64,000 bases of DNA from NCBI RefSeq assembly GCF_009909615.1, contig NZ_WWNE01000012.1, positions 248,001 through 312,000 of the forward strand, read 5' to 3'. This document shows, piece after piece, positions 1 through 64,000 of this stretch (positions within the stretch are counted from its first letter, which is position 1; every line of letters begins with the position of its first letter). Origin of the DNA: Acidiluteibacter ferrifornacis. GTDB taxonomy: Bacteria > Bacteroidota > Bacteroidia > Flavobacteriales_E > Vicingaceae. Made by a program: the position numbers and the translations under genes. The notes beneath the pieces are model-generated. The model had not been told where the DNA came from. It worked only from the letters and a program-made list of their open reading frames with translations, and ran no database searches.

Positions 1-1011
1 TATCATGTTAAAACTAACAATAGCTCCTCCATTATAGCTATTTACTGGAAAATAAAGTGTCTTATTTTCTCCTTCAGCAGGAATTCCAACCCCATTATAA
101 GTATTTAAATTGGAAGGAAAATAATCGATTTTTTTTTGAGTAGGATTGTATCTGTATAATAACCTTCCTGTGACGCCATATATATTGCCGTCAGAAGCAA
201 ACATGGGACTTGTAGTAGGTATTGAGATGGATTCAGGGCTATTTGAAAAGTCATTAAGTACTTGAAAAGAATTGGTCAGATAGTTATACTCAAATAGTAT
301 TCCTTTGTTATCTTTCCCGCCACCTTTAGTAACACCATATAAAAGCCCAGATTTTCCTTCAATCAAATTTCCATTTGGATTAAATCCATTCGTTATATTA
401 AAATGATGTAGTTCATTATAGGTATTAGTATTTAGATTGAATTCATAAATAAAGCCATTACCGCTACCCCGGGAACTTAGACCATATAATTTACCGTTAG
501 ACGCCTCAAGTAATTTCCCATCGTTTGAATGATAGGAGTTGAGAAGAAATTCATATAGAACTGTTAGTTGATTTGTGCTAATATCAAATTCAAATATTAC
601 TCCGTTACCGTATCTTCCATTATTTTTAGTTGTTCCGTATAATTTTCCATTCGACCCTTCAATTAAACCATAATTTGGTGCATAAGCAACTTCATAATCA
701 AAGCCATAAAGACTTAGGTATTCATTTGTTGATGGATTGTATTGAAAGATTGTACCCATTCCAAAAGTTGAAATTCCATAAACTAGACCATTAGAAGCTC
801 TAACTAATGATTTTCCAACATCCTTAGCCTCTGTTCGATAAAACTCATATTCCTTTGTGTGTTTTGATTGATTAGTATTTAAACTAAAAATTGTTCCACC
901 ATTGTGAGTTCCTCCCATTTCCGTTAATCCCCATAATTCAAGAGTTTGAGCATTGGAAGTATAAGTGTAGAATAGTATGTAAATAAAACAAATGATGTAT
1001 TTTTTTGTCAT
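1..1011 (-). CDS. GloVer-repeat secreted protein (C-terminus outside window)
   Basis: The frame is open from an ATG at 1011 to the window edge, giving 337 codons with no stop, so the C-terminus is missing. The N-terminus is a signal peptide of about 21 residues ending in NAQ. The rest consists of repeats of the form G-x-(L/I)-Y-G-x-(T/S) followed by a glycine-rich turn and G-x-I-F-x-(Y/F)-(D/N), for example NGKLYGTT, SGLLYGVT and GILFEYN. This is the pattern of the GloVer tandem repeat family, beta-propeller-like exported proteins of Bacteroidota that often end in a type IX sorting domain. The function is unknown, and the anchor cannot be judged here. Confidence 0.8.
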   Translation of the reverse strand, partial: MTKKYIICFIYILFYTYTSNAQTLELWGLTEMGGTHNGGTIFSLNTNQSKHTKEYEFYRTEAKDVGKSLVRASNGLVYGISTFGMGTIFQYNPSTNEYLSLYGFDYEVAYAPNYGLIEGSNGKLYGTTKNNGRYGNGVIFEFDISTNQLTVLYEFLLNSYHSNDGKLLEASNGKLYGLSSRGSGNGFIYEFNLNTNTYNELHHFNITNGFNPNGNLIEGKSGLLYGVTKGGGKDNKGILFEYNYLTNSFQVLNDFSNSPESISIPTTSPMFASDGNIYGVTGRLLYRYNPTQKKIDYFPSNLNTYNGVGIPAEGENKTLYFPVNSYNGGAIVSFNMI

Positions 1012-1240
1012 ACATTAGGTTTAGTGCTTGCTCAATAAGTTCTTTGTAAAAAGTCATTCCTTTAATTAGTTATGTCAAACAACTGTATTATTTAAAGGCG
1101 TATACGTATAAAGGAAGCTATGATTGAAAATTAGTAATAGATTAATGGTGTTGAGCTGGTTATTTCAGTTACGAAAGTAATCAAAAAAATACATGAAGAA
1201 GAGCAGGGTTACTTATCTATTAGCTGTTTATTAAACTGAC

Positions 1241-1274
1241 AAAAAAAAATCGCTTCAGGGATACTGAAGCGATT
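1241..1274 (-). terminator. Rho-independent terminator of the sigma factor gene
   Basis: A perfect 11-bp stem (1248-1258 with 1264-1274, core CGCTTCAG/CTGAAGCG) with a 5-nt loop is followed on the minus strand by a run of about nine T (1241-1249). It lies 21 bp beyond the stop codon at 1296. Confidence 0.9.
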
Positions 1275-1295
1275 AAAGAATAAAAATCCTATTCA

Positions 1296-2159
1296 CTATA
1301 AATAAGTTTGAAGGTTTGTTTGAGAAGATACTCTTCTTAAACGTCTCAAACCTCTTTCCTTTATTTGACGAATACGTTCTCTTGTTAATCCAAAAGTGTT
1401 TCCAATCTCTTCCAGAGTCATTTCGCTAGAACCACCTAGTCCATAAAATAAACGAATAACTTCGGCTTCCATTCCCTTAAGGTATGAAAGGGTACGCTCA
1501 AGGTCTTTTGACAAAGATTCTTGCATTAAAGAATCTGTAGGGTCAGGGGTATCGCTATTTTCTAATACACTAACCAAACTATTGTTATCGTCATCGTTGC
1601 TCATAGGAGCGTCAATAGAAACTTGTTTTTTCGACATTTTCAATGACATTTCAACTTTTGCAACGTCCATTTCAGTTAAATCACTTAATTCATCAGCCGT
1701 TGGAGTACGTTCATTTTTCTGTTCAAATTCATTTGACGCTTTGCTAATTTTTTGGATTTCACCCAATCTGTTGTGAGGTAAACGAATAGTTCTTGAATTA
1801 TCAGCAGCAGCTTTCAAGATACTTTGCCTAATCCACCATACTGCATATGAAATGAATTTAAACCCTTTTGTATGATCGTATCGTTTTGCGGCTTCAATCA
1901 AACCTAGGTTTCCTTCGTTGATTAAGTCTTCAAGGGTAAGTCCAGTATTCTGGTATTGTTTAGCCACAGAAATCACGAAACGTAGATTGGCTCTTACCAG
2001 TCTGTTTAGTGCTCTCTCATCACCAGACTGAATTTTAATCGCTAGTTCTACTTCTTCTTCTGCATTGATCATTTCTTCTTTAGAAACGTCTTGCAGATAC
2101 TTCTCGAGCGATTTACTCTCTCTTTTGGTGATCTGTTGACTAATCTTTAGTTGTCTCAT
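1296..2159 (-). CDS. rpoD: Primary sigma factor RpoD (Bacteroidota short type)
   Basis: This is the housekeeping sigma-70 subunit that directs RNA polymerase to promoters. At 287 residues it has the short primary-sigma layout of Bacteroidota: no region 1.1, region 1.2 at about 15-48, region 2 at about 50-120 (LEDLINEGNLGLIEAAKRYD, then KFISYAVWWIRQSI), region 3 at about 125-200 and region 4 at about 220-275 with the helix-turn-helix LTRERIRQIKERGLRRLR. The ATG at 2159 gives the expected N-terminus. The gene stands alone with its own strong terminator. A diverged promoter specificity in this family fits the TAnnTTTG-like elements found elsewhere in the window. Confidence 0.96.
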   Translation of the reverse strand: MRQLKISQQITKRESKSLEKYLQDVSKEEMINAEEEVELAIKIQSGDERALNRLVRANLRFVISVAKQYQNTGLTLEDLINEGNLGLIEAAKRYDHTKGFKFISYAVWWIRQSILKAAADNSRTIRLPHNRLGEIQKISKASNEFEQKNERTPTADELSDLTEMDVAKVEMSLKMSKKQVSIDAPMSNDDDNNSLVSVLENSDTPDPTDSLMQESLSKDLERTLSYLKGMEAEVIRLFYGLGGSSEMTLEEIGNTFGLTRERIRQIKERGLRRLRRVSSQTNLQTYL

Positions 2160-2252
2160 GTGTTATACCTTCTAAAAATGTTTACTTTAATATGACGTAT
2201 TATCTCCAGCAATAATTGTACTAGATTATAATTTTTTAAGTTTTTTTAATGT

Positions 2253-2672
2253 TTAAATTCGAATCATTCTAATTTTTCCTTCAGAGTCGTCTCTTTTCCA
2301 TTTCTTTGAATCAAAAATATAGGTCAAATAACGACTGTATAATCTCAATCTTTTTGCACCTTCTTTGTCATCATTCTCATTGGTGGGCTCCCCTGAAAAT
2401 TCAAATTCTGATATTTTTGGATGTCTACTCTTATAATAACGTACAACTTCCACTAAAGTTGCCATTACTTTATAAACTTCTCCTCGATTGGTTAATGCAT
2501 ACTCTTCTCCATCAAATTCATCATTCAATACTCCGAATACGATAGAAACATTAAAAATGTTCGTCGATTTTCTACCAAACTTCACTTCATACTTTAATCC
2601 TGAGTCGGTGGTAAAGTAGAATGTAGATCCACTGTCAATCTGTGGAGCCACTATTTTATAGGGAGTTAGCAA
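2253..2672 (-). CDS. Conserved hypothetical protein, 139 aa
   Basis: I do not recognise a named family. The product is soluble and rich in charged residues, with no signal peptide or membrane segment. It is beta-rich at the start (GSTFYFTTDSGLKYEVKFGRK) and has a helix near 66-80 (VMATLVEVVRYYKSRHP). The only start near the N-terminus is TTG at 2672, because a TAA stop lies two codons upstream; an in-frame GTG eight codons later is the alternative. It is divergent from the J-domain gene across about 120 bp. Confidence 0.6.
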   Translation of the reverse strand: MLTPYKIVAPQIDSGSTFYFTTDSGLKYEVKFGRKSTNIFNVSIVFGVLNDEFDGEEYALTNRGEVYKVMATLVEVVRYYKSRHPKISEFEFSGEPTNENDDKEGAKRLRLYSRYLTYIFDSKKWKRDDSEGKIRMIRI

Positions 2673-2794
2673 TATTTATTAATCAATTTGACTGCAAAGA
2701 TAAAACAAATCTCCTTTTTTAAAAATTGTACAACAATTATTATGAGTTCTCTTTTCGCTTTGGTTATTTTTGTCACCAACCATAAAACAATAAA

Positions 2795-3541
2795 ATGGCA
2801 GGATATAGTAAATGGATAGCAGGAGGATTAGGATGGGCATTTGGTGGACCATTAGGTGCAATACTAGGTTTTGCGGTAGGAAGTATGATAGATAAGGCTT
2901 CTACTGAAGTAGATACTGAATTTTATGCTGATAGGGAGCCTAGAAGGCCACGGCAAACACAAACAGGAGACTTTAGCGCAAGTTTGATTGTCCTAGCTGC
3001 AGCTGTTATGAAAGCTGACGAAAAGGTGTTAAAGAGTGAATTGAATTATGTGAAAGCATTCTTTGTGCGTCATTTTGGGGAGGCAAAAACCAAAGAGTTA
3101 TTGGTTTTGTTGAAAAAAGTACTCGATCAAAACATTAACGTATATCAGGTGGGGCAACAGATTCGAATGAATATGAGGCAGGCCGATAGGTTGCAATTGC
3201 TTCATTTTCTCTTTGGTGTGGCAGGTGCTGATGGAAACTTTAGTGACTCAGAAGTAAATGTTTTAAATCAAATATCATCTGCTTTAGGCATCAACTCATA
3301 CGATTTCCAGTCAATTAAGGCGATGTTTATCAAAGAAACTGCAGGGGATTATAAAATTCTAGAAATTGAAAAAAACGCTACGGATGATGAAATTAAAAAA
3401 GCATATCGAAAAATGGCAGCTAAGTTTCATCCTGACAAAGTGGCACATCTAGGAGAAGATATCAAAAGAGAAGCGGAGCAAAAATTCTTAAAAGTGCAAG
3501 AAGCTTATGAAAACATCAAGAAAATGAGAGGAATAAAATAG
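2795..3541 (+). CDS. TerB/J-domain protein (DjlA-like co-chaperone)
   Basis: The N-terminus (residues 5-32) is a glycine-rich hydrophobic segment that could span or dip into the membrane. Residues about 45-170 look like a TerB/DjlA-type helical domain, including [16 protein letters not shown] and [13 protein letters not shown], which have acidic metal-type loops. The C-terminal 65 residues form a J domain with the HPD tripeptide (AAKFHPDK) that stimulates DnaK ATPase. This order is that of DjlA-like proteins. The partner is presumably DnaK; the target is unknown. Confidence 0.88.
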
Positions 3542-3769
3542 TTATTCGTCTTCTTTTCTTTCTTTTATTATAGGTTTGGAGGTTGTATCTTGTTTTTCTT
3601 TTACAAGGCTATAGGCTATCTGAAATAAAGAAAACTCATATTTTACTGTAGTTTGTTTTTGGCTTGATTTTTTAGGTCCATCTAACGGTTTTGTATTGGC
3701 ACTTGCAAAAGCAGGTGCACTAAAAAAAAGTAAAATAGAGGTGGCAGGAATGAGTAAATGCTTTTTCAT
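3542..3769 (-). CDS. Small secreted protein, 75 aa
   Basis: The product starts with a clear signal peptide (MKKHLLIPATSILLFFSAPAFA, cleavage near residue 22-24). A short lysine-rich mature part of about 50 residues ends in KERKEDE. No cysteines or known motif are present. The stop codon abuts that of the convergent J-domain gene. The signal peptide and the start make it likely to be real, but no function can be inferred. Confidence 0.6.
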   Translation of the reverse strand: MKKHLLIPATSILLFFSAPAFASANTKPLDGPKKSSQKQTTVKYEFSLFQIAYSLVKEKQDTTSKPIIKERKEDE

Positions 3770-3876
3770 CGTTGCACTGATTTTTTAAGGCATAATATTA
3801 CTATTTTTTATTCAATTCTAATATTGTAATTATATGGATGGTGGTATCTGTGCACAAATGGTAACTTTATATCTCA

Positions 3877-4611
3877 ATGAATAAATCTGACAAAAGAAAG
3901 TTTTTTTATGCAATATTGTTTCCAACTATTTTTGTAGTAGTCGTTTGGTTTATTAAAGTAATTGAATTAAACCTAAACTTATCTTTTGCAGAATATGGTA
4001 TTAGACCTCGAGAATGGAGTGGTCTTATTGGGATATTGCTTATGCCTTTTATTCATGGTGACTTCAATCATTTATTCAATAATTCTATTCCACTACTTAT
4101 TTTGGGAAGTAGTTTGTTTTATTTTTATCGTCCTGTAGCTTTTAAAGTTCTTTTCTGGTCGATAATTATGAGTGGTTTATGGACATGGATTTCTGCCAGA
4201 GATAGCTACCACATTGGAGCAAGTGGTTTGGTATACAGCTTATTTGGATTTTTGTTTGTGAGTGGATTTATCAGAAAGCACTATCGGTTAGTAGCGATTT
4301 CGTTTCTTGTTGCCTTTTTATATGGAAGTATGATTTGGGGGATTTTTCCGATAGACTATAAGGTATCCTATGAAGGGCATTTTTGGGGGATGTTTGCGGG
4401 AGTAGTTCTAGCTTATATTTATAGAGAGGTTGGATTGAAAAAAGTAGAATACGTTTGGACCAATGAAGATGAACGTCACGAAGATGACCCTGATGCCTAC
4501 TGGAATAAGCCACTGAATTCTCCTCCAACTAATAGATATAACTCTCCAATTAACACGGAAATCCAAAAAGAAAGAGAAGTGGTTTATCATTATAAACCTA
4601 AACAAGAATAG
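3877..4611 (+). CDS. Rhomboid family intramembrane serine protease
   Basis: This is a six-helix membrane protease that cuts transmembrane substrates. The family signatures are present: H-x-x-x-N on helix 2 (FNHLFNNSIP, near 63-72), the nucleophile serine S116 in GASG, and the catalytic histidine H168 in EGHFWGMFAG. The C-terminal ~50 residues are a hydrophilic cytoplasmic tail. A TAACTTTA sequence at 3860-3867 is a possible -7 promoter element. The natural substrate is unknown. Confidence 0.93.
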   Translation: MNKSDKRKFFYAILFPTIFVVVVWFIKVIELNLNLSFAEYGIRPREWSGLIGILLMPFIHGDFNHLFNNSIPLLILGSSLFYFYRPVAFKVLFWSIIMSGLWTWISARDSYHIGASGLVYSLFGFLFVSGFIRKHYRLVAISFLVAFLYGSMIWGIFPIDYKVSYEGHFWGMFAGVVLAYIYREVGLKKVEYVWTNEDERHEDDPDAYWNKPLNSPPTNRYNSPINTEIQKEREVVYHYKPKQE

Positions 4612-4620
4612 ATGATCTGT

Positions 4621-6192
4621 TTAGGGGTATAACGACAACCGTTCCGCTCGATGCAGCGTAACAAAACCTCCGGGTGGATTAATCGCTGCTTCAAAAACAA
4701 CAATTTTAGTGGCATAATCGATTTCAACCACTTTTCCACCAAATGAACTGCCATTATTAGTACTGAAACCTGGTGAAAAAAGTACATTATTCATAATTGG
4801 TAAATAATCCACATCAGAAACATAACGTGCGAAAGTTTGATCACTTCTTTGTTTACCATAGCTCCATATTTGTTGAATGGTTTTGTGGGTTTCATCGATT
4901 TTATATTCAACTACACGACTATAAGTAGTAGTGCTTTCATAGTTTCTATTGTCACCATTATCAAACAGCAAAAGGTTTCCGTTGGGCATTATTTTTGGAG
5001 CATGTTGATACCAAGGCCACTCAAAGTAAGGATGATTCTGATTGCCATTCAATACATTGGTGTCTATAATTTTTATGCCATTGTTATCCAATGGTGTAAG
5101 TAGGTATTTTGAGAGGTTGTTTTCAGTTCGACTTATTCCCCAGCCTTTATGCGTCGAAAGTATCCATTTGAGATTGTTTTGATCGTCCAGCTTTACAACT
5201 CCTTGGGTTCTCCCCGAAACAATGATGGTTTGATCGGTTAAATCTTCAATCACCGCATTTCCATGAAACCAATCTACCTCTGCATTTGAATTGTCGATAG
5301 CGGTTAACGCGGATCTATTCTCATCTAAGGATTCTTTTAAGTCCCACTCAGCACTAATACTACCGTTATTCCTATTAATTTCTATAACAAAATCTTCAAT
5401 GCAATTTTTACCGTTTGCATGTTTACTGTTAGTTTTAGAGGTTGTTACCAAGAAATTTCCATTTGACTTCTCTTGAACATTGTGGTGGAATTTATGGTCA
5501 GATAACCCCCAAGATTGTATGACTTCGCCAAGAGGAGATACTTCGTAAATGGAATTGGAATTAATGTCACCAAAATAATAATTTCCGTTTTTAAGTCTTT
5601 CTATTCCGTTATCATAATTTAAAGAACTTAAAGTAGGATGGTTGGAAAAATCTAGTAGCCAACGAATATTACCTAAATGATCCATAATAAATGGTTTATG
5701 TGGAGTTCTATTTCCCCAATAGCTCACCAATGTCAAACCAGGTTCCATAGCTGAAGTGTTAACTTTATTTATTTTGATTTCAGGCATTCCGGGTGGTAAA
5801 GCTTCAGTCTTTACAAGGTGTATTTGTTGTTCGACCAGTTCTCCGCTAGTACTGTAATAATTAATATAAATGGTATTTAAAAAATCTGGATACAATCCTA
5901 GAATTGGAATCTTATGTTGTTGCTCGTAAGTTGAAAACACCTTTGAAAACTCATCTTGTCCATCTGTTCTAGAACGGATAATTATTTCTACTCGTGTTTT
6001 TTCATCAGTAGTGTAATAATTTAGTGCAGCTAGCGGGTTGGTGCCAAATGGGTTCAGGATTAAAGTGTCTTCCACAAACTCATCATTAGTAGATGATGGT
6101 AATTCTTCTAATACAATATCGGGCTCTTTCTTACAGGCATTAAAAATTAGCAACAGAAGTAGTGCAATTAGTACGTAGTTTTTCGTTTTCAT
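4621..6192 (-). CDS. Arylsulfotransferase-like lipoprotein
   Basis: This is a 523-residue protein with a lipobox (LLIFNAC, Cys20 from the ATG at 6192; a TTG two codons upstream is the other possible start). Residues about 150-500 carry the beta-propeller motifs of the ASST/arylsulfotransferase family: DHLGNIRWLLDFSNH, KFHHNVQEKSNGNFLV, DWFHGNAVIED and HAPKIMPNGNLLLFDNGDNR. Family members transfer sulfate between phenols through a histidine, but many Bacteroidota versions are uncharacterised. It is expected in the outer membrane or periplasm. A second family member with a different export route lies at 53107-54762. Confidence 0.82.
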   Translation of the reverse strand: MKTKNYVLIALLLLLIFNACKKEPDIVLEELPSSTNDEFVEDTLILNPFGTNPLAALNYYTTDEKTRVEIIIRSRTDGQDEFSKVFSTYEQQHKIPILGLYPDFLNTIYINYYSTSGELVEQQIHLVKTEALPPGMPEIKINKVNTSAMEPGLTLVSYWGNRTPHKPFIMDHLGNIRWLLDFSNHPTLSSLNYDNGIERLKNGNYYFGDINSNSIYEVSPLGEVIQSWGLSDHKFHHNVQEKSNGNFLVTTSKTNSKHANGKNCIEDFVIEINRNNGSISAEWDLKESLDENRSALTAIDNSNAEVDWFHGNAVIEDLTDQTIIVSGRTQGVVKLDDQNNLKWILSTHKGWGISRTENNLSKYLLTPLDNNGIKIIDTNVLNGNQNHPYFEWPWYQHAPKIMPNGNLLLFDNGDNRNYESTTTYSRVVEYKIDETHKTIQQIWSYGKQRSDQTFARYVSDVDYLPIMNNVLFSPGFSTNNGSSFGGKVVEIDYATKIVVFEAAINPPGGFVTLHRAERLSLYP

Positions 6193-6198
6193 ACTCAA

Positions 6199-6472
6199 TA
6201 GAAGCGAAAACTAAAGAAAATGTTGCCCGGAGAAATGAAAAAATTTGCAACCTACTATTAATCAATTGAGTAATATTTATAATATTGATTATCAAAAACT
6301 TAAATTAAGTGTTGTTGCCTACGTATTGCTAGATGTTGGAATTTGTAAGTTTATTCCTAATGGTATTTTGTGTTTGAAACATGGATTACTGTAGAATTAA
6401 ATTTTGCTTTAATTCATATAGGTAATTCCAATTGATTTGAAAAAAGTATGTACATTTTTCTGAGTAAACAAA
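6199..6472. other. Intergenic region without a recognised gene
   Basis: A 274-bp AT-rich stretch lies between the sulfotransferase start and the terminator at 6473. It must hold the sulfotransferase promoter on the minus strand. I see no conserved ORF, repeat or clear operator. Confidence 0.5.
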
Positions 6473-6498
6473 AATGGCGCTCCATTCGGAGCGCCATT
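6468..6498 (-). terminator. Rho-independent terminator of the 33-aa gene
   Basis: A perfect 11-bp GC-rich stem (6473-6483 with 6488-6498; AATGGCGCTCC arm) with a 4-nt loop is followed on the minus strand by TTTTTGTTT. It lies 17 bp after the stop of the short gene at 6515-6616 and supports that gene being transcribed. Confidence 0.88.
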
Positions 6499-6514
6499 GC
6501 ATTGAGTTGGTTAC

Positions 6515-6616
6515 TTACTTACCTGCTTTCTTCAAGCGTTTTTCTTCTCTTTTCTCTTTTAGCGTTTTAGTGGGTTCCTTTTTTACCGCTTTTTTCGCAT
6601 CTTGTCCTTTTGCCAT
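6515..6616 (-). CDS. 33-residue basic protein
   Basis: The short frame begins MAKGQDAKKAVKKEPTKTLK and ends KREEKRLKKAGK. It is almost wholly Lys/Arg/Glu and is probably a single charged helix. The ATG, the good terminator just downstream and the absence of any other gene in about 600 bp argue that it is expressed. I recall similar Lys-rich MAKGQD-type small proteins in Bacteroidota, but no function is known. Binding to nucleic acid or the ribosome is only a guess from its charge. Confidence 0.65.
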   Translation of the reverse strand: MAKGQDAKKAVKKEPTKTLKEKREEKRLKKAGK

Positions 6617-6843
6617 GATTTTAATCTTTAATAGTTTGATTTGTTTTTTTGTCAACGTACTTATTTTCAAATTGTCAAATAAGACTTGTAGTTGACCTTA
6701 AAACCTATGAAAATTTAAGTGTTTTTTGATTACTAAGGATAATTTTACTTCATTTATTTTAGGCATCACAAATAATTGATTGGTGTATGCTTTTGTTTGA
6801 TCTTCCAATTTAAAATCCTAGTTGATTTATGTAATTTAGACAC

Positions 6844-7557
6844 ATGTGTACTTTAACCTATATTCCTAAACCGGAAGGAGATTTCTTGTTGACTTCTAAT
6901 CGTGATGAGTCTCAAGAGCGTTTGCCAGCAACTTTTCCAGTTTATCAAACAATTATAGGCAAATCAGTCTTATTTCCACAAGATGGTAATGCTAAAGGAA
7001 CCTGGTTGGCCCTCAGTGAGCATAGAGTGGTAAGTTTGTTAAATGGTGCATTTAAAAAACATAAACATGAACCACCTTATCGGAAAAGCAGAGGCATCGT
7101 TCTGTTAGATTGTTTTGAGTATACGAGTTTTGAACAGTTTACTTTTGATTATGATTTTAGTGGGATTGAGCCTTTTACAATCATTTGTTTGGATCAGATT
7201 CAAGACGAGATAGAAATGATTGAATTTCGTTGGGATGGTGTATTGACTCATTTTAAGCACTTAAAACCTGATCTTCCTCATATATATTCTTCGGCACCTT
7301 TATATCCTAAAGCCGTTCGATTACAGCGTGAAAGTATGTTCTCAAAATTTATGCAAGAATCGTCAACGCGGAATAGAGAAGAGATGGTTAAATTTCATCG
7401 ATTTGGAGGTGACCAAAACCTACCAAATATCCGCTTAGATGCATCAAATTTTGTACACACAGTTTCAATTTCTTCAATAGAAAAAAACAGCAGAGGCTTA
7501 ACTATGCACTATCATGACTTAAAGCAAGATGCAACGATTGTTGAAAAATTCAAATAA
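6844..7557 (+). CDS. NRDE (TANGO2-like) family protein
   Basis: The product begins MCTLTYIP and has the family signature SNRDE at residues 18-22. Together with Cys2 this suggests an Ntn-hydrolase-like fold, exposed after Met removal. The length of 237 is normal. Family members are linked to membrane and haem or lipid handling in eukaryotes, and the bacterial role is unknown. A possible -7 element (TAATTTAG, 6832-6839) ends only 5 bp before the ATG, so the transcript may have a very short leader or none. Confidence 0.85.
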   Translation: MCTLTYIPKPEGDFLLTSNRDESQERLPATFPVYQTIIGKSVLFPQDGNAKGTWLALSEHRVVSLLNGAFKKHKHEPPYRKSRGIVLLDCFEYTSFEQFTFDYDFSGIEPFTIICLDQIQDEIEMIEFRWDGVLTHFKHLKPDLPHIYSSAPLYPKAVRLQRESMFSKFMQESSTRNREEMVKFHRFGGDQNLPNIRLDASNFVHTVSISSIEKNSRGLTMHYHDLKQDATIVEKFK

Positions 7558-7608
7558 TTGAATTTTAAACTGCTGTGTAGTTTACTTTATACTTTAGTTT
7601 ATTATAAA

Positions 7609-7616
7609 TACCTTTG
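7609..7616 (+). promoter_or_regulatory. -7 promoter element of the symporter/racemase operon
   Basis: TACCTTTG matches the Bacteroidota -7 consensus TAnnTTTG exactly and lies 25 bp before the TTG start at 7641. No good -33 TTTG is visible at the usual distance. The position leaves room for only a short leader. Confidence 0.5.
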
Positions 7617-7640
7617 TGAATCTACCAAAAAGTAGACGAT

Positions 7641-9098
7641 TTGCACTGGATAGATGGCTGTATTTTTATTCTTTACATGCTCATTATGTTGGGCGTCGGA
7701 TTTTTCTTCCTCAAGAAAAATCAAAACTCTGATGATTATTTTGTAGGTGGCAGAAACATGAGCAGCTGGCACGTTGGACTCTCTGTAGTTGCAACGGATG
7801 TTGGTGGAGGTTTCTCTATAGGGTTGGGAGGTCTTGGCTTTGTGATGGGCATTAGCGGTTCGTGGATGCTTTTTACCGGATTAATTGGAGCTTGGCTCAG
7901 TGCAGTCTTGCTGATTCCGAAGATAGCCGAAATGAACGACCGCTTTCAGTTATTGACTTTTCCACAAGTATTTGGCAAACATTATGGTCCCAAAGTAGCA
8001 CTTTTAGCAGGATTGATTTCTTTAATTGGGTATACTGGTTTTTCAAGTTCACAGATTTTGGCAGGTGCAAAATTGGCATCAGCTTCCTTTCCAGCCTTAG
8101 ATCTAACTACAGCTCTAATTATTATGGGGGTTATAGCTGTGGTTTATACAGTAATGGGAGGGATGAAGGCTGTGATTTATACCGATACTATTCAGTGGAT
8201 TTTATTAATGTCTGGGTTGATTTTTATTGCCATTCCAATGGCTTATTTCGCAATAGGAGGATACGAAACAATTATTTATTCTGTAAAACCGGAGCTGCTG
8301 TCATTAACTAATTTTGAGTGGTCACAGCTCTTTAATTGGGCCATTACTATAATCCCAATTTGGTTTGTTGGGATGACCTTGTATCAGCGAATATTTTCAT
8401 GTAAATCAAAGAAAGATGCCCAAAAGGCCTGGTTTATCGCAGGTTTGTTTGAATGGCCAATAATGGCGTTTATGGGTGTTCTGTTAGGTTTGTTTGCTAA
8501 AGTAGCAGCAGATCAAGGAATGTTCACTGATTTAGGTTTTGTTACCTCAAAAGGATTGGACCCTGAAATGGGTTTACCATTACTATTGAGTCATATTTTA
8601 CCCGTTGGATTGATGGGAGTAATGATGTCAGCTTACTTTTCTGCTATTCTTTCTACTGCAGATAGTTGCTTGATGGCGGCTTCAGGAAATTTAACTACTG
8701 ATGTTTTTGGCAAATTATTGAAGCAAAAAAGTCATCAAAGTGTGTTGAAATATTCACAACTATTTACACTTTTAATTGGTGCGTTTGCAATAGTATTAGC
8801 AATGAGCATGGAAAATGTGTTGGAATTGATGTTGCTGTCCTATTCTTTTATGGTTTCTGGACTACTGGTGCCTATATTGGGTCTTCTGTTTTGGAAACGA
8901 GTGAGTTCTAAAGCTGCAATAGCAGCTATGATTCTTGGTGGCGGTACCACAGTATCTCTAGAGTTATTTAAGGTGGCTTTGCCATTCAACATCAATGCGA
9001 ATCTATTTGGCATCTTAGCTGCTTTAGTGGTATTTATTATAATTACGTTAACGGATAATAATTCAATTGAAATAAAACAAACAAATGGAAAAAATTAA
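7641..9098 (+). CDS. Sodium:solute symporter (SSS family)
   Basis: A 485-residue inner-membrane carrier with about 13 helices. It has the family features of an N-terminal helix, then DDYFVGGRNMSSWHVGLS, a GG-rich helix 2 (ATDVGGGFSIGLGG) and SAILSTADSCLMAASG in the region lining the sodium site. The start is TTG at 7641: an in-frame TGA lies at 7617-7619, and no ATG or GTG occurs between that stop and the conserved N-terminus. It heads a compact five-gene operon with hydrolase and racemase genes, so the substrate is probably an amino acid, N-acyl amino acid or short peptide (inference). Confidence 0.9.
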   Translation: MHWIDGCIFILYMLIMLGVGFFFLKKNQNSDDYFVGGRNMSSWHVGLSVVATDVGGGFSIGLGGLGFVMGISGSWMLFTGLIGAWLSAVLLIPKIAEMNDRFQLLTFPQVFGKHYGPKVALLAGLISLIGYTGFSSSQILAGAKLASASFPALDLTTALIIMGVIAVVYTVMGGMKAVIYTDTIQWILLMSGLIFIAIPMAYFAIGGYETIIYSVKPELLSLTNFEWSQLFNWAITIIPIWFVGMTLYQRIFSCKSKKDAQKAWFIAGLFEWPIMAFMGVLLGLFAKVAADQGMFTDLGFVTSKGLDPEMGLPLLLSHILPVGLMGVMMSAYFSAILSTADSCLMAASGNLTTDVFGKLLKQKSHQSVLKYSQLFTLLIGAFAIVLAMSMENVLELMLLSYSFMVSGLLVPILGLLFWKRVSSKAAIAAMILGGGTTVSLELFKVALPFNINANLFGILAALVVFIIITLTDNNSIEIKQTNGKN

Positions 9099-9543
9099 AC
9101 TAACTCCAAAAGTATTAAATTCATTCTCTGGTCAAGACTTATTTTATAGCAATCAGAAGATTGCTCAATTTTTAAATACTCATTTAGATGAATTTGGTGA
9201 TAGTGTAGATGATATCCTAAAATGTTTGGACTATGTATTTGAAAAGAACCTAGGGAAAGGGGGATTTGTACTTTTAGGACTGATCGAGGAGGAGATCATA
9301 GGAGCAGTTGTTATCAATGAAACTGGAATGTCGAAATACATTCCAGAGAACATTCTTGTATATATCGCCGTACATCAAGATTACAGAGGAAAAGGACTGG
9401 GTAAACAATTGATGGAACAAGCGCTAAAACTAACAAAGGGAGATGTTGCTTTGCATGTAGAGCCTGATAATCCTGCTAAAAAATTGTATGAAAGATTGGG
9501 TTTTACCAATAAGTATTTAGAAATGCGTTTAGTTAAAGACTAA
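9085..9543 (+). CDS. GNAT family N-acetyltransferase
   Basis: A 152-residue acetyltransferase. The acetyl-CoA loop is DYRGKGLGKQLME (near residues 98-110), and the C-terminal half follows the GNAT pattern (ALHVEPDNPAKKLYERLGF). It overlaps the symporter gene by 14 bp and is followed after 1 bp by the amidohydrolase, so it is almost surely translated with them. An N-acetyltransferase beside an M20 deacylase suggests acyl groups are added to and removed from amino-group substrates, but the acceptor is not known. Confidence 0.88.
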   Translation: MEKIKLTPKVLNSFSGQDLFYSNQKIAQFLNTHLDEFGDSVDDILKCLDYVFEKNLGKGGFVLLGLIEEEIIGAVVINETGMSKYIPENILVYIAVHQDYRGKGLGKQLMEQALKLTKGDVALHVEPDNPAKKLYERLGFTNKYLEMRLVKD

Positions 9544-9544
9544 T

Positions 9545-10693
9545 ATGTTAACAGATTCATTTTTAAACAAACTGACTTTATTTCGACAAGAGTTACACCG
9601 ATTTCCTGAAGTTTCTAATCAAGAGGAAAGGACTGCTAACCGGGTTGTGGAATTGGCAAAATCTTTTCATCCTGATGAAATAATAGAGAATGTTGGAGGA
9701 TATGGAGTATTGGTCATTTTTAAAGGAAAAGATAATGGAAAAACCATCGCTTTTAGAGCTGAACTAGATGCCCTACCGATTCATGAAGAGCAGCATTCAA
9801 ATGTGGAGTATACATCAAAAAAGAAAGGAGTTGCACATCTATGCGGGCATGATGGGCATATGACAATGGTTCTTTCCTTATTGGAAGAGTTGTCGACTCA
9901 TCCGATTCAAAAGGGGAAAGTAGTTTTATTATTTCAACCTGCTGAAGAAACTGGGGAAGGAGCAGCACGAATGATAGAAGATCTTAGGTTTAAAGGTTTA
10001 TCAATAGATGCCATTTATGGTCTTCACAATATACCAGGTATAGAACTAGGGAAGGTCTTGATACGGAATGAGCATTTTGCTGCGGCTTCCAAAGGATTAG
10101 TTATTCATTTTAAAGGGAAAACTGCACACGCTGCTGAACCAGAAAATGGTGTTAATCCTGCTTTTGCGATTGCAGAACTTGTGGGGTATATTCATCGATT
10201 GAATGAAAATTTTGAGTCCAAAGATTTTGCCATTACTACCATAGTTCATTTAAAGGTGGGAAAAGTGACTTTTGGAATTAGTCCCGCTGATGGAGTGCTT
10301 ATGTTAACATTGAGAAGTTTTTTAAATGAGGATATGGATGCTCTAACAGCTAATATTCAGACTAAAGTAACCCAGCTAGCACAATCAGAACAATTGGAAT
10401 TTATTATTGAAGAAACTGAAGTATTTCCAGCTACCATAAACCATGAAATTCATTCTCGATTAATTCGATCTGCAGCAGAAAAGCATCAAATTTCTACAGA
10501 AGAATTAGTTGAACCATTCAGATGGTCAGAAGACTTTGGACATTTTCTTAACGATACTAAAGGAGCTATGTTTGGCTTAGGCTCAGGTAAGAATCAACCT
10601 GCATTACATCACTCCAATTTTGATTTTCCTGATGAATTGATTCCCATAGGAAACCGCATTTATTCAACAATTATTCAATTAACCAATCGATAG
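9545..10693 (+). CDS. M20 family amidohydrolase
   Basis: A 382-residue zinc-dependent amidohydrolase of the N-acyl-amino-acid / hippurate hydrolase group. The metal ligands and active residues seen are C100, H102 and H105 in CGHDGH, E135/E136 in PAEETGEGA, H161 in LHNIPG and the late His pair in ALHHSNF. A dimerisation insert follows at about 180-290. It is cytoplasmic, with no signal peptide. Its stop codon overlaps the GTG start of the alanine racemase (TAGTG). It probably releases free amino acids from N-acyl or peptide-like substrates taken up by the symporter. Confidence 0.9.
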   Translation: MLTDSFLNKLTLFRQELHRFPEVSNQEERTANRVVELAKSFHPDEIIENVGGYGVLVIFKGKDNGKTIAFRAELDALPIHEEQHSNVEYTSKKKGVAHLCGHDGHMTMVLSLLEELSTHPIQKGKVVLLFQPAEETGEGAARMIEDLRFKGLSIDAIYGLHNIPGIELGKVLIRNEHFAAASKGLVIHFKGKTAHAAEPENGVNPAFAIAELVGYIHRLNENFESKDFAITTIVHLKVGKVTFGISPADGVLMLTLRSFLNEDMDALTANIQTKVTQLAQSEQLEFIIEETEVFPATINHEIHSRLIRSAAEKHQISTEELVEPFRWSEDFGHFLNDTKGAMFGLGSGKNQPALHHSNFDFPDELIPIGNRIYSTIIQLTNR

Positions 10694-11838
10694 TGTTTCA
10701 AACTTCATACATTGAACTCAGCCAGTCAGCTTTAGAAGAAAATTATAAATTCCTAAAAAGCGTAGTAGGGGAACAGACCCTAATTAGCACAGTGATAAAA
10801 GGGAATGCTTATGGTCATGGAATAGTTGATTTGGTTCCTATGGCAATAAAAGCTGGGCAAACTCACTTTTCGGTATTCAGTGCTGATGAAGCCAGACTAT
10901 GTCGTGAAGTAGCTCCAAATGCAGAAATTATGATCATGGGAATGCTCGATAATGAAGAATTGGAATGGGCGATCACAAACAACATACAGTTTTACATTTT
11001 TGAGGTTAATCGTCTGGAGGAAGCTTTGAAAATTGCGAAAAAATTGAACCAACTCGCTCAAATTCATTTAGAGTTAGAAACAGGGATGAATAGAACTGGT
11101 TTGAGAAAGAAGGAAGTGCTCAAAGTAATCGAATTACTCAACCAGAATGAAAATTATATCTTAAAAGGAATTTGTACACACTTTGCTGGTGCAGAGAGTA
11201 TTGGAAATTACGTTCGAATTCAAGAGCAGATAAAAAGCTTTAAAAAGCAACGCAAACAACTAGCTAAAGAGGGCTTAATAGCAGAGTGCTATCATACTGC
11301 TTCTTCTGCTGCTACTTTATCTTATCCAAAAACTCAAATGGATATGGTACGAATTGGAATTCTTAATTATGGATTTTGGCCTAGTACTGAAACATTTATT
11401 CATTATGTGAAAGATAAGTCAGATCGGACAGATCCACTAAGAAGGATTTTAAGTTGGAAAAGTAAAGTTATGAGTACTAAAACAGTCGAAACTGGTGAGT
11501 TTATTGGATATGGAACGACATACATGGCGAGAGAAAATATGAAAATAGCTACTGTACCAGTTGGGTATAGTCACGGTTATAGTAGATCATTAAGTAATCA
11601 GGGGCGTGTTTTAGTCAATGGTGAGCGCGTTAGTGTGGTCGGAATTGTTAATATGAATATGATGGTACTTGATATCACAGATATTCCAGACACCAAAAAA
11701 GGCGACGAAGTAGTTTTGATTGGAAACCAAGGTGATTATTCAATTTCGGTTTCTTCATTTAGTGAATTGAGTGATCAACTGAATTACGAACTACTAACAC
11801 GCTTACCCCATAATATTCCTAGAAAAGTTATTAAATAA
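10693..11838 (+). CDS. Alanine racemase-like PLP enzyme
   Basis: A fold-type III PLP racemase of 381 residues. The PLP lysine is K36 in VIKGNAYGHG. The C-terminal beta domain has GYGTTYMA and VPVGYSHGYSR, which carries the tyrosine base, but the usual CMDQ-type stretch reads VNMNMMV. It starts with GTG overlapping the previous stop by 1 bp. Alanine racemase normally supplies D-Ala for peptidoglycan. Its place in a catabolic-looking operon suggests a second, degradative or broad-specificity racemase, with a biosynthetic alr elsewhere (inference). Confidence 0.85.
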   Translation: MFQTSYIELSQSALEENYKFLKSVVGEQTLISTVIKGNAYGHGIVDLVPMAIKAGQTHFSVFSADEARLCREVAPNAEIMIMGMLDNEELEWAITNNIQFYIFEVNRLEEALKIAKKLNQLAQIHLELETGMNRTGLRKKEVLKVIELLNQNENYILKGICTHFAGAESIGNYVRIQEQIKSFKKQRKQLAKEGLIAECYHTASSAATLSYPKTQMDMVRIGILNYGFWPSTETFIHYVKDKSDRTDPLRRILSWKSKVMSTKTVETGEFIGYGTTYMARENMKIATVPVGYSHGYSRSLSNQGRVLVNGERVSVVGIVNMNMMVLDITDIPDTKKGDEVVLIGNQGDYSISVSSFSELSDQLNYELLTRLPHNIPRKVIK

Positions 11839-11845
11839 AGCAATT

Positions 11846-12916
11846 ATGGCATTTATTACATTCGACAAAGAAAAGTTAAAGCACAATTATCAATTCTTAG
11901 ATGATTTATTCAAATCTAATGGAATCGAATGGGGGGTAGTTACCAAATTGCTCTGTGGGAACGAACTCTTTTTAAAAGAATTAATACAGTTGGGGGTAGA
12001 TGAAGCACATGATTCTAGAATTTCTAATTTGAAAACTATTAAATCAATCAATCCCAAAATCCAAACAGTTTACATAAAGCCCCCTGCAAAGAGAAGCATT
12101 AAACGAATTGTACAATATGCAGATGTTAGTTTTAATACTGAAATAGAAACTATTAGGATGCTTTCAAAGGAAGCTGTTGCTCAAAATAAAATCCATAAGG
12201 TCATCATCATGATTGAAATGGGAGATTTGAGAGAAGGGGTAATGGGAGAGGAGTTGATTGATTTTTATGGTGAAATTTTTCAATTACCCCATATCGAAGT
12301 TTCTGGAATTGGAACCAATTTAAATTGTTTACATGGAGTAATGCCCTCTCCTGATAAATTGATACAATTGAGTTTGTATGAACAATTGATTGAAGCTAAA
12401 TTCAACAAAAAAATTCCTTTCGTAACAGGTGGAACATCAGTTGTAGTTCCGTTGTTGTTGCAACGAATGCTTCCTTCAGGAATCAATCATTTTCGAATAG
12501 GTGAAATGCTTTACTTTGGTAATAATTTATTTACCGAGGCTCCTGTTGTAGGAATGAAAACCGATGTTTTAAAATTATACACAGAGATTATTGAATTGAC
12601 AGAAAAGCCCAAAGTACCAACTGGAACTTTAGCTGAGAACCCAAGTGGTGAAATGGTGGAAATAAACCCTGAGGATTACGGAAAAACTTCTTATCGTGCG
12701 ATACTGGATGTGGGATTGTTGGACATTCATCCGGATTTTTTAATTTCAAATCATGATGACATTAAAATTGTTGGGGCAAGTTCAGATATGTTGGTTATAG
12801 ATCTGGGAGCGGATGAAGGTGCATATAAAGTGGGAGACTTAGTTTCCTTTGATTTGAAATATATGGGAGCCTTAAGTTTATTAAATAGCGATTACATTGA
12901 AAAAAAACTTATCTAG
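11846..12916 (+). CDS. Ornithine/alanine racemase-type PLP enzyme (Orr-like)
   Basis: A 356-residue protein of the alanine racemase N-terminal superfamily in the Orr/YhfX-like branch. K34 in WGVVTKLLCGN is the likely PLP lysine. The motifs IEMGDLREGV, ISGIGTNLNC-like (SGIGTNLNCLHGV), FVTGGTSVVV and FRIGEMLYFG are typical of that branch. It is only distantly similar to the preceding racemase, so this is not a recent duplication. It lies 7 bp after the previous stop and ends the operon, overlapping the convergent SGNH gene by 8 bp. The substrate is unassigned. Confidence 0.8.
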   Translation: MAFITFDKEKLKHNYQFLDDLFKSNGIEWGVVTKLLCGNELFLKELIQLGVDEAHDSRISNLKTIKSINPKIQTVYIKPPAKRSIKRIVQYADVSFNTEIETIRMLSKEAVAQNKIHKVIIMIEMGDLREGVMGEELIDFYGEIFQLPHIEVSGIGTNLNCLHGVMPSPDKLIQLSLYEQLIEAKFNKKIPFVTGGTSVVVPLLLQRMLPSGINHFRIGEMLYFGNNLFTEAPVVGMKTDVLKLYTEIIELTEKPKVPTGTLAENPSGEMVEINPEDYGKTSYRAILDVGLLDIHPDFLISNHDDIKIVGASSDMLVIDLGADEGAYKVGDLVSFDLKYMGALSLLNSDYIEKKLI

Positions 12917-13580
12917 GTTTTAAAGCTTCATATACATGTGGATAAATAATTCCTTCCCACAATAAATACTCTTTAGCAGATGGATGTAATCCATCTGCAC
13001 TGACTAATTCAGGATTGTCTTTCATTGCTTGAGTGGTCGGAAATATATCAATAACAGTTACTCCATACATTTCACCTGCTTTTTTAATGATTTCATTAAA
13101 CTCCGATATTCCTGCGGTAATGTCTCTTCCTTTGCTATATTCAGGCCCTTTGGGTGTAGCTGAAAAATCCGGGATTGTGATTAAAAATAATCGATCGGAA
13201 GAAAGCGTTTCCAAAAGGGTTTCTACAATGTAATTTAAATTACTTTCAAAAATACCAATTTGAACACCTTGCACCCAGTCATTAACTCCAATCAAAACTG
13301 TTGCAAAGTTGGCCTCTGCATTGGTAAAAACTGCCATTTCATTATCGATTAATTGCTGAGAAGTATAGCCAGTTTTAGACGGGTTAGCCACCAAAGTAAT
13401 GTCCACATCTTTCTTATTAAGGTGTTTGGTTAACACATTCGGCCAACATTCACTTGTGTTAACACCTTCACAGATTGTGTAAGAATCTCCAAGAGCCACA
13501 TAGCGTATTGTATTAGATGATTGTGCCATGGAAATTAAATATGCAACTGAAAAACAGATTGTTAATATTAATTTTTTCAT
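12909..13580 (-). CDS. Secreted SGNH/GDSL hydrolase
   Basis: The start chosen is the ATG at 13580, which gives a proper signal peptide (MKKLILTICFSVAYLISMAQ). A longer frame to 13628 adds a non-signal extension. The catalytic serine is S33 in ALGDSYT, the Gly and Asn blocks are visible (LIGVNDWVQG), and the Asp-His pair is in DGLHPSAKEY. It is an exported esterase/lipase-type hydrolase acting on acyl or acetyl esters. The substrate is unknown. Confidence 0.86.
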   Translation of the reverse strand: MKKLILTICFSVAYLISMAQSSNTIRYVALGDSYTICEGVNTSECWPNVLTKHLNKKDVDITLVANPSKTGYTSQQLIDNEMAVFTNAEANFATVLIGVNDWVQGVQIGIFESNLNYIVETLLETLSSDRLFLITIPDFSATPKGPEYSKGRDITAGISEFNEIIKKAGEMYGVTVIDIFPTTQAMKDNPELVSADGLHPSAKEYLLWEGIIYPHVYEALKPR

Positions 13581-13641
13581 ACTGTATGATGTTTGGAGAT
13601 GTTTGTGCAAGGAAATACTAAAATACAAAACTATACGACAT

Positions 13642-14055
13642 ATGAAAACTGAAGCAAAATTTTTAAAGAATACATTAAGCGATAATATAACAACTGGTTT
13701 AATAGCAGGTATTGTAGCAGCATTAGTAAATGTTCTTTATTTCTTTGCATACAACCAATTTAGTGGGTTTCATGAACCACTAATCAACATCTACATGGTG
13801 ATGCTCGCTTCATTGATACCTGGTATATTTTCAGGAATCCTTTATTTTATAATGGATCGTTACATCCAAAAGGATACGATGAAGGGTTTTTCTGTTGTGG
13901 TAATTCTAACCACCTTACTGAGTTTAGTTGCTCCATATACAGTCAGTACCACAGAATCGGTAAATAGTGCAGAAGGTTTATTCTTGTTAACCATCCCGAT
14001 GCATTTAATTGTTGGTTTAACGATTATTTTTGTAATGGGAGCAAGAGGAAAATAA
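13642..14055 (+). CDS. Four-helix membrane protein, 137 aa
   Basis: The start is placed at ATG 13642 (MKTEAKFLKNTLSD), because the longer frame from 13528 runs through the divergent gene. Four hydrophobic segments are evident, near residues 15-35, 45-65, 77-97 and 108-130, with few charged residues in the membrane and a lysine-rich end (MGARGK). It may belong to the DUF6069-like four-helix group, but I cannot assign a function. Confidence 0.65.
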   Translation: MKTEAKFLKNTLSDNITTGLIAGIVAALVNVLYFFAYNQFSGFHEPLINIYMVMLASLIPGIFSGILYFIMDRYIQKDTMKGFSVVVILTTLLSLVAPYTVSTTESVNSAEGLFLLTIPMHLIVGLTIIFVMGARGK

Positions 14056-14087
14056 AAATATTCCCACCAAAATAGAGTTCACTAGCG

Positions 14088-14095
14088 TAACTTTG
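14088..14095 (+). promoter_or_regulatory. -7 promoter element of the DCC gene
   Basis: TAACTTTG matches TAnnTTTG exactly and ends only 4 bp before the ATG at 14100. In Bacteroidota, transcription starts a few bases after this element, so the mRNA is probably leaderless. Confidence 0.5.
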
Positions 14096-14099
14096 AGTT

Positions 14100-14603
14100 A
14101 TGTTTAGTAAAATCAGCCACACTTCGTATCCTCCGTCATCAAAACCTTTGATGATTTGGGATGGGGACTGTGGTTTTTGTCATTATTGGATCATCCGTTG
14201 GTGGATCATGTCAGGTGATGCAATTGAGTATCAAAAATACCAATTGGCTCATAAAAAAGTACCTGACATTTCAATTACTCAGTATAGAGAAGCCGTTCGA
14301 CTAGTATTGCCTGATGGTAGTGTTTATTCTGGTCCGGATGCGGCATACAAAGCATTTGAATTAGCCGGAAAATATCCATTTTTGACAAAATGGTATAGTA
14401 AAGGAGGTTGGTTTATGCAACTTTCTGATTGGGGGTATCAAAAAGTTGCCGACTATAGATATCAATTATTTCAATTGACAAAACGTCTATTTGGTAAAAA
14501 TCCAAGATCTCCCAAAAGTCATTGGGTGAGCTATTTGTTGGCTTTATTGACCCTACTTTTGGGGTTTGGAGTTTTGCTAATTTATGCTTTCAACTACTTA
14601 TAG
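14100..14603 (+). CDS. DCC family thiol-disulfide oxidoreductase-like protein (DUF393)
   Basis: A 167-residue protein with the defining motif near the N-terminus: D21-G-D23-C24-G-F-C27 (MIWDGDCGFC), followed by a DUF393 core (residues 30-110) and one C-terminal membrane helix (about 143-165, LLALLTLLLGFGVLLIYAF). The family is named for the conserved DxxCxxC-like start and is presumed to have thioredoxin-like redox chemistry. Partners are unknown. It ends 6 bp into the convergent outer-membrane protein gene. Confidence 0.88.
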   Translation: MFSKISHTSYPPSSKPLMIWDGDCGFCHYWIIRWWIMSGDAIEYQKYQLAHKKVPDISITQYREAVRLVLPDGSVYSGPDAAYKAFELAGKYPFLTKWYSKGGWFMQLSDWGYQKVADYRYQLFQLTKRLFGKNPRSPKSHWVSYLLALLTLLLGFGVLLIYAFNYL

Positions 14604-15302
14604 ACTAAAGCACAATCCTACACCTACGTTTAAAACCGAAATAGTTTGCTCGAAATTTTCTTTAGTAATTGATTTATTACCGTTTATATAAGTAGTAGTT
14701 TCCTTTTTAAATTCGGGCAACGACGTGAATGTTTCAGCGTTTAATCTTAACGATAACTTAGAGATAATAGGAATTCTTAGGTGCGCACCATAATTGATTC
14801 CAAAAGCAATAGCATCTTCAACTTTGCTTTCACGAACAACCACAGAACCGCTTTCATTGGTAGTAACAGTTACTAATGGTTGAGAAGAATTGACAGCACC
14901 ACCCAAAAATTTAAAATCCAATCTAACTTTTTTAATCGGAATAGTTAGATATAAACCTGTTAAAGCATAAGCATTTAACCAGTCATCAGCTTTAACTTCG
15001 ATGGCATTATTGGTAATCAATTGCTTCTCAAATTCAGATTTAATTTCTGATTCATTGATTGAATTAGTATACAAACCTAGATTAAAACCTATACCAACAA
15101 ATCTAGAGATGTATATGCCTGCTTCTAATGATGCGTATTTACCTGCATTTACCGCAGAAGCACGAGCAGTGTCAAAATTTTTATATTCACCAACTGGCAT
15201 ACTTATTCCAGCATTTAAGCCCACAAAGTGAGGATTTTTTAATTGAGCTGATAAGGTAGAAGTCAACAGGAGTAGAAGGCTTGTGATGATAAAATTCTTC
15301 AT
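14598..15302 (-). CDS. Outer-membrane beta-barrel protein
   Basis: The start is taken at ATG 15302, which gives the signal peptide MKNFIITSLLLLLTSTLSAQ. Alternating hydrophobic strands with glycine/aromatic girdles follow (FVGLNAGISMPVGEYKNF, YASLEAGIYISRFVGIGFNL, AFGINYGAHLRIP), and the protein ends in GVGLCFSL, with a terminal aromatic-leucine pair usual for BAM-inserted barrels. It probably forms an 8- to 10-strand barrel. The function is unknown. Confidence 0.8.
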   Translation of the reverse strand: MKNFIITSLLLLLTSTLSAQLKNPHFVGLNAGISMPVGEYKNFDTARASAVNAGKYASLEAGIYISRFVGIGFNLGLYTNSINESEIKSEFEKQLITNNAIEVKADDWLNAYALTGLYLTIPIKKVRLDFKFLGGAVNSSQPLVTVTTNESGSVVVRESKVEDAIAFGINYGAHLRIPIISKLSLRLNAETFTSLPEFKKETTTYINGNKSITKENFEQTISVLNVGVGLCFSL

Positions 15303-15434
15303 GATGATGATTTTTTTTGGCAAATGTAAGTCAATTCATATAGCATAAAAAATGAATTTTTAATGAATCAACAAATCAATTCTTTTATCTAATTTGGTCT
15401 GCCTTCTAAAATTTTACTATTTAGTATTGAATCT

Positions 15435-16526
15435 ATGGGAACTGATTTAAATATAAGCAAGTTAAACCTAAAACTTGTTTTATCAGGATTGGCAATGGGA
15501 ATAGCTATTGGAGTCGGGGTAGGGTATTTCGTTTTTGCGGCAGAAATTAATCCTCCAATTGATAGCATTTCAGCGAATAAGTATAATGAGGACCCAATAA
15601 CAATGAATCAGTTCAGATTCCTGAATCCTAGTATAGCTTATTTAGACTATAGTTCAATTGACTTATCTTCCATTGAAGGGATGGATAGTTTATTATTGCA
15701 TCAAACTGAAACTGCTCAAAAAAGTGGTAAAGTAAGTTCAGCCGCTATCTATTATAGAGACTTGACTACCAATCAAAAAGTTGGAGTTAATGAAAGTGAA
15801 GTCTTTTCTCCTGGTAGTTTAATGAAGGTTCCTATCATGATAGCAATCTATAAATATGCAGAAGCAAAACCACATATTTTAGAGCAGAAGTTGTTGTACA
15901 CTGATTCAAAGGAAGCTGAATATCTAGAGATGGATAAAAAGAGTCCGAAATCAAATAGTAAGCTAATCCATGGCTCGGAGTATACTGTATCTCAATTAAT
16001 TGATATTATGATTATTGAGTCTGATAATGAAGCGACCATTATGCTGATTGATTATATAGAAGAAGAAAGTCCTCAATTTTTACGTTCAGTAGAATCAGAA
16101 CTCGGAATGATCATACCAGATGGCATTGATTTTAATGAGAATTTTATAACAATACGGACGTATGCCTCCTTTTTCAGGGTTTTGTATAATTCTTCATATT
16201 TAGAAAAAAAGTACTCAGAATTGGCGCTAGAAACTTTATCTAAAACAGGATATGGTTTTGGAATTCGTCAATCGATCCCCCAAGAGATTCCTGTAGCTCA
16301 TAAATACGGTGTAAAACCAAGTAAAGACAATTATATTCAGTTGCACCACTTTGGCATTGTTTATCATCAAAAGAAACCATTTCTCATTGGAATAATGACA
16401 AAAGGCAAAAACATAGAACACTTAAAATCTTTTATAGCAGAAGTGACTTCAACTACTTTTCAACGAGTGGATGAAAGAGCAAAGAAGGTTAGTCAAAATG
16501 ATTTCAAGAAGGATATTGAAGATTAA
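15435..16526 (+). CDS. Beta-lactamase-related serine hydrolase
   Basis: A 363-residue protein with an N-terminal membrane anchor (residues about 14-36) and a periplasmic class A beta-lactamase-type domain. The catalytic motifs are S128-L-M-K131 (SxxK), S-D-N in IESDNEA, and HKYG replacing the usual KTG. The third motif lacks the standard Thr and there is no clear omega-loop ExxxN, so it is more likely a peptidase, esterase or peptidoglycan-processing enzyme than a true beta-lactamase. It overlaps the convergent queD by 4 bp. Confidence 0.82.
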   Translation: MGTDLNISKLNLKLVLSGLAMGIAIGVGVGYFVFAAEINPPIDSISANKYNEDPITMNQFRFLNPSIAYLDYSSIDLSSIEGMDSLLLHQTETAQKSGKVSSAAIYYRDLTTNQKVGVNESEVFSPGSLMKVPIMIAIYKYAEAKPHILEQKLLYTDSKEAEYLEMDKKSPKSNSKLIHGSEYTVSQLIDIMIIESDNEATIMLIDYIEEESPQFLRSVESELGMIIPDGIDFNENFITIRTYASFFRVLYNSSYLEKKYSELALETLSKTGYGFGIRQSIPQEIPVAHKYGVKPSKDNYIQLHHFGIVYHQKKPFLIGIMTKGKNIEHLKSFIAEVTSTTFQRVDERAKKVSQNDFKKDIED

Positions 16527-16879
16527 TATCCAGAGTATATCACTCCTGAAGTTGGAGTTTCGTTTAATTCTATAGTGGCTAACTCTGGAAGATTAGGTTT
16601 TATTTTGTTCCAAATCCAAACAGCAAGTCCTTCGCAAGTTGGGTTTTCTAGGCCATTTATTTCGTTGAGAACTTTGTGGTCAAGTGCTTTAACGACAGGA
16701 TCAACTGCTTTTTTTAAATCAGTAAAATCCATCACCCAGTTTAGGTGTTCTTTCAAGTCTCCCTCCACAATCACCTTCAATAAATAGGTGTGACCATGCA
16801 TGTTTTTACATTTATGCCCTTCTGGTACATTGGGTAAAAAATGTGCAGAATCAAATGTGAAGCTCTTGAAAATTTTCAT
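16523..16879 (-). CDS. queD: 6-carboxytetrahydropterin synthase QueD
   Basis: A 118-residue protein of the PTPS/QueD family that converts 7,8-dihydroneopterin triphosphate to 6-carboxy-tetrahydropterin in queuosine synthesis. The zinc ligands are H13 (FDSAHFLP), H28 and H30 (NMHGH), with catalytic C24 in the C-x3-H-x-H pattern. The acidic block VMDFTDLKKAV and the late NPTCEGLAVWI block are also as expected. No other queuosine gene is adjacent. Confidence 0.93.
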   Translation of the reverse strand: MKIFKSFTFDSAHFLPNVPEGHKCKNMHGHTYLLKVIVEGDLKEHLNWVMDFTDLKKAVDPVVKALDHKVLNEINGLENPTCEGLAVWIWNKIKPNLPELATIELNETPTSGVIYSGY

Positions 16880-16951
16880 GTGTGTTAATTTTTTGCAAAG
16901 TTCTATAAAACCAATGGAAAAAGGAAGGACTAAACATGAAATGTATTAACT

Positions 16952-16975
16952 AAAAAAGGCCATCAATTGATGGCC
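16952..16975 (-). terminator. Rho-independent terminator
   Basis: The self-complementary 18-mer at 16958-16975 (GGCCATCA...TGATGGCC) is followed on the minus strand by six T (16952-16957). It lies 22 bp after the stop of the lipoprotein gene at 16998. Confidence 0.85.
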
Positions 16976-16997
16976 CTTAAGTAATATTTTTTCAATC

Positions 16998-17447
16998 TTA
17001 TCTTTTAACGTAAGTCAGCTCAGTAGTATATACTATTCCATCTTCAATGGAAGTTGTTGAAAGTCTTAATGTAGTCCCGTCATTTTGAAGAATATTAAAA
17101 CTAACGTTAAAAAAGAAAATAACAACATTAAGTTGTTTATCGTCGTTTGATAATGACCAAGTGAAATTGGTAATTTGTTCATCTGAAGGGTCACATTTGG
17201 TTAATCCTTCACTATAATACCCGGTATTATTGGAATTTAATCTTATAAAATCATCTTTTTCACATTGGTCTAAATCTGCATAAGTAGCTACTACTACATT
17301 GTTTTCCATCTCAATGCTATTTGTGAGGTAGTAATCCTTATTTTGAAATTTGTCTTTTGCTGAATCTTCATCTTTTTTACATGAAGATAAACCAATTATA
17401 AAAATCGATAAAGTTGCAAGAAGTGTGGCAGTGATTTTCTTTTTCAT
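16998..17447 (-). CDS. Lipocalin-like lipoprotein
   Basis: A 149-residue protein with a signal peptide and lipobox (FIIGLSSC, Cys23, followed by KKDED). The mature part is beta-rich with the C-x-x-D-D-F-I-R-L-N pattern (DQCEKDDFIRLNSNNTG) and a paired cysteine in TKCDPSDEQ. This is the arrangement of the small lipocalin-like lipoproteins common in Bacteroidota. It is probably anchored in a membrane facing the periplasm. The ligand is unknown. Confidence 0.75.
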   Translation of the reverse strand: MKKKITATLLATLSIFIIGLSSCKKDEDSAKDKFQNKDYYLTNSIEMENNVVVATYADLDQCEKDDFIRLNSNNTGYYSEGLTKCDPSDEQITNFTWSLSNDDKQLNVVIFFFNVSFNILQNDGTTLRLSTTSIEDGIVYTTELTYVKR

Positions 17448-17497
17448 GATTTTAAGTTTAAATTAAATCCAAATATAAACTGAAAATCTATTCAAAA

Positions 17498-18448
17498 TTA
17501 TTTCTTGAAAAAATCTTCTAGAATATTTTTTATTGGTTGAATTTTATGCACATACTCGATGGAAGGGCCTGCACACCAAAAGGTTTTGTAGGTGGCACCT
17601 TCAGCAGCTTTTTTTACCTGGTTCATTCCTCTCACATAGATGAACATTTTTACATATTTTTTTAACCACTTATTTTTTAACAAAGTTCGTTCCCACCAAC
17701 TAGCTTTCGCTCCAATTTTTTGTACATAAGGAGTATTGATGATAGTGAGGTGCGACCCTGAAATTCTATCGGTTAAAATAATGTCCTTTGCGCCATAGTC
17801 AACCATCGCTTGTTTGTATTCTTGAGAAATATCGGCTTCATCACAGGCGATGAATATGGTTCCAACACTAGCTCCTGCAGCACCCCAACTCATGGCTTCT
17901 TCAAGTTGAGAACCCGTGGCAACTCCTCCTGCAGTTATCACCGGGATAGAACAGTTCGCTGTTAACTCTTCGATTAGCTGCTTTGGTGAAATGTTGCCGC
18001 AATGTCCACCTGCTTTGGAGTTGACTGCGATTACTGCGTCTGCACCTAATTTTTCAACTTTTAATGCATATTCTAAATTGGTAACATCACAAAAGACTTT
18101 GATTCCTTTTTGGTGCGCCTTTTCGATAACTTCAGCAGGACTACCTAAGGAAGTTATGATGTAGGGTACTCCTTCTTCAACTAATATATCAAGTTGTTTT
18201 TTGTATTTAGGATTTGATTTGTTGACTATTAAGTTTACACCAAATGATTGACTACTTGCTTTTTTAATGGTTCTAATTGCATCAATTAGCTCTTCATCTG
18301 TTCTATAGTTAAGCGCAGGAAATGCAGCACTTACACCAAAATTAAGCGCTTCAATGACCATTTTGGTATTGGAAATTAAAAACATGGGAGCTACGATCAA
18401 AGGATATTTGACTCCTAGTAGTTCAGATACAGATGGTGTATTTTTCAT
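17498..18448 (-). CDS. Nitronate monooxygenase family flavoprotein
   Basis: A 316-residue TIM-barrel FMN enzyme of the NMO/2-nitropropane dioxygenase family. It begins with YPLIVAPMF, and has NSKAGGHCGNISP (the phosphate/GGH region), VITAGGVATGSQLEEAMSWG and GASVGTIFIACDEADIS, all typical of the flavin-binding barrel. Members oxidise alkyl nitronates, and related enzymes act as enoyl reductases. It follows the TonB-C-like gene by 9 bp and probably shares its transcript. Confidence 0.87.
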   Translation of the reverse strand: MKNTPSVSELLGVKYPLIVAPMFLISNTKMVIEALNFGVSAAFPALNYRTDEELIDAIRTIKKASSQSFGVNLIVNKSNPKYKKQLDILVEEGVPYIITSLGSPAEVIEKAHQKGIKVFCDVTNLEYALKVEKLGADAVIAVNSKAGGHCGNISPKQLIEELTANCSIPVITAGGVATGSQLEEAMSWGAAGASVGTIFIACDEADISQEYKQAMVDYGAKDIILTDRISGSHLTIINTPYVQKIGAKASWWERTLLKNKWLKKYVKMFIYVRGMNQVKKAAEGATYKTFWCAGPSIEYVHKIQPIKNILEDFFKK

Positions 18449-18457
18449 CTTGGAAAA

Positions 18458-18985
18458 TTAAGGATATACGATGGTAATTGTGCCCTTAGTTTCCAATGGT
18501 CCAGTTAAATTTTCATCAAACTTTGCAGAGCGAGCAGCCGTTTCAGCTTTTACATATAGGTATTCGCTACTAGTAGTTGTGCCGTTTGCACCTGCCAATA
18601 CACTTCTGATATTTCCATATCTATCCACTACAATGTCAACTACTACTGTGCCTTTATCCTGTGTTCCTATCGAAACTTTTGGTTCGCGAATCATTTTTCT
18701 ATCCTTAATCGCATACTTCACAGTAAATTGATCTACCTTAAATACCACTTCTTTGGTATCGTCCAACAATGCGCCATCATATGGGACATACTCATTAAAG
18801 AATATAGTGCTAACATCTAGCATAGGGTAGGTGACCATTTTGCGATTAACAACCATGCTCAGAACGTCATCTTTTAATTCAATGACAACACCACTGACTT
18901 TTTCACCACTTTTTAATACTAAAGTATGCTGTGCAAAAATGGAGCTGGTGCAATAAAGAAACAGACCTATAAAAATACTTTTCAT
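18458..18985 (-). CDS. Secreted protein with TonB-C-like domain
   Basis: A 175-residue protein with a signal peptide (MKSIFIGLFLYCTSSIFAQ). Residues about 20-70 resemble a small beta domain (LVLKSGEKVSGVVIELKDDVLSMVV). Residues about 105-175 match the pattern of TonB C-terminal-like domains: VVVDIVVDRYGNI, then AAARSAKF-like (TAARSAKFDE) and GTITIVYP. It has no membrane anchor, so it is not a classical TonB. The role is unknown. Confidence 0.65.
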   Translation of the reverse strand: MKSIFIGLFLYCTSSIFAQHTLVLKSGEKVSGVVIELKDDVLSMVVNRKMVTYPMLDVSTIFFNEYVPYDGALLDDTKEVVFKVDQFTVKYAIKDRKMIREPKVSIGTQDKGTVVVDIVVDRYGNIRSVLAGANGTTTSSEYLYVKAETAARSAKFDENLTGPLETKGTITIVYP

Positions 18986-19075
18986 GAAATTGTGTTTTGT
19001 GTTCTACCTCAAAGTTCAGTATTCATAATTGGGCATATTTTAAAAAGTGAGATACTTTTAAACAACCAACTAGTG

Positions 19076-19106
19076 AAAAAGTAAAAAAGCGCCTTTGCTA
19101 GAAAGT
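19076..19106. repeat. 31-bp direct repeat, left copy flanking abiH
   Basis: A perfect match to 20350-20380. The right copy forms the first two thirds of the ssb terminator. This copy is cut off from the second arm, so it cannot form that hairpin. Bases beyond the repeat differ on both sides. Confidence 0.9.
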
Positions 19107-19125
19107 AAGTGTAACGCGGTAAGTC

Positions 19126-20286
19126 TTAAACATCACTATCAAGAATATCTGATTCATAATAGGATTGAATTTTACTTCTCATTTTTAGTTTGTCATCAAA
19201 ATGTCTTGATAAAGCAAGTCTTTTCTTAAAGTGATTATCATTAGATCCGCGATGAAATAGTCTGATCTTAGCACAGTTTTCATGTTCGAAGATTGTTTTT
19301 AATAATACTCTATCGGATAGTCCTAATGAATGCCCAAGTATAAATACATCGAATACATCTTCATCTATAATATCAATTACTTCAGAGTAAATATCATTTG
19401 ATTGATAATGAAATGCTTTTATGTTAATTAGAAAATCATCTATACCACATTGTTCAATATTATTGTATTCAACATGAGAATCATCACCATAACCAAAAAC
19501 AATACTCTCAGTTTGATTTATATTACCATGTATATTATACACCAAGTATTTGTGAGTTAAATTTAGAGTGTGTTTTAATTGTAATTCTAACATATCAGTG
19601 TAATTGAAATTGAGAAAGATAATTTCATTCAGATTTAAATCGAATTCTTTAATCTCAGTATTTTCATTCCTTTTTGAGTAGTATTTATTATAAAACTCTT
19701 TCGATTGATTTTTTTTAATTTCTTCAATAATGTTTTTAATGTATGAATTTGTGTTTTTTGAAATGTCAATTCTATTATTTTCAATAACGATATATTCGAT
19801 TAACTTTTTTCGAAGCTCTAAAAATTCTTCATTTAAATTGTAAAGAGATTCTGTTATTTTAATAATATAGTTTTCCTCGAAAATATTTCCACTATTGTGA
19901 TAAACTCTTGTTAATTCTCTAAAATATGAGCTTTCTAAATCAGCCCAATTATTACTTCTAAATGCCCCCCTTAAAAGGTTAGATTTAATATTTATTGAAA
20001 ATCTGTGATTAGCGTTTGGTGAAGAGTTTCCATCTAGAATAATATAAACTTCATCTGAATTGATGATATCATCAAAAGATGTTAACCTATCAATTAATCT
20101 TTCGTGTCCTTCAAATGATAGATTTAATATTTTCAATGAGATAAGTTTATCAGAATACTTATAGGATTCATTTATGTTAGCATCAATTAATGCACCTTTT
20201 AGATAGAAGAATAAAAAGTCTTTATATAACGTATTTAATCCACATGCAACGTCAAATCCATTACCTACAATCACTATTCTATTCAT
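19126..20286 (-). CDS. abiH: AbiH family abortive-infection protein
   Basis: A 386-residue protein of the AbiH family, a phage-defence protein first seen in Lactococcus. The N-terminus is typical (IVIVGNGFDVACGLNTLYKD). Other shared blocks are FLNFNYTDML, YNIHGN, VFGYGDDS and FILGHSLGLSDRVLL, which suggest a nucleotide-binding SIR2-like core. The gene is visibly more AT-rich than its neighbours and is the only gene between two 31-bp direct repeats, so it was probably acquired as a unit. The mechanism of AbiH is not established. Confidence 0.85.
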   Translation of the reverse strand: MNRIVIVGNGFDVACGLNTLYKDFLFFYLKGALIDANINESYKYSDKLISLKILNLSFEGHERLIDRLTSFDDIINSDEVYIILDGNSSPNANHRFSINIKSNLLRGAFRSNNWADLESSYFRELTRVYHNSGNIFEENYIIKITESLYNLNEEFLELRKKLIEYIVIENNRIDISKNTNSYIKNIIEEIKKNQSKEFYNKYYSKRNENTEIKEFDLNLNEIIFLNFNYTDMLELQLKHTLNLTHKYLVYNIHGNINQTESIVFGYGDDSHVEYNNIEQCGIDDFLINIKAFHYQSNDIYSEVIDIIDEDVFDVFILGHSLGLSDRVLLKTIFEHENCAKIRLFHRGSNDNHFKKRLALSRHFDDKLKMRSKIQSYYESDILDSDV

Positions 20287-20349
20287 ATGTATATGTTTAG
20301 TTAAGTAAATCTAATATTAAAATTATAATATGTGGATAATGAAGTTTAT

Positions 20350-20380
20350 AAAAAGTAAAAAAGCGCCTTTGCTAGAAAGT
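20350..20380. repeat. 31-bp direct repeat, right copy flanking abiH
   Basis: Identical to 19076-19106. It covers the left arm and loop of the ssb terminator. The repeated unit from one copy to the next is 1274 bp and contains only abiH. Confidence 0.9.
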
Positions 20381-20390
20381 GCGCTTTTTT
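20357..20390. terminator. Terminator of ssb (bidirectional hairpin)
   Basis: The arms AAAAAAGCGC (20357-20366) and GCGCTTTTTT (20381-20390) pair perfectly, with a further CTTT/AAAG pairing inside. Each strand ends in a T run. It lies 30 bp beyond the ssb stop at 20420. Confidence 0.85.
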
Positions 20391-20419
20391 AAATTTAATG
20401 TAAAGAATAAATGGATGTT

Positions 20420-20758
20420 CTAGGATTTGCTTCCAAACATCACTATTTCGCTAACTAAAACTTCTGTAATGTAACGTTTAACGCCTTCTTTATCTTCATA
20501 AGAGCGGTTGGTTAATTTTCCACTAATTGCTACCTCGCTACCTTTGTCTAAATATTTTTCCGCTATTTCGGCAGTTTTTCCCCACATCACCAATTGGTGC
20601 CAAGTCGTGTCTTGCACTTTTTCTCCCTTGGCGTTTTTATAAGACTCTGTTGTTGCGATTGACATGTTCGCTACGACCTTTCCACCTTCTAAATGTTTAA
20701 CTTCTGGTTTTGCGCCTAAATTTCCAATTAACTGTACGTTGTTTCTTAATGAACTCAT
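20420..20758 (-). CDS. ssb: Single-stranded DNA-binding protein, tail-less
   Basis: A 112-residue OB-fold SSB: NNVQLIGNLGAKPEVKHLEGG, ANMSIATTESYKN, DTTWHQLVMWGKTAEIAEKY and LTNRSYEDKEGVKRYITEVL follow the family closely. The protein ends at SEIVMFGSKS directly after the OB fold. The disordered linker and acidic tip (usually DDDIPF-like) that recruit replication and repair partners are absent. It is therefore likely to be a secondary SSB, with a full-length copy elsewhere (inference). It lies downstream of a helically phased CGTTT array. Confidence 0.92.
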   Translation of the reverse strand: MSSLRNNVQLIGNLGAKPEVKHLEGGKVVANMSIATTESYKNAKGEKVQDTTWHQLVMWGKTAEIAEKYLDKGSEVAISGKLTNRSYEDKEGVKRYITEVLVSEIVMFGSKS

Positions 20759-20795
20759 AATAATTTGTTTTTGTGATTTGTGAATTATTTCGAGG

Positions 20796-20803
20796 CAAAG
20801 GTT
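20796..20803 (-). promoter_or_regulatory. Possible -7 element of ssb
   Basis: On the minus strand this reads AACCTTTG, with 5 of the 6 fixed bases of TAnnTTTG, 38 bp before the ssb ATG. It sits immediately downstream of the phased CGTTT array. Confidence 0.4.
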
Positions 20804-20824
20804 AGAAGGATGTAAATGTGAAGT

Positions 20825-20881
20825 CGTTTTTAAACGTTTATTAGTCGTTTATTATTCGTTTGTTGTCGTTTAAAAACGTTT
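20825..20881. promoter_or_regulatory. Array of six CGTTT motifs phased with the DNA helix
   Basis: CGTTT begins at 20825, 20835, 20846, 20857, 20867 and 20877, with spacings of 10, 11, 11, 10 and 10 bp, so every copy faces the same side of the helix. The first and last pairs also form a 12-bp inverted repeat (20825-20836 and 20867-20878). It lies 67-123 bp upstream of ssb in the otherwise gene-free region 20759-21062. Confidence 0.75.
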
Positions 20882-20908
20882 TTGTGTTTGTTTTTCAGTG
20901 AATTATTC

Positions 20909-20961
20909 TTTTTGTTGATTTTGAAGTAAATTCAATTTTTACGCATTGAATTCAACAAAAA
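20909..20961. other. Imperfect inverted repeat in the ssb/hydrolase intergenic region
   Basis: The inner arms AATTCAAT (20929-20936) and ATTGAATT (20945-20952) enclose an 8-nt loop. Outer arms TTTTTGTTGA (20909-20918) and TCAACAAAAA (20952-20961) nearly extend it. It could be a weak terminator for the hydrolase at 21063 or an operator. The remainder of 20759-21062 shows nothing else. Confidence 0.4.
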
Positions 20962-21062
20962 ATATTTAGTGAGGATTTATTTTGCCTCTATTTAGAGCAT
21001 TTAATTTCTAAAATCGAAAAAGATATGAGATGCGATATTCAGTAATAATGAAATCTATAATA

Positions 21063-21851
21063 TTACTGCTTTGGAGAGATACTTTTTAGGAAATCAATCG
21101 CTGTAGCATTAAAAATATGCGGTTGTTCTACATTAACGACATGTCCACAGTCTTTGATGACGTGTAAACGAGCTGAGGGATGATCTCCTACTAATTTGGT
21201 GATAGAGGGCAGAAACATATGATCCTCAGAACCCATAATATATAAGGTAGGTACTTTACTGTCATTAATTCGAAAAAAGGTTAATAGTGGATTGACTTCA
21301 GAGATTAAAGTAAACCAACGCTTAAATTCTTTCTGATACAACTTTTTAGCTTCATTGATAAATAAGTTGCGTGACTCTTGGTGCTTCTTTTTGGGCATAA
21401 TGATAAATGCAAAAAAGCGATACAATAATAAGTAAGGTATTACTGATTTTAATAGAGCGCCAGTACGCATCAATACCTGTCCTCTTAAATTAAGTTTCAT
21501 AACAGCACCTCCCATTATCAAACTGTTGGTTCTTTGTGGATAGCGTTCAGTTAGTTCTCTAATAATAATGGTTCCTAAAGAAATGCCAACAAAGTGAGTT
21601 GATTTAATTTTTAAATGATCCAACACATCAATAACCTCATCTCCGATCACATCGAAACTATACTGTTTTAACTTCTCGTAAAAAGGCTTTTTTGACTTTC
21701 CGTGCCCTCTTAAATCAACTAACAATACATTGAAGTGCTTTTGAAAGTCTCGCACTTGCTTGTACCAAATTGAACTACTACCGCCAGCCCCATGCACAAA
21801 GGTGACCCATTGATTACTTGTGGCGTGTAAATGTGTTGAATAGTATAACAT
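21063..21851 (-). CDS. Alpha/beta hydrolase
   Basis: The start is taken at ATG 21851 (MLYYSTHLHATSN), since the eight residues before it add only an unusual hydrophobic stretch. The fold landmarks are FVHGAGGSSSIWYKQ (oxyanion loop), LLVDLRGHGKSKKP, the nucleophile elbow VGISLGTI, the acid loop LYIMGSEDHMF and the histidine in IKDCGHVVNVEQP. It is cytoplasmic and about 262 residues long. The substrate is unknown. Confidence 0.86.
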   Translation of the reverse strand: MLYYSTHLHATSNQWVTFVHGAGGSSSIWYKQVRDFQKHFNVLLVDLRGHGKSKKPFYEKLKQYSFDVIGDEVIDVLDHLKIKSTHFVGISLGTIIIRELTERYPQRTNSLIMGGAVMKLNLRGQVLMRTGALLKSVIPYLLLYRFFAFIIMPKKKHQESRNLFINEAKKLYQKEFKRWFTLISEVNPLLTFFRINDSKVPTLYIMGSEDHMFLPSITKLVGDHPSARLHVIKDCGHVVNVEQPHIFNATAIDFLKSISPKQ

Positions 21852-22035
21852 CAAATAAAATAACAAGAGATGCAAATATATGTTTGATATTTGATAAAAT
21901 GGCTTATTGTCACCTCCATGTTAAGTTAAGTTTAATACACATAGTATCGTTAATAAAAGGAGTGATTTCTTTGATTTTTTCTGGATTTGAAGCGGTTAAA
22001 TTTCTATCTTGCAGTTAATTCTAAAACATCCTATT

Positions 22036-23988
22036 ATGAGAAAATTAGTACAGATTATTTCTACATTATTATTGATATTTAGTACTTTAAGTTCGTATTC
22101 TCAGTTTTTGCTTCCGAATTTCGGAGAACCAACTAAGGTAACTGAACTAAATAGTTACGCAGAAGAAAGCATGCCTTTACCTACTTTAAATGGAAATAGA
22201 TTGTTTTTCCTGAGAACTTATTTGGAAGATATGGAGCCTAAAAGTGATGGTCAGGACATATGGTATTCCGATCGGGATGCAAACGGCAATTGGGGAACTC
22301 CTATTAATTTTCTGCAGGAAGCAGATAAAAACATTTCCAATGCGGTGATTGGAGCTTCAGCAAATGCTGATAAAGTATACGTTTTTAAAACAGTAACTAA
22401 TCGTAGAAAAATAGATCAAGAAATCACTTACACAGAAAAAGGTGAAGATGGAAAGTGGAAAGAGCTAGAAGCACTGGAAGTACCTGGCTTGAGATTAGAT
22501 GATGGTTATTACTCTTTCTACATGAATAAGACCGAAGATATTTTAATGATTAGTATGGCTCCTGCAGATACTAACGCTTTTGAAGATTTATACGTTAGTT
22601 TGAAAGATGCTAATGGAAACTGGTCAAAAATAATTAACCTTGGAAGCACTATTAATACTCCTGATTATGAGGTAACACCATTCTTAGCTGACGATAGGAA
22701 AACCTTATACTTTTCCAGTAATGGCCATGATGGGTTAGGAGAGTCTGATATTTTTGTCACATACCGTTTAGATTCAACTTGGCAAAATTGGACCAAACCG
22801 TTAAATTTAGGAGCACCGATAAATTCTCCTGATTTTGATGCGTATTTTGTTATGGGGAATAATATGGAAGTATACTTCACGAGTAATAGAGGACAAGATT
22901 ACAGTGATATTTACTATTCTAAAATCAACAAAGGAGTTAAATTCGTTGGAGATAAGCAAGACCTATTAGTGAAAGGAAAGTTTTTATACGATGGCTTGCC
23001 AGTAGATGGAATAAAAATTAACATTTATGATAAAGATGGTAATTTAATTGACGAAGCTATTACTGATAAATACGGTTTGTTTACCTATCTTAAACTAGAT
23101 GGAGATGAAGCATATATTTTGAAGCTTACAGAAGATGATTACACCAAGTATCCAGATGCTAAAATATATTATGTAGATGATGCCGGAGAAATAAATGGTC
23201 GATTTGTAATGATTGAGGATGGAAGCTACTCTGAAAGCATGAAGGATATCATTTATGCCGACAATGTTTATGGGATTTATAAATTTAAAAAAATCCCGAC
23301 TTCAGGAACACAACTAGTTGTATTTGATGAAAATGATTACCCATTAGATACCTTGATTACTGATGATTTAGGACAGTTTACTTACAAAAGAATGTCGGGC
23401 GATAATAACTATTACTTTAAGCCGATAAATGTTTCTGAAGAAGATTATCAACTATCTGAAATAGCATTATTAGATCCCAATGAAAAAGAAGTGCTTAGTG
23501 CTGAAAAAGGAAAAAACAACACCTTTGTATTTGACCCAATTAAATTAGCAGAGTATAACTCAAAAAGTAGTCCTGCTGTAGCGGTAACTGTTAAGGAACC
23601 AGTAGAAAAGAAAGGGGATGCTAAGAAAGAGATTATTGAAAAGCCTATCAGTCAAGGTGAAGAGGCGACTACAATTTTCTTTGGATTTAATGATATTTTC
23701 TTAACAGTTGATGATCGTAAGAAATTAATGGAAATTGTTGAGAAATTAAACAACGACGAAGATCAGGTAATCAGCGCCATCGGACATACAGATGATGTAG
23801 GAACTGAGGAGGTAAACATGAGAGTAGGAGAGCAACGAGCCAACTCTGTTAAACGATATATCGTTGCTAAAGGTATAGATGATTCAAGAATTGAAATTGT
23901 ATCTAAAGGCGAAGGTATGCCTATTGAAAGTAATGATACTAAGGAAGGTAGAGCAAAGAACAGAAGAGTGGTGATAGAGTATAAATAG
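22036..23988 (+). CDS. OmpA-family protein with PD40 and regulatory-like domains
   Basis: The start is chosen at ATG 22036, which gives a signal peptide (MRKLVQIISTLLLIFSTLSS). The order is PD40/WD40-like repeats (about 60-305: GQDIWYSDRDANGNWG, TLYFSSNGHDGLGESDIFV, VYFTSNRGQDYSDIYYS), two carboxypeptidase-regulatory-like beta domains (about 310-510), and a peptidoglycan-binding OmpA domain at the end (AIGHTDDVGTEEVNMRVGEQRA). This resembles the PorE-type periplasmic anchor of type IX secretion without the TPR part. Whether it serves that system is unproven. Confidence 0.85.
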   Translation: MRKLVQIISTLLLIFSTLSSYSQFLLPNFGEPTKVTELNSYAEESMPLPTLNGNRLFFLRTYLEDMEPKSDGQDIWYSDRDANGNWGTPINFLQEADKNISNAVIGASANADKVYVFKTVTNRRKIDQEITYTEKGEDGKWKELEALEVPGLRLDDGYYSFYMNKTEDILMISMAPADTNAFEDLYVSLKDANGNWSKIINLGSTINTPDYEVTPFLADDRKTLYFSSNGHDGLGESDIFVTYRLDSTWQNWTKPLNLGAPINSPDFDAYFVMGNNMEVYFTSNRGQDYSDIYYSKINKGVKFVGDKQDLLVKGKFLYDGLPVDGIKINIYDKDGNLIDEAITDKYGLFTYLKLDGDEAYILKLTEDDYTKYPDAKIYYVDDAGEINGRFVMIEDGSYSESMKDIIYADNVYGIYKFKKIPTSGTQLVVFDENDYPLDTLITDDLGQFTYKRMSGDNNYYFKPINVSEEDYQLSEIALLDPNEKEVLSAEKGKNNTFVFDPIKLAEYNSKSSPAVAVTVKEPVEKKGDAKKEIIEKPISQGEEATTIFFGFNDIFLTVDDRKKLMEIVEKLNNDEDQVISAIGHTDDVGTEEVNMRVGEQRANSVKRYIVAKGIDDSRIEIVSKGEGMPIESNDTKEGRAKNRRVVIEYK

Positions 23989-23992
23989 AAAT

Positions 23993-24985
23993 TTATTTTT
24001 TGAATGTTAATAGTGCTTTAATGGTTACAGCATTCAATGGAAATTCTAACACTACGTGAATAAAACTAAGCAGGAATAAGACAATAAAACCTGTTTGAAA
24101 ATCATAGAAATAGATGGCAATAGCGGCGAACCAAAAAAGCCCTATTGCCATTATTTTTTTAGGAGAGAGTTCTTTATACCAGCCGATAATTGAAGTTTTT
24201 GAAAACCAATTTAAATAATGATAGGTATAAGCAAAGCCAATAAAGGTTTGAATTTTTAATCCTGAAATAGAAGTAGCGTAAAAATCTCCACTTTCCAAAC
24301 CATTAATAAGTTGAGCTAAAAATGCATTAACTGTCATCATATTGCTGTTCAAGTAAGTTGAAAGAGTTGTCTCACTTGGGGCATTTATAAAAAGTTTATC
24401 TGGTAATAGATAGATTATAAAAGGGACAATAATCATAATGAAAAAAGTGATGAGTCCTAGGAGAGAATTAGATTTTCGTGCGCCATACAAAATAAATAAG
24501 GCAGTAAATACATACACATGAAGCAGAGTGGGTAAAAAAACTGCTAAATAAATAAATGATGTAGGAAGGATAAAATAGATCAAAATGGCAATGGCCAAGC
24601 TGGCGCCAAAGGCAAGGAGTTGCTTTTGGTTTTTGAGAGAAACCAATGCGATTGAAAAAAAGAATACTGCAATCATTAAAAAATTACTTCCATCTGCCAA
24701 TTGATTCAAGTAGAATTTTAACGAAGTAGAAGGATTGGGCCATAGGTGTAATACGACAGGATATATAGAAACCGCAATGGCTGCCATTAAAAATGGAATC
24801 ATCCAACTCTTTCTAATATTGACGAAGTAATTCTTTCCCTTAAGCCAATTTAGTTCTGTAATGTAATGCAAAGGGCCTAATATGGCATAGGAGTATAAAA
24901 ACAATTCAAAAGGGAAAATTAGCGCTATCGTTAGCGATAACGCTATTAAAAGAATGTTTATTAAATCAATATTCAAGTGTTTCAT
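23993..24985 (-). CDS. Polytopic membrane protein, 330 aa
   Basis: About nine hydrophobic helices are present. Histidines recur within or next to helices in conserved-looking settings: GPLHYITELNWL (about 37-48), TLLHVYVFTALF, AYTYHYLNWFSK and SFIHVVLEFPLN. The spacing recalls membrane oxygenases of the Brp/Blh type, which bind iron through histidines, but I cannot confirm membership. It faces the OmpA gene tail to tail. Confidence 0.7.
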   Translation of the reverse strand: MKHLNIDLINILLIALSLTIALIFPFELFLYSYAILGPLHYITELNWLKGKNYFVNIRKSWMIPFLMAAIAVSIYPVVLHLWPNPSTSLKFYLNQLADGSNFLMIAVFFFSIALVSLKNQKQLLAFGASLAIAILIYFILPTSFIYLAVFLPTLLHVYVFTALFILYGARKSNSLLGLITFFIMIIVPFIIYLLPDKLFINAPSETTLSTYLNSNMMTVNAFLAQLINGLESGDFYATSISGLKIQTFIGFAYTYHYLNWFSKTSIIGWYKELSPKKIMAIGLFWFAAIAIYFYDFQTGFIVLFLLSFIHVVLEFPLNAVTIKALLTFKK

Positions 24986-25057
24986 GCAGATGTTTTTGCA
25001 ACTGCAATAATTGAAAAATTAAATTACAATTGAAAAGAAACTGCACAAAAACTTAGT

Positions 25058-26296
25058 TTATTGGACTAATTGAGCTTCAATTTCATCCAAGAACTGGTTT
25101 AGAAACTCATACTTAACGTGTGACATAACAACTATTTTCCACCATGATGGTCTTGCTTCATACGTGTCTGCAACTAACTCATATTTCATCGCTACTTTAG
25201 CGGAAATTTCCCCAGCCTTTATGGTTACAATGTTAAGATATGGATTTCTATAATAGTGAATACCCATACTATCTAGGCGGTCGCATAGATAATTGGTACG
25301 TTCCATAAGCTCGTTCATCTTTGCTTTCCATCCTTCGGAGCCATAATTCATTAATAGCATCCATATTACAATGGCATTAGCACCACTTCTGCTTCCGCAA
25401 ATTGTAAAATCTAGTCCTGGTACATATTGAGCCTCATCTGTAGCAACATATTGCATGAATCCCTTTCGAATTAAAAATATACCTGTACCGTAAGGGGTTT
25501 GCAACATTTTGTGTCCATCTATTGAAATGGAACTAACTCTTGGATTTGCAAAATTATGTTTACTATTAGAATTGGTAAATGGATAGATAAAGCCACCAAA
25601 TGCTGCATCTAAATGTAGTTTAAAGACTAAATTATTCTCATCTAAAAAGTCAACTACAGGGTCAATATCATCAACCGAACCAAATAGGGTAGTAGAGACA
25701 TTAAGCACCACAATAAAATATTTAACTCCTTTTTTTCTGGCTGCCTCAACTTGCTCTTCCAGTTTTTCAGGAATAATTTGTCGAGTTTCGGAATCCACAG
25801 GAATCAAGATTGATTGTACCTGCAATAAATCGCATCCTTTTGCGATGGAGTAGTGCGTATCTGAAGAGTAAATTACTCCAATTTGATTGGTATTTGCGCC
25901 ATATTCCTTCCTGAAGTAATTTCTATAAATCCACATGGCTTCTAGATTAGCCTCTGTTCCTCCTGTTGCTACATAGCCGTCTTGTTGTCCTTTAGCACCT
26001 TGAAATATTTCTTCAGCACATAGTTCAATAAGTTCACGTTCTATGTTTTGAGTTCCTTTAAAAATATCTAAGCCTTTATTGCCCATCGTATGGCATCCAA
26101 TATGATTGGGATTGGCTATTAAAGTTTTTAAGAAAGGCGCTTTTTCTAAAAATGGAGCATCTCTATAAAATTCATCTTCATCTAAATAGGTTCCTGGAAT
26201 ACCAAGAATAGGGTTTGTAGCGTAGTTCCCATTGGCTGCCAATGCAGCCTCTACCATTTTTAATATGGTTTCTTTTGTTTGCGACTTCCAATACAT
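25058..26296 (-). CDS. PLP-dependent group II decarboxylase
   Basis: The start is taken at ATG 26296 (MYWKSQTKETI); another ATG at 26317 would overlap the upstream gene by 10 bp. The fold-type I landmarks are VATGGTEANLEAMWIYR, HYSIAKGCDLLQ, HLDAAFGGFIYPF and the PLP lysine in SISIDGHKMLQTPYGTG. This is the group of histidine, tyrosine, aspartate and glutamate decarboxylases, and the substrate cannot be set from sequence. It is the last gene of the cbb3 oxidase operon, 11 bp after the SafE-like gene, which hints at a role under low oxygen, perhaps proton consumption (inference). Confidence 0.82.
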   Translation of the reverse strand: MYWKSQTKETILKMVEAALAANGNYATNPILGIPGTYLDEDEFYRDAPFLEKAPFLKTLIANPNHIGCHTMGNKGLDIFKGTQNIERELIELCAEEIFQGAKGQQDGYVATGGTEANLEAMWIYRNYFRKEYGANTNQIGVIYSSDTHYSIAKGCDLLQVQSILIPVDSETRQIIPEKLEEQVEAARKKGVKYFIVVLNVSTTLFGSVDDIDPVVDFLDENNLVFKLHLDAAFGGFIYPFTNSNSKHNFANPRVSSISIDGHKMLQTPYGTGIFLIRKGFMQYVATDEAQYVPGLDFTICGSRSGANAIVIWMLLMNYGSEGWKAKMNELMERTNYLCDRLDSMGIHYYRNPYLNIVTIKAGEISAKVAMKYELVADTYEARPSWWKIVVMSHVKYEFLNQFLDEIEAQLVQ

Positions 26297-26307
26297 AATT
26301 ATATCTT

Positions 26308-27006
26308 TTAATGACACTCGATTAGGGGTGTCTCTGTATCAATTTTGGGGCTTAAATAAGGGATGTCTAGATTTAAACCTCTTATTATAAATAGAATTCC
26401 TATTGCTACGACGAAAACTGGAATGACTTTTTTTACTTTGCTTCTGAAAGAAAATTGCAGCCGATTCCCTAAAATGGAAACACTTAGCATTAAAGGTAAA
26501 GTGCCTGCGCCAAAAGCCATCATGAACAAGCCACCATCAAAAGGGGTGGCCATTGCTAGAGAACCCGCGACACCCATATATACTAGCCCACAGGGAAGAA
26601 GTCCATTCAAAATTCCAATAGTCCATAAATTAATATTGGATGTTCTTCCTAATCTTTTACCAAGGCTAGCTTTTACCTTTCCCAACCATAAATTGAAAGT
26701 GGGGAAGGAGTGCATTTTATTGGTGTAAATGGACGGAATTAAGATACTCAAAATCATTGCCACACCTACGATAATAGATAGCTTTTGTTGAAATCCAGCC
26801 AACGCAAATCCTTTTCCCATTAGTCCGAATATGCAGCCTATGATAAAATAGGTAAACAATCTCCCTGAATTGTAAAGTATACTTCCAGTAACAACAGTTG
26901 ATAATTTATCTCGTTTCATTGGAAGAGCAAAAGCAATAGGGCCACACATGCCTACACAATGCAAGCTGCCTAAAAGTCCAATTAAAAATGCCGTCCAATA
27001 TTCCAT
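26308..27006 (-). CDS. Sulfite exporter TauE/SafE-family membrane protein
   Basis: A 232-residue protein with six or so helices. It opens with FLIGLLGSLHCVGMCGPIAFALP, where the H-C-x-x-M-C cluster is typical of the CcoA/UreH-like branch that accompanies cbb3 oxidase genes and is thought to move copper or another metal. Basic loops (MKRDKLS, KVKASLGKRLGR) fit cytoplasmic sides. It lies 4 bp after ccoH in the oxidase assembly operon, so metal delivery to the oxidase is the best inference. Confidence 0.83.
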   Translation of the reverse strand: MEYWTAFLIGLLGSLHCVGMCGPIAFALPMKRDKLSTVVTGSILYNSGRLFTYFIIGCIFGLMGKGFALAGFQQKLSIIVGVAMILSILIPSIYTNKMHSFPTFNLWLGKVKASLGKRLGRTSNINLWTIGILNGLLPCGLVYMGVAGSLAMATPFDGGLFMMAFGAGTLPLMLSVSILGNRLQFSFRSKVKKVIPVFVVAIGILFIIRGLNLDIPYLSPKIDTETPLIECH

Positions 27007-27010
27007 TCGA

Positions 27011-27448
27011 TTATGGGATAATTATAGTTCTTTCCTCGTAATAGCTTTTGCCTCCCGCAATCCAGTCTATCTTCAATAGGTATTTACCTTTAATAAATTG
27101 ATTAAGCGGAATACTTTCCGTATTCGATCGTGCTTCTATTTTTACATTAAAATCTTTTGTTTCATCAGATGGACGAAAACAATTAATAGTGCCTGAAGTA
27201 ATCGATTCTGCGCTGTTTGGTAAAACAATGTTAAGTTGATGGTCAGAAATATCTATTTTCAAATCAGCATCTAAATTCATTGTTCGCTCCGTATCATCTA
27301 TTTTTTGCTGATACTTTATTTCTTGGGCATAGTAATCTTCCGTTACCAAATCAAAATTTTGATTGAATGCCATGATTACCATTCCTATAATAAAAACTAC
27401 AAAGCTGCTATAGAATACGGCTATTTTTGTTCCCCAACTAATTTTCAT
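27011..27448 (-). CDS. ccoH: FixH/CcoH family protein
   Basis: A 145-residue protein with one N-terminal helix (about 8-28, VFYSSFVVFIIGMVIMAFNQ) and a periplasmic beta domain. The family signature region DLVTEDYYAQEIKYQQKIDDTERT is clear. CcoH is needed for stable assembly of cbb3 oxidase. The gene overlaps the ccoG stop by 4 bp. Confidence 0.88.
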   Translation of the reverse strand: MKISWGTKIAVFYSSFVVFIIGMVIMAFNQNFDLVTEDYYAQEIKYQQKIDDTERTMNLDADLKIDISDHQLNIVLPNSAESITSGTINCFRPSDETKDFNVKIEARSNTESIPLNQFIKGKYLLKIDWIAGGKSYYEERTIIIP

Positions 27449-28875
27449 TTTTTCTTTCGTTTTACTGGAGCTAAGAATGAGGTGCTCATGTCATCTAATA
27501 CTTCCCCTTCTTGGTTTATAATTTCAAATTCAATATCTGTCTTTCTTTCACTCAACTGATCCATATCGAGAATTAAGAAGAAACTACCTTCGGTCATTGA
27601 CTCTGAGGGTATGATTAAGCTCTCTTGACCAATAATTTCAATTTCACCATTCATTCCTTTTAATCGGATGATAGCAGGAATTGAATCGTAGGTTTTATTA
27701 ATTATCTTATAATTATACAGATTGCTGATTTTGTTTTCAGGACGTTTTTGGTATTGCTGCCCAGTAGCTTTTAATACTGTGGCATCTACTTCAGAACGGC
27801 TGAGTAAAAGAAACCCTACAATTGTTAAAATAACCGTTAATACAACTGTGTATGCAACCGTCCGTGTAGACCATATTTTCTTTTCTTTATTTACAATTCC
27901 TTCTTCAGAATCATATCTAATTAACCCTTTTGGTAGGCCTACACTTTCCATCATGTGGTCGCAAGCATCAATACAAGCAGTACAATTGACACACTCTAAC
28001 TGCGTACCATTTCTAATGTCTATTCCAGTCGGACACACATTCACACATTGGTTGCAATCTATACAGTCTCCTTTATTGGTTTCAGATCTATCCTCATTTT
28101 TTTTGAACTTCCCTCTAATTTCCCCCCGAACATAATCATAGGCTACTACTATTGAGTTTCGGTCGAGCATTACACCTTGCAATCTTCCGTAAGGACAAGC
28201 TACAATACACACTTGTTCTCTAAACCAACTGAAAACAAAATAAAACACTCCTGTGAAAATCAGTATAGAAATTAAACCTCCTATATGATTCATGGGGGAG
28301 TCGGTCACTACATTGAGCCATTCGTCAGACCCAATAATGTACATTAAAAAGGTATTGGATATAATGAAGGAAATCAAGAAGAATATTCCGTGTTTTAATA
28401 TTCTTTTCTTAATTTTTTCACTGTTCCACTCGCTATCCCTAAGGCGCTTTTGTTGCTTAAAGTCTCCATCAATCCAGTATTCGATTTTACGAAATACCAT
28501 TTCCATGAAAATGGTTTGAGGGCAAACCCATCCACAAAATATTCGGCCAAAGACAACAGTAAACAACACCACAAAGAGCACAAAGCTTAACATAATCAAG
28601 ACGAAGATGTAAAAGTCTTGTGGCCAAAAAACTTGACCTAGTAGAACAAATTTTCGCTCCAATATATTGATTAACAATAAAGGGTGGCCGCCTATACGGA
28701 TAAAGGGGCCTGAGAATAAAAAGAGCAATAATACAACGCTCACCCATGTGCGAGCGTTGTAATATTTGCCAGAAGGTTTTTTCGGACTAATCCATTTTCT
28801 ACTTCCGGATTCATCGATTGTACCGATTGAATCTCGGAAGGATTGATCCATGTATTCTTCTTTCTCTCTTTTCAT
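27445..28875 (-). CDS. ccoG: Cytochrome c oxidase accessory protein CcoG (FixG)
   Basis: A 476-residue membrane iron-sulfur protein. It has about five helices, NapH-like cysteines (GRIFCGWVCPQTIFMEMVF and REQVCIVACPYGRLQGVM) and a pair of ferredoxin 4Fe-4S motifs (CIDCNQCVNVCP, then CVNCTACIDACD). The periplasmic C-terminal third is an Ig-like FixG domain. CcoG reduces copper during cbb3 assembly. It lies 27 bp after ccoP. Confidence 0.95.
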   Translation of the reverse strand: MKREKEEYMDQSFRDSIGTIDESGSRKWISPKKPSGKYYNARTWVSVVLLLFLFSGPFIRIGGHPLLLINILERKFVLLGQVFWPQDFYIFVLIMLSFVLFVVLFTVVFGRIFCGWVCPQTIFMEMVFRKIEYWIDGDFKQQKRLRDSEWNSEKIKKRILKHGIFFLISFIISNTFLMYIIGSDEWLNVVTDSPMNHIGGLISILIFTGVFYFVFSWFREQVCIVACPYGRLQGVMLDRNSIVVAYDYVRGEIRGKFKKNEDRSETNKGDCIDCNQCVNVCPTGIDIRNGTQLECVNCTACIDACDHMMESVGLPKGLIRYDSEEGIVNKEKKIWSTRTVAYTVVLTVILTIVGFLLLSRSEVDATVLKATGQQYQKRPENKISNLYNYKIINKTYDSIPAIIRLKGMNGEIEIIGQESLIIPSESMTEGSFFLILDMDQLSERKTDIEFEIINQEGEVLDDMSTSFLAPVKRKKK

Positions 28876-28902
28876 TGTTACTTTTTGTTTCTAGATTCAC
28901 AA

Positions 28903-30060
28903 TTATTCCGCAACCGCTGCAACCTCGTTTTCTTCTACTGTTTCTTCAGTATTAGTTGTATCAGACGGTGTTTCTTCTACTTTTTCATCCACCCAAATCT
29001 CTCCTTGTGGATCTTTCGCGTTCGGAGGATTAGAGCCTTGAATACTTATAATGTAACTTGCAATTTGTTGCATTTGAACAGGACTAAACTGACTTTGCCA
29101 AGCAATCATCCCCTTTGCAGGAATACCGTATTTAATAGATTTAAAGATATTGCTAATGCCTCCACCATGTATCCAGTATTCATCGGTTAGGTTTGGACCT
29201 ACAAGTCCCTCCGCTAAAGCCCCGTGACACGTTGCACAGTTTCCTTTATAGATGTTTGCACCTGTAGTAATTGCATCTAAATCAACTAGCAAGGTAACAT
29301 TGTCTTCTGTCAATTGCTCACCACCACTTTCCAATGCTTCAGCTTTAGCCTCTGTAGCGGCTAACATTTCTGATTCATATTCTTGTAATTGTAATTCTCC
29401 GCTACCTGTAATATGAAATCGAATTAAATAAACAAATGCAAAAATGATAGTTCCGTAGAACATGTACTTCCACCATGGTGGTAGATTGTTGTCTAATTCT
29501 TTAATACCATCATAATCGTGATCCAACATTACTGTAGCTTCTTCTTCTACAGGAACTCTATCTACCAATTTACTTCCAATAGTATCAAATACAGTATTCA
29601 TTTCATCTGCCGTAAAATCATCACCTCGTTTGTAGCGGATCATTGTTTTTAATGATCGAAATAGAATAGCAATGATTAATGCTAAGAAAGCAATTGTTGT
29701 GATTAATGACCAAAATAAGACATCACTCATTACAAATGGAACAGAAGTAGTCGTTTCATTTTGGGCATATGCACTAAGACCGCCGCCGGCAAGTACCAAC
29801 ACTGCTATGGCTTTTATAGTTTGTTCTGCTTTTGAGGATTTAGATTCTGGTGTTTCAATTTTACCGATACTGGAGATACTCTGACCAATAGCATGAATGA
29901 TGAGAAGTAATAATAAAATTACGCCCAACAATAAAGAGAGCAGAAATGCATCAGAAATTCCTGCATTGGCAGCCGCCGCATTTTCTGCTGCGAAAACGCT
30001 TACTGGGGCTAAACCTATTGCCATAACCGTTAGTATGGTTTTTATAGTTTGCTTTTTCAT
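28903..30060 (-). CDS. ccoP: cbb3 oxidase subunit III CcoP (mono-haem)
   Basis: A 385-residue protein with a single haem c site C275-A-T-C-H279 and a likely axial methionine at KGMIAW, unlike the dihaem CcoP of Proteobacteria but as usual in Bacteroidota. The N-terminal part is odd: a signal-like block plus helix (about 3-66) seems repeated at about 79-142, both starting Q-T-I-K and ending in a second signal-type site (VFAAE, AYAQN). A third helix (about 197-214) precedes the haem domain. It overlaps ccoQ by 4 bp. Confidence 0.93.
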   Translation of the reverse strand: MKKQTIKTILTVMAIGLAPVSVFAAENAAAANAGISDAFLLSLLLGVILLLLLIIHAIGQSISSIGKIETPESKSSKAEQTIKAIAVLVLAGGGLSAYAQNETTTSVPFVMSDVLFWSLITTIAFLALIIAILFRSLKTMIRYKRGDDFTADEMNTVFDTIGSKLVDRVPVEEEATVMLDHDYDGIKELDNNLPPWWKYMFYGTIIFAFVYLIRFHITGSGELQLQEYESEMLAATEAKAEALESGGEQLTEDNVTLLVDLDAITTGANIYKGNCATCHGALAEGLVGPNLTDEYWIHGGGISNIFKSIKYGIPAKGMIAWQSQFSPVQMQQIASYIISIQGSNPPNAKDPQGEIWVDEKVEETPSDTTNTEETVEENEVAAVAE

Positions 30061-30272
30061 GGATTTTTAGATTCTGTGGTTAGATTATTGGTTGTTTCGT
30101 TTTCTTCATTCTCAAATGGTAATGCAGAAAGCATATTCACTTCAGATTTTTTCATTCGACCTACCCAAAAGAATAGCGCAATAAAAAAGAGAAAGAAAAT
30201 GATGAAGGAAATAACAGGGAAGATGTCTATCCCTGCTATTGTATCCATATTATGTTTGATAAATTTTAACAT
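30057..30272 (-). CDS. ccoQ: cbb3 oxidase small subunit CcoQ (FixQ-like)
   Basis: A 71-residue protein with one membrane helix (about 19-38, FPVISFIIFFLFFIALFFWV) followed by GRMKKSEVNMLSALPFENEE, a typical CcoQ layout. It lies between ccoNO and ccoP and overlaps ccoP by 4 bp. It helps stabilise the complex. Confidence 0.85.
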   Translation of the reverse strand: MLKFIKHNMDTIAGIDIFPVISFIIFFLFFIALFFWVGRMKKSEVNMLSALPFENEENETTNNLTTESKNP

Positions 30273-30284
30273 GATCTTATTTTT

Positions 30285-32441
30285 TTATTGTTCAGTTTCT
30301 TTAGTTTCGATGTCTCTACCTAATCTTTGTAGGTATGCAATTAATGCCACAATCTCTCTATCTGGACTTACTTCAAAACCATCTTCTTCGAGTAAATCAC
30401 GCATTTCTTCAACGATTTCATTAGCTTGTTTAACAACATCGGCATTCGCACGTTCTGGGTAATCTTCCTCATAAGGAACTCCCAACGTAATCATTGCTCT
30501 AATTTTAGCAGCTGTAACGGTGGTGTCATAACTTTTGTCTAACAACCATGGATAAGCTGGCATGATAGAACCATCAGATACACTACGAGGGTCATACATA
30601 TGCTTGAAATGCCAAGAGTTAGGTTTGCGTAATTTGCTGCTTCCTTCTCTAGCTAAATCGGGTCCTGTACGCTTAGATCCCCACAAGAATGGGTGGTCAT
30701 AAACAAACTCTCCAGCTTTTGAATATTCCCCATATCGCTCTGTTTCAGATCTAAATGGGCGAATCATTTGAGTATGACAGCCAACACATCCTTCTTGGAT
30801 ATAAATGTCTCTACCATGCAACTCTAGTGGGGTGTATGGTTTTACAGCCTCTATTGTTGGAATGTTGGATTTAACTAAGAACGTCGGTACCATTTCAATA
30901 ATTCCACCAATCAAAATGACAATCAAAGAGCCTATTAGCATTAAGGTTGGCTTACGCTCAAATAATCTATGCCAGTGTTCGTCTTTATGATTTTTAGACA
31001 GTTCTGCCATTGGTGCAGCTTCTGCCGCCTCATTTTTCTCAAAAGAACCAGATTTTGCGGTTTTAATCAAGTTGTAAACCATGGTCAATACCCCGATGTA
31101 GTATAATAGTCCTCCAATTGCTCGGTAAGCGTACATTGGTAAAATATTAGTTACTGTTTCTAGGAAGTTAGGGTATTTTAAGAATCCATCAGCTGTAAAG
31201 TCATTCCACATTTGGCTTTGTGCAAATCCTGCCCAGTACAACGGAATAGCGTAAAACAAGATTCCTAAAGTTCCAATCCAAAAGTGGAAGTTGGCTAATT
31301 TTTGTGAATACAATTTGGTTTTGAATAGTATTGGCCATAGGTAATACAACATACCGAAGGTTAAGAAACCATTCCATCCTAATGCTCCTACGTGAACGTG
31401 TGCTACAATCCAATCGGTAAAGTGGGCAATCGCGTTAACGTTTTTCAACGACAACATTGGACCCTCAAAAGTGGACATACCATATGCAGTAATAGCCACC
31501 ACCATAAATTTCAATACCACACTGTCTCTTACTTTATCCCAAGCACCTCTTAAGGTCAATAAACCGTTAATCATACCACCCCAAGATGGAGCAATAAGCA
31601 TTACAGAAAACACAACTCCTAAAGATTGTGCCCAATCTGGTAAAGCAGTGTAAAGTAAGTGGTGCGGTCCAGCCCAAATGTATAAGAAAATCAAAGCCCA
31701 AAAGTGGATGATAGACAGCCTATAGGAGAATACAGGACGATTAGCTGCTTTAGGAACAAAGTAGTACATCAATCCCAAATATGGAGTGGTTAAGAAAAAT
31801 GCAACCGCATTGTGTCCATACCACCATTGCACTAGCGCATCTTGAACTCCAGCATACCAAGAATAACTCTTCATAAAAGTTACTGGAATCTCAAAAGAAT
31901 TGACAATATGAAGAACTGCTACTGTAACAAAGGTGGCAATGTAAAACCAAATAGCTACATATAAATGACGCTCTCTTCTTTTTAGTATTGTAGCAAATAG
32001 ATTCCATCCAAAAACTACCCATATTAAGGTAATCGCTATATCAATTGGCCATTCTAACTCAGCGTACTCTTTGGAAGTTGTGAACCCTAGAGGCAACGTA
32101 ATTGCTGCAGCTACGATTATTAATTGCCAACCCCAAAAGTTAATCTTACTTAGTAAGTCGCTGTACATGCGGGTTTTTAATAATCGCTGTAGCGAATAAT
32201 AAACTCCTGCAAATATTCCGTTTCCTACAAAGGCAAAAATCACTGCATTGGTGTGCAATGGTCTTATTCTACCAAAGGAAGTGAATTCGATGCCTAAATT
32301 GGCGGCAGGAAAAATAAGTTGTGTAGCGGCTAACAGACCCACTAACATTCCAATAACGCCCCAAAAAATGGTGGCGTTTCCAAAGAGCCGGACAATGTTG
32401 TTGTCGTAGCTGAATTGTTCTTTTTGCATGGTTGTGTTCAT
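30285..32441 (-). CDS. ccoNO: Fused cbb3 oxidase subunits I and II (CcoNO)
   Basis: A 718-residue fusion found in Bacteroidota. Residues about 1-480 are the 12-helix haem-copper core, including WWYGHNAVAFFLTTPYLG and DWIVAHVHVGALGWNG with the histidine ligands of the binuclear centre. Residues about 500-718 are the CcoO part with one helix and a haem c site in QEGCVGCHTQMIRPF. The enzyme reduces O2 to water with high affinity. It follows ccoS with a 1-bp overlap. Confidence 0.97.
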   Translation of the reverse strand: MNTTMQKEQFSYDNNIVRLFGNATIFWGVIGMLVGLLAATQLIFPAANLGIEFTSFGRIRPLHTNAVIFAFVGNGIFAGVYYSLQRLLKTRMYSDLLSKINFWGWQLIIVAAAITLPLGFTTSKEYAELEWPIDIAITLIWVVFGWNLFATILKRRERHLYVAIWFYIATFVTVAVLHIVNSFEIPVTFMKSYSWYAGVQDALVQWWYGHNAVAFFLTTPYLGLMYYFVPKAANRPVFSYRLSIIHFWALIFLYIWAGPHHLLYTALPDWAQSLGVVFSVMLIAPSWGGMINGLLTLRGAWDKVRDSVVLKFMVVAITAYGMSTFEGPMLSLKNVNAIAHFTDWIVAHVHVGALGWNGFLTFGMLYYLWPILFKTKLYSQKLANFHFWIGTLGILFYAIPLYWAGFAQSQMWNDFTADGFLKYPNFLETVTNILPMYAYRAIGGLLYYIGVLTMVYNLIKTAKSGSFEKNEAAEAAPMAELSKNHKDEHWHRLFERKPTLMLIGSLIVILIGGIIEMVPTFLVKSNIPTIEAVKPYTPLELHGRDIYIQEGCVGCHTQMIRPFRSETERYGEYSKAGEFVYDHPFLWGSKRTGPDLAREGSSKLRKPNSWHFKHMYDPRSVSDGSIMPAYPWLLDKSYDTTVTAAKIRAMITLGVPYEEDYPERANADVVKQANEIVEEMRDLLEEDGFEVSPDREIVALIAYLQRLGRDIETKETEQ

Positions 32442-32632
32442 TATTGATTTAATTTATCTGGTTGTTTTTGATTAACTGAATTGGTTTCTTTTGGTTTGTC
32501 GTCGAATAACATTCTAACGGATGGAGTATAGTCATCATCATACTGACCAGCTTTTACTGACCAAACAAATGCCACCAAAAATCCTATGGCGACCGTTAAG
32601 CTGACGATAATTAGAATGATTAAAACATTCAT
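32441..32632 (-). CDS. ccoS: cbb3 oxidase assembly protein CcoS
   Basis: A 63-residue protein with one N-terminal helix (LIILIIVSLTVAIGFLVAFVW) and the family tail SVKAGQYDDDYTPSVRMLFDD. CcoS is required for cofactor insertion into CcoN. Here it leads the oxidase operon, whose FNR-like box and -7 element lie just upstream. Confidence 0.93.
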   Translation of the reverse strand: MNVLIILIIVSLTVAIGFLVAFVWSVKAGQYDDDYTPSVRMLFDDKPKETNSVNQKQPDKLNQ

Positions 32633-32648
32633 AATTTTTAATTTATTC

Positions 32649-32691
32649 CAAAGTTGGTAATTGAAGAATCGTTAAAAAATGATAATTATCA
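32649..32691 (-). promoter_or_regulatory. FNR-like promoter of the cco operon
   Basis: The perfect palindrome TGATAATTATCA (32680-32691) is an FNR core site, TGAT-N4-ATCA. Its centre lies 36.5 bp from the end of a -7-like element on the minus strand (CAACTTTG, 32649-32656). With a start site a few bases beyond that, the box is centred near -41, the class II activator position. Confidence 0.72.
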
Positions 32692-32710
32692 GTTTTATAT
32701 AAAAATACAA

Positions 32711-33247
32711 TTACAAATCACAATCTTCTGAAATACTTGAATAAATTGGGTGAGTAATTTCAAACTTTTTCAATTCAGGATCAAAAATTTCCCATTGCGT
32801 AATGCGATCCACGTGCAAGTGTAAACTCTTTGTTTGTTCTGAAGACGAATTACGCACGAGGTGAAAGCCCATATCGTCATTTAAATAGTAAAATTCACCT
32901 TTCTTAATGGTAATGGAGTTTTGCTTATGAGCTGTTTTGGCATCTCGATCGACCGAGTAAGTATCAATCGTTAATTCACCTTCTAAGACTTGAATCCAAC
33001 CTTCCTGAAAACTGTAACTATGAATAGGAGAGTGTTGATTTGGTTGCCAGCACATCAGTAATAATTCATATTCCTCGCAAGAACTGATGCAATTACGAGT
33101 GTAATGACTTGTCGACCATTTTTCAAATGGACTCCATTCGGATAAAGGAATATCTAGCGCTTTTAGAATTTCCATATAACCTCCATATCCCGGGCCTAAG
33201 TTGATGTTTTTGAGTAATTGTTCGACAGTTTTGATAGATGGTATCAT
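32711..33247 (-). CDS. Cysteine dioxygenase family protein
   Basis: A 178-residue cupin of the type I cysteine dioxygenase family, which oxidises cysteine to cysteine sulfinate with O2 and ferrous iron. The iron histidines are in HSPIHSYSFQEGWIQVLEGEL, with the third at HLHVDRI (SLHLHVDRITQWEIFD). It has its own FNR-like promoter, matching those of ccoS and ccoI, so it is likely controlled with the oxidase. Confidence 0.88.
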   Translation of the reverse strand: MIPSIKTVEQLLKNINLGPGYGGYMEILKALDIPLSEWSPFEKWSTSHYTRNCISSCEEYELLLMCWQPNQHSPIHSYSFQEGWIQVLEGELTIDTYSVDRDAKTAHKQNSITIKKGEFYYLNDDMGFHLVRNSSSEQTKSLHLHVDRITQWEIFDPELKKFEITHPIYSSISEDCDL

Positions 33248-33272
33248 AGTTTGTTGTTTTAAAATTGTGGCA

Positions 33273-33315
33273 TAAAATTAAAACCGCATAAAAAGAGATA
33301 AAATGATAACTGTCA
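33273..33315 (-). promoter_or_regulatory. FNR-like promoter of cysteine dioxygenase
   Basis: TGATAACTGTCA (33304-33315; TGAT-N4-GTCA, one mismatch to the dyad) is centred 36.5 bp from the end of TAATTTTA (minus strand, 33273-33280; 5 of 6 fixed bases of TAnnTTTG). The geometry is identical to the ccoS and ccoI promoters. Confidence 0.62.
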
Positions 33316-33726
33316 GGTTTGATTGATTTTTTGAACTATTCTAAATCATGTGAACTTTCCAAGAGGTGTTTGATTGTATATCTTTTCAATTTTACCAGTG
33401 CGGCAAAGAGAACAAAAAGGGGCATAGCAGATTAAAGGTAATTGTAGAAAATCATTTGAGAAAGTGGTTTATTGAATGATCAACCATTAAACTCATCATA
33501 AGATTCATATACTCTTTGCCTTTGCGGTGAAAAAAAAGGATGTTAGCTTGGAAAGAATGGCTTCAAAGACGCGATAGTAATCTATATATTAGTACCTTAG
33601 AAAAAAAACAATTAAGTCATGACTGAAAATGAAGTTCTTGCAGATATTCATAAGGTTCAACTCATATAATTAAAAGATGATGTAAAACGTTTACTTATAA
33701 ATATTAATAACTCACACCTAAAACTG
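33316..33726. other. Intergenic region with a possible gene relic
   Basis: No intact gene is seen. At 33619-33669 a short frame reads MTENEVLADIHKV... and stops after 16 codons; the same frame then continues LKDDVKRLLININ. Together this looks like the start of a small antitoxin- or DUF2281-like protein broken by a TAA. The stretch 33511-33577 translates as LFAFAVKKKDVSLER, a type of residue often seen beside decayed Bacteroidota genes. The evidence is weak. Confidence 0.3.
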
Positions 33727-34194
33727 ATGCTTAAATTTTTACTAATCATACTAATTGCTTTTTTTACATTTAATTCTTTTTCACAAACGAATTCAGTTTG
33801 CGAACCTCTAGTAGTAAACGATAGTTTATTTCAACTGAAGTCTGATCCCTACAATTTTGGTAAATCAAGTGGAAATTATGTGCAAAGTGTCCGGAGAGAT
33901 TTAGTTACTGATATCAATGACATTATTACCATTGAAAAAGATTGTATAATTTTTAAAATAAACTATGCCTGCGGATGTGGTGATAACAACAAACAATTGG
34001 TTTCTAATGGAATCCTACTTCAAGACAACCAAGGGCTGCAATATTATGAAATCAAGTTCCTTTTCATCAATTATAACAAAGGCTGTAAGGCATTGTGTCA
34101 CGATCTTCTTTATTACGATATTTCAGAATTGAAAAATTCTACAGAATCGGTGTACTTAAAGTTCGACGAGTTTGAAGATTTAATTGAATATTGA
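33727..34194 (+). CDS. Secreted cysteine-containing protein, 155 aa
   Basis: A signal peptide (MLKFLLIILIAFFTFNSFSQ) is followed by a beta-rich domain with several cysteines (SVCEPL, KDCIIF, YACGCGDN, KGCKALCHDLL), which could form disulfides or bind metal. I recognise no family. It is convergent with ccoI. Confidence 0.6.
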   Translation: MLKFLLIILIAFFTFNSFSQTNSVCEPLVVNDSLFQLKSDPYNFGKSSGNYVQSVRRDLVTDINDIITIEKDCIIFKINYACGCGDNNKQLVSNGILLQDNQGLQYYEIKFLFINYNKGCKALCHDLLYYDISELKNSTESVYLKFDEFEDLIEY

Positions 34195-34234
34195 GAAGTT
34201 TGAAATTTTAGGAGTAATCTATAGGGCATTTACA

Positions 34235-36604
34235 TTATTTCACCTTCTTGCTCGCTATCCATACTGCGATGGTTGAAAATCCAACAACAGAAATAGAGCT
34301 AATGGGCATTAGAATAGCGGCTGTAACAGGTGAGAGCAATCCTTGAACGGCAAAGCTGAGTCCAACAATATTGTACAGAAAGGATATGATAAAACTGATG
34401 ATAACAATTTTCTTTGCGCTTTTTGCAAAAGTTAAAATTTGATCCAATTGATTGAAAGCTTCCGCAGATAAAATAAGATCACAAGCAGGGGAGAAGGCAT
34501 TGACATCTTCTGCTAAAGCCACTCCTACGTTGCTCTTCTTTAACGCACCAGCATCATTGAGTCCATCTCCTACCATCATTACTTTTAAGTTCTGATTTTG
34601 CAACTGCTCGATATAATCCATCTTTTCTTTAGGACTTTGATTAAAAATTAATTCACTTCCTTTTGGAAACATAGAAATCAACCGATCCTTTTGCCCATCA
34701 TTATCACCAGAAATTAATGATAAACCATAGTTTGTACTTAATTTATTGAGAAGCTGATCTAATCCAGTTCGATATTCGTTGAATATGGTATAATACCCAA
34801 TGGGTTCATCATTGATGGAAATTGCAACAACTGAATCGTTAGTGTTTTTTATGTTCATCCCAACCCATTTGGGTGCACCGATTTTATAACGCAATTCTCC
34901 CACTTTTGCAGTTAATCCTTTTGCAGGAATTTCTTCAAATTCGCTTATAGTAGACCAAGTTTCTTGTTGAATGGAGTTAAATATCAGTCGACTAAGTGGA
35001 TGGTTCGATTGCCTTAATATGGTGTGAATATCGCTTTGTTGGGCAGCGGTTAGTGGGGTGCCATTGTAATTTACCGATTGGTTATTGCTATATGTTAGTG
35101 TGCCTGTTTTATCAAAAACAATATGATTTAGATTGGCCATATCTTCTACTACAGCAGATTCTCTTAAGTAACAATTTTGACGACCCAACCACCTGGTAGT
35201 GTGTCCAAAAGTAAAGGGTGCGGCTAACGCTAAAGCACAAGGACAAGCAACTATTAATACCGCAGAAACCACTTGAACAACGGCATGCAGTCCATTAGCC
35301 CATTGCAATACACCAGAAATGATGGCAATAATTAGGATAATTGGAGTAAACCATTCACTTATTTTATCGGTAATTTCTGAGAAATGATTGTGGGTTTTTA
35401 TGGTTTCTACCTGGTCGTTCCATAAGCTTGTCAACTTACTTTGAGATAAAGGTCGAAGTGCTTCTATTTCTATTGCTTCTCCTTGTTGACGACCTCCGGC
35501 ATAAATACGGTCACCAGATTCTTTACTGATGGGTTTGGACTCACCAGTAGCAAAACTATTATCAATTTGAGCGTCACCTCGAATTAATATTCCGTCAACG
35601 GGAATCAATTCTCCATTGTGAATTAAAATCCGGTCTCCTTTTTGAATTTCATTGACTGGAATGGTTTTCTCTTCGTTGTTTTTGATTCTAACAACTGATA
35701 TGGGAAAGTAGGCTTTATAATCTCTTTCGAAAGATAATCGGTGATAGGTTTTTTCTTGAAAAATACGTCCCAACAATAAAAAGAACAATAAACCACATAA
35801 AGAATCGAAATAGCCCGCTCCTGTTTGAGAAACGACTTCATAAAGACTTCTTATATAAAGCACCAAAACGCCTAATGCAATAGGAACATCAATGTTTAGC
35901 CGCTTACTTCTTAAACTGATCCATGCAGATTTGAAATAATCCCATCCACTATAAAAAGCTACTGGAGTGGCGATAAGTAGATTTAAATAGCCAAACCAAA
36001 CAGCAAACTCTTCATAGCTTTCAAGGTCTAATCCAAAGTATTCCGGCAAACTTAATAGCATGATGTTTCCAAAAGCAAACCCTGCCAAACCAACTTGATA
36101 CATTAATTTCCGACTGATGGCTTTCTTTTTCGGTTGATCAATACGGTCCAAGTTAATCTCTGGTTCATATCCGATATTGGCCAATAATTCTACTAATTGT
36201 CGGAGTGAAAATTCAGTATTAGAGAAGGTCACTGTAACTTCCTTTTTGAGAAAGTTAACTCTACTTTGTTGTATAGCAGGCTGCAAACGATATAGATTTT
36301 CCAACAGCCATAAACAAGAACTGCAATGTATCTGTGGTAAATATAAATGCGTTCTACTGATGGAATCGTCCTTGTAGTCTAATAACTGCTCTTTTATGTC
36401 TTCGTTTTCGAGGTAGGCAAACTTGTCTTGTTTCTGGACTTTAGGCGAAATGCCTGGCATTTGCTCCAGTTTGTAATAGTCGCATAAATCATTTTGATTT
36501 AAAATTTCATAAACAGTCTGACAACCTTGACAACAGAACGATTTATCTTCAAATTTTATTACTTCCTCTTTACAAGGATCTCCACAGTGGTAACAAGTTG
36601 TCAT
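34235..36604 (-). CDS. ccoI: Copper-translocating P-type ATPase CcoI (FixI)
   Basis: A 789-residue heavy-metal P1B ATPase. It opens with a cysteine-rich domain (CYHCGDPC and FCCQGCQTVYEIL), then an HMA-like domain with HCSSC, eight helices, the ion-pore motif CPCALALAAPFTFG, the phosphorylation site DKTGTLT and GDGLNDAGAL. The N-terminal Cys-rich domain and position beside the cco genes identify it as the copper supplier for cbb3 oxidase. It has its own FNR-like promoter shared with the divergent fnr gene. Confidence 0.95.
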   Translation of the reverse strand: MTTCYHCGDPCKEEVIKFEDKSFCCQGCQTVYEILNQNDLCDYYKLEQMPGISPKVQKQDKFAYLENEDIKEQLLDYKDDSISRTHLYLPQIHCSSCLWLLENLYRLQPAIQQSRVNFLKKEVTVTFSNTEFSLRQLVELLANIGYEPEINLDRIDQPKKKAISRKLMYQVGLAGFAFGNIMLLSLPEYFGLDLESYEEFAVWFGYLNLLIATPVAFYSGWDYFKSAWISLRSKRLNIDVPIALGVLVLYIRSLYEVVSQTGAGYFDSLCGLLFFLLLGRIFQEKTYHRLSFERDYKAYFPISVVRIKNNEEKTIPVNEIQKGDRILIHNGELIPVDGILIRGDAQIDNSFATGESKPISKESGDRIYAGGRQQGEAIEIEALRPLSQSKLTSLWNDQVETIKTHNHFSEITDKISEWFTPIILIIAIISGVLQWANGLHAVVQVVSAVLIVACPCALALAAPFTFGHTTRWLGRQNCYLRESAVVEDMANLNHIVFDKTGTLTYSNNQSVNYNGTPLTAAQQSDIHTILRQSNHPLSRLIFNSIQQETWSTISEFEEIPAKGLTAKVGELRYKIGAPKWVGMNIKNTNDSVVAISINDEPIGYYTIFNEYRTGLDQLLNKLSTNYGLSLISGDNDGQKDRLISMFPKGSELIFNQSPKEKMDYIEQLQNQNLKVMMVGDGLNDAGALKKSNVGVALAEDVNAFSPACDLILSAEAFNQLDQILTFAKSAKKIVIISFIISFLYNIVGLSFAVQGLLSPVTAAILMPISSISVVGFSTIAVWIASKKVK

Positions 36605-36640
36605 GTCTATTTATATTGACTCTAAACATTTTTATAGGAC

Positions 36641-36683
36641 CAAAATTCCTTTTAAATTCAACTCAAAAGTATGATATTTGTCA
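36641..36683 (-). promoter_or_regulatory. FNR-like box between ccoI and the fnr-type gene
   Basis: TGATATTTGTCA (36672-36683) is centred 36.5 bp from the end of a minus-strand -7-like element (GAATTTTG, 36641-36648) serving ccoI. On the plus strand the box overlaps GATATTTG (36673-36680), a -7-like element for the regulator gene, which would suit repression of the regulator by itself. Confidence 0.62.
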
Positions 36684-36702
36684 GGTATCAATTACGACTG
36701 TT

Positions 36703-37410
36703 ATGAAAGAAAAACTAGAGATTCCAAGTTGCCAAAAATGTGGCGCGAGACAAAAATCTGTTTTTTGTAGTCTTAACAGTGACCAACTCGTTCAACTCAA
36801 CGAGGAAAAGGGTTGCGATTTCTATTCCAAAGGGGAGATTATATTCAAAGAAGGCAGCTATTCTAAAGGACTTTTTTGTGTGAATAAAGGAAAGGTGAAG
36901 CTAAGTCGTTTGGGACAAAGCGGAAAGGAGCAGATTGTACGTTTTGCTACCGCAGGAGATGTTATGGGGTATAATTCCATGTTGAGTAAACGAGCATTAG
37001 GAGCTTCTGCCATTGCTTTAGAAGATAGTGTTGTGTGTTTTGTGCCCGCGGCTCATTTTTTTGAGTTAATCAAACAAGAGCCTGAATTTAGTTTGAAGAT
37101 GTTGGAATTAACAGCCAAAAACTGGGACAATGCATCGAAATTGATTACCAATATGGCTCAAAAAACCACTAAACAACGATTAGCTGAAATGTTATTGTGG
37201 TTAAAAGAAACTTTTGGTTTGGATAAAGACGACTGTATTGATGTTCAGCTTTCTAGAGAAGAAATTGCCAACATGGTGGGAACAGCCACGGAAGCAGTTA
37301 TTCGCTTATTAGCAGATTTTAAAAAGAACAAATTAATCAGTTTGGAAGGTAAACGTATTAAGCTATTAGACATCCACGGTTTAGTAATGATTGCTGATTT
37401 AGTGGATTGA
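36703..37410 (+). CDS. fnr: FNR-type transcription regulator with likely [4Fe-4S] cluster
   Basis: The start is taken at ATG 36703 (MKEKLEIPSCQKC), as the longer frame runs back into the ccoI gene. The 235-residue protein has a CRP-type sensor domain and a C-terminal helix-turn-helix (LSREEIANMVGTATEAVIRLLADF). Cysteines C10, C13 and C22 form an N-terminal group, and C112 in LEDSVVCFVP lines up with E. coli FNR C122, the fourth cluster ligand. Recognition-helix Glu and Arg are kept while the FNR Ser is Ile. It is the likely oxygen sensor for the cco genes. Confidence 0.87.
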   Translation: MKEKLEIPSCQKCGARQKSVFCSLNSDQLVQLNEEKGCDFYSKGEIIFKEGSYSKGLFCVNKGKVKLSRLGQSGKEQIVRFATAGDVMGYNSMLSKRALGASAIALEDSVVCFVPAAHFFELIKQEPEFSLKMLELTAKNWDNASKLITNMAQKTTKQRLAEMLLWLKETFGLDKDDCIDVQLSREEIANMVGTATEAVIRLLADFKKNKLISLEGKRIKLLDIHGLVMIADLVD

Positions 37411-37926
37411 TTTCAGTAAAGATCGCTTGATTCCTGGGCTCAATGATTCTAGATATTCTTCTGTAGTAAATAATTGAATGTCATTTTGTAACTCCGGATA
37501 CTTTTTTGCCACTTTCATCATTAGTTTTATGGCGGTGATTCGAGTTGAAGGAATCTTTTCTATGTTTTCCCAAATATTGGCACAGGTATCAAATAGGTAA
37601 CCTTCGAACTCTTCCTCTAAATCAAATACTTCAAATATTTTTAGCAACTCTCGTTGATGTCCATCTTCCTTGCCTTCAATTGATTTTATTATTCGCAATA
37701 AATGCGGCCTTAGTCGGTCATCATTTTTTTTTAAGCATCCTCTTAACACCCATGTTGCTCTCCAAGCCACCTGATGGCCTTCACCTAAACATAATTCAAG
37801 TAATCGATTAAACTCTTTAATGTCCTTATTGGCGGACTCAATGAGTTTAGCTTTGAAATTAGGTCCTCTAAAGAGAAGTTGCAGAGAATCTATTTGGGTA
37901 TTGTTGGTAGACAAATCAGATGGCAT
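37399..37926 (-). CDS. HEAT-like helical repeat protein, 175 aa
   Basis: The start is placed at ATG 37926 (MPSDLSTNN), because the longer frame overlaps the upstream gene. The protein is all-helical with HEAT-like pairs (AKLIESANKDIKEFNRLLEL, HQVAWRATWVLRGCLKKN, HLLRIIKSIEGKEDGHQREL, TRITAIKLMMKVAKKYPEL). It probably serves as a protein-binding scaffold. It starts 2 bp after the stop of the membrane protein gene, forming a two-gene operon, and overlaps the fnr 3' end by 12 bp. Confidence 0.72.
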   Translation of the reverse strand: MPSDLSTNNTQIDSLQLLFRGPNFKAKLIESANKDIKEFNRLLELCLGEGHQVAWRATWVLRGCLKKNDDRLRPHLLRIIKSIEGKEDGHQRELLKIFEVFDLEEEFEGYLFDTCANIWENIEKIPSTRITAIKLMMKVAKKYPELQNDIQLFTTEEYLESLSPGIKRSLLKSIH

Positions 37927-37928
37927 GT

Positions 37929-38438
37929 TTAAATATGGTCTTCGATGGTAAAGCCTGTACTTTTTTCTATGAAATGATGTAAAATTACTAATTGGTCGTG
38001 GCCTTTTTTCTGACCATAGTGTGAAGTGAGGTAAAGTGATAAAAACACAAGGATTAAGACAGGAGTGAGCCATAAAATGTGTGCAGATTTCTCCAATGAG
38101 AGGTTTGTCAGTCCAATAATAGCAATAATGATAATGGAAAACCCAATAGTAGCATAAAAGAAAACAAACATCGTCCAGATGGAAGGCTTGGGCCCATACA
38201 ATCCTCTCATTTCTGTTCCTTCGGGAGTTTCTTCAATAGAGATAACCAATTGTGGAGACCAATAATGTTGTTCTACTTTTGGAATGGTAATCGTCCCAAA
38301 ACCATGATTGATTTTACCTTTGCAAATACAGCCTTCAGTTTTTAAAAAACCATTAATCATTGCTTCAATTTCAGCTTGACTTTTAGAGGTTCTGACTTTA
38401 AAGCGTGGACGTATTTGTATAGGATGACTTTCAGACAT
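37929..38438 (-). CDS. Membrane protein with two central helices, 169 aa
   Basis: A cytoplasmic N-terminal domain of about 85 residues contains CICKGKINHGFGTITIP and IPKVEQHYWSPQLVISIE. Two adjacent helices follow (about 88-110 and 120-140) and then a short tail. I do not recognise a family. It is the first gene of an operon with the HEAT-like protein. Confidence 0.6.
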   Translation of the reverse strand: MSESHPIQIRPRFKVRTSKSQAEIEAMINGFLKTEGCICKGKINHGFGTITIPKVEQHYWSPQLVISIEETPEGTEMRGLYGPKPSIWTMFVFFYATIGFSIIIIAIIGLTNLSLEKSAHILWLTPVLILVFLSLYLTSHYGQKKGHDQLVILHHFIEKSTGFTIEDHI

Positions 38439-38579
38439 ATGGGGTTTCAGAATGCACTAAAAGTAATCAAATCTGTGAAAAAGTATTCATCTGACCTTAA
38501 ATACTCTATTGAAAAAATGGAAAAAAGAATTCAGTTTACAAGAATTTATACGTTTGTTTTTTGCGTAAATAGCTATATA

Positions 38580-39158
38580 TTAAGTCTTTTTTACGAATTC
38601 CGTTAAAATTACAATTTGCTGCCCGTTGACTTTTCCTTCTATTTGCGCAGCATTGTCGTGAACTAGAGAAATTCCTCGAACCGCCGTACCACGTTTAGCC
38701 GTAAAGTTGGCGCCTTTTACGTTCAAGTCTTTGATTAAAACCACAGAATCACCAGCTGTTAGTATAGCTCCATTGCTGTCTTTGTGAATGATACGATCTT
38801 CTTCTGCTAAATGGTCGTTACTAGCTTTAGCCCATTCTAAAGTTTCTTCTTCCATGTACATCATATCGATTAAATCTACTGGCCATCCTTCAGACTTTAA
38901 TTTGTGTAACATTCTCCAAGCTACAACTTGAACAGGTGGATTTGGATTCCACATACTATCATTTAAGCATCTCCAATGATTGGGATCAATGGCTTCCGAG
39001 TTTTCCAATTGAGTTCTACAAGTCTCGCATGCAAATACAGCACCATCAACTGTTTCACTAGGAGTCGGAGGAACCAAATAGATACCTAAGTTTTCAGTAG
39101 CTCCACATAATTCACATTTTGATTCACTTCTCGCTTGCAATTCTTTTTCAAAACTCAT
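38580..39158 (-). CDS. PhnA family protein
   Basis: A 192-residue protein. An N-terminal zinc ribbon (KCELCGA and ACETCRTQL) precedes the PhnA signature DSNGAILTAGDSVVLIKDLNVKGANFTAKRG (residues about 128-160, given here only by its ends: DSNGAIL to AKRG). The central part IDPNHWRCLNDSMWNPNPPV is also typical of the longer form. Despite the name it is not needed for phosphonate use, and its role is unclear. The C-terminus is a small KOW/SH3-like beta domain. Confidence 0.85.
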   Translation of the reverse strand: MSFEKELQARSESKCELCGATENLGIYLVPPTPSETVDGAVFACETCRTQLENSEAIDPNHWRCLNDSMWNPNPPVQVVAWRMLHKLKSEGWPVDLIDMMYMEEETLEWAKASNDHLAEEDRIIHKDSNGAILTAGDSVVLIKDLNVKGANFTAKRGTAVRGISLVHDNAAQIEGKVNGQQIVILTEFVKKT

Positions 39159-39226
39159 AAATTTCCCTTTAAATGCCGCAAAAGTAGACTTATTTCAAGA
39201 AACTAAAAATTGAACTTATTCCCCTT

Positions 39227-40657
39227 ATGAAAAACTATCAGTCGAATAACTACATCGCAGGGAAGTGGGAGCCAAAAGGAACAGGAGAATTCCAAGTTAT
39301 TTTAGATAAATATCAAGGTACCGAAATTGGTAAAATTCCACAAGCCTCAGAAGAACAGATGGAAGCAGCAATCGTTGCAGCCAATGAAGCTTTTGAAATC
39401 ACTAAAAAATGGTCGGCCGGCAAGCGTGCAGAAATGATGCAGAAGCTTTACGACAAGCTAAAAGAACGAAAAGACGAATTCATCAATATCATCATCAATG
39501 AAGGAGGGAAACCTCGCTCGTACGCCACTAATGAAGTAGATCGAAGTTTAACGACTTTGAGATTAGCAGTGGAAGAAGCCACTCGTTTTGGTGGAGAAGT
39601 AGTGCCAATGGACTGGGGCGCAGGAGAAGGGAAAACGGCATTTACAAAACGTTTTCCGATTGGCGTAATTGCTTGTATTACACCTTTTAACTTCCCCTTA
39701 AATCTAGTAATGCATAAAGTGGCTCCGGCATTGGCAACTGGCTGTACTACGATCATCAAACCTGCTCCTCAGGCGCCCATGTCGTGTTTGGCTTTTGCGG
39801 CATTGATGGAAGAAGTAGGTTATCCAGCAGGAGCCATCAATGTGTTGGTGTGCGATATTCCGGTAGCCGAGAAATTGGTGAAGGATGAGCGTGTTGCAAA
39901 ACTCTCTTTCACTGGAAGTGATAAAGTAGGCTGGTATTTGAAAAGCATTTGTGGCAAGAAAAAAGTAACCCTTGAGTTGGGAGGAAATGCTTCTGTAATT
40001 GTAGATGAAGACGTTAATGTGGAGTCGATTACTGACTTAGTAGCCAAAGGAGCTTACTTATATGCGGGACAGATCTGTATTTCTACGCAGCGAATTTTTG
40101 TACACGCTAAAGTGTTTGATCGTTTTCAATCAGCTTTTATTGCTTCTATTCAGAAATTGAAAGTGGGAGATGCGCAGGACAATGAGGTGTTGGTGGGGCC
40201 TGTGATTGATAAAGGACATTTGAACAGAATCAATGATTGGGTACAAGAAGCCAAACAAAAGGGAGCACAAGTGATATTGGGCGGAGCCGTTTTAAGCGAA
40301 CAGCACAACCTTTACGAACCAACACTGATCACCAATAGCAATTCGAGTATGAAAGTGGCTGCAGAGGAAGTATTTGGACCTGTAGCGGTATTGGAGAAAG
40401 CAAATAGCTTTGAAGAAGCCATTAAAATGACAAATGACTCTAAATATGGTTTGCAAGTGGGAGTTTTTACCAATTCGTTGAAAAACTTCAAATATGCCAC
40501 CGAAGAATTGGAAGTAGGAGGAGTGATTATGAATAATATTCCTGGTTTTAGAATCGATCACATGCCGTATGGTGGTGTAAAAGATTCAGGATTAGGAAGG
40601 GAAGGTATTAAATATGCCATGGAAGAAATGACCGAAGGGCGTTTGATCGTGTATTAA
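39227..40657 (+). CDS. Aldehyde dehydrogenase family protein
   Basis: A 476-residue NAD(P)-dependent dehydrogenase that oxidises an aldehyde to its acid. The visible landmarks are ITPFNFPLNLVMHKVAPALA (catalytic Asn region), LSFTGSDKVGW, the general base in VTLELGGNA, the nucleophile in YAGQICIS and EEVFGPVAVLEKA. The closest style is the non-phosphorylating glyceraldehyde/lactaldehyde-type group, but the substrate is not fixed. It is a single gene with a strong terminator. Confidence 0.9.
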   Translation: MKNYQSNNYIAGKWEPKGTGEFQVILDKYQGTEIGKIPQASEEQMEAAIVAANEAFEITKKWSAGKRAEMMQKLYDKLKERKDEFINIIINEGGKPRSYATNEVDRSLTTLRLAVEEATRFGGEVVPMDWGAGEGKTAFTKRFPIGVIACITPFNFPLNLVMHKVAPALATGCTTIIKPAPQAPMSCLAFAALMEEVGYPAGAINVLVCDIPVAEKLVKDERVAKLSFTGSDKVGWYLKSICGKKKVTLELGGNASVIVDEDVNVESITDLVAKGAYLYAGQICISTQRIFVHAKVFDRFQSAFIASIQKLKVGDAQDNEVLVGPVIDKGHLNRINDWVQEAKQKGAQVILGGAVLSEQHNLYEPTLITNSNSSMKVAAEEVFGPVAVLEKANSFEEAIKMTNDSKYGLQVGVFTNSLKNFKYATEELEVGGVIMNNIPGFRIDHMPYGGVKDSGLGREGIKYAMEEMTEGRLIVY

Positions 40658-40669
40658 TGTTATTTTTTT

Positions 40670-40710
40670 AACCGCCGTAGGGACTTGCATGCAACGTCCC
40701 TACGGCGGTT
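40670..40710. terminator. Long palindrome acting as bidirectional terminator
   Basis: A 15-bp perfect stem (40670-40684 with 40696-40710, arm AACCGCCGTAGGGAC) surrounds the palindromic loop TTGCATGCAA. T runs lie on both sides, between the convergent dehydrogenase and efflux genes. The core GTAGGGAC-TTGCATGCAA-CGTCCCTAC resembles a palindrome dispersed in many bacterial genomes. Confidence 0.88.
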
Positions 40711-40717
40711 TTTTTTA

Positions 40718-41815
40718 CTAATTCATTTTAGGAGACAAATTCCACAATTTGAATTGATCGTCTTTGTTGATTCCTTCTTTCAATTCGATGTTGATTCCAT
40801 CAGAAAGACCTGTTTTCACATATCTTTTTTCAAATTGCTGTTCCCCAATCATCACTTCTACGAAAGCTGAGTCACCATCAAATTGTAGTAGCGACTCAGG
40901 CAAAGCCAACACACTGTCTCTTCTATCCAACACAATATCAGCATTGGCGCTGTATCCTGCTCTAATGAATTGGTTTTCTTTTAATTTCACCGCGGCCTTA
41001 ATTTCAAATTGAATGGCGCCATCTTCCTCAATTCCTTTTGGAGAAATATATTCCAAAACTGCTCCAAATGTTTCGTTTTCAATAGCTCCGATTCTAAGAA
41101 TCAAGTCCATGCCTTCTTTAATTTTTCCTACTTCCGACTCATCTACCTTTCCTTCAAAAATCAAGTCGCTCATATCGGCTACAGAAGCCACAGTAGTACC
41201 GTCGTTCATGGTATTGGCTTCAATCACAGAGTTTCCTTCTTTAATCGGTACATCAAGCACCATTCCCGAAATAGTAGACCGAATCAATCGGTTGGTGGTA
41301 CTTTTGTTATTGGAAGTTTCTCCTTTTTGAATCAACTCTAAATTGTCTTGTGCAGCCTTTAGCTCTTCACTAGCTGACTTGTAGGCCAATTCAAAGGGCT
41401 GAAATTCAGCGGCAGCGATTACAGCTTTATCTTTTAACTCCTTGTTTCTTTCCAAGTCTAATTTGGCATTGTCCATATTGATTTTTGCTTGACGCAGTCG
41501 ATTTTCAGCATTGTTTAGACTCACCATATTGGGAATAATTTTCACCAAAGCGATTTTGTCCCCTTTCTGAATCATTTGTCCCGCCTCTACATAGATTTCG
41601 TCAATGATACCAGATACTTGTGGTTTGATTTCAATCTCTTTACGAGGAACAATAGAACCTGTAGCCACCGTCTTTTTGATGATGTCCGTGGTTAAGGTAC
41701 CTGTCGTTTGATAAACGGTAGGTACTTCCTCTGATTTGGAATACAAGAAATAAATCGTCCACACGAAAATCGCTAGTAATAGAATTCCGAGAAATATTTT
41801 AAAAAACTTTTTCAT
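40718..41815 (-). CDS. Periplasmic adaptor of a MacAB-type efflux system
   Basis: A 365-residue membrane fusion protein. The start is taken at ATG 41815 (MKKFFKIFLGILLL); one residue pair upstream is possible. There is one N-terminal helix, a lipoyl-type domain split around a helical hairpin (VSGIIDEIYVEAGQMIQKGD near 60-85, coiled coil about 105-165, SGMVLDVPIKEGNSVIE near 190-205) and a beta-barrel domain. It connects the inner-membrane ABC transporter to an outer-membrane channel. No TolC gene is present in the operon. Confidence 0.88.
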   Translation of the reverse strand: MKKFFKIFLGILLLAIFVWTIYFLYSKSEEVPTVYQTTGTLTTDIIKKTVATGSIVPRKEIEIKPQVSGIIDEIYVEAGQMIQKGDKIALVKIIPNMVSLNNAENRLRQAKINMDNAKLDLERNKELKDKAVIAAAEFQPFELAYKSASEELKAAQDNLELIQKGETSNNKSTTNRLIRSTISGMVLDVPIKEGNSVIEANTMNDGTTVASVADMSDLIFEGKVDESEVGKIKEGMDLILRIGAIENETFGAVLEYISPKGIEEDGAIQFEIKAAVKLKENQFIRAGYSANADIVLDRRDSVLALPESLLQFDGDSAFVEVMIGEQQFEKRYVKTGLSDGINIELKEGINKDDQFKLWNLSPKMN

Positions 41816-41846
41816 AATCAATGGTTTACTTTCTTGTTTGCTTTTA

Positions 41847-43103
41847 TTATTCTGTTCTAAGTGCTTCTATGGGTTTTATTTTTACTGCTTTGCGAGCAGG
41901 TATCAATCCTGCCAAAGCGCCGGAAATAATCAAGATCACCAAAGCGGTTAATGCCACTTGTAAATCTATTTCTGGATTCGTAAACATGCTGTCGCCGTCG
42001 GCAGGGCCAAGATTGGCTGCAATCAATTCAATTACACCAATACCACCTACGAGTCCAAAATAGCCCGCCAATCCCGTTAAAACGATGGATTCCATCATAA
42101 TTTGAGAGATGATAGAAGCAGGAGTGGCGCCAATGGCTCGACGAATCCCGATTTCTTTGGTTCGCTCTTTAATTACGATGAGCATAATGTTGGTGACTCC
42201 AATCACACCAGCCATCAAAGTACCAATGCCTACCACCCAAATCAAAGTAGAAATCGCTCCAAACAATCCGCTCATTTGCTTGAACTCTTTCTCAGCGTTG
42301 AATGATCCAAATGCTCTTTCGTCTTGTGGGGCTACTTTGTGTCGCTTTTTAAGAATATCGACGATTTTCTTTTCCACGGCTTCACCTGATGAATTGGGCT
42401 GAGCGGTTACAGCCATCCAACCCACAATGTTGCCATAATTAAACGCTTTTTGAAAGGTTGAAAATGGAACAAACAAGGTCTTCGTGTCTTTCTCTGCCTG
42501 ATTTCCTGACTTCTTGGTTTTCCAAACTCCAACGACTTTAAAGTACACTCCGTTGATTTTTACATTTTCATTGATTGGGCTTTTATCGCCAAACAAAACT
42601 TCTTTAACATTGGTACCAATAACCACTACTTTGCGCTTTTCTTCGATGTCCAATTGGTTGATGAATCGACCTTCTAAAATTTCCATCGGAGAGATGAATT
42701 GAATCTCAGGATAATCACCCATCACACTAAAGTTGCCCGACTTGGTTTTAAAACTCACATTATTGCCTCCATTGTAGCCTCTCAATTGATTTCGGGGTGC
42801 TAAATATTCTATTTCACTAACCCCGTGTTGTATGGCTTCCATGTCTTCATTATTCATATTGAATCTACGGCCCTTTGGAAGACCAGCATAGGGAACAGAG
42901 GTGCTTTGTGTCCAAATGAAAACACTATTGGTAACCGTGCCACCGAAACCACTAATAATCCCATTTTCCAATCCTTTTCCTGCACCCAACATTACCACCA
43001 GCATAAAAATACCCCACGATACCCCAAAAGCCGTCATGATGGTACGCAAAGTGTTCTTCCGAAGAGAACTGTATATTTCTTGCCATTTATCGCTGTCAAA
43101 CAT
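41847..43103 (-). CDS. ABC transporter permease, MacB/FtsX type (copy 1)
   Basis: A 418-residue permease with an N-terminal helix, a large MacB-type periplasmic domain (about 50-280) and an FtsX core of three helices at the end (LIWVVGIGTLMAGVIGVTNI, IVLTGLAGYFGLVGGIGVIE, ALVILIISGALAGLIPARKA). The coupling segment VIKERTKEIGIRRAIGATP contacts the ATPase. It is 2 bp downstream of a paralogous permease of equal length, and the two probably form a heterodimer. Confidence 0.92.
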   Translation of the reverse strand: MFDSDKWQEIYSSLRKNTLRTIMTAFGVSWGIFMLVVMLGAGKGLENGIISGFGGTVTNSVFIWTQSTSVPYAGLPKGRRFNMNNEDMEAIQHGVSEIEYLAPRNQLRGYNGGNNVSFKTKSGNFSVMGDYPEIQFISPMEILEGRFINQLDIEEKRKVVVIGTNVKEVLFGDKSPINENVKINGVYFKVVGVWKTKKSGNQAEKDTKTLFVPFSTFQKAFNYGNIVGWMAVTAQPNSSGEAVEKKIVDILKKRHKVAPQDERAFGSFNAEKEFKQMSGLFGAISTLIWVVGIGTLMAGVIGVTNIMLIVIKERTKEIGIRRAIGATPASIISQIMMESIVLTGLAGYFGLVGGIGVIELIAANLGPADGDSMFTNPEIDLQVALTALVILIISGALAGLIPARKAVKIKPIEALRTE

Positions 43104-43105
43104 AT

Positions 43106-44338
43106 CTATTCGTCTCTAAGTGCTACAATGGGTTTAATTGCCGCAGCTCGAGTTGCAGGAACTAATCCTGCTAAAGTGCCAGCTACAACAAGAACTAGGG
43201 TAGCCGTTAAAGCCACTTGAAAATTAACCTCTGGATTATTGAAAAACTGGGTGTCTGGTGGAATAAAACTATCGACCAATTCAATAAGTCCAACGCCCAA
43301 CACTAAACCGATATAACCAGCCACTGAAGTAATTAATACAGATTCCATAATAATCAGACTAATAATGGAGTAGGGGGTTGCACCTAAAGCTTTACGTATA
43401 CCTATTTCTTTGGTGCGTTCCTTCACCACAATCATCATAATGTTGCTGATTCCTACAATTCCGGCGATAATGGTCATGATGCCAATCACCCAAATGAAGA
43501 GGGCAATGTTGTCAAACAGGTTGTTGAATTTCAGAAATTCCTCTACGTTATTCCAAAAACGTATGGCCCGCTCATCCTCTGGATTGAAAATATGTGCTTC
43601 TGCCATTTTTTGCCGCACTTCTGTTTCGATCAGTTTGCTTTCCTCAATTCCTGCATCACCTACTGTAAACATCATTTGATGCACCCGGTCGCTGCCATTG
43701 AACACCATTTGGGCGGTAGAAATGGGCAAGTACAAAATCTCTTGTTCGTTCTCTCCACCTTCGTCTTCAAAGATTCCAATCACTTTAAAAGGAACACCGT
43801 TCACCTCCAAATACTTTCCCATTGGATCTTCGCCCTTAAACAGTGTTTTTTGAACCAAGGTGCCTATAGAAACCACTTTTCGCTTTTGCTCAATATCGAT
43901 GTTGTTGATGAATCGACCTTCAATGGTTCTCGTTTTCTCAATGTATTGATGATCCGGGTGAACGGTACGGATTCCGAAATCGCCTGTTTCCTTTTTGTAA
44001 GTCACATTGGATCCTGGAACATAAAAACGACCGCTCGCTTTTTCTACTCCTGAAATGTCGGTTTTGATGGTGTTGAAGTCGGCATTGTTGAACTGAATAA
44101 AACGTCCAGGCTTCATGCCTTTATAGGGCTCACTCGTTTGACCGCCAAACACCCAAATGCTATTGGTGGCAGCATCTCTAAATTCTACTTTTACTCCGTT
44201 TGACAAACCAGTGCCGGCTCCCAACAGAATAATCAACATGAAAATTCCCCACGCTACGCTAAAGCCAGTCAAAAACGTACGCAACTTGTTTTTGCTGATG
44301 GTGTGAAATATTTCTTGCCATTTGTCTCTGTCGAACAT
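43106..44338 (-). CDS. ABC transporter permease, MacB/FtsX type (copy 2)
   Basis: A 410-residue paralogue of the next gene with the same plan: start MFDRDKWQEIFHTISKNKLR against MFDSDKWQEIYSSLRKNTLR, a MacB periplasmic domain and an FtsX end with VVKERTKEIGIRKALGATP. The two genes arose by tandem duplication and diverged. Together with the ATPase and adaptor they make a MacAB-like exporter of peptides, lipids or antibiotics. The substrate is unknown. Confidence 0.92.
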   Translation of the reverse strand: MFDRDKWQEIFHTISKNKLRTFLTGFSVAWGIFMLIILLGAGTGLSNGVKVEFRDAATNSIWVFGGQTSEPYKGMKPGRFIQFNNADFNTIKTDISGVEKASGRFYVPGSNVTYKKETGDFGIRTVHPDHQYIEKTRTIEGRFINNIDIEQKRKVVSIGTLVQKTLFKGEDPMGKYLEVNGVPFKVIGIFEDEGGENEQEILYLPISTAQMVFNGSDRVHQMMFTVGDAGIEESKLIETEVRQKMAEAHIFNPEDERAIRFWNNVEEFLKFNNLFDNIALFIWVIGIMTIIAGIVGISNIMMIVVKERTKEIGIRKALGATPYSIISLIIMESVLITSVAGYIGLVLGVGLIELVDSFIPPDTQFFNNPEVNFQVALTATLVLVVAGTLAGLVPATRAAAIKPIVALRDE

Positions 44339-44356
44339 GGTGGTTAGCGGCTTGGA

Positions 44357-45019
44357 TTAATCAATGATGCGTCCGTCTTTCAGTCGAATCAATCGATCTG
44401 TTTTGTCGGCGATGTCATTTTCGTGAGTAACTATAATTACTGTAATTCCTTCTAAGTTGATTTTGCGCAATAAATCCATCACTTCGTGGGAAGTTTTAGA
44501 ATCCAAGGCTCCTGTAGGCTCATCGGCGAGCAACACTTTAGGGTTGGAGATTAACGCTCTAGCAATGGCTACCCGTTGTTTTTGACCTCCAGAGAGCTCA
44601 TTGGGTAGGTGTTCGGCCCATTCTTTTAAACCCACTTTGTCTAAATATTCTAGCGCCAATAAATTCCGCTCTTTTCGGTTCACCTTTTTGTAATAGAGTG
44701 GAAGCGCCACATTTTCCATGGCATTCTTGAATGAAATCAAGTTGAACGACTGGAATACAAACCCTAAAAATCGGTTTCTGTATTGGGCGGCCTTGGTTTC
44801 GCTTAAGTCTTTGATTAAAGTACCGTCTAGGGTGTAAGAACCTTCGTCGTAATTGTCGAGCATGCCCAAAATGTTGAGCAACGTAGATTTCCCAGAACCG
44901 GACGATCCCATAATGGAAACCATTTCACCTTCTTGAATTTCGATGTCGATCCCTTTTAGGACGTGCATACTGTTCTTACCCATTTGGTAAGACTTGTGAA
45001 TGTTTTGCAACTTTATCAT
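44357..45019 (-). CDS. ABC transporter ATP-binding protein (MacB/LolD-type)
   Basis: A 220-residue nucleotide-binding subunit with Walker A GSSGSGKST, Q-loop VFQSFNLI, signature LSGGQKQRVAIARAL, Walker B VLLADEPTGALD and the switch histidine VTHEND. It is the first gene of the four-gene exporter operon, with 18 bp before the first permease gene. Confidence 0.95.
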   Translation of the reverse strand: MIKLQNIHKSYQMGKNSMHVLKGIDIEIQEGEMVSIMGSSGSGKSTLLNILGMLDNYDEGSYTLDGTLIKDLSETKAAQYRNRFLGFVFQSFNLISFKNAMENVALPLYYKKVNRKERNLLALEYLDKVGLKEWAEHLPNELSGGQKQRVAIARALISNPKVLLADEPTGALDSKTSHEVMDLLRKINLEGITVIIVTHENDIADKTDRLIRLKDGRIID

Positions 45020-45249
45020 AACTGCTGACCAAGTTAATGGAAGATTTGGTTGCGGTGTGCAGCTATTTTATGAGCGGTCGATTATACGGATGGGATGGAA
45101 AAGTGGGGGGGATTTAGTTTTTTTAGCACATTTATTTGATTGTTTTTTTATTCCTTTTCTAAAATAATGTTATTTCTATGTCCTCTCCATCAAACTCTTT
45201 AAGTATTAACAGCTTGCTAATTTGAAATATGATGCATTTTAGATAACCT
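45020..45249. other. Intergenic region upstream of the exporter operon
   Basis: Holds the promoter of the minus-strand exporter operon and nothing else I can support. The left 88-bp transposase-flanking repeat begins at its right edge. Confidence 0.45.
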
Positions 45250-45337
45250 AAAAGTTTGAATTAATAGAGGTGGAGTGCTTAAAAATTAGAAAGTTAAAGA
45301 GTGATTGTGGATTGGAGAAGGATTGTAAACCCTTCGG
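45250..45337. repeat. 88-bp direct repeat, 3' side of the RAYT gene
   Basis: 86 of 88 bases match 46130-46217 in the same orientation, exactly 880 bp away. It contains a short hairpin (GAAGG...CCTTC near 45318-45335) preceded by GGAG, reminiscent of REP elements recognised by RAYT proteins. Confidence 0.9.
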
Positions 45338-45353
45338 GGTGGAGCGGGATTCA

Positions 45354-46079
45354 CTATTTATTATAAAATTTGTCATTATCCCATTTTTGAGGGTTGTTAA
45401 TGATGTAATTCGAAATGTTTTCGTGCGCTTTATCATTCCTGATAATGTGTTCGTGATAATTTCGTTGCCATAATTTATCATTGAGTCCCAATGATTTCAA
45501 TTGCTTGGTCACAGATGATTTGTATCCCCGAATAATTGCTCCAATGGTTTGTGAAGGAGATTGTGGTGTGTGTCGGCTTTGTCGGGGCTGTGGGGATTGT
45601 GGGGGCGTTTTGCAAACGCCCTCATGATCTGATTGATTCAATTCTTTGCTTTGGGGTGAATCCATTTCTATGCTTTTGGGCGAATGCAATTCTATGCTTT
45701 GGGGCGAATTCAATTCTATGCTTTGAGGCGGATTTAATTCTATGCTTTGGGGCGAATGCAATTCGCCCGTACTATTCGGCAAATTGAATTCGGCTGCATG
45801 CAATATTCGGATGATGCCGTGCATGTGGTTGGGCATAATTATAAATTCGCCCAATTGTATATTTTTTCTAATGTAGGGAGTATTCAGCCATTCGTCATTG
45901 GCCACCCTTCCAAATTCATTTAAAATCATTGTGCCATTTTCAATATGGCCAAATCGGCTAATTCTATTTTGGCAGCATATCGTTATAAAATATAGTCCTG
46001 CACTGGAGTAATCATATCCTTTTAACCGAATAGATCTTCGGTTGTGTTTATCTGGGTTGTATGCTGATTTTTTGTGCAA
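45354..46079 (-). CDS. REP-associated tyrosine transposase (RAYT, IS200-like)
   Basis: A Y1-type HUH nuclease: IIMPNHMHGIIRI holds the HUH pair, GYKSSVTKQL holds the catalytic tyrosine, and LWQRNYHEHIIRN is the common end block. The start is uncertain. I use TTG 46079 (just before HKKSAYNPDKHNRRS); a longer frame to 46262 only translates the upstream repeat. Between the HUH and Tyr blocks lie five 8-residue repeats (ELxSPQSI). Such proteins act on REP palindromes of the same genome rather than moving as full insertion sequences. Confidence 0.85.
   Translation of the reverse strand: MHKKSAYNPDKHNRRSIRLKGYDYSSAGLYFITICCQNRISRFGHIENGTMILNEFGRVANDEWLNTPYIRKNIQLGEFIIMPNHMHGIIRILHAAEFNLPNSTGELHSPQSIELNPPQSIELNSPQSIELHSPKSIEMDSPQSKELNQSDHEGVCKTPPQSPQPRQSRHTPQSPSQTIGAIIRGYKSSVTKQLKSLGLNDKLWQRNYHEHIIRNDKAHENISNYIINNPQKWDNDKFYNK
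45645..45764 (-). repeat. Five 24-bp tandem repeats inside the RAYT gene
   Basis: The units read, in protein, ELHSPQSI, ELNPPQSI, ELNSPQSI, ELHSPKSI and EMDSPQSK. The reading frame is kept. They sit in the linker between the HUH and tyrosine segments of the transposase. Confidence 0.88.
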
Positions 46080-46129
46080 TTGGCATTTGAAATTTATTCT
46101 ATTCCTTAATTCAAAGCCTAATATAATCC

Positions 46130-46217
46130 AAAAGTTTGAATTAATAGAGGTGGAGTGCTTAAAAATTAGAAAGTTAAAGAGTGATTGGGGATTGGAGAAG
46201 GATTGCAAACCCTTCGG
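46130..46217. repeat. 88-bp direct repeat, 5' side of the RAYT gene
   Basis: Same orientation as 45250-45337, with two mismatches (46188 G for T, 46206 C for T). It lies between the cupin stop and the transposase start. Confidence 0.9.
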
Positions 46218-46245
46218 AGCGGTGTTACATATGTGTTCGGTTTTC

Positions 46246-46653
46246 TCATTTATGGTCTTCAAACCATTTCACAATTGAAGGCATATTGCGCTCAAATCCT
46301 CCCGGAATGAAAAAATTTAAAACTCCAGCTCGATGATCAGTGTTGTTTTTAAAATCATGACTAGTTTTAGCCGGAATTCTTATAAAGGAACCTTTATCTG
46401 CAGCTATCCATTTGTCCCCAATTAAAATAGATACTGTGCCTTCAAGAACATAAAATACCTCATCATTTTCTTTGTGTTGGTGAGCTCCAGGTCCTTCTGA
46501 ATTTGGTTCTAGCCACCATTCCGAAATGCTGTATTTTTCATTGGTTTCATTTTCGTCTGCTTTGAAAATTGCTTTCATTGTCCCACAATGATATTCCCTC
46601 CCTTCTCCTTTTTTCAAAATCAAAACGTCTGTGTGGTTGTCTTTATGTTTCAT
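46246..46653 (-). CDS. Cupin domain protein
   Basis: A 135-residue single-domain cupin. The two conserved motifs are GPGAHQHKENDEVFYVLEGT (metal histidines and Glu) and PAKTSHDFKNNTDHRAGVLNFF. It is cytoplasmic and the likely metal is iron, manganese or zinc. The reaction is unknown. The RAYT unit was inserted about 30 bp after its stop. Confidence 0.82.
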   Translation of the reverse strand: MKHKDNHTDVLILKKGEGREYHCGTMKAIFKADENETNEKYSISEWWLEPNSEGPGAHQHKENDEVFYVLEGTVSILIGDKWIAADKGSFIRIPAKTSHDFKNNTDHRAGVLNFFIPGGFERNMPSIVKWFEDHK

Positions 46654-46680
46654 CCTTGCTTATCCTGTTCTGATTAAATC

Positions 46681-47829
46681 CTACCAATACTCACCGTTTT
46701 CATAAGCGATTTTTAGTTCTTCTAAAGTCTTGTATTTTAAAGGAATAATTAATGTATTTCCAAACATTGCTCCCCATTTATTTTCTTTTTCAATTGCATA
46801 AATATCTTCAGGTAATGGTACAATTTCATCGTATAGAACCTCATTGAGCACCAACTTGTTAAAGTCTGCAATGAACTGAAATTGCCCTTTTGCACCCTTA
46901 ATGGCTACTGGAAAGTGATCAGTGTTAAATATAACTTTTTCGGAGATGTAGTAAGTTGTTGGTTGATTAGCTATAAAAATTAGATGTCCTTGTTTTTTTA
47001 ATGGTACTGAAAAAACATCATCTACCAATTGCATCTGACTCCACTGAATTTTCTTGTTTTGAGGTGGTAACACAAAGTAAGCACTAGATTTTATTTCTTC
47101 GATAGAGTAGCTGTCAGTGTTTACTGCAAACAATCCAACTTTATCTTCTTGTGAAACAAGGTATAGACAATTTCCATCGTCTTGAATCTTTTGGAGCTCA
47201 ATGGCTTTATAAGTAGGTGATAGGAATTCTACAATTTTACCTTCATCAGACAACAATGGATACACCATTCCTTTCATATTGTCTTTTACTACAATAAAAT
47301 GGGGATAAGTTTTGTCTTTTATAAAATCATCGTATTCGCACTCTAGAACAGCTTTTCCCTCAATGTATAATCCTTTTTTCTTATCCTTCTCAACAATGTA
47401 ATTCATACAGCAGCCAAAATAGGACTCCGCTTCTACGGTGATATCGTCATAAATAGGAGGGATTAGAACTGTCAGATCACTAATGTATCCGAACCCTTTT
47501 TCTCCCTTCACGCGGTAAGTACCATTTCCATCAAAATCCAAAATATCGGTGAATAGATAGTCGCTTTCTACTTTTTGGCCGTTATCAAAACAGATTTCAA
47601 AACCATTAGCCTTAAAACATCGGTACAGATCAAATTCTTTATCGTATTCAATTTTGGTATAATTATCAGGCTTTACGACATAAGCATTATGATTATCAAT
47701 AATTCCGAGTTTATCATTTTCAGTGATTAAGGATAAATCATTGATGGTTCCTATTACTTTTCTATCCTGTCCACTAACTGAAATATGGATGCAAAAAAGT
47801 AGAGTGAGAGTGATAAAAATTGGTTTCAT
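46681..47829 (-). CDS. Secreted WG-repeat-like protein, 382 aa
   Basis: A signal peptide (MKPIFITLTLLFCIHISVSG) is followed by repeated short beta modules of WG/KWG style (NDKLGIIDNHNAYVV, KGEKGFGYISDLTVLIPPIYDD, EDKVGLFAVNTDSYSIEE, ENKWGAMFGNTLIIPLKYKT). It is a likely surface or periplasmic beta-solenoid or propeller. The function is unknown. Confidence 0.72.
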   Translation of the reverse strand: MKPIFITLTLLFCIHISVSGQDRKVIGTINDLSLITENDKLGIIDNHNAYVVKPDNYTKIEYDKEFDLYRCFKANGFEICFDNGQKVESDYLFTDILDFDGNGTYRVKGEKGFGYISDLTVLIPPIYDDITVEAESYFGCCMNYIVEKDKKKGLYIEGKAVLECEYDDFIKDKTYPHFIVVKDNMKGMVYPLLSDEGKIVEFLSPTYKAIELQKIQDDGNCLYLVSQEDKVGLFAVNTDSYSIEEIKSSAYFVLPPQNKKIQWSQMQLVDDVFSVPLKKQGHLIFIANQPTTYYISEKVIFNTDHFPVAIKGAKGQFQFIADFNKLVLNEVLYDEIVPLPEDIYAIEKENKWGAMFGNTLIIPLKYKTLEELKIAYENGEYW

Positions 47830-48126
47830 GATGATGTGATATATTATGTTGACTACGATTTAATGTGAAATGAATTGGATTCATTCTTCAAATTCGAAGA
47901 TAATCAAAAAATAGAATTGGAGTAGATGGGGATTAGCGGATTAAAGTAGAATTGACTTTGGAATGAAGGTTAATACGAGATAGGGATGAAGTTGTGCATT
48001 ACTCGTATGAAAAAATGTAGCTTTCATAAATCATAATGAATTACTTCAGAATTTTTTTATTTCCATAGACCACTAGTTCTACATTTTTTAAAGTAGATTT
48101 ATTGCCTTAATTTTTTTCCTAAACAT

Positions 48127-48909
48127 ATGAACTACAAATTTTTTATTAGTTTCATTCTGATTCTCGTTAGTTACAATTTATTTGGACAAATATCGGATAC
48201 GACTTTCTTCAGAGATAAAAAATTTTCTAAGCCTACTACAAAAAGTAAAGCTAGATATATGACTATAAATAAAACAGGACCTTTAAACAGTGTTTTTCAT
48301 TATTCTTTAAAACCACTTGAATTAATATCTAGCCATTCCTATAAATCTGATGACTCTCTAAACTATTGGCGAAGCGTTGATATTATAGGTGAATTAAAAA
48401 GGATAAAAACTCAGAATGATAGCATCTTTGAGCTTATTGAAAGAAAGGTGAGTAGTAATGACTTAATTGGTACTGCAAAATACAAAGTAAAGTTGTCAGA
48501 ACGAGATAAATATGCTGTAGAACAATTGAAAAATTTGAAATCAATTTATGATGATGAGGAAATCACTCTACCGGTTTTCAATTCTGAAATAGATTTTTTA
48601 AAATACATGTTTTTGGCTGCAAAACCTGTAAGGGGGTATAGGTTAGAGGTTCCTGAAGACGAGGAGTATGTTGAAGGAAGTGTAATAATAAGAATCGATT
48701 TTGACGTTAATGCGAAAATAAAAGATCTTGTAATACTTGAAGGTTATGTAAGTGAAATTGATATGGGATTTTATATAGTAGCTATTAATGAAAATAAATG
48801 GGAAACGCCTGCACTAAAAAATGGAGAACCCATAGAGTTTACCTATTATTTTCAATTAATGTTTAGAGAATACAAGCCGATAATAGTTATAGATGGCATT
48901 GTTAAATAG
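48127..48909 (+). CDS. Secreted protein with TonB-C-like domain, 260 aa
   Basis: A signal peptide (MNYKFFISFILILVSYNLFG) is followed by a helical and charged middle part. The last ~90 residues have the TonB C-terminal-like pattern VIIRIDFDVNAKIKDLVILEG ... IVAINENKWETPALKNGEPIEF (ends quoted). It has no membrane anchor. It is similar in plan to the protein at 18458-18985. The role is unknown. Confidence 0.65.
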   Translation: MNYKFFISFILILVSYNLFGQISDTTFFRDKKFSKPTTKSKARYMTINKTGPLNSVFHYSLKPLELISSHSYKSDDSLNYWRSVDIIGELKRIKTQNDSIFELIERKVSSNDLIGTAKYKVKLSERDKYAVEQLKNLKSIYDDEEITLPVFNSEIDFLKYMFLAAKPVRGYRLEVPEDEEYVEGSVIIRIDFDVNAKIKDLVILEGYVSEIDMGFYIVAINENKWETPALKNGEPIEFTYYFQLMFREYKPIIVIDGIVK

Positions 48910-48927
48910 TTAACTGTACAAATCGTT

Positions 48928-49514
48928 CTATTTTTTACCGTTTTCTTGGGGTATTTGATGATCGTAGCTCAGCACTCGTTTTAGTTTCCAATCGCCATTT
49001 TCAATCACCCACAGATGAGTAAATTTTGCTGTGTTTGTTTTCCGTGCAGCTTCTCCTTCCTTTTTTTGGTAGAAATCATGAATTCCATTTTGTATAGCGC
49101 CGTACAATACCTGACTATTGTCTTGATACAACGGAAATACCTCCATAGTTCCTTCTACTAAAGTGCGCCATGTTTTAAAGGGCAATTCTCCAATTCCACT
49201 GATGCTTTTGATGAAGGCACTTTTAGTCTCTGTTATTCCGTGCTCATCATGATAAAATTCAAAATCGGTTGATGTCAATAAAGCAACTTGATGAGTATCT
49301 ATTTTATTAAAGCCAATTTGAAACAGTAAGCTGTCCTTTTCTTGAATCAAACGATACAACTGTTGGCTTTCAGGACTGGCTTCTTCTGTGAGATAGATGT
49401 CAGTTCGGTAGCTGGCTCATCTGAATTGTTGCACGAAAATAATGCAAATGTTAATGCAATTGTGGTTAATATTTTCAATGGCAGGCAAATTAGGTTTTTA
49501 CTTTTTGTAAACAT
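48928..49514 (-). pseudogene. Frameshifted NTF2-like lipoprotein gene
   Basis: Two frames make one protein. From ATG 49514 a lipoprotein signal peptide (LTTIALTFALFSC, then NNSDEPATE) runs in one frame and stops about 55 codons in. The next frame continues DIYLTEEASPESQQLYRLIQ into a DUF4440/SnoaL-like domain (143 residues from an artificial TTG start at 49359, ending DHQIPQENGKK). The shift falls near 49401-49412 and needs a single lost base. This is either a recent mutation or a sequencing error. Confidence 0.72.
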
Positions 49515-49925
49515 ATATAGAATTCGGATCTCGAAGATAATCTAAAAATGAAACCAATAGAAATCGAGTGGGACGAAGGCTACTAGTGGTTTGACTTAGA
49601 GATGAAAAGACAGAGGGTTGTCAATCCATTAGAATAGTAAAATCCGCTATTAAGTGTCTGTATTTTATATACTTAAATGGAGTTATTTAATTCAAATTGT
49701 TCATTATTTTAAACAACGGTATCTAATTATGTAAATGGTTAAGTATAAATACTTAAATTTTTAGAACCGGTATTTATACTCTAGTAGTAGCCTAAATTTA
49801 GTTTAAAATTTGTGTAGTAATCAAAATCATTTATTCGAATGATTAATTCGAATTTCATTCTGATTACAAAGGTGGTATCTGAAAAGCCTTTTCAATAGAG
49901 TAGGAATTATAAAAAAATAAATATT
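49515..49925. promoter_or_regulatory. AT-rich leader/regulatory region of the 79-aa gene
   Basis: 411 bp without a gene. It contains a perfect inverted repeat TTAAGTAT-AA-ATACTTAA (49739-49756) and two copies of the palindrome ATTCGAAT (49833-49840 and 49846-49853) 13 bp apart. These are operator-like, but no protein can be assigned. I see no clear -7 element. Confidence 0.4.
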
Positions 49926-50165
49926 ATGAGTGCGATTAAAATTATTAAAGCAGCATATGCATCGGTAAATACTGGATTTGATGTAACTGCTAAATGTCAA
50001 GAATTAGTAAATACAGGTAATGATGATATTCCTGTAAACAACGAAACCTTTGGAGATCCTGATTTTGGTCAGACAAAGTATTTTACAGTTTTGTACACCA
50101 CAAATGATGGTAAGACAGGACATGCTAAAGGTTGTCAAGAGAATACAAATTTAGATTTGATTTAA
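49926..50165 (+). CDS. Small DUF3395-like protein, 79 aa
   Basis: A single-domain protein with no signal peptide. The pattern IKAAYASVNTGFDVTAKCQELV - IPVNNETFGDPDFGQTKYFTV (ends quoted) - LDLI matches the DUF3395-type beta fold: DVT near the start, a GDP-x-x-G-x-x-K turn in the middle and a short hydrophobic end. Two cysteines are present. Such domains occur as stand-alone small proteins or fused to others. No function is known. It has a good terminator. Confidence 0.65.
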   Translation: MSAIKIIKAAYASVNTGFDVTAKCQELVNTGNDDIPVNNETFGDPDFGQTKYFTVLYTTNDGKTGHAKGCQENTNLDLI

Positions 50166-50175
50166 ATCTATTAAT

Positions 50176-50214
50176 AGCTAGATAGGGATTAATTCTTTAT
50201 TCTAGCTTTTTTTT
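50176..50214 (+). terminator. Terminator of the 79-aa gene
   Basis: The arms AGCTAGA (50176-50182) and TCTAGCT (50201-50207), with weaker pairing inside, are followed by seven T. It lies 10 bp after the stop at 50165. Confidence 0.7.
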
Positions 50215-50486
50215 CTCCTTTCTATTTATTGTTTTTTATTCAAAAATCTGGTTAATATCGTTTTTGAATATTAAAGATTCTTACACAATTCATTCAGTTA
50301 ACAATTTTTGTCCTTAAAGTCAGGATCTTTTGCAATGGGTTTTCATCTTTTGATAAACGATTATCTGTTGATTCTGCTATATGTTACTGATTCCTATCGC
50401 TACGTTTAAACGCATATTATTTCATTTTTAATTCATCCTTAGATAGAGAATAGTAAGAGGAATTAGGGTTGACTTTATAGTTATTC
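50215..50486. other. Gene-free stretch before the cation transporter
   Basis: About 270 bp of AT-rich sequence between two convergent transcription units. I see no ORF, hairpin or repeat worth naming. Confidence 0.4.
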
Positions 50487-51356
50487 TCAAACATCTGGTT
50501 CGATATGTATTAGAACATGCCCCAATTGAGGAATCTGTAGCCTTAAGTAGTCTTTCAATTCGTGTGCGAGTTGATGTCCTTCCTTCACTGTAATTTTACC
50601 ATCTACAACGGCGTGTAAATCTACATGGTATTTCATACCAGCTTTTCGGATGAAACACTTTTCGGTGTCTATAATGCCTATTACTTCCACAGATCTGGAA
50701 CGAATTTCAAGAATTAAGTCGTCGTACAATTGTTCGTCCATAATTTCTCCAAAGGCGGGTCGGATAATCAAATAACTATTGTATAGAATAAACGTGGAGG
50801 CAAATAAAGCGGCCCAGTCGTCAGCCGCTTCATAACCTGGTCCTAAATAGATTGCTATAGAAATACCTATAAATGCCATTACAGAAGTGATGGCGTCGCT
50901 TCTATGATGCCAAGCGTCTGCTTTTAAAGAGCTGCTATTGATATCTTTACTTTTCTTAATTACAATTTGATACGATATTTCTTTCCAAATGATAATGGCA
51001 CCTAAAACGAAGAGTGTCCATGATTGAGGTGATTCATGAGGGGTTTGGATATTATGAATACTTTCTACAGCTATGATGGTGGCTGAAATCACTAAAAATA
51101 CAACTACCGCAAAGGTAATTAGAGGTTCAATTTTTCCATGTCCGTATGGATGATTATCGTCTGCTGGTCTTTTTGCATATCGAAATCCTAGTAAAACCAA
51201 TGTTGAAGAAAAGATATCGGTAGTTGATTCTATCGCGTCTGCTATCAGCGCATAAGAATTTCCAAAAAAACCAGCCAACCCTTTCGTTACAGCTAAAACA
51301 GTATTGGCAATAATGCTAAAATATATGGTCTTTATGGCCTTCTGTTCGTCTGACAA
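50487..51356 (-). CDS. Cation diffusion facilitator family transporter
   Basis: A 289-residue metal/proton antiporter (zinc, iron or manganese). It has six helices with the metal-site motifs ALIADAIESTTDIF on helix 2 and HHRSDAITSVMAF on helix 5, the cytoplasmic HPYGHGKIEP loop and a C-terminal dimer domain (KYHVDLHAVVDGKITVKEGH). It is exported metal detoxification by family knowledge; the exact ion is not known. Confidence 0.93.
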   Translation of the reverse strand: MSDEQKAIKTIYFSIIANTVLAVTKGLAGFFGNSYALIADAIESTTDIFSSTLVLLGFRYAKRPADDNHPYGHGKIEPLITFAVVVFLVISATIIAVESIHNIQTPHESPQSWTLFVLGAIIIWKEISYQIVIKKSKDINSSSLKADAWHHRSDAITSVMAFIGISIAIYLGPGYEAADDWAALFASTFILYNSYLIIRPAFGEIMDEQLYDDLILEIRSRSVEVIGIIDTEKCFIRKAGMKYHVDLHAVVDGKITVKEGHQLAHELKDYLRLQIPQLGHVLIHIEPDV

Positions 51357-51368
51357 AGTTTTTTATTT

Positions 51369-51824
51369 TTAATTTTTTTCAAATGTCAAATAATCAGTTC
51401 CTCCATTTCCACCACTAATATCAATTAACTCTATTTTAACATCAGAATTAGATATAATATCCCAATCGTCATTTATTTCTTCAAATTGATTGGATGAATT
51501 AAAATATATATTGAAGTCTAAATCTTTAGAAGAGTCATCATCACTATTGCTAGAAGTTATGTTCCAAACGCCATCAATGTTATTTACTCCATCATTAGCG
51601 TTAAGAACTCCTGAACTTTTGAATGTAAATTGATAACCATTGAATTCATGCGTTTCATCTGAATCCGAGTCGATAAACTTAGTAATTCTCCATGTACCAC
51701 TTTGAACATTGGTTTGAATGGTATTCTTAATATTATTACTTGGTTTATCGTCCTCCTTTTTACATGAAATACCTGATATGACAAATAATAGAATAAGACA
51801 GTTCTTTATGTTTAAGATTTTCAT
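51369..51824 (-). CDS. Lipocalin-like lipoprotein, 151 aa
   Basis: Lipobox VISGISC (Cys21) followed by KKEDDKPS. The mature part fits small lipocalin-like lipoproteins: GTWRITKFIDSD near the start, FTFKSSGVLN, GVWNITSSNS and a final TDYLTFEK. It is rich in Asp/Ser/Asn and is probably anchored to the outer membrane. It sits 12 bp upstream of the CDF gene on the same strand. Confidence 0.72.
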   Translation of the reverse strand: MKILNIKNCLILLFVISGISCKKEDDKPSNNIKNTIQTNVQSGTWRITKFIDSDSDETHEFNGYQFTFKSSGVLNANDGVNNIDGVWNITSSNSDDDSSKDLDFNIYFNSSNQFEEINDDWDIISNSDVKIELIDISGGNGGTDYLTFEKN

Positions 51825-51867
51825 ATTTTTTATTAAAATTATTGTCGAAAATAAGAATCTAAATTAA

Positions 51868-52362
51868 TCAATTTAGACGCTTAAACTCAAAATCGATTTG
51901 AAACTCTGAGTTGGCCACTGTTGCTTGAATTTGGTCTCCATTTTTCCAGTAGTGGATAGTATTCGGGAAATCAATTTCTTTATTTACAAAGGTGAACTCA
52001 TTGTCGTTGAGATTTGACAAATCAAAGTCTACGGCTGCGGTATCTTCCGGGACTTTAACTGTTAGCTTCCATTCTTCGTTTGACTGAATGATGGTCATTT
52101 TTTCTTGTGTAATGGTATCTCCATTACGCATCGTGAACCCAAAACCGTAGTAATGCCCTTCCTTAATTTTTTCCCAGTTCTCAAAAGTGTTTTTTCCTTT
52201 TTCTTCATTGACTCTTTCCCATTGACCAATTAGCCAATCAAAGTTTGGTGTTTCTTCTTGGATGGTAACGGATGGTTCTGAAGATTCTTGTGAGGTTTCT
52301 GTTGATTTGGATTGACAAGCAATCATGAATAGAAATAAGACGGAGATTAAAATTTTATTCAT
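51868..52362 (-). CDS. DUF6265-like lipoprotein, 164 aa
   Basis: Lipobox LFMIAC (Cys16), a Ser/Glu-rich linker and then a beta-rich domain opening with FDWLIGQWERVNEEKG, the W-L-x-G-x-W-E start typical of DUF6265-type domains. Later strands alternate (HYYGFGFTMRNGDTI, FTFVNKEIDFPNTIHYW). It is probably a lipocalin-like fold. The ligand is unknown. Confidence 0.7.
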   Translation of the reverse strand: MNKILISVLFLFMIACQSKSTETSQESSEPSVTIQEETPNFDWLIGQWERVNEEKGKNTFENWEKIKEGHYYGFGFTMRNGDTITQEKMTIIQSNEEWKLTVKVPEDTAAVDFDLSNLNDNEFTFVNKEIDFPNTIHYWKNGDQIQATVANSEFQIDFEFKRLN

Positions 52363-52606
52363 GGGTTGTAGTTTAAATGTCGCATAAATTGTAAAGATAC
52401 ATTTTGAGTTCTAATTATTTTTAATGGCTGGTAAGCGAATAAATTTAAATCGGCAACCGTCTCAATTGATTTACTCTTACACTATTGGTAACCTATTAGA
52501 CTATGGAGTAGTAGAGCTTACAAATTGGATGGTATGGATGGAATCATTTTAGGATTGAAGAATTAATATTACTTTCGAATCCTTGTAGTTTTTCTTCATT
52601 AAAAAA

Positions 52607-53011
52607 ATGGTGAGTATGTCTTACGAAAACGAGTTTGAATTATTTTGGGAAGAGGTTAAGAAGAGTGTGAGCGAAAAACGCTTTGCCAAGCTAACCATGG
52701 CCAAAACAATAGGTAAGCCGGAATTGAAAAATATATTTGTCCGGCCCGTCTATTCTGACACCGAATTCAAAGTCTTATTGAAATACCGCTATCGCTCCAG
52801 AGAGAAGGCGGATATTGAAAAGGAGTTGTCCATTAACGAAACACAGGAAGTGATACAGAATCACCTTAAAAATCCTTTTTTTACGGTTATTCTTTTTTCT
52901 ATAACAGAGGATGTTACATTTAAAATTAATAAAAAGGGAGTAGGAACCATCTCTACAAGATTACCCACTTTTACATCCATCATACCTCTAAAGTCGGATG
53001 ATGAAGAGTAG
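52607..53011 (+). CDS. Hypothetical protein, 134 aa
   Basis: A soluble protein without signal or helices in the membrane. The start could be ATG 52607 or ATG 52616 (MSYENEFELFWEEV). Residues 12-60 read KKSVSEKRFAKLTMAK then KNIFVRPVYSD, and a beta pair follows (FKVLLKYRYRSREKADIEKE). I do not recognise the family. It is followed by a shared terminator. Confidence 0.6.
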   Translation: MVSMSYENEFELFWEEVKKSVSEKRFAKLTMAKTIGKPELKNIFVRPVYSDTEFKVLLKYRYRSREKADIEKELSINETQEVIQNHLKNPFFTVILFSITEDVTFKINKKGVGTISTRLPTFTSIIPLKSDDEE

Positions 53012-53041
53012 GGAATAAATGGTATAAATTACATCGAAAAT

Positions 53042-53085
53042 AAAAAGCCAACTCCATTTCTTTTCAGAAGTTGAGTTGGCTTTTT
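53042..53085. terminator. Bidirectional terminator
   Basis: The perfect 13-bp arms AAAAAGCCAACTC (53042-53054) and GAGTTGGCTTTTT (53073-53085) give a U-tract on both strands. It lies between convergent genes ending at 53011 and 53107. Confidence 0.88.
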
Positions 53086-53106
53086 TATAGAATGACAGTC
53101 GTTCGT

Positions 53107-54762
53107 CTATTTTCGCTTGATTATTTTCTGTTGGTGAACTTGGTTATTTTGTCTAACCACAACAACATACATCTGTTGTTTCCAGTTTGATGCAGGAATG
53201 GTAATTAGTTGATCGGCTGTTTCTAGATTTACCAATTCTCTACCTAATAAGTCAATCACTTGAATGTTAACCATTGCGTTGGTTTTGTTTTCGATTCTTA
53301 ATTGGTCAGCAATTGGGTTTTGAATAACTTGAACCTCAAAAACAGACTCCAATTTTTCATCGATTCCAACTATGGTTTTGCCGTAAATGACGCAATTTGT
53401 TGGAGAAGGGTTTAGCTCCAATGGTCCTTGAGAGGTAATGGTTCTATTGGTGAATGCAGAATAGTCTTCAGCATACCTAATGGCTTTAAAGACAGAGTTG
53501 GCAATCGGCAAATCTCCTTGAGAAACATAAGTGTTATTTCTGTCAGCAGGACTGACAAAATCCCACACCACTTGATCTTGATTATCCAATTCGTAAAAGT
53601 GAGCATCAGGGCCACTAGTAATAAATGTATTTCCATTAGAAAGTCTTGAAGCGCCTGAAACGAAATCAACAAAAACAGGCATTTGGTATATCCAGTCTGG
53701 TTGAGCAGGAGCAAAGGTATTATCTGGTAGAAACTTATAGTTATTACTAGTATCGAGTGTAGGAGCTATTATTTCTACTGTTGATATTTGATTGGTTCGG
53801 TTGAATCCATTGTTGAAGACCATAATTTTACCTTCATCTCTATAACCTTTCTTTATCCAATTCGGATTGTGTGGGCCAAATAGTTTTTTGTCGTTGATAT
53901 CACCTCTGCCATAAGCTTCAGGATTTCCCCATCTATATAACAAATCTCCACCTTTGCCACTTTTTCCACCGCTACTAGTAGCAGCTTGAGCAGTAGTGGT
54001 ACTGTGATCAATAATCCAGAATTCATCATAATTTCTTACACAAAGAATAATTTGATCTAAGTCAGGATTGTAATCCAACGCATTGATGTGAAAATAATCT
54101 TTGCTTACTCCATTGTTATTGAAATAATTCAAATCTACTTTTTGAGGATTTTGCTGAATTGCACCAAAATTGGGTTTGGTGTTGTCGATGTCTTGAACAA
54201 TATGGTCCCAAAGGTACCATTCCCAAATAACAGCAATAGAGTCAGACCCTATAGGCTTAATTTCTGTGACTTTTTCTGACCATAGTTCTCCATCATAATG
54301 TGTAATATCTAGTCCTGCCGCAACTGCATCATTTCTGGATTTTACATCCCATGATAAAACTAAAATATTGCCATTGGGTAATGGGGTTACATCATGGTGT
54401 TGTCTTTCTGTAGGTGAATCAAATGTATACGACCAAGTTAAGCTATCATTCCAATTGTATATTTCCAATTGTCCACCCGAACCTCCAGTAATAATAGAAC
54501 CGGTAGTAATTTTTCCTGTTTTTAATAGTGATCCATCTTCCAACAAATAGACTGCAGGTCCAGGTGTATATGGACTAGCAGACCATTTATTCACTAATTC
54601 TCCGCAATTATCAACGAGGAAAGTTTCATTAGAATATAGAGGGGCAAATAAGGTGTAGCCATTTAAAGAAGTCGAATCATTTTGGAATATTCCAACGGTC
54701 TGTTGGGCAATTGAACATAAAGAGGTCATTAATAAGCTCGCAATTAGCGTAATATTTTTCAT
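53107..54762 (-). CDS. Arylsulfotransferase-like protein with type IX sorting domain
   Basis: A 551-residue protein with a signal peptide (ITLIASLLMTSLCSIAQ). The propeller part carries ASST-type motifs: RQHHDVTPLPNGNILVLSWD, YFHINALDYNPDLDQIIL, GPHNPNWIKKG, KIMVFNNGFNR and GASRLSNGNTFITSGP. The last ~80 residues are a T9SS C-terminal domain (QVIQNPIADQLRIEN, IQVIDLLGRELVN, YVVVVRQNNQVHQQKIIKR). It is therefore exported to the surface or medium, unlike the lipoprotein homologue at 4621. Confidence 0.85.
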   Translation of the reverse strand: MKNITLIASLLMTSLCSIAQQTVGIFQNDSTSLNGYTLFAPLYSNETFLVDNCGELVNKWSASPYTPGPAVYLLEDGSLLKTGKITTGSIITGGSGGQLEIYNWNDSLTWSYTFDSPTERQHHDVTPLPNGNILVLSWDVKSRNDAVAAGLDITHYDGELWSEKVTEIKPIGSDSIAVIWEWYLWDHIVQDIDNTKPNFGAIQQNPQKVDLNYFNNNGVSKDYFHINALDYNPDLDQIILCVRNYDEFWIIDHSTTTAQAATSSGGKSGKGGDLLYRWGNPEAYGRGDINDKKLFGPHNPNWIKKGYRDEGKIMVFNNGFNRTNQISTVEIIAPTLDTSNNYKFLPDNTFAPAQPDWIYQMPVFVDFVSGASRLSNGNTFITSGPDAHFYELDNQDQVVWDFVSPADRNNTYVSQGDLPIANSVFKAIRYAEDYSAFTNRTITSQGPLELNPSPTNCVIYGKTIVGIDEKLESVFEVQVIQNPIADQLRIENKTNAMVNIQVIDLLGRELVNLETADQLITIPASNWKQQMYVVVVRQNNQVHQQKIIKRK

Positions 54763-54896
54763 TCTTGAGTATAATAGTTAAAATTTTTAATCAGGGAAAT
54801 TTATGGTTAAAAGCATTAAAAAAGCAAATTATATTAAATAAAGGTTTTCTGTCTTAAGACAATTATGAACTAAAATAGTTGCTTCAGTAGACTATT

Positions 54897-57326
54897 TTAT
54901 TCTTTTAAAGTCGTTGGCTTGTTTTTTACGTGTGTTTCTAACCATTGATCTTGTTCCCAAAGCAGGTGTAAGACACTTTCTTTAGCGCGATATCCATGAC
55001 TTTCTTTTGGTAAGATTACTAGGCGCACAGTTGCACCTAAGCCTTTTAAAGCATTAAAATATCGCTCACTTTGCATTGGATATGTCCCGGAGTTGTTGTC
55101 GGCCTCACCGTGAACTAAAAGGAGGGGAGTTTTCATTTTGTCTGCATGCATAAAAGGAGACATGGTGTTGTATACATCTGGAGCTTCCCAATAATTTCTT
55201 TCTTCACTCTGAAATCCAAAAGGAGTGAGTGTTCTGTTGTATGCGCCACTTCTGGCAATCCCTGCAGCGAATAAATCTGAATGCGACAATAGATTCGCTA
55301 CCATAAAGGCTCCATAACTATGACCACCTACGGCTACCCGATTTCGGTCGATATAGCCTAGTTGATCCACCGCATCAATGGCAGCTTTAGCATTATCTAC
55401 CAACTGTTTTCTAAAGGAATCATTGGGCTCTGTATCACCTTCACCTACGATAGGAAAAGAAGCGTCGTCTAGGACAACATAACCCCGATTGACCCAATAT
55501 ATGGGTGAGCCATAATACGGATAGGTAAATTCATTGGGATTTGAAGTATTTTGTCCCGCGCTTGCTTTGTCTTTGTATTCTGTTGGATAAGCCCACATAA
55601 TCATTGGCATTTTTTCCTTTTTATTTCGGTCGTATCCCACAGGTAAGTATAAAGTTCCAGAAAGTTCCAATCCATCTTCGCGTTTATAGTTAATCACTTC
55701 CTTGTGCACTCCTTGGATGCTTTTAAAAGGATTCTCGAAAGCAGTGACTTGTCGAAGTTGATTATTCTTTAAGTTTCTAAAATAATAGTTGGGATATTCT
55801 GTCGCCGATTCGATTTTGACTTCTAGCTCGTTCTTTTCGATATCATACCCTCGAATGTCCTCAATCTTGTCTGTATATTTAGATTGATAAAGTCTTGTGC
55901 TTTTCAAAGTGTTTAAGTCATACTGGTCTAAAAATGGGAATTGACCTTTTTCAGTAAATCCATCCCCTTTGAGGTATGCAAGGGACCCTCGCAATGCCAG
56001 TACATTACTACCGTATTGGTTTCTCTTCATTTCAAAGCTTCCTGGGTCGCTGTATTTGTCTTGGTAATTTCTGTCGAACAATACGGTTGGTTGGGTAATT
56101 AAAGAAGGATTAAATAAGTAGACTTTCGTATTTCGTGTATTCCACCAATAATCATAGGCTATAGCAATTGACTCGTTACCCCATCGAATTCCAGAGAAAC
56201 GATTGATGGTTTTTATTAGGCTCTTGGGTGTGCCATTGAAAGGGGCGTTCAATTGAAATACTTCATCTCTATATTCAACTTCCACCTCTGGGTCTCCTTT
56301 ATCTAAAGCCATTGCGAAAATAATGGAAGCCGGAAGATCATCTCTCCATTGCACATCTCTTCGACCTTCTTGAGTGGCCATAAAACCTTGCGGCAATTCC
56401 TCCAATAGAGGTTTTTCAACTATGGTTTCTATAAATTGACCAGTTTTGGAATAGACTGAAGTGGTGGAAGGAAAACGTCTGTATGTTACGATGTATGAAA
56501 AGGGTTTGTTAATCGTTGAAACTAAAAGATATTCTCCGTCAGGAGAAAACTTGAGGTCATCATAAAGGTCACTGTTTAATATTAGTTTACGTTCTCCATT
56601 TAATTGATATTGATAAACTTCGGATAGTGCCAATTGCTCAAAGTTGTGTTCATCATTTTTATTACTCAATAAATCTTGGTAGGTCCGATTTTGGGCTTTT
56701 TTTCCATCGTTTACAGAGATTGTAGGACCTGTTGGTATTGCTTCTTTGGTATTGATTAACGCTTGCTTTTTAGAAGAAACCATTTTTACCAATAAGGATT
56801 GATTGTCTTCGTACCATTGAATAGGGTCACCTAAATTGGCATTTACATTTTCAGTGGTCACTCTTGAAGCTTTGACTGTTTTTAAATCAACGATCCAAAC
56901 CGACACACCATTCGAAGAAGTATTGGTCATAGCAATCTTAGATTGATCGGGCGACCAAGTAAAGTTGGTTAGTTTGGCGTTCTCAGGCAGTCCCGTTACT
57001 TGTACAGGTGTCGCTTTTTTTTGAGTCAAACTTTGTATTTTGATATTGTTAAAATAGTTAGCTCTACTGCTAATGTTGGTTTTGGGGTCGATTCTGAGTC
57101 CTCCTAATCGCATTTCTTCTTGAGATAACTCTTCAATCGATTTAAAAACATCTCTATAAATCAATAACATACTAGATTTGTCATCTGGCATCAGCACATA
57201 TGGAGCTAGAGGAACATCTACTAAATCTAGAATCTCTTTAACAGGCTTTTGATAGCTTAGGTTTTCTTGAGCGGTACTCCATAACATTGATGTCGCTAAT
57301 GCTATTGGGATAAATATTTTTTTCAT
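54897..57326 (-). CDS. S9 family prolyl oligopeptidase-type peptidase
   Basis: The start is taken at ATG 57326, which gives a signal peptide (MKKIFIPIALATSMLWSTAQ). The ~809-residue protein has an N-terminal beta-propeller (about 100-540) and a C-terminal alpha/beta hydrolase domain. The triad is Ser in VGGHSYGAFM, Asp in VHGEADNNSG and His in PKESHGYRAKE. The overall form resembles glutamyl endopeptidase-like members of S9. It is likely periplasmic and acts on oligopeptides. Confidence 0.9.
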   Translation of the reverse strand: MKKIFIPIALATSMLWSTAQENLSYQKPVKEILDLVDVPLAPYVLMPDDKSSMLLIYRDVFKSIEELSQEEMRLGGLRIDPKTNISSRANYFNNIKIQSLTQKKATPVQVTGLPENAKLTNFTWSPDQSKIAMTNTSSNGVSVWIVDLKTVKASRVTTENVNANLGDPIQWYEDNQSLLVKMVSSKKQALINTKEAIPTGPTISVNDGKKAQNRTYQDLLSNKNDEHNFEQLALSEVYQYQLNGERKLILNSDLYDDLKFSPDGEYLLVSTINKPFSYIVTYRRFPSTTSVYSKTGQFIETIVEKPLLEELPQGFMATQEGRRDVQWRDDLPASIIFAMALDKGDPEVEVEYRDEVFQLNAPFNGTPKSLIKTINRFSGIRWGNESIAIAYDYWWNTRNTKVYLFNPSLITQPTVLFDRNYQDKYSDPGSFEMKRNQYGSNVLALRGSLAYLKGDGFTEKGQFPFLDQYDLNTLKSTRLYQSKYTDKIEDIRGYDIEKNELEVKIESATEYPNYYFRNLKNNQLRQVTAFENPFKSIQGVHKEVINYKREDGLELSGTLYLPVGYDRNKKEKMPMIMWAYPTEYKDKASAGQNTSNPNEFTYPYYGSPIYWVNRGYVVLDDASFPIVGEGDTEPNDSFRKQLVDNAKAAIDAVDQLGYIDRNRVAVGGHSYGAFMVANLLSHSDLFAAGIARSGAYNRTLTPFGFQSEERNYWEAPDVYNTMSPFMHADKMKTPLLLVHGEADNNSGTYPMQSERYFNALKGLGATVRLVILPKESHGYRAKESVLHLLWEQDQWLETHVKNKPTTLKE

Positions 57327-57655
57327 AAACGATAGTTTTTGTGGTTGCAATTTAATGAAAAGTTAATGCTGAAAATTCTGCAAATTCTTCAAAAGGTACT
57401 TTTAAAGGATAAGTGGAAATGACTAGTTGTAGAATACAACGATATACTAGGGTTTTATCTTTTCAACATATATGGATGTTAAGGTGAATAAAAGGTTGGA
57501 ATATCTTCTTTAATTATTTGTAAGTGTTGTTTAAAGAGCCAATTGGCTGGTCATTTTTGAGAGTGGTTTTTAATCTATCAAGTTAACGACCAATGATAAG
57601 GTCTTCGTGAAGAAAATTGTATTGAACGATTAATCACCGTTGACTGTGTTAGTGA
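57327..57655. other. Gene-free stretch upstream of the peptidase
   Basis: About 330 bp holding the peptidase promoter on the minus strand. The only other structure is a 12-bp palindrome, AGCCAATTGGCT (57537-57548). No ORF is supported. Confidence 0.4.
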
Positions 57656-57681
57656 GGGCTCAATATTAGAGTATTGGGCCC
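57656..57681. other. Hairpin abutting the stop codon of the 58 kb membrane gene
   Basis: The 10-bp arms GGGCTCAATA (57656-57665) and TATTGGGCCC (57672-57681) pair with a single G-T wobble and a 6-nt loop. Neither side has a U-tract, so termination is doubtful; mRNA stabilisation is possible. Confidence 0.5.
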
Positions 57682-58242
57682 TTATTGATTATATCTTGAA
57701 TCCAATTGTTGAATTCTCATTCGGTGATGCCGTTGTAATAAAATCGGATATAGGTTGCCGACTATATTCAGAATTAATACAAAAAGTGATAGTCTAAAGA
57801 GTTGTAAACCTATTAAGTATATAATGATGAAAGATATAATGATAAAGGGAAATAGATGCCCCCATTCTGATTTCTTGGTTTGCTGATTTAATTGTTGCAA
57901 ACCATCAGTTCTTCCATTAAAATATTTGCTTTGCTGCTTTTTTGATTTCCATAAAGTCATTAATAAGGCTTGTCTGAAATAGTCTATTTTAAGCCAATTA
58001 CACCATTTTTTTAATAGCAAAGGTTGTCTAATTGAATAATATGAATTAGATAACGAATTTTCAATAGGGTAAGCGAATACTAGGAATGCAAATACACCAG
58101 TTACAAAAAGAGTAATTACCCAGGCTAACAAAAACGTGAGGAATAAGTTGTCAGTACTAAAGAATTCAATTTGACGGATTAGATTAATGGATTGCCAGGC
58201 TAAAAATAAAGAGGCTATAGAAAGTAGAATTTTTCGAATCAT
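57682..58242 (-). CDS. Membrane protein, 186 aa
   Basis: The start is taken at ATG 58242 (MIRKILLSIASLFLAW). Two helices lie at the N-terminal side, then a cytoplasmic segment (WLKIDYFRQALLMTLWKSKK, KYFNGRTDGLQQLNQQTKKS, EWGHLFPFI) and two helices near the end. The T-K-x-x-E-x-x-H run resembles the CrtO-type glycosyl-diaponeurosporenoate acyltransferase family, but this link is tentative. Confidence 0.6.
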   Translation of the reverse strand: MIRKILLSIASLFLAWQSINLIRQIEFFSTDNLFLTFLLAWVITLFVTGVFAFLVFAYPIENSLSNSYYSIRQPLLLKKWCNWLKIDYFRQALLMTLWKSKKQQSKYFNGRTDGLQQLNQQTKKSEWGHLFPFIIISFIIIYLIGLQLFRLSLFVLILNIVGNLYPILLQRHHRMRIQQLDSRYNQ

Positions 58243-58456
58243 AGAGTTAATTGCTAGCCGATGTTTGGTCAATTTAATGATATTTAGTATTGTAATTTGT
58301 ATGCGCTCACAACCGGTGGAATACATTTGTAAATATACTTGATTCGCGAATAAAGTCTTTTCTAGAGAATTTCAAGAATTCAAAGGTATTCTGATCTTTT
58401 TGGTTTTCTTACTGACCCAAGTTAAATCAATTGAATGATTTAATAAGATTAGAACT

Positions 58457-59785
58457 TCATTTTACAGGATTTTCTGATGTTTTAAAATCTACCAATAATG
58501 GCTTTAATGGAATACCTGAATTGGTTCTGAAGTTATTGGAAATCAAAAACTGATAGCGAGTGTTAGGAGCTAGGTCGACCGCTATCGACCAACTTTTATT
58601 ATCTGTTCCCCAAACTCTTTCATTCGGTCTAATGGGAGGGAAGAAAGATTCGCCCAATTCACCGAAATCTATGCCTGTATTATAGCCATTTAGTGGTTGT
58701 GAAAAGCGAAATGTGATCTGTTTAATTTGGGGATTCACGGTTTGACTGTTATTCTCAAATTCTTCGATTTCAATAATAAATGGACGACTTTTCTCAAAAT
58801 TTTCATACAAAATGGACAATGGGGCTGAGAAAAAATGACTGGCAGTTACAAATGCTTCTATTTCCGATTCATTTGCAAAATCGAGTTCAATCATTTTTTG
58901 TATTGCTAAAGGTTTATTTGGCGCTTGATTGTAATAGTTCTCACACATTTGATAACCGATGTAATAACCCATATCTCTCAATCCAAAATCATTTTCAGCA
59001 TTGCTCCACAACCATTTAGGACGATTATTGGCATAAAACATTTCTTGTTCAAATTTTTTCCTAACGCTTTCGGGGTACTTTTTACCATAAGCTATAGAAG
59101 GAGCTGCAGAAGGACGATTCATTGCTAACGAAGAAACAAATTCGGCTACTCCTTCATAAATAACTAAAGAAAGGAGGTTATGCACCATAGGTTGCTGCTG
59201 TGTATGCACATACTCATGTGTATTTAAAAGCACCAATTGATTAATGGGATTAGTATCAAAGTAGGCTCGTCTGTATTGCTGCTCGTCCTCCGAAAATTCG
59301 GTGGAAACTGTATTTTGATCTGTCATTGCTAGTTCACTTCCAATCAAAACCAAGCTATCCATGGTGGTGCCTCCAGTTCTTAATGCACCAATCGTAAAGT
59401 ATATTTTTGCAGGTCTTAGTTTAGGATAAATCCGCCGAAGTGCTTCTATTCCTACTTCTAAATCAGCACCTAAATGGGACGCCTTGAGTGTATTTTCCCT
59501 GATTGATTCCCAAAATTGAGGATAATTACGGATTGCGGTTAGATAATCTGTTGATGTATAGTTTCTTGCCACTCTAATGTTAGTCAGTCCCGGAGTACCT
59601 CTTTTAAAATAAAGATTGTCAAGATAGTAATGTTGTAGAGTGGTATCAGTCGTTGATTGAATGGAATCAAAGGCTTCCCAAAAGTGAGGAATGTCAGTGG
59701 TGATAATAGATTTAGAAGGTTTTTGTTTTGACTGACAGCTAAACAGCAGAAGTCCAATCCAAAGTGTCAATAAGCGGTAATTCAT
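58457..59785 (-). CDS. HExxH-type metallopeptidase lipoprotein
   Basis: A 442-residue lipoprotein (LLLFSC, Cys17). The zinc-binding motif is HEYVH in LLNTHEYVHTQQQP, with a downstream glutamate in YEGVAEFVSSLA that could be the third ligand as in gluzincins (DUF2268-like). The C-terminal ~100 residues form an Ig-like Big_5-type domain (QTVNPQIKQITFRFSQPLNG). It is expected in the periplasm or at the surface. The substrate is unknown. Confidence 0.78.
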   Translation of the reverse strand: MNYRLLTLWIGLLLFSCQSKQKPSKSIITTDIPHFWEAFDSIQSTTDTTLQHYYLDNLYFKRGTPGLTNIRVARNYTSTDYLTAIRNYPQFWESIRENTLKASHLGADLEVGIEALRRIYPKLRPAKIYFTIGALRTGGTTMDSLVLIGSELAMTDQNTVSTEFSEDEQQYRRAYFDTNPINQLVLLNTHEYVHTQQQPMVHNLLSLVIYEGVAEFVSSLAMNRPSAAPSIAYGKKYPESVRKKFEQEMFYANNRPKWLWSNAENDFGLRDMGYYIGYQMCENYYNQAPNKPLAIQKMIELDFANESEIEAFVTASHFFSAPLSILYENFEKSRPFIIEIEEFENNSQTVNPQIKQITFRFSQPLNGYNTGIDFGELGESFFPPIRPNERVWGTDNKSWSIAVDLAPNTRYQFLISNNFRTNSGIPLKPLLVDFKTSENPVK

Positions 59786-59974
59786 AGAGTTAATTTGAAC
59801 TAAGATAGGGCTTTTTCAACTATTTACCAATTGAGAACATAATTGTTGAAAGATAAACATATCTAGTTCAATCGGGAATTAGTTTTTTAGAACTACAAAT
59901 ATTTACTTTAATTTGTATCCGCTTGACTTAGATAAAATCGTCTAAAAGAATCGACCAACTACTGATTATATTCC

Positions 59975-60538
59975 ATGACTTCCTCCAATCAATTCGGCAA
60001 AATCCAGCAAGGAGATAAGAAGGCGTTTGAAAGTTTGTTTCGTGACCGTTATTCAGCAATGTGCAATTTTGCTAACAGTTATCTTAACGACTATAGTCAA
60101 TCAGAAGATATTGTTCAAGCAGTTTTTATCAAACTATGGGAAAAAAGGAGTGAAATCCATATTGAAAGCTCTGTAGATGGGTTTCTTTTTCAATCAATTA
60201 AGAATAGTTGTTTGAATGAGTTGAAACATGATAAGGTAAAATCTAAACACAGAGCTCATGTATTATATACAGATAGTGCGGCGACAGAAACTGATTATAT
60301 AGAAGCAAAGGAGTTGAACGAAATAATTCAAGAGCGGATACAAGCATTACCTGAAAAGAGAAGAGAAATTTTTAAGTTGAGCAGAGAGAATGGATTGAGG
60401 TATGCAGAAATTGCAGAAAAACTAAATATTTCCATCAAAACAGTGGAGACACAAATGAGTTTATCGCTTAAATATTTGCGAGAAAATTTAAAGCATTTGT
60501 TCTCTTTGCTAGTATTGTTTTTGGAAGGTTTTAAATAA
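59975..60538 (+). CDS. ECF sigma factor, FecI-like
   Basis: A 187-residue extracytoplasmic-function sigma factor with region 2 at about 15-85 (FESLFRDRYSAMCNFANSYL, DIVQAVFIKLWEKR) and region 4 at about 120-172 (LPEKRREIFKLSRENGLRYA, then the helix-turn-helix EIAEKLNISIKTVETQMS). Regions 1 and 3 are absent. It is followed by fecR, so its release is expected to be controlled by the anti-sigma factor. Confidence 0.93.
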   Translation: MTSSNQFGKIQQGDKKAFESLFRDRYSAMCNFANSYLNDYSQSEDIVQAVFIKLWEKRSEIHIESSVDGFLFQSIKNSCLNELKHDKVKSKHRAHVLYTDSAATETDYIEAKELNEIIQERIQALPEKRREIFKLSRENGLRYAEIAEKLNISIKTVETQMSLSLKYLRENLKHLFSLLVLFLEGFK

Positions 60539-60593
60539 ATGATAAAAATGAATAAGGGAATCTATTATCTAAGTTGTCATTAAGAAGTAGAAG

Positions 60594-61595
60594 ATGAATA
60601 ATATTCCGGAACATATAGAAATTCTAATGGCTCAGTATTTTGATGGATCCATCACTGATGTAGGTAAGTCTGAGTTAGATGAATGGCTGGAGCGTGATGT
60701 CAACAACCAGAAAATGTTTGACATCAATGCGGAAATTTGGGAGGCTTCTTCTGTTTACCGAAAACAGGAATTTGATGTGAATCAAGCATGGAATAAAGTG
60801 TCTAGGAAAATAAATCTAGAAGATAATCAAGCTTTACCAGCGAACAAAGTCATTCCATTTACCCCATTCCATAGAAAAGCGGCAGTTATTTTAGCAATAG
60901 CAACATTGGGTTTAGTTACCTACTTTTTACTTCAGAATTCTTCAGAGAGTGTAACGCATATTGCTGAAAATGGTATCGAGGAAATTACCTTAACCGATAG
61001 TACATTCATTACTTTAAATAATAATGCTGAGTTGACATATCCCAATGTGTTTGTTAAAGATGAACGAAGAGTAAAACTACAAGGAGAGGCATTTTTTAAA
61101 GTACGTCACAATCCTAAACAACCATTTATAATAGAAGTGTCAAATATTGAAGTAAAGGTTCTTGGAACTGAGTTTTACGTGATATCAAATGAGGATAGAA
61201 ATACTGTAACAGTAAGTGTGAGTTCAGGAAAGGTAAGTGTGAGAAGTTTGAAAAGTAACGAGACGCATCTATTAACGAATACAGAGTCGATCAACTATAC
61301 AATCAGTAAGGATCAATTTGATGAAAAGCAGGAGATAAATTCTAATGAATACTATTGGCATCAAAATATTCTAGCGTTTAAGAATAGATCACTTACTGAG
61401 GTTTTTGAAGTGCTTGAAAACCAGTTTGGAGTAGTGATTGAATATCCTTCAAAGCTATCAAAGTGCAGGTATTCTTCTAGGATGAAAACGGAGTCAGCTG
61501 AAGAAGTGATAAAGCAACTGTGTCTAATTTTTGAATTGGAGTATTCAAAAGATTCCAACCATTTTGTAATCCAAGGATCCCCCAATTGCAAATGA
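60594..61595 (+). CDS. FecR family anti-sigma factor
   Basis: A 333-residue single-pass membrane protein: an N-terminal cytoplasmic part binding the sigma factor (about 1-90), one helix (AAVILAIATLGLVTYFLL, about 97-114), and a periplasmic FecR domain (LNNNAELTYPNVFV, KLQGEAFFKVRHNPKQPF, TVTVSVSSGKVSV) followed by DUF4974 (FKNRSLTEVFEVLENQFGVV). It is the middle link in transmitting a surface signal. Its end overlaps the next start by 4 bp (ATGA). Confidence 0.92.
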   Translation: MNNIPEHIEILMAQYFDGSITDVGKSELDEWLERDVNNQKMFDINAEIWEASSVYRKQEFDVNQAWNKVSRKINLEDNQALPANKVIPFTPFHRKAAVILAIATLGLVTYFLLQNSSESVTHIAENGIEEITLTDSTFITLNNNAELTYPNVFVKDERRVKLQGEAFFKVRHNPKQPFIIEVSNIEVKVLGTEFYVISNEDRNTVTVSVSSGKVSVRSLKSNETHLLTNTESINYTISKDQFDEKQEINSNEYYWHQNILAFKNRSLTEVFEVLENQFGVVIEYPSKLSKCRYSSRMKTESAEEVIKQLCLIFELEYSKDSNHFVIQGSPNCK

Positions 61596-63310
61596 TTCGG
61601 TATTGCCTACTAACTGTTGGATTATTGTTTGGTATTGCTACGTCAGCTCAGCAATCTAAGTTAAAGCAAGAGCTTTCTATTACTCTGAAGCAACAACGAC
61701 TAGAGGACGTTCTTTTTTTAATTGCAGAAAAAGGAGCTTTTAATATTTCGTTTAATCCAAAGGTAATTGAATCAGATAGTTTAATTACTGAAAGTTATCA
61801 AAAGGAAGAAGTTATATCGATCTTAAATGACTTGTTGCCTTCACATATAGAGGTAATAGATTTAGGTCACAGCATTCTACTTCGAGATGTGTCCATGCCA
61901 AAAACACCATTGAAAAAGATTGAAATGAGGGGTTTGATTCAAGATCAGAATGAAAAGCCTGTTTCGGGTGCACTACTCTTTGAGGTAGAGGGGTTGGTTT
62001 CTACTTTATCCGGGGAAGATGGTACGTTTCACCTAAATGAAAAGTTGCAGGAGTCAGGAAGGTTAACTTTCTCAGTAACTAAGGAAGGGTGCTTGGATAC
62101 ATTAGTTCAAATCTCAGTTAATAATGATCCGGTACTAATTCAATTAAATTGTAGATTAAAGGAGAATGAATTGATACCTCTGATGCCACTAAAAGAATAT
62201 ACATTACCCCATGTTCCTTATGTTTTAGTGCCTCTTAAAGTTCAAGAGAGTTCTACACAATCAAAGGCTACGTTATTTCGGAAGTATCAGTTTTCATTGG
62301 TGCCTGGTATTGGAACCAATCAGTTGTTGGGTGGATTGGTAGAAAATCAGTATTCGTTGAATTTAGTCGGCGGTTATAGTCTTGGAGTAAGTAAAATAGA
62401 AATGGGAGCTGGTTTTAATATTGTAAGAACCGATGCGCAGTATTTGCAAATGGCCGGAGGATTTAACATGGTGGGAGCTAATTTTAAAGGGCTACAAATG
62501 GCTGGAGGATTTAATTACGTGGGACATGATTATAATGGGGTTCAATTGACGGGAGGAGTCAATTATATTGGTTCAAATTTTCGAGGAACACAATTATCTG
62601 GAGGAGTCAACATAATCAATGGTAACTTCAATGGAGTTCAAATTTCAGGAGGATACAATCATGCACGTATATCTGATGGAATCCAATTGGCTGGAGGAAT
62701 AAATCTTGCGGATACGCTTATAGGACTCCAATTAGCACCAGTAAATGTAGTCAGAGTGATGAAAGGTGTTCAGGTTGGTGTAGTCAATGTGGCAGACAGT
62801 TCAACCGGTCCCATGTTTGGCTTAGTTAATATTGTTAGGAAGGGGGGAGTTCGTTCTTTAGAGCTTTCTTCAGATATATTGCCACATCTGAATTTGGTTT
62901 TCAAACTGGGGACTCCTCAATGGTATAATATATACTCAGCAGGTGGAAGTTATATTAATAATCAAATCCTTTGGAATTATGGATTGGGTTTTGGGACAAG
63001 GCGTATTCTAAAAAGCCAACGACCTATTTATTATGAATCTATGGTTCACTGGTTATTTGAAGGAAAAAGAGATCAACCAATGCATTATGGATTGTGGAGT
63101 TCGCAAGTTGCCATAGGAAATAAGAGTTTTAGGAAAATTCAGCTGAGTGCAGGGCCAACTTTTAATTTATTATTATTCAATCCTAGTAATGCTTTAGAAG
63201 GAACAAAATCAATTCTTCCCTATCGTTTTTTATCGGTTACTAATAGTAGTTTTCAAATAGATGCATGGGTTGGTTTTAAGATCTTTCTTGGTTTTGGAAA
63301 TAAATTCTAA
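61592..63310 (+). CDS. STN-domain protein with GG-N surface repeats
   Basis: The start is ATG 61592 (ATGA overlap with fecR); a TTG two codons upstream is less likely. The 572-residue protein has a signal peptide, an STN (secretin/TonB short N-terminal) domain at about 25-95 (LKQQRLEDVLFLIAEKG), a carboxypeptidase-regulatory-like domain at about 110-190, and then about nine 16-residue repeats (VQLTGGVNYIGSNFRG and similar, 280-425). It ends in barrel-like strands. STN normally sits on the receptor. Here it is separate, and the protein may be an outer-membrane partner that signals to FecR. Confidence 0.82.
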   Translation: MIRYCLLTVGLLFGIATSAQQSKLKQELSITLKQQRLEDVLFLIAEKGAFNISFNPKVIESDSLITESYQKEEVISILNDLLPSHIEVIDLGHSILLRDVSMPKTPLKKIEMRGLIQDQNEKPVSGALLFEVEGLVSTLSGEDGTFHLNEKLQESGRLTFSVTKEGCLDTLVQISVNNDPVLIQLNCRLKENELIPLMPLKEYTLPHVPYVLVPLKVQESSTQSKATLFRKYQFSLVPGIGTNQLLGGLVENQYSLNLVGGYSLGVSKIEMGAGFNIVRTDAQYLQMAGGFNMVGANFKGLQMAGGFNYVGHDYNGVQLTGGVNYIGSNFRGTQLSGGVNIINGNFNGVQISGGYNHARISDGIQLAGGINLADTLIGLQLAPVNVVRVMKGVQVGVVNVADSSTGPMFGLVNIVRKGGVRSLELSSDILPHLNLVFKLGTPQWYNIYSAGGSYINNQILWNYGLGFGTRRILKSQRPIYYESMVHWLFEGKRDQPMHYGLWSSQVAIGNKSFRKIQLSAGPTFNLLLFNPSNALEGTKSILPYRFLSVTNSSFQIDAWVGFKIFLGFGNKF

Positions 63311-63380
63311 ATTTATTTAAACTTTCTTAGGGGTATAGAATTACTTAGTTGTCATAAGGGAAACAACGAAAAATTACCTT

Positions 63381-64000
63381 ATGAAAATTAGAATGAAACT
63401 GATCGCATTGTTTCTATTCAATGCTGTAATTGGGTTAAATACAGCTTTTACCCAAACTCCTACTCAGACACTTCGTGGAAGAATTGTGGACATTGATAGC
63501 AAAAGTGCAATTCCATTTGCAAGTGTAGTAATTGATAATTCTGATCCTATGATTGGTGTGACTTCCGACATAGATGGGAATTTCAAAATTGAAAATGTTC
63601 CTGTAGGTCGGGTTACTTTGAAAATCTCCAGTATAGGATATGAGTTGGTGACCATTCCCAATGTTTTATTAATATCAGGAAAAGAGACAGTACTTTCTAT
63701 AGACATGAAGGAATCCTTTACCCAATTAGAGGAAGTAGAAATTAGAGCCAATAAAAGAAATGAATCGTCCAATGAAATGGCACTTCTTTCTTCAAAGCAA
63801 TTGTCTATTGAAGAGTCGAAACGTCATGCAGGTGCTATTAGTGATCCAGCTCGACTAGTTTCATCATTTGCAGGAGTAAGTAATGAAGGTTCAGGGAATA
63901 ACGATATTATTGTAAGGGGAAATAATCCTCGATTTATTCAATGGCGTTTAGAAGGAATTGAAATTCCAAATCCCAATCACTTTGCCATTGAGGGCTTAAC
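63381..64000 (+). CDS. TonB-dependent receptor (C-terminus outside window)
   Basis: 206 codons are visible. A signal peptide ends near residue 27 (NTAFTQ). A carboxypeptidase-regulatory-like domain follows (LRGRIVDIDSKSAIPFASVV, GNFKIENVPVGRVTLKI) and then the start of the plug domain (DPARLVSSFAGVSNEGSGNN, IVRGNNPRFIQWRLEGIEIP). No STN domain precedes the plug. It is the last gene of the signalling cassette within view, and the barrel lies beyond the window. Confidence 0.88.
   Translation, partial: MKIRMKLIALFLFNAVIGLNTAFTQTPTQTLRGRIVDIDSKSAIPFASVVIDNSDPMIGVTSDIDGNFKIENVPVGRVTLKISSIGYELVTIPNVLLISGKETVLSIDMKESFTQLEEVEIRANKRNESSNEMALLSSKQLSIEESKRHAGAISDPARLVSSFAGVSNEGSGNNDIIVRGNNPRFIQWRLEGIEIPNPNHFAIEGL

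Follow-up and report, generated by a model that had tools for sequence, protein, structure and literature searches.

A CRP/FNR-type dyad at one fixed distance from the -7 element at three promoters of a cbb3 oxidase locus in Acidiluteibacter ferrifornacis

The FNR consensus site is TTGAT-N4-ATCAA. In Escherichia coli, FNR activates mostly from sites centred at -41.5, with 19 of 23 promoters lying within 4 nt of this position, and its class II promoters join a palindrome with a TGA/TCA core at -41.5 to respiratory targets (PMC3688515). How Bacteroidota control their genes at low oxygen has been little described. In Flavobacterium psychrophilum, transcription-start mapping puts the SigmaA element TAnnTTTG at -12 to -5, and low oxygen strongly induces the cbb3 oxidase of this species; the study reports no CRP/FNR activator site, and its main text does not contain the word "Crp" (PMC9723704).

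We analysed a window, the whole stretch of 64,000 nucleotides of Acidiluteibacter ferrifornacis DNA, which carries a cbb3 oxidase locus with the following genes:
28903..30060, minus strand, ccoP-like subunit III
30285..32441, minus strand, ccoN-ccoO fusion, cbb3 oxidase subunits I/II
32441..32632, minus strand, ccoS
32711..33247, minus strand, cysteine dioxygenase type I family protein
34235..36604, minus strand, ccoI-type copper P-type ATPase
36703..37410, plus strand, FNR-like regulator of 235 aa, a candidate activator, adjoining ccoI and divergent from it

Three of these genes, ccoS, the cysteine dioxygenase-like gene and ccoI, lie downstream of FNR-like boxes, and their identities agree with those given in an earlier sequence-only reading of the window. 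Downstream of the first box, ccoS and the fused ccoNO gene are followed on the same strand by ccoQ-, ccoP-, ccoG- and ccoH-like genes, where ccoQ, ccoG and ccoH were named from sequence and the gene order is conserved. A 155-aa secreted-looking protein with no Pfam match is encoded at 33727-34194, between the dioxygenase-like gene and ccoI.

Each of the three promoters combines a dyad with an octamer resembling the Bacteroidota -7 element:
32649..32656, minus strand, -7-like octamer CAACTTTG of the ccoS promoter, predicted +1 near 32644 (-7 to +1 offset from PMC9723704)
32680..32691, minus strand, dyad TGATAATTATCA, predicted activator site of the ccoS-ccoNO operon, centre at -41.5
33273..33280, minus strand, -7-like octamer TAATTTTA of the promoter of the cysteine dioxygenase-like gene, predicted +1 near 33268
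33304..33315, minus strand, dyad TGACAGTTATCA, predicted activator site of the cysteine dioxygenase-like gene
36641..36648, minus strand, -7-like octamer GAATTTTG of the ccoI promoter, predicted +1 near 36636
36672..36683, minus strand, dyad TGACAAATATCA, predicted activator site of ccoI

All three dodecamers lie where the sequence-only reading had placed them. The core that it gave for FNR sites, TGAT-N4-ATCA, holds for the ccoS box and fails for the other two, which are TGAT-N4-GTCA, so that the form common to all three is TGAY-N4-RTCA. The spacing it described was borne out, with the dyad centre 36.5 bp from the last base of the octamer, that is, a gap of 23 bp, at all three promoters, and each octamer matches five of the six fixed bases of TAnnTTTG on the minus strand. 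When the published -5 end of TAnnTTTG is added to these 36.5 bp, the dyad centre falls at -41.5 from the start site that we infer, which is the class II position proposed earlier. Compared with the FNR consensus, the inner TGAY-N4-RTCA is kept and the outer T and A differ, the predicted sites here being mostly (A/C)TGAY-N4-RTCA(T/G).

In the window there are 10 TGAY-N4-RTCA dyads, and an octamer with at least five of the six fixed bases at gap 23 accompanies these three only, in each case on the strand that faces its gene; the remaining seven lack one. The dyad pattern by itself is unremarkable, TGAT-N4-RTCA matching 14 times in the window against 8.2 expected, a mild over-representation without clear enrichment, and the signal therefore resides in the spacing. 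With a background of ∼6/648 per dyad and gap, taken from 80 related loci, three of three at one common gap has a probability of ∼1e-4 or less, the choice of gap being allowed for, in line with the earlier judgement that chance is unlikely. One site with a single mismatch, at 61758-61800, falls within an open frame and was taken as chance.

The spacing was then scored in 80 loci around ccoNO from other species, comprising 648 oriented dyads. An octamer of at least 5/6 was present at gap 23 in 93 of these dyads, against typically ∼6 at other gaps. Because orthologous promoters are only partly independent of one another, the count was repeated on 60 whole Bacteroidia genomes from 55 genera, where dyad-N23-TAnnTTTG gave 210 perfect matches and the mirrored pattern 6. 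A mirrored control is weak for palindromes, and for this reason a control with the same dyad and a different gap was added; N20 in place of N23 gave 14 matches in the same genomes. In a blind sample of 20 class-wide matches, the first listed per genome, 19 lay outside long open frames and 15 had a start codon 4-45 nt downstream. A coincidence of AT-rich palindromes with TTTG-like octamers, which the mild excess of the dyad alone might suggest, is contradicted by these gap controls and by the peak in both data sets, and we regard it as extremely improbable. The helical phase is constant across independent promoters of this genome, the 80 loci and the 60 genomes. The E. coli protein tolerates positions of about -41.5 ± 4, mostly with one site per peak (PMC3688515), whereas the spacing here is base-exact and the promoter element is TAnnTTTG, the same element at -12 to -5 as in the SigmaA promoters of F. 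psychrophilum (PMC9723704).

The geometry is best explained if the three dyads bind an activator of the CRP/FNR family at -41.5 of promoters that the primary sigma factor of Bacteroidota recognizes through its -7 element TAnnTTTG. Such a protein would touch RNA polymerase as a class II activator and would compensate for weak promoter elements. Against this explanation, the three -7 octamers are all 5/6 and none is perfect.

Between the end of the 36672 dyad and the ATG of the divergent fnr-like gene there are 19 bp, and no -7 element stands at gap 23 on that side, as would be expected if the dyads acted in repression or if this box mainly repressed the fnr-like gene. The exact -41.5 spacing at every gene-facing promoter speaks against such a role, as do relatives (L072, L088, and L091) whose dyad between ccoI and fnr is flanked by -7 elements at gap 23 in both directions, and we consider repression very unlikely. 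Dyads of this two-sided kind were seen at L072:6722, L088:7237, L091:6866, L085:20373, and L052:5868, an arrangement in which a single bound dimer might serve the divergent promoters on either side.

The same arrangement recurs elsewhere in the 3.5-Mb genome, which has 25 TGAYANNTRTCA places. Outside the window, exactly three of these have an octamer of at least 5/6 at gap 23, all of them intergenic:
L103, octamer 6/6, before a run of cytochrome c, fasciclin and nitrous oxide reductase (nosZ) genes
L098, octamer 6/6, before a lipid-transport-like protein
L008, octamer 5/6, before an acetyl-CoA hydrolase/transferase

Relaxing the dyad to TGAY-N4-RTCA yields four perfect matches genome-wide, all four intergenic and with a start codon 5-25 nt downstream. 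The sequence-only reading had seen a complete oxygen regulon at one locus. This does not hold, because about a dozen more intergenic candidate sites lie elsewhere in the genome and the window locus is thus one part of the regulon. The predicted regulon also includes the nos operon and a stress-protein cluster on the contig of L154, where promoters with tandem dyads precede universal stress proteins, an Mla-type lipid transporter and an RNA-processing-type metallo-hydrolase. Relatives have similar regions with such promoters before Hsp20-, nitroreductase- and PEP synthase-like genes and cbb3 genes (the genes of relatives were named by eye, those of this genome by domains). We take this content to recall hypoxia-survival regulons such as that of mycobacterial DosR. 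Two cysteine dioxygenase-like genes stand behind such sites in the genome (32711-33247 in the window and L154:4740-5255), and at L179 and L184 sites precede hydroxyphenylpyruvate dioxygenase-like and aromatic amino acid hydroxylase genes; these site-bearing enzymes consume oxygen, a substrate scarce at low oxygen.

The genes concerned fit oxygen control: those of the cbb3 oxidase and of its assembly, and the nos operon at another place in the genome. Across the class, the sampled matches precede genes for cytochrome c, a cytochrome c assembly protein, cupredoxin and PAS proteins, and also for metallo-hydrolase/rhodanese, peroxiredoxin and thioredoxin reductase-like proteins and some unrelated genes. 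Some class-wide sites thus stand before thiol or sulfur genes with no obvious link to oxygen, and other CRP/FNR paralogues may share the geometry, both of which count against a reading in terms of oxygen. The dyads could accordingly be read, with the same class II geometry, by a CRP/FNR protein sensing nitric oxide, sulfane sulfur or another non-oxygen signal, given that four CRP/FNR-type HTH proteins score over the cut-off in this genome and that boxes of relatives precede metallo-hydrolase/rhodanese, thioredoxin reductase-like and peroxiredoxin genes. The targets in the window are, however, cbb3 oxidase genes, a classic oxygen-regulated set, and the neighbouring regulator has conserved cysteines, so that we find a non-oxygen signal unlikely here. 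It is probable that the geometry is common to CRP/FNR paralogues, and the rule therefore points to CRP/FNR activation in general, and to oxygen control only where the gene content agrees. Of the FNR promoter rule proposed earlier, the class II CRP/FNR geometry finds strong support, both in this genome and in the class, with FNR itself as one candidate reader. The box is found at metallo-hydrolase/rhodanese genes at L165 (G000 C16:15000-21000), L181, and L190, and its neighbours in this genome include a TauE-like exporter and a further CRP-like regulator, which suggests a sulfur-sensing paralogue with the same geometry. No description of an FNR-type promoter rule for Bacteroidota was found in the open literature.

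The histogram of the 80 loci has a second peak, with 99 hits at gap 45, which reflects a further dyad at -63.5, exactly 22 bp upstream of the one at -41.5. Both dyads are complete in 24 promoters of these loci, and in promoters whose sole complete dyad is the one at -63.5, a degenerate form, mostly T(A/G)A-N6-TCA, occupies -41.5. Dyad pairs 22 bp apart number 28 in the cco loci, against at most 2 for any other spacing up to 120 bp. The tandem pattern recurs over 148 genomes of the phylum, with 13 in one genome and none in the mirrored control, and it is seen in many Bacteroidota promoters (L016-L095 and L155-L163) and on another contig of this genome (L154). The extra dyad is absent from all three promoters of the window. 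A second dyad 22 bp upstream, common in relatives, is also a difference from the E. coli FNR promoters, and no description of it was found in the open literature.

At the window promoters the most likely activator is the FNR-like protein, the product of the gene at 36703-37410 beside ccoI. It has a CRP/FNR fold with cNMP-type sensor and HTH_Crp domains, and its AlphaFold2 model has a mean pLDDT of 88.9. The fold is that of Aliivibrio fischeri holo-FNR (5e44 and others), with a TM score of ∼0.83 and with the N-terminal CxxC and the central Cys aligned; the recognition helix has ExxIR here in place of ExxSR. Cys 10, 13, 59, and 112 are invariant in 16 orthologues, and of these Cys10, Cys13, and Cys112 align with cysteines of A. 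fischeri FNR and Cys59 is extra. The third N-terminal Cys of classical FNR is not conserved among the 16, which leaves two N-terminal Cys (C10 and C13) among the four invariant ones, against the FNR pattern of three N-terminal and one central. The protein probably senses oxygen through an iron-sulfur cluster that would be held by these four cysteines.

A second candidate regulator is encoded within the cluster of universal stress proteins and tandem dyads:
L154:14047-15102 (G000 contig C20), receiver-CRP/FNR fusion
L154:14047-16373 (G000 contig C20:146046-148372), the fusion together with an adjacent FixL-type heme PAS histidine kinase

FixL is the closest match of the kinase PAS domain, and RSQHDEY and GIGR, which we take to be the FixL heme-pocket motifs with their His and Arg, are kept. 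Judged by its sequence, the protein joins a predicted FixL-like heme PAS domain, in which the proximal His and the distal Arg are present, to a histidine kinase. It shares with the FixL-FixJ-FixK system of rhizobia this kind of kinase and an output factor of CRP/FNR type. No FixJ-type response regulator was found adjacent as its partner; the neighbour is the fusion, in which, unlike in the rhizobial system, the functions of FixJ and FixK appear joined in one protein. The main reader of the dyads could then be this fusion, switched on by the adjacent kinase, a cascade from FixL to FixK reduced to two proteins, with the FNR-like protein secondary. The fusion has a recognition helix, GTASESIIRTL, similar to the one in the FNR-like protein, and its own gene lies inside the cluster of tandem-dyad promoters. 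The window promoters, however, are without the second dyad seen around the fusion gene.

We classed 48 whole genomes by identity and coverage thresholds, and found the FNR-like protein alone in 8, both regulators in 11 and the fusion alone in 29. Sites are present in the cco locus of 7 of the 8 genomes that have the FNR-like protein and in which no fusion was found, which argues against the fusion as the main reader, and in 28 of the 29 loci with a fusion and no close FNR-like match, which argues for it. The FNR-like protein is thus not needed for the sites. Sites at -41.5 or in tandem occur in all three regulator groups, so that regulator presence does not decide which protein acts at the window promoters. 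Nor could single or tandem architecture be assigned to a regulator in these 48 genomes, as both occur with either regulator alone. We hold a leading role of the fusion to be possible but somewhat doubtful.

Class II activation by a CRP/FNR-family protein, most likely the FNR-like protein, at three oxygen-responsive promoters is the reading that we favour and consider likely. As oxygen falls, the activator would turn on the cbb3 oxidase operon, ccoI and the cysteine dioxygenase-like gene. More tentatively, and with real doubt as to the whole, we propose an oxygen promoter characteristic of the phylum, in which two dyads lie exactly 22 bp apart, at -63.5 and -41.5, with the inner one often degenerate, and which a variant-cysteine FNR and a FixL-driven receiver-CRP/FNR fusion would read in parallel to control both the cbb3 oxidase and a stress cluster of dormancy-like character, with universal stress proteins, Hsp20, nitroreductases and PEP synthase. 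We know of no earlier description in open papers of the base-exact conservation across Bacteroidota, the tandem -63.5/-41.5 form or the two candidate sensors.

A base-exact rule makes candidate oxygen regulons predictable in thousands of genomes, N2O reducers included, and offers a means to test the way in which activators of the CRP/FNR family act at the atypical promoter of Bacteroidota. With dyads in tandem and two sensors in parallel, one may ask directly which sensor serves which promoter and why there are two sites.
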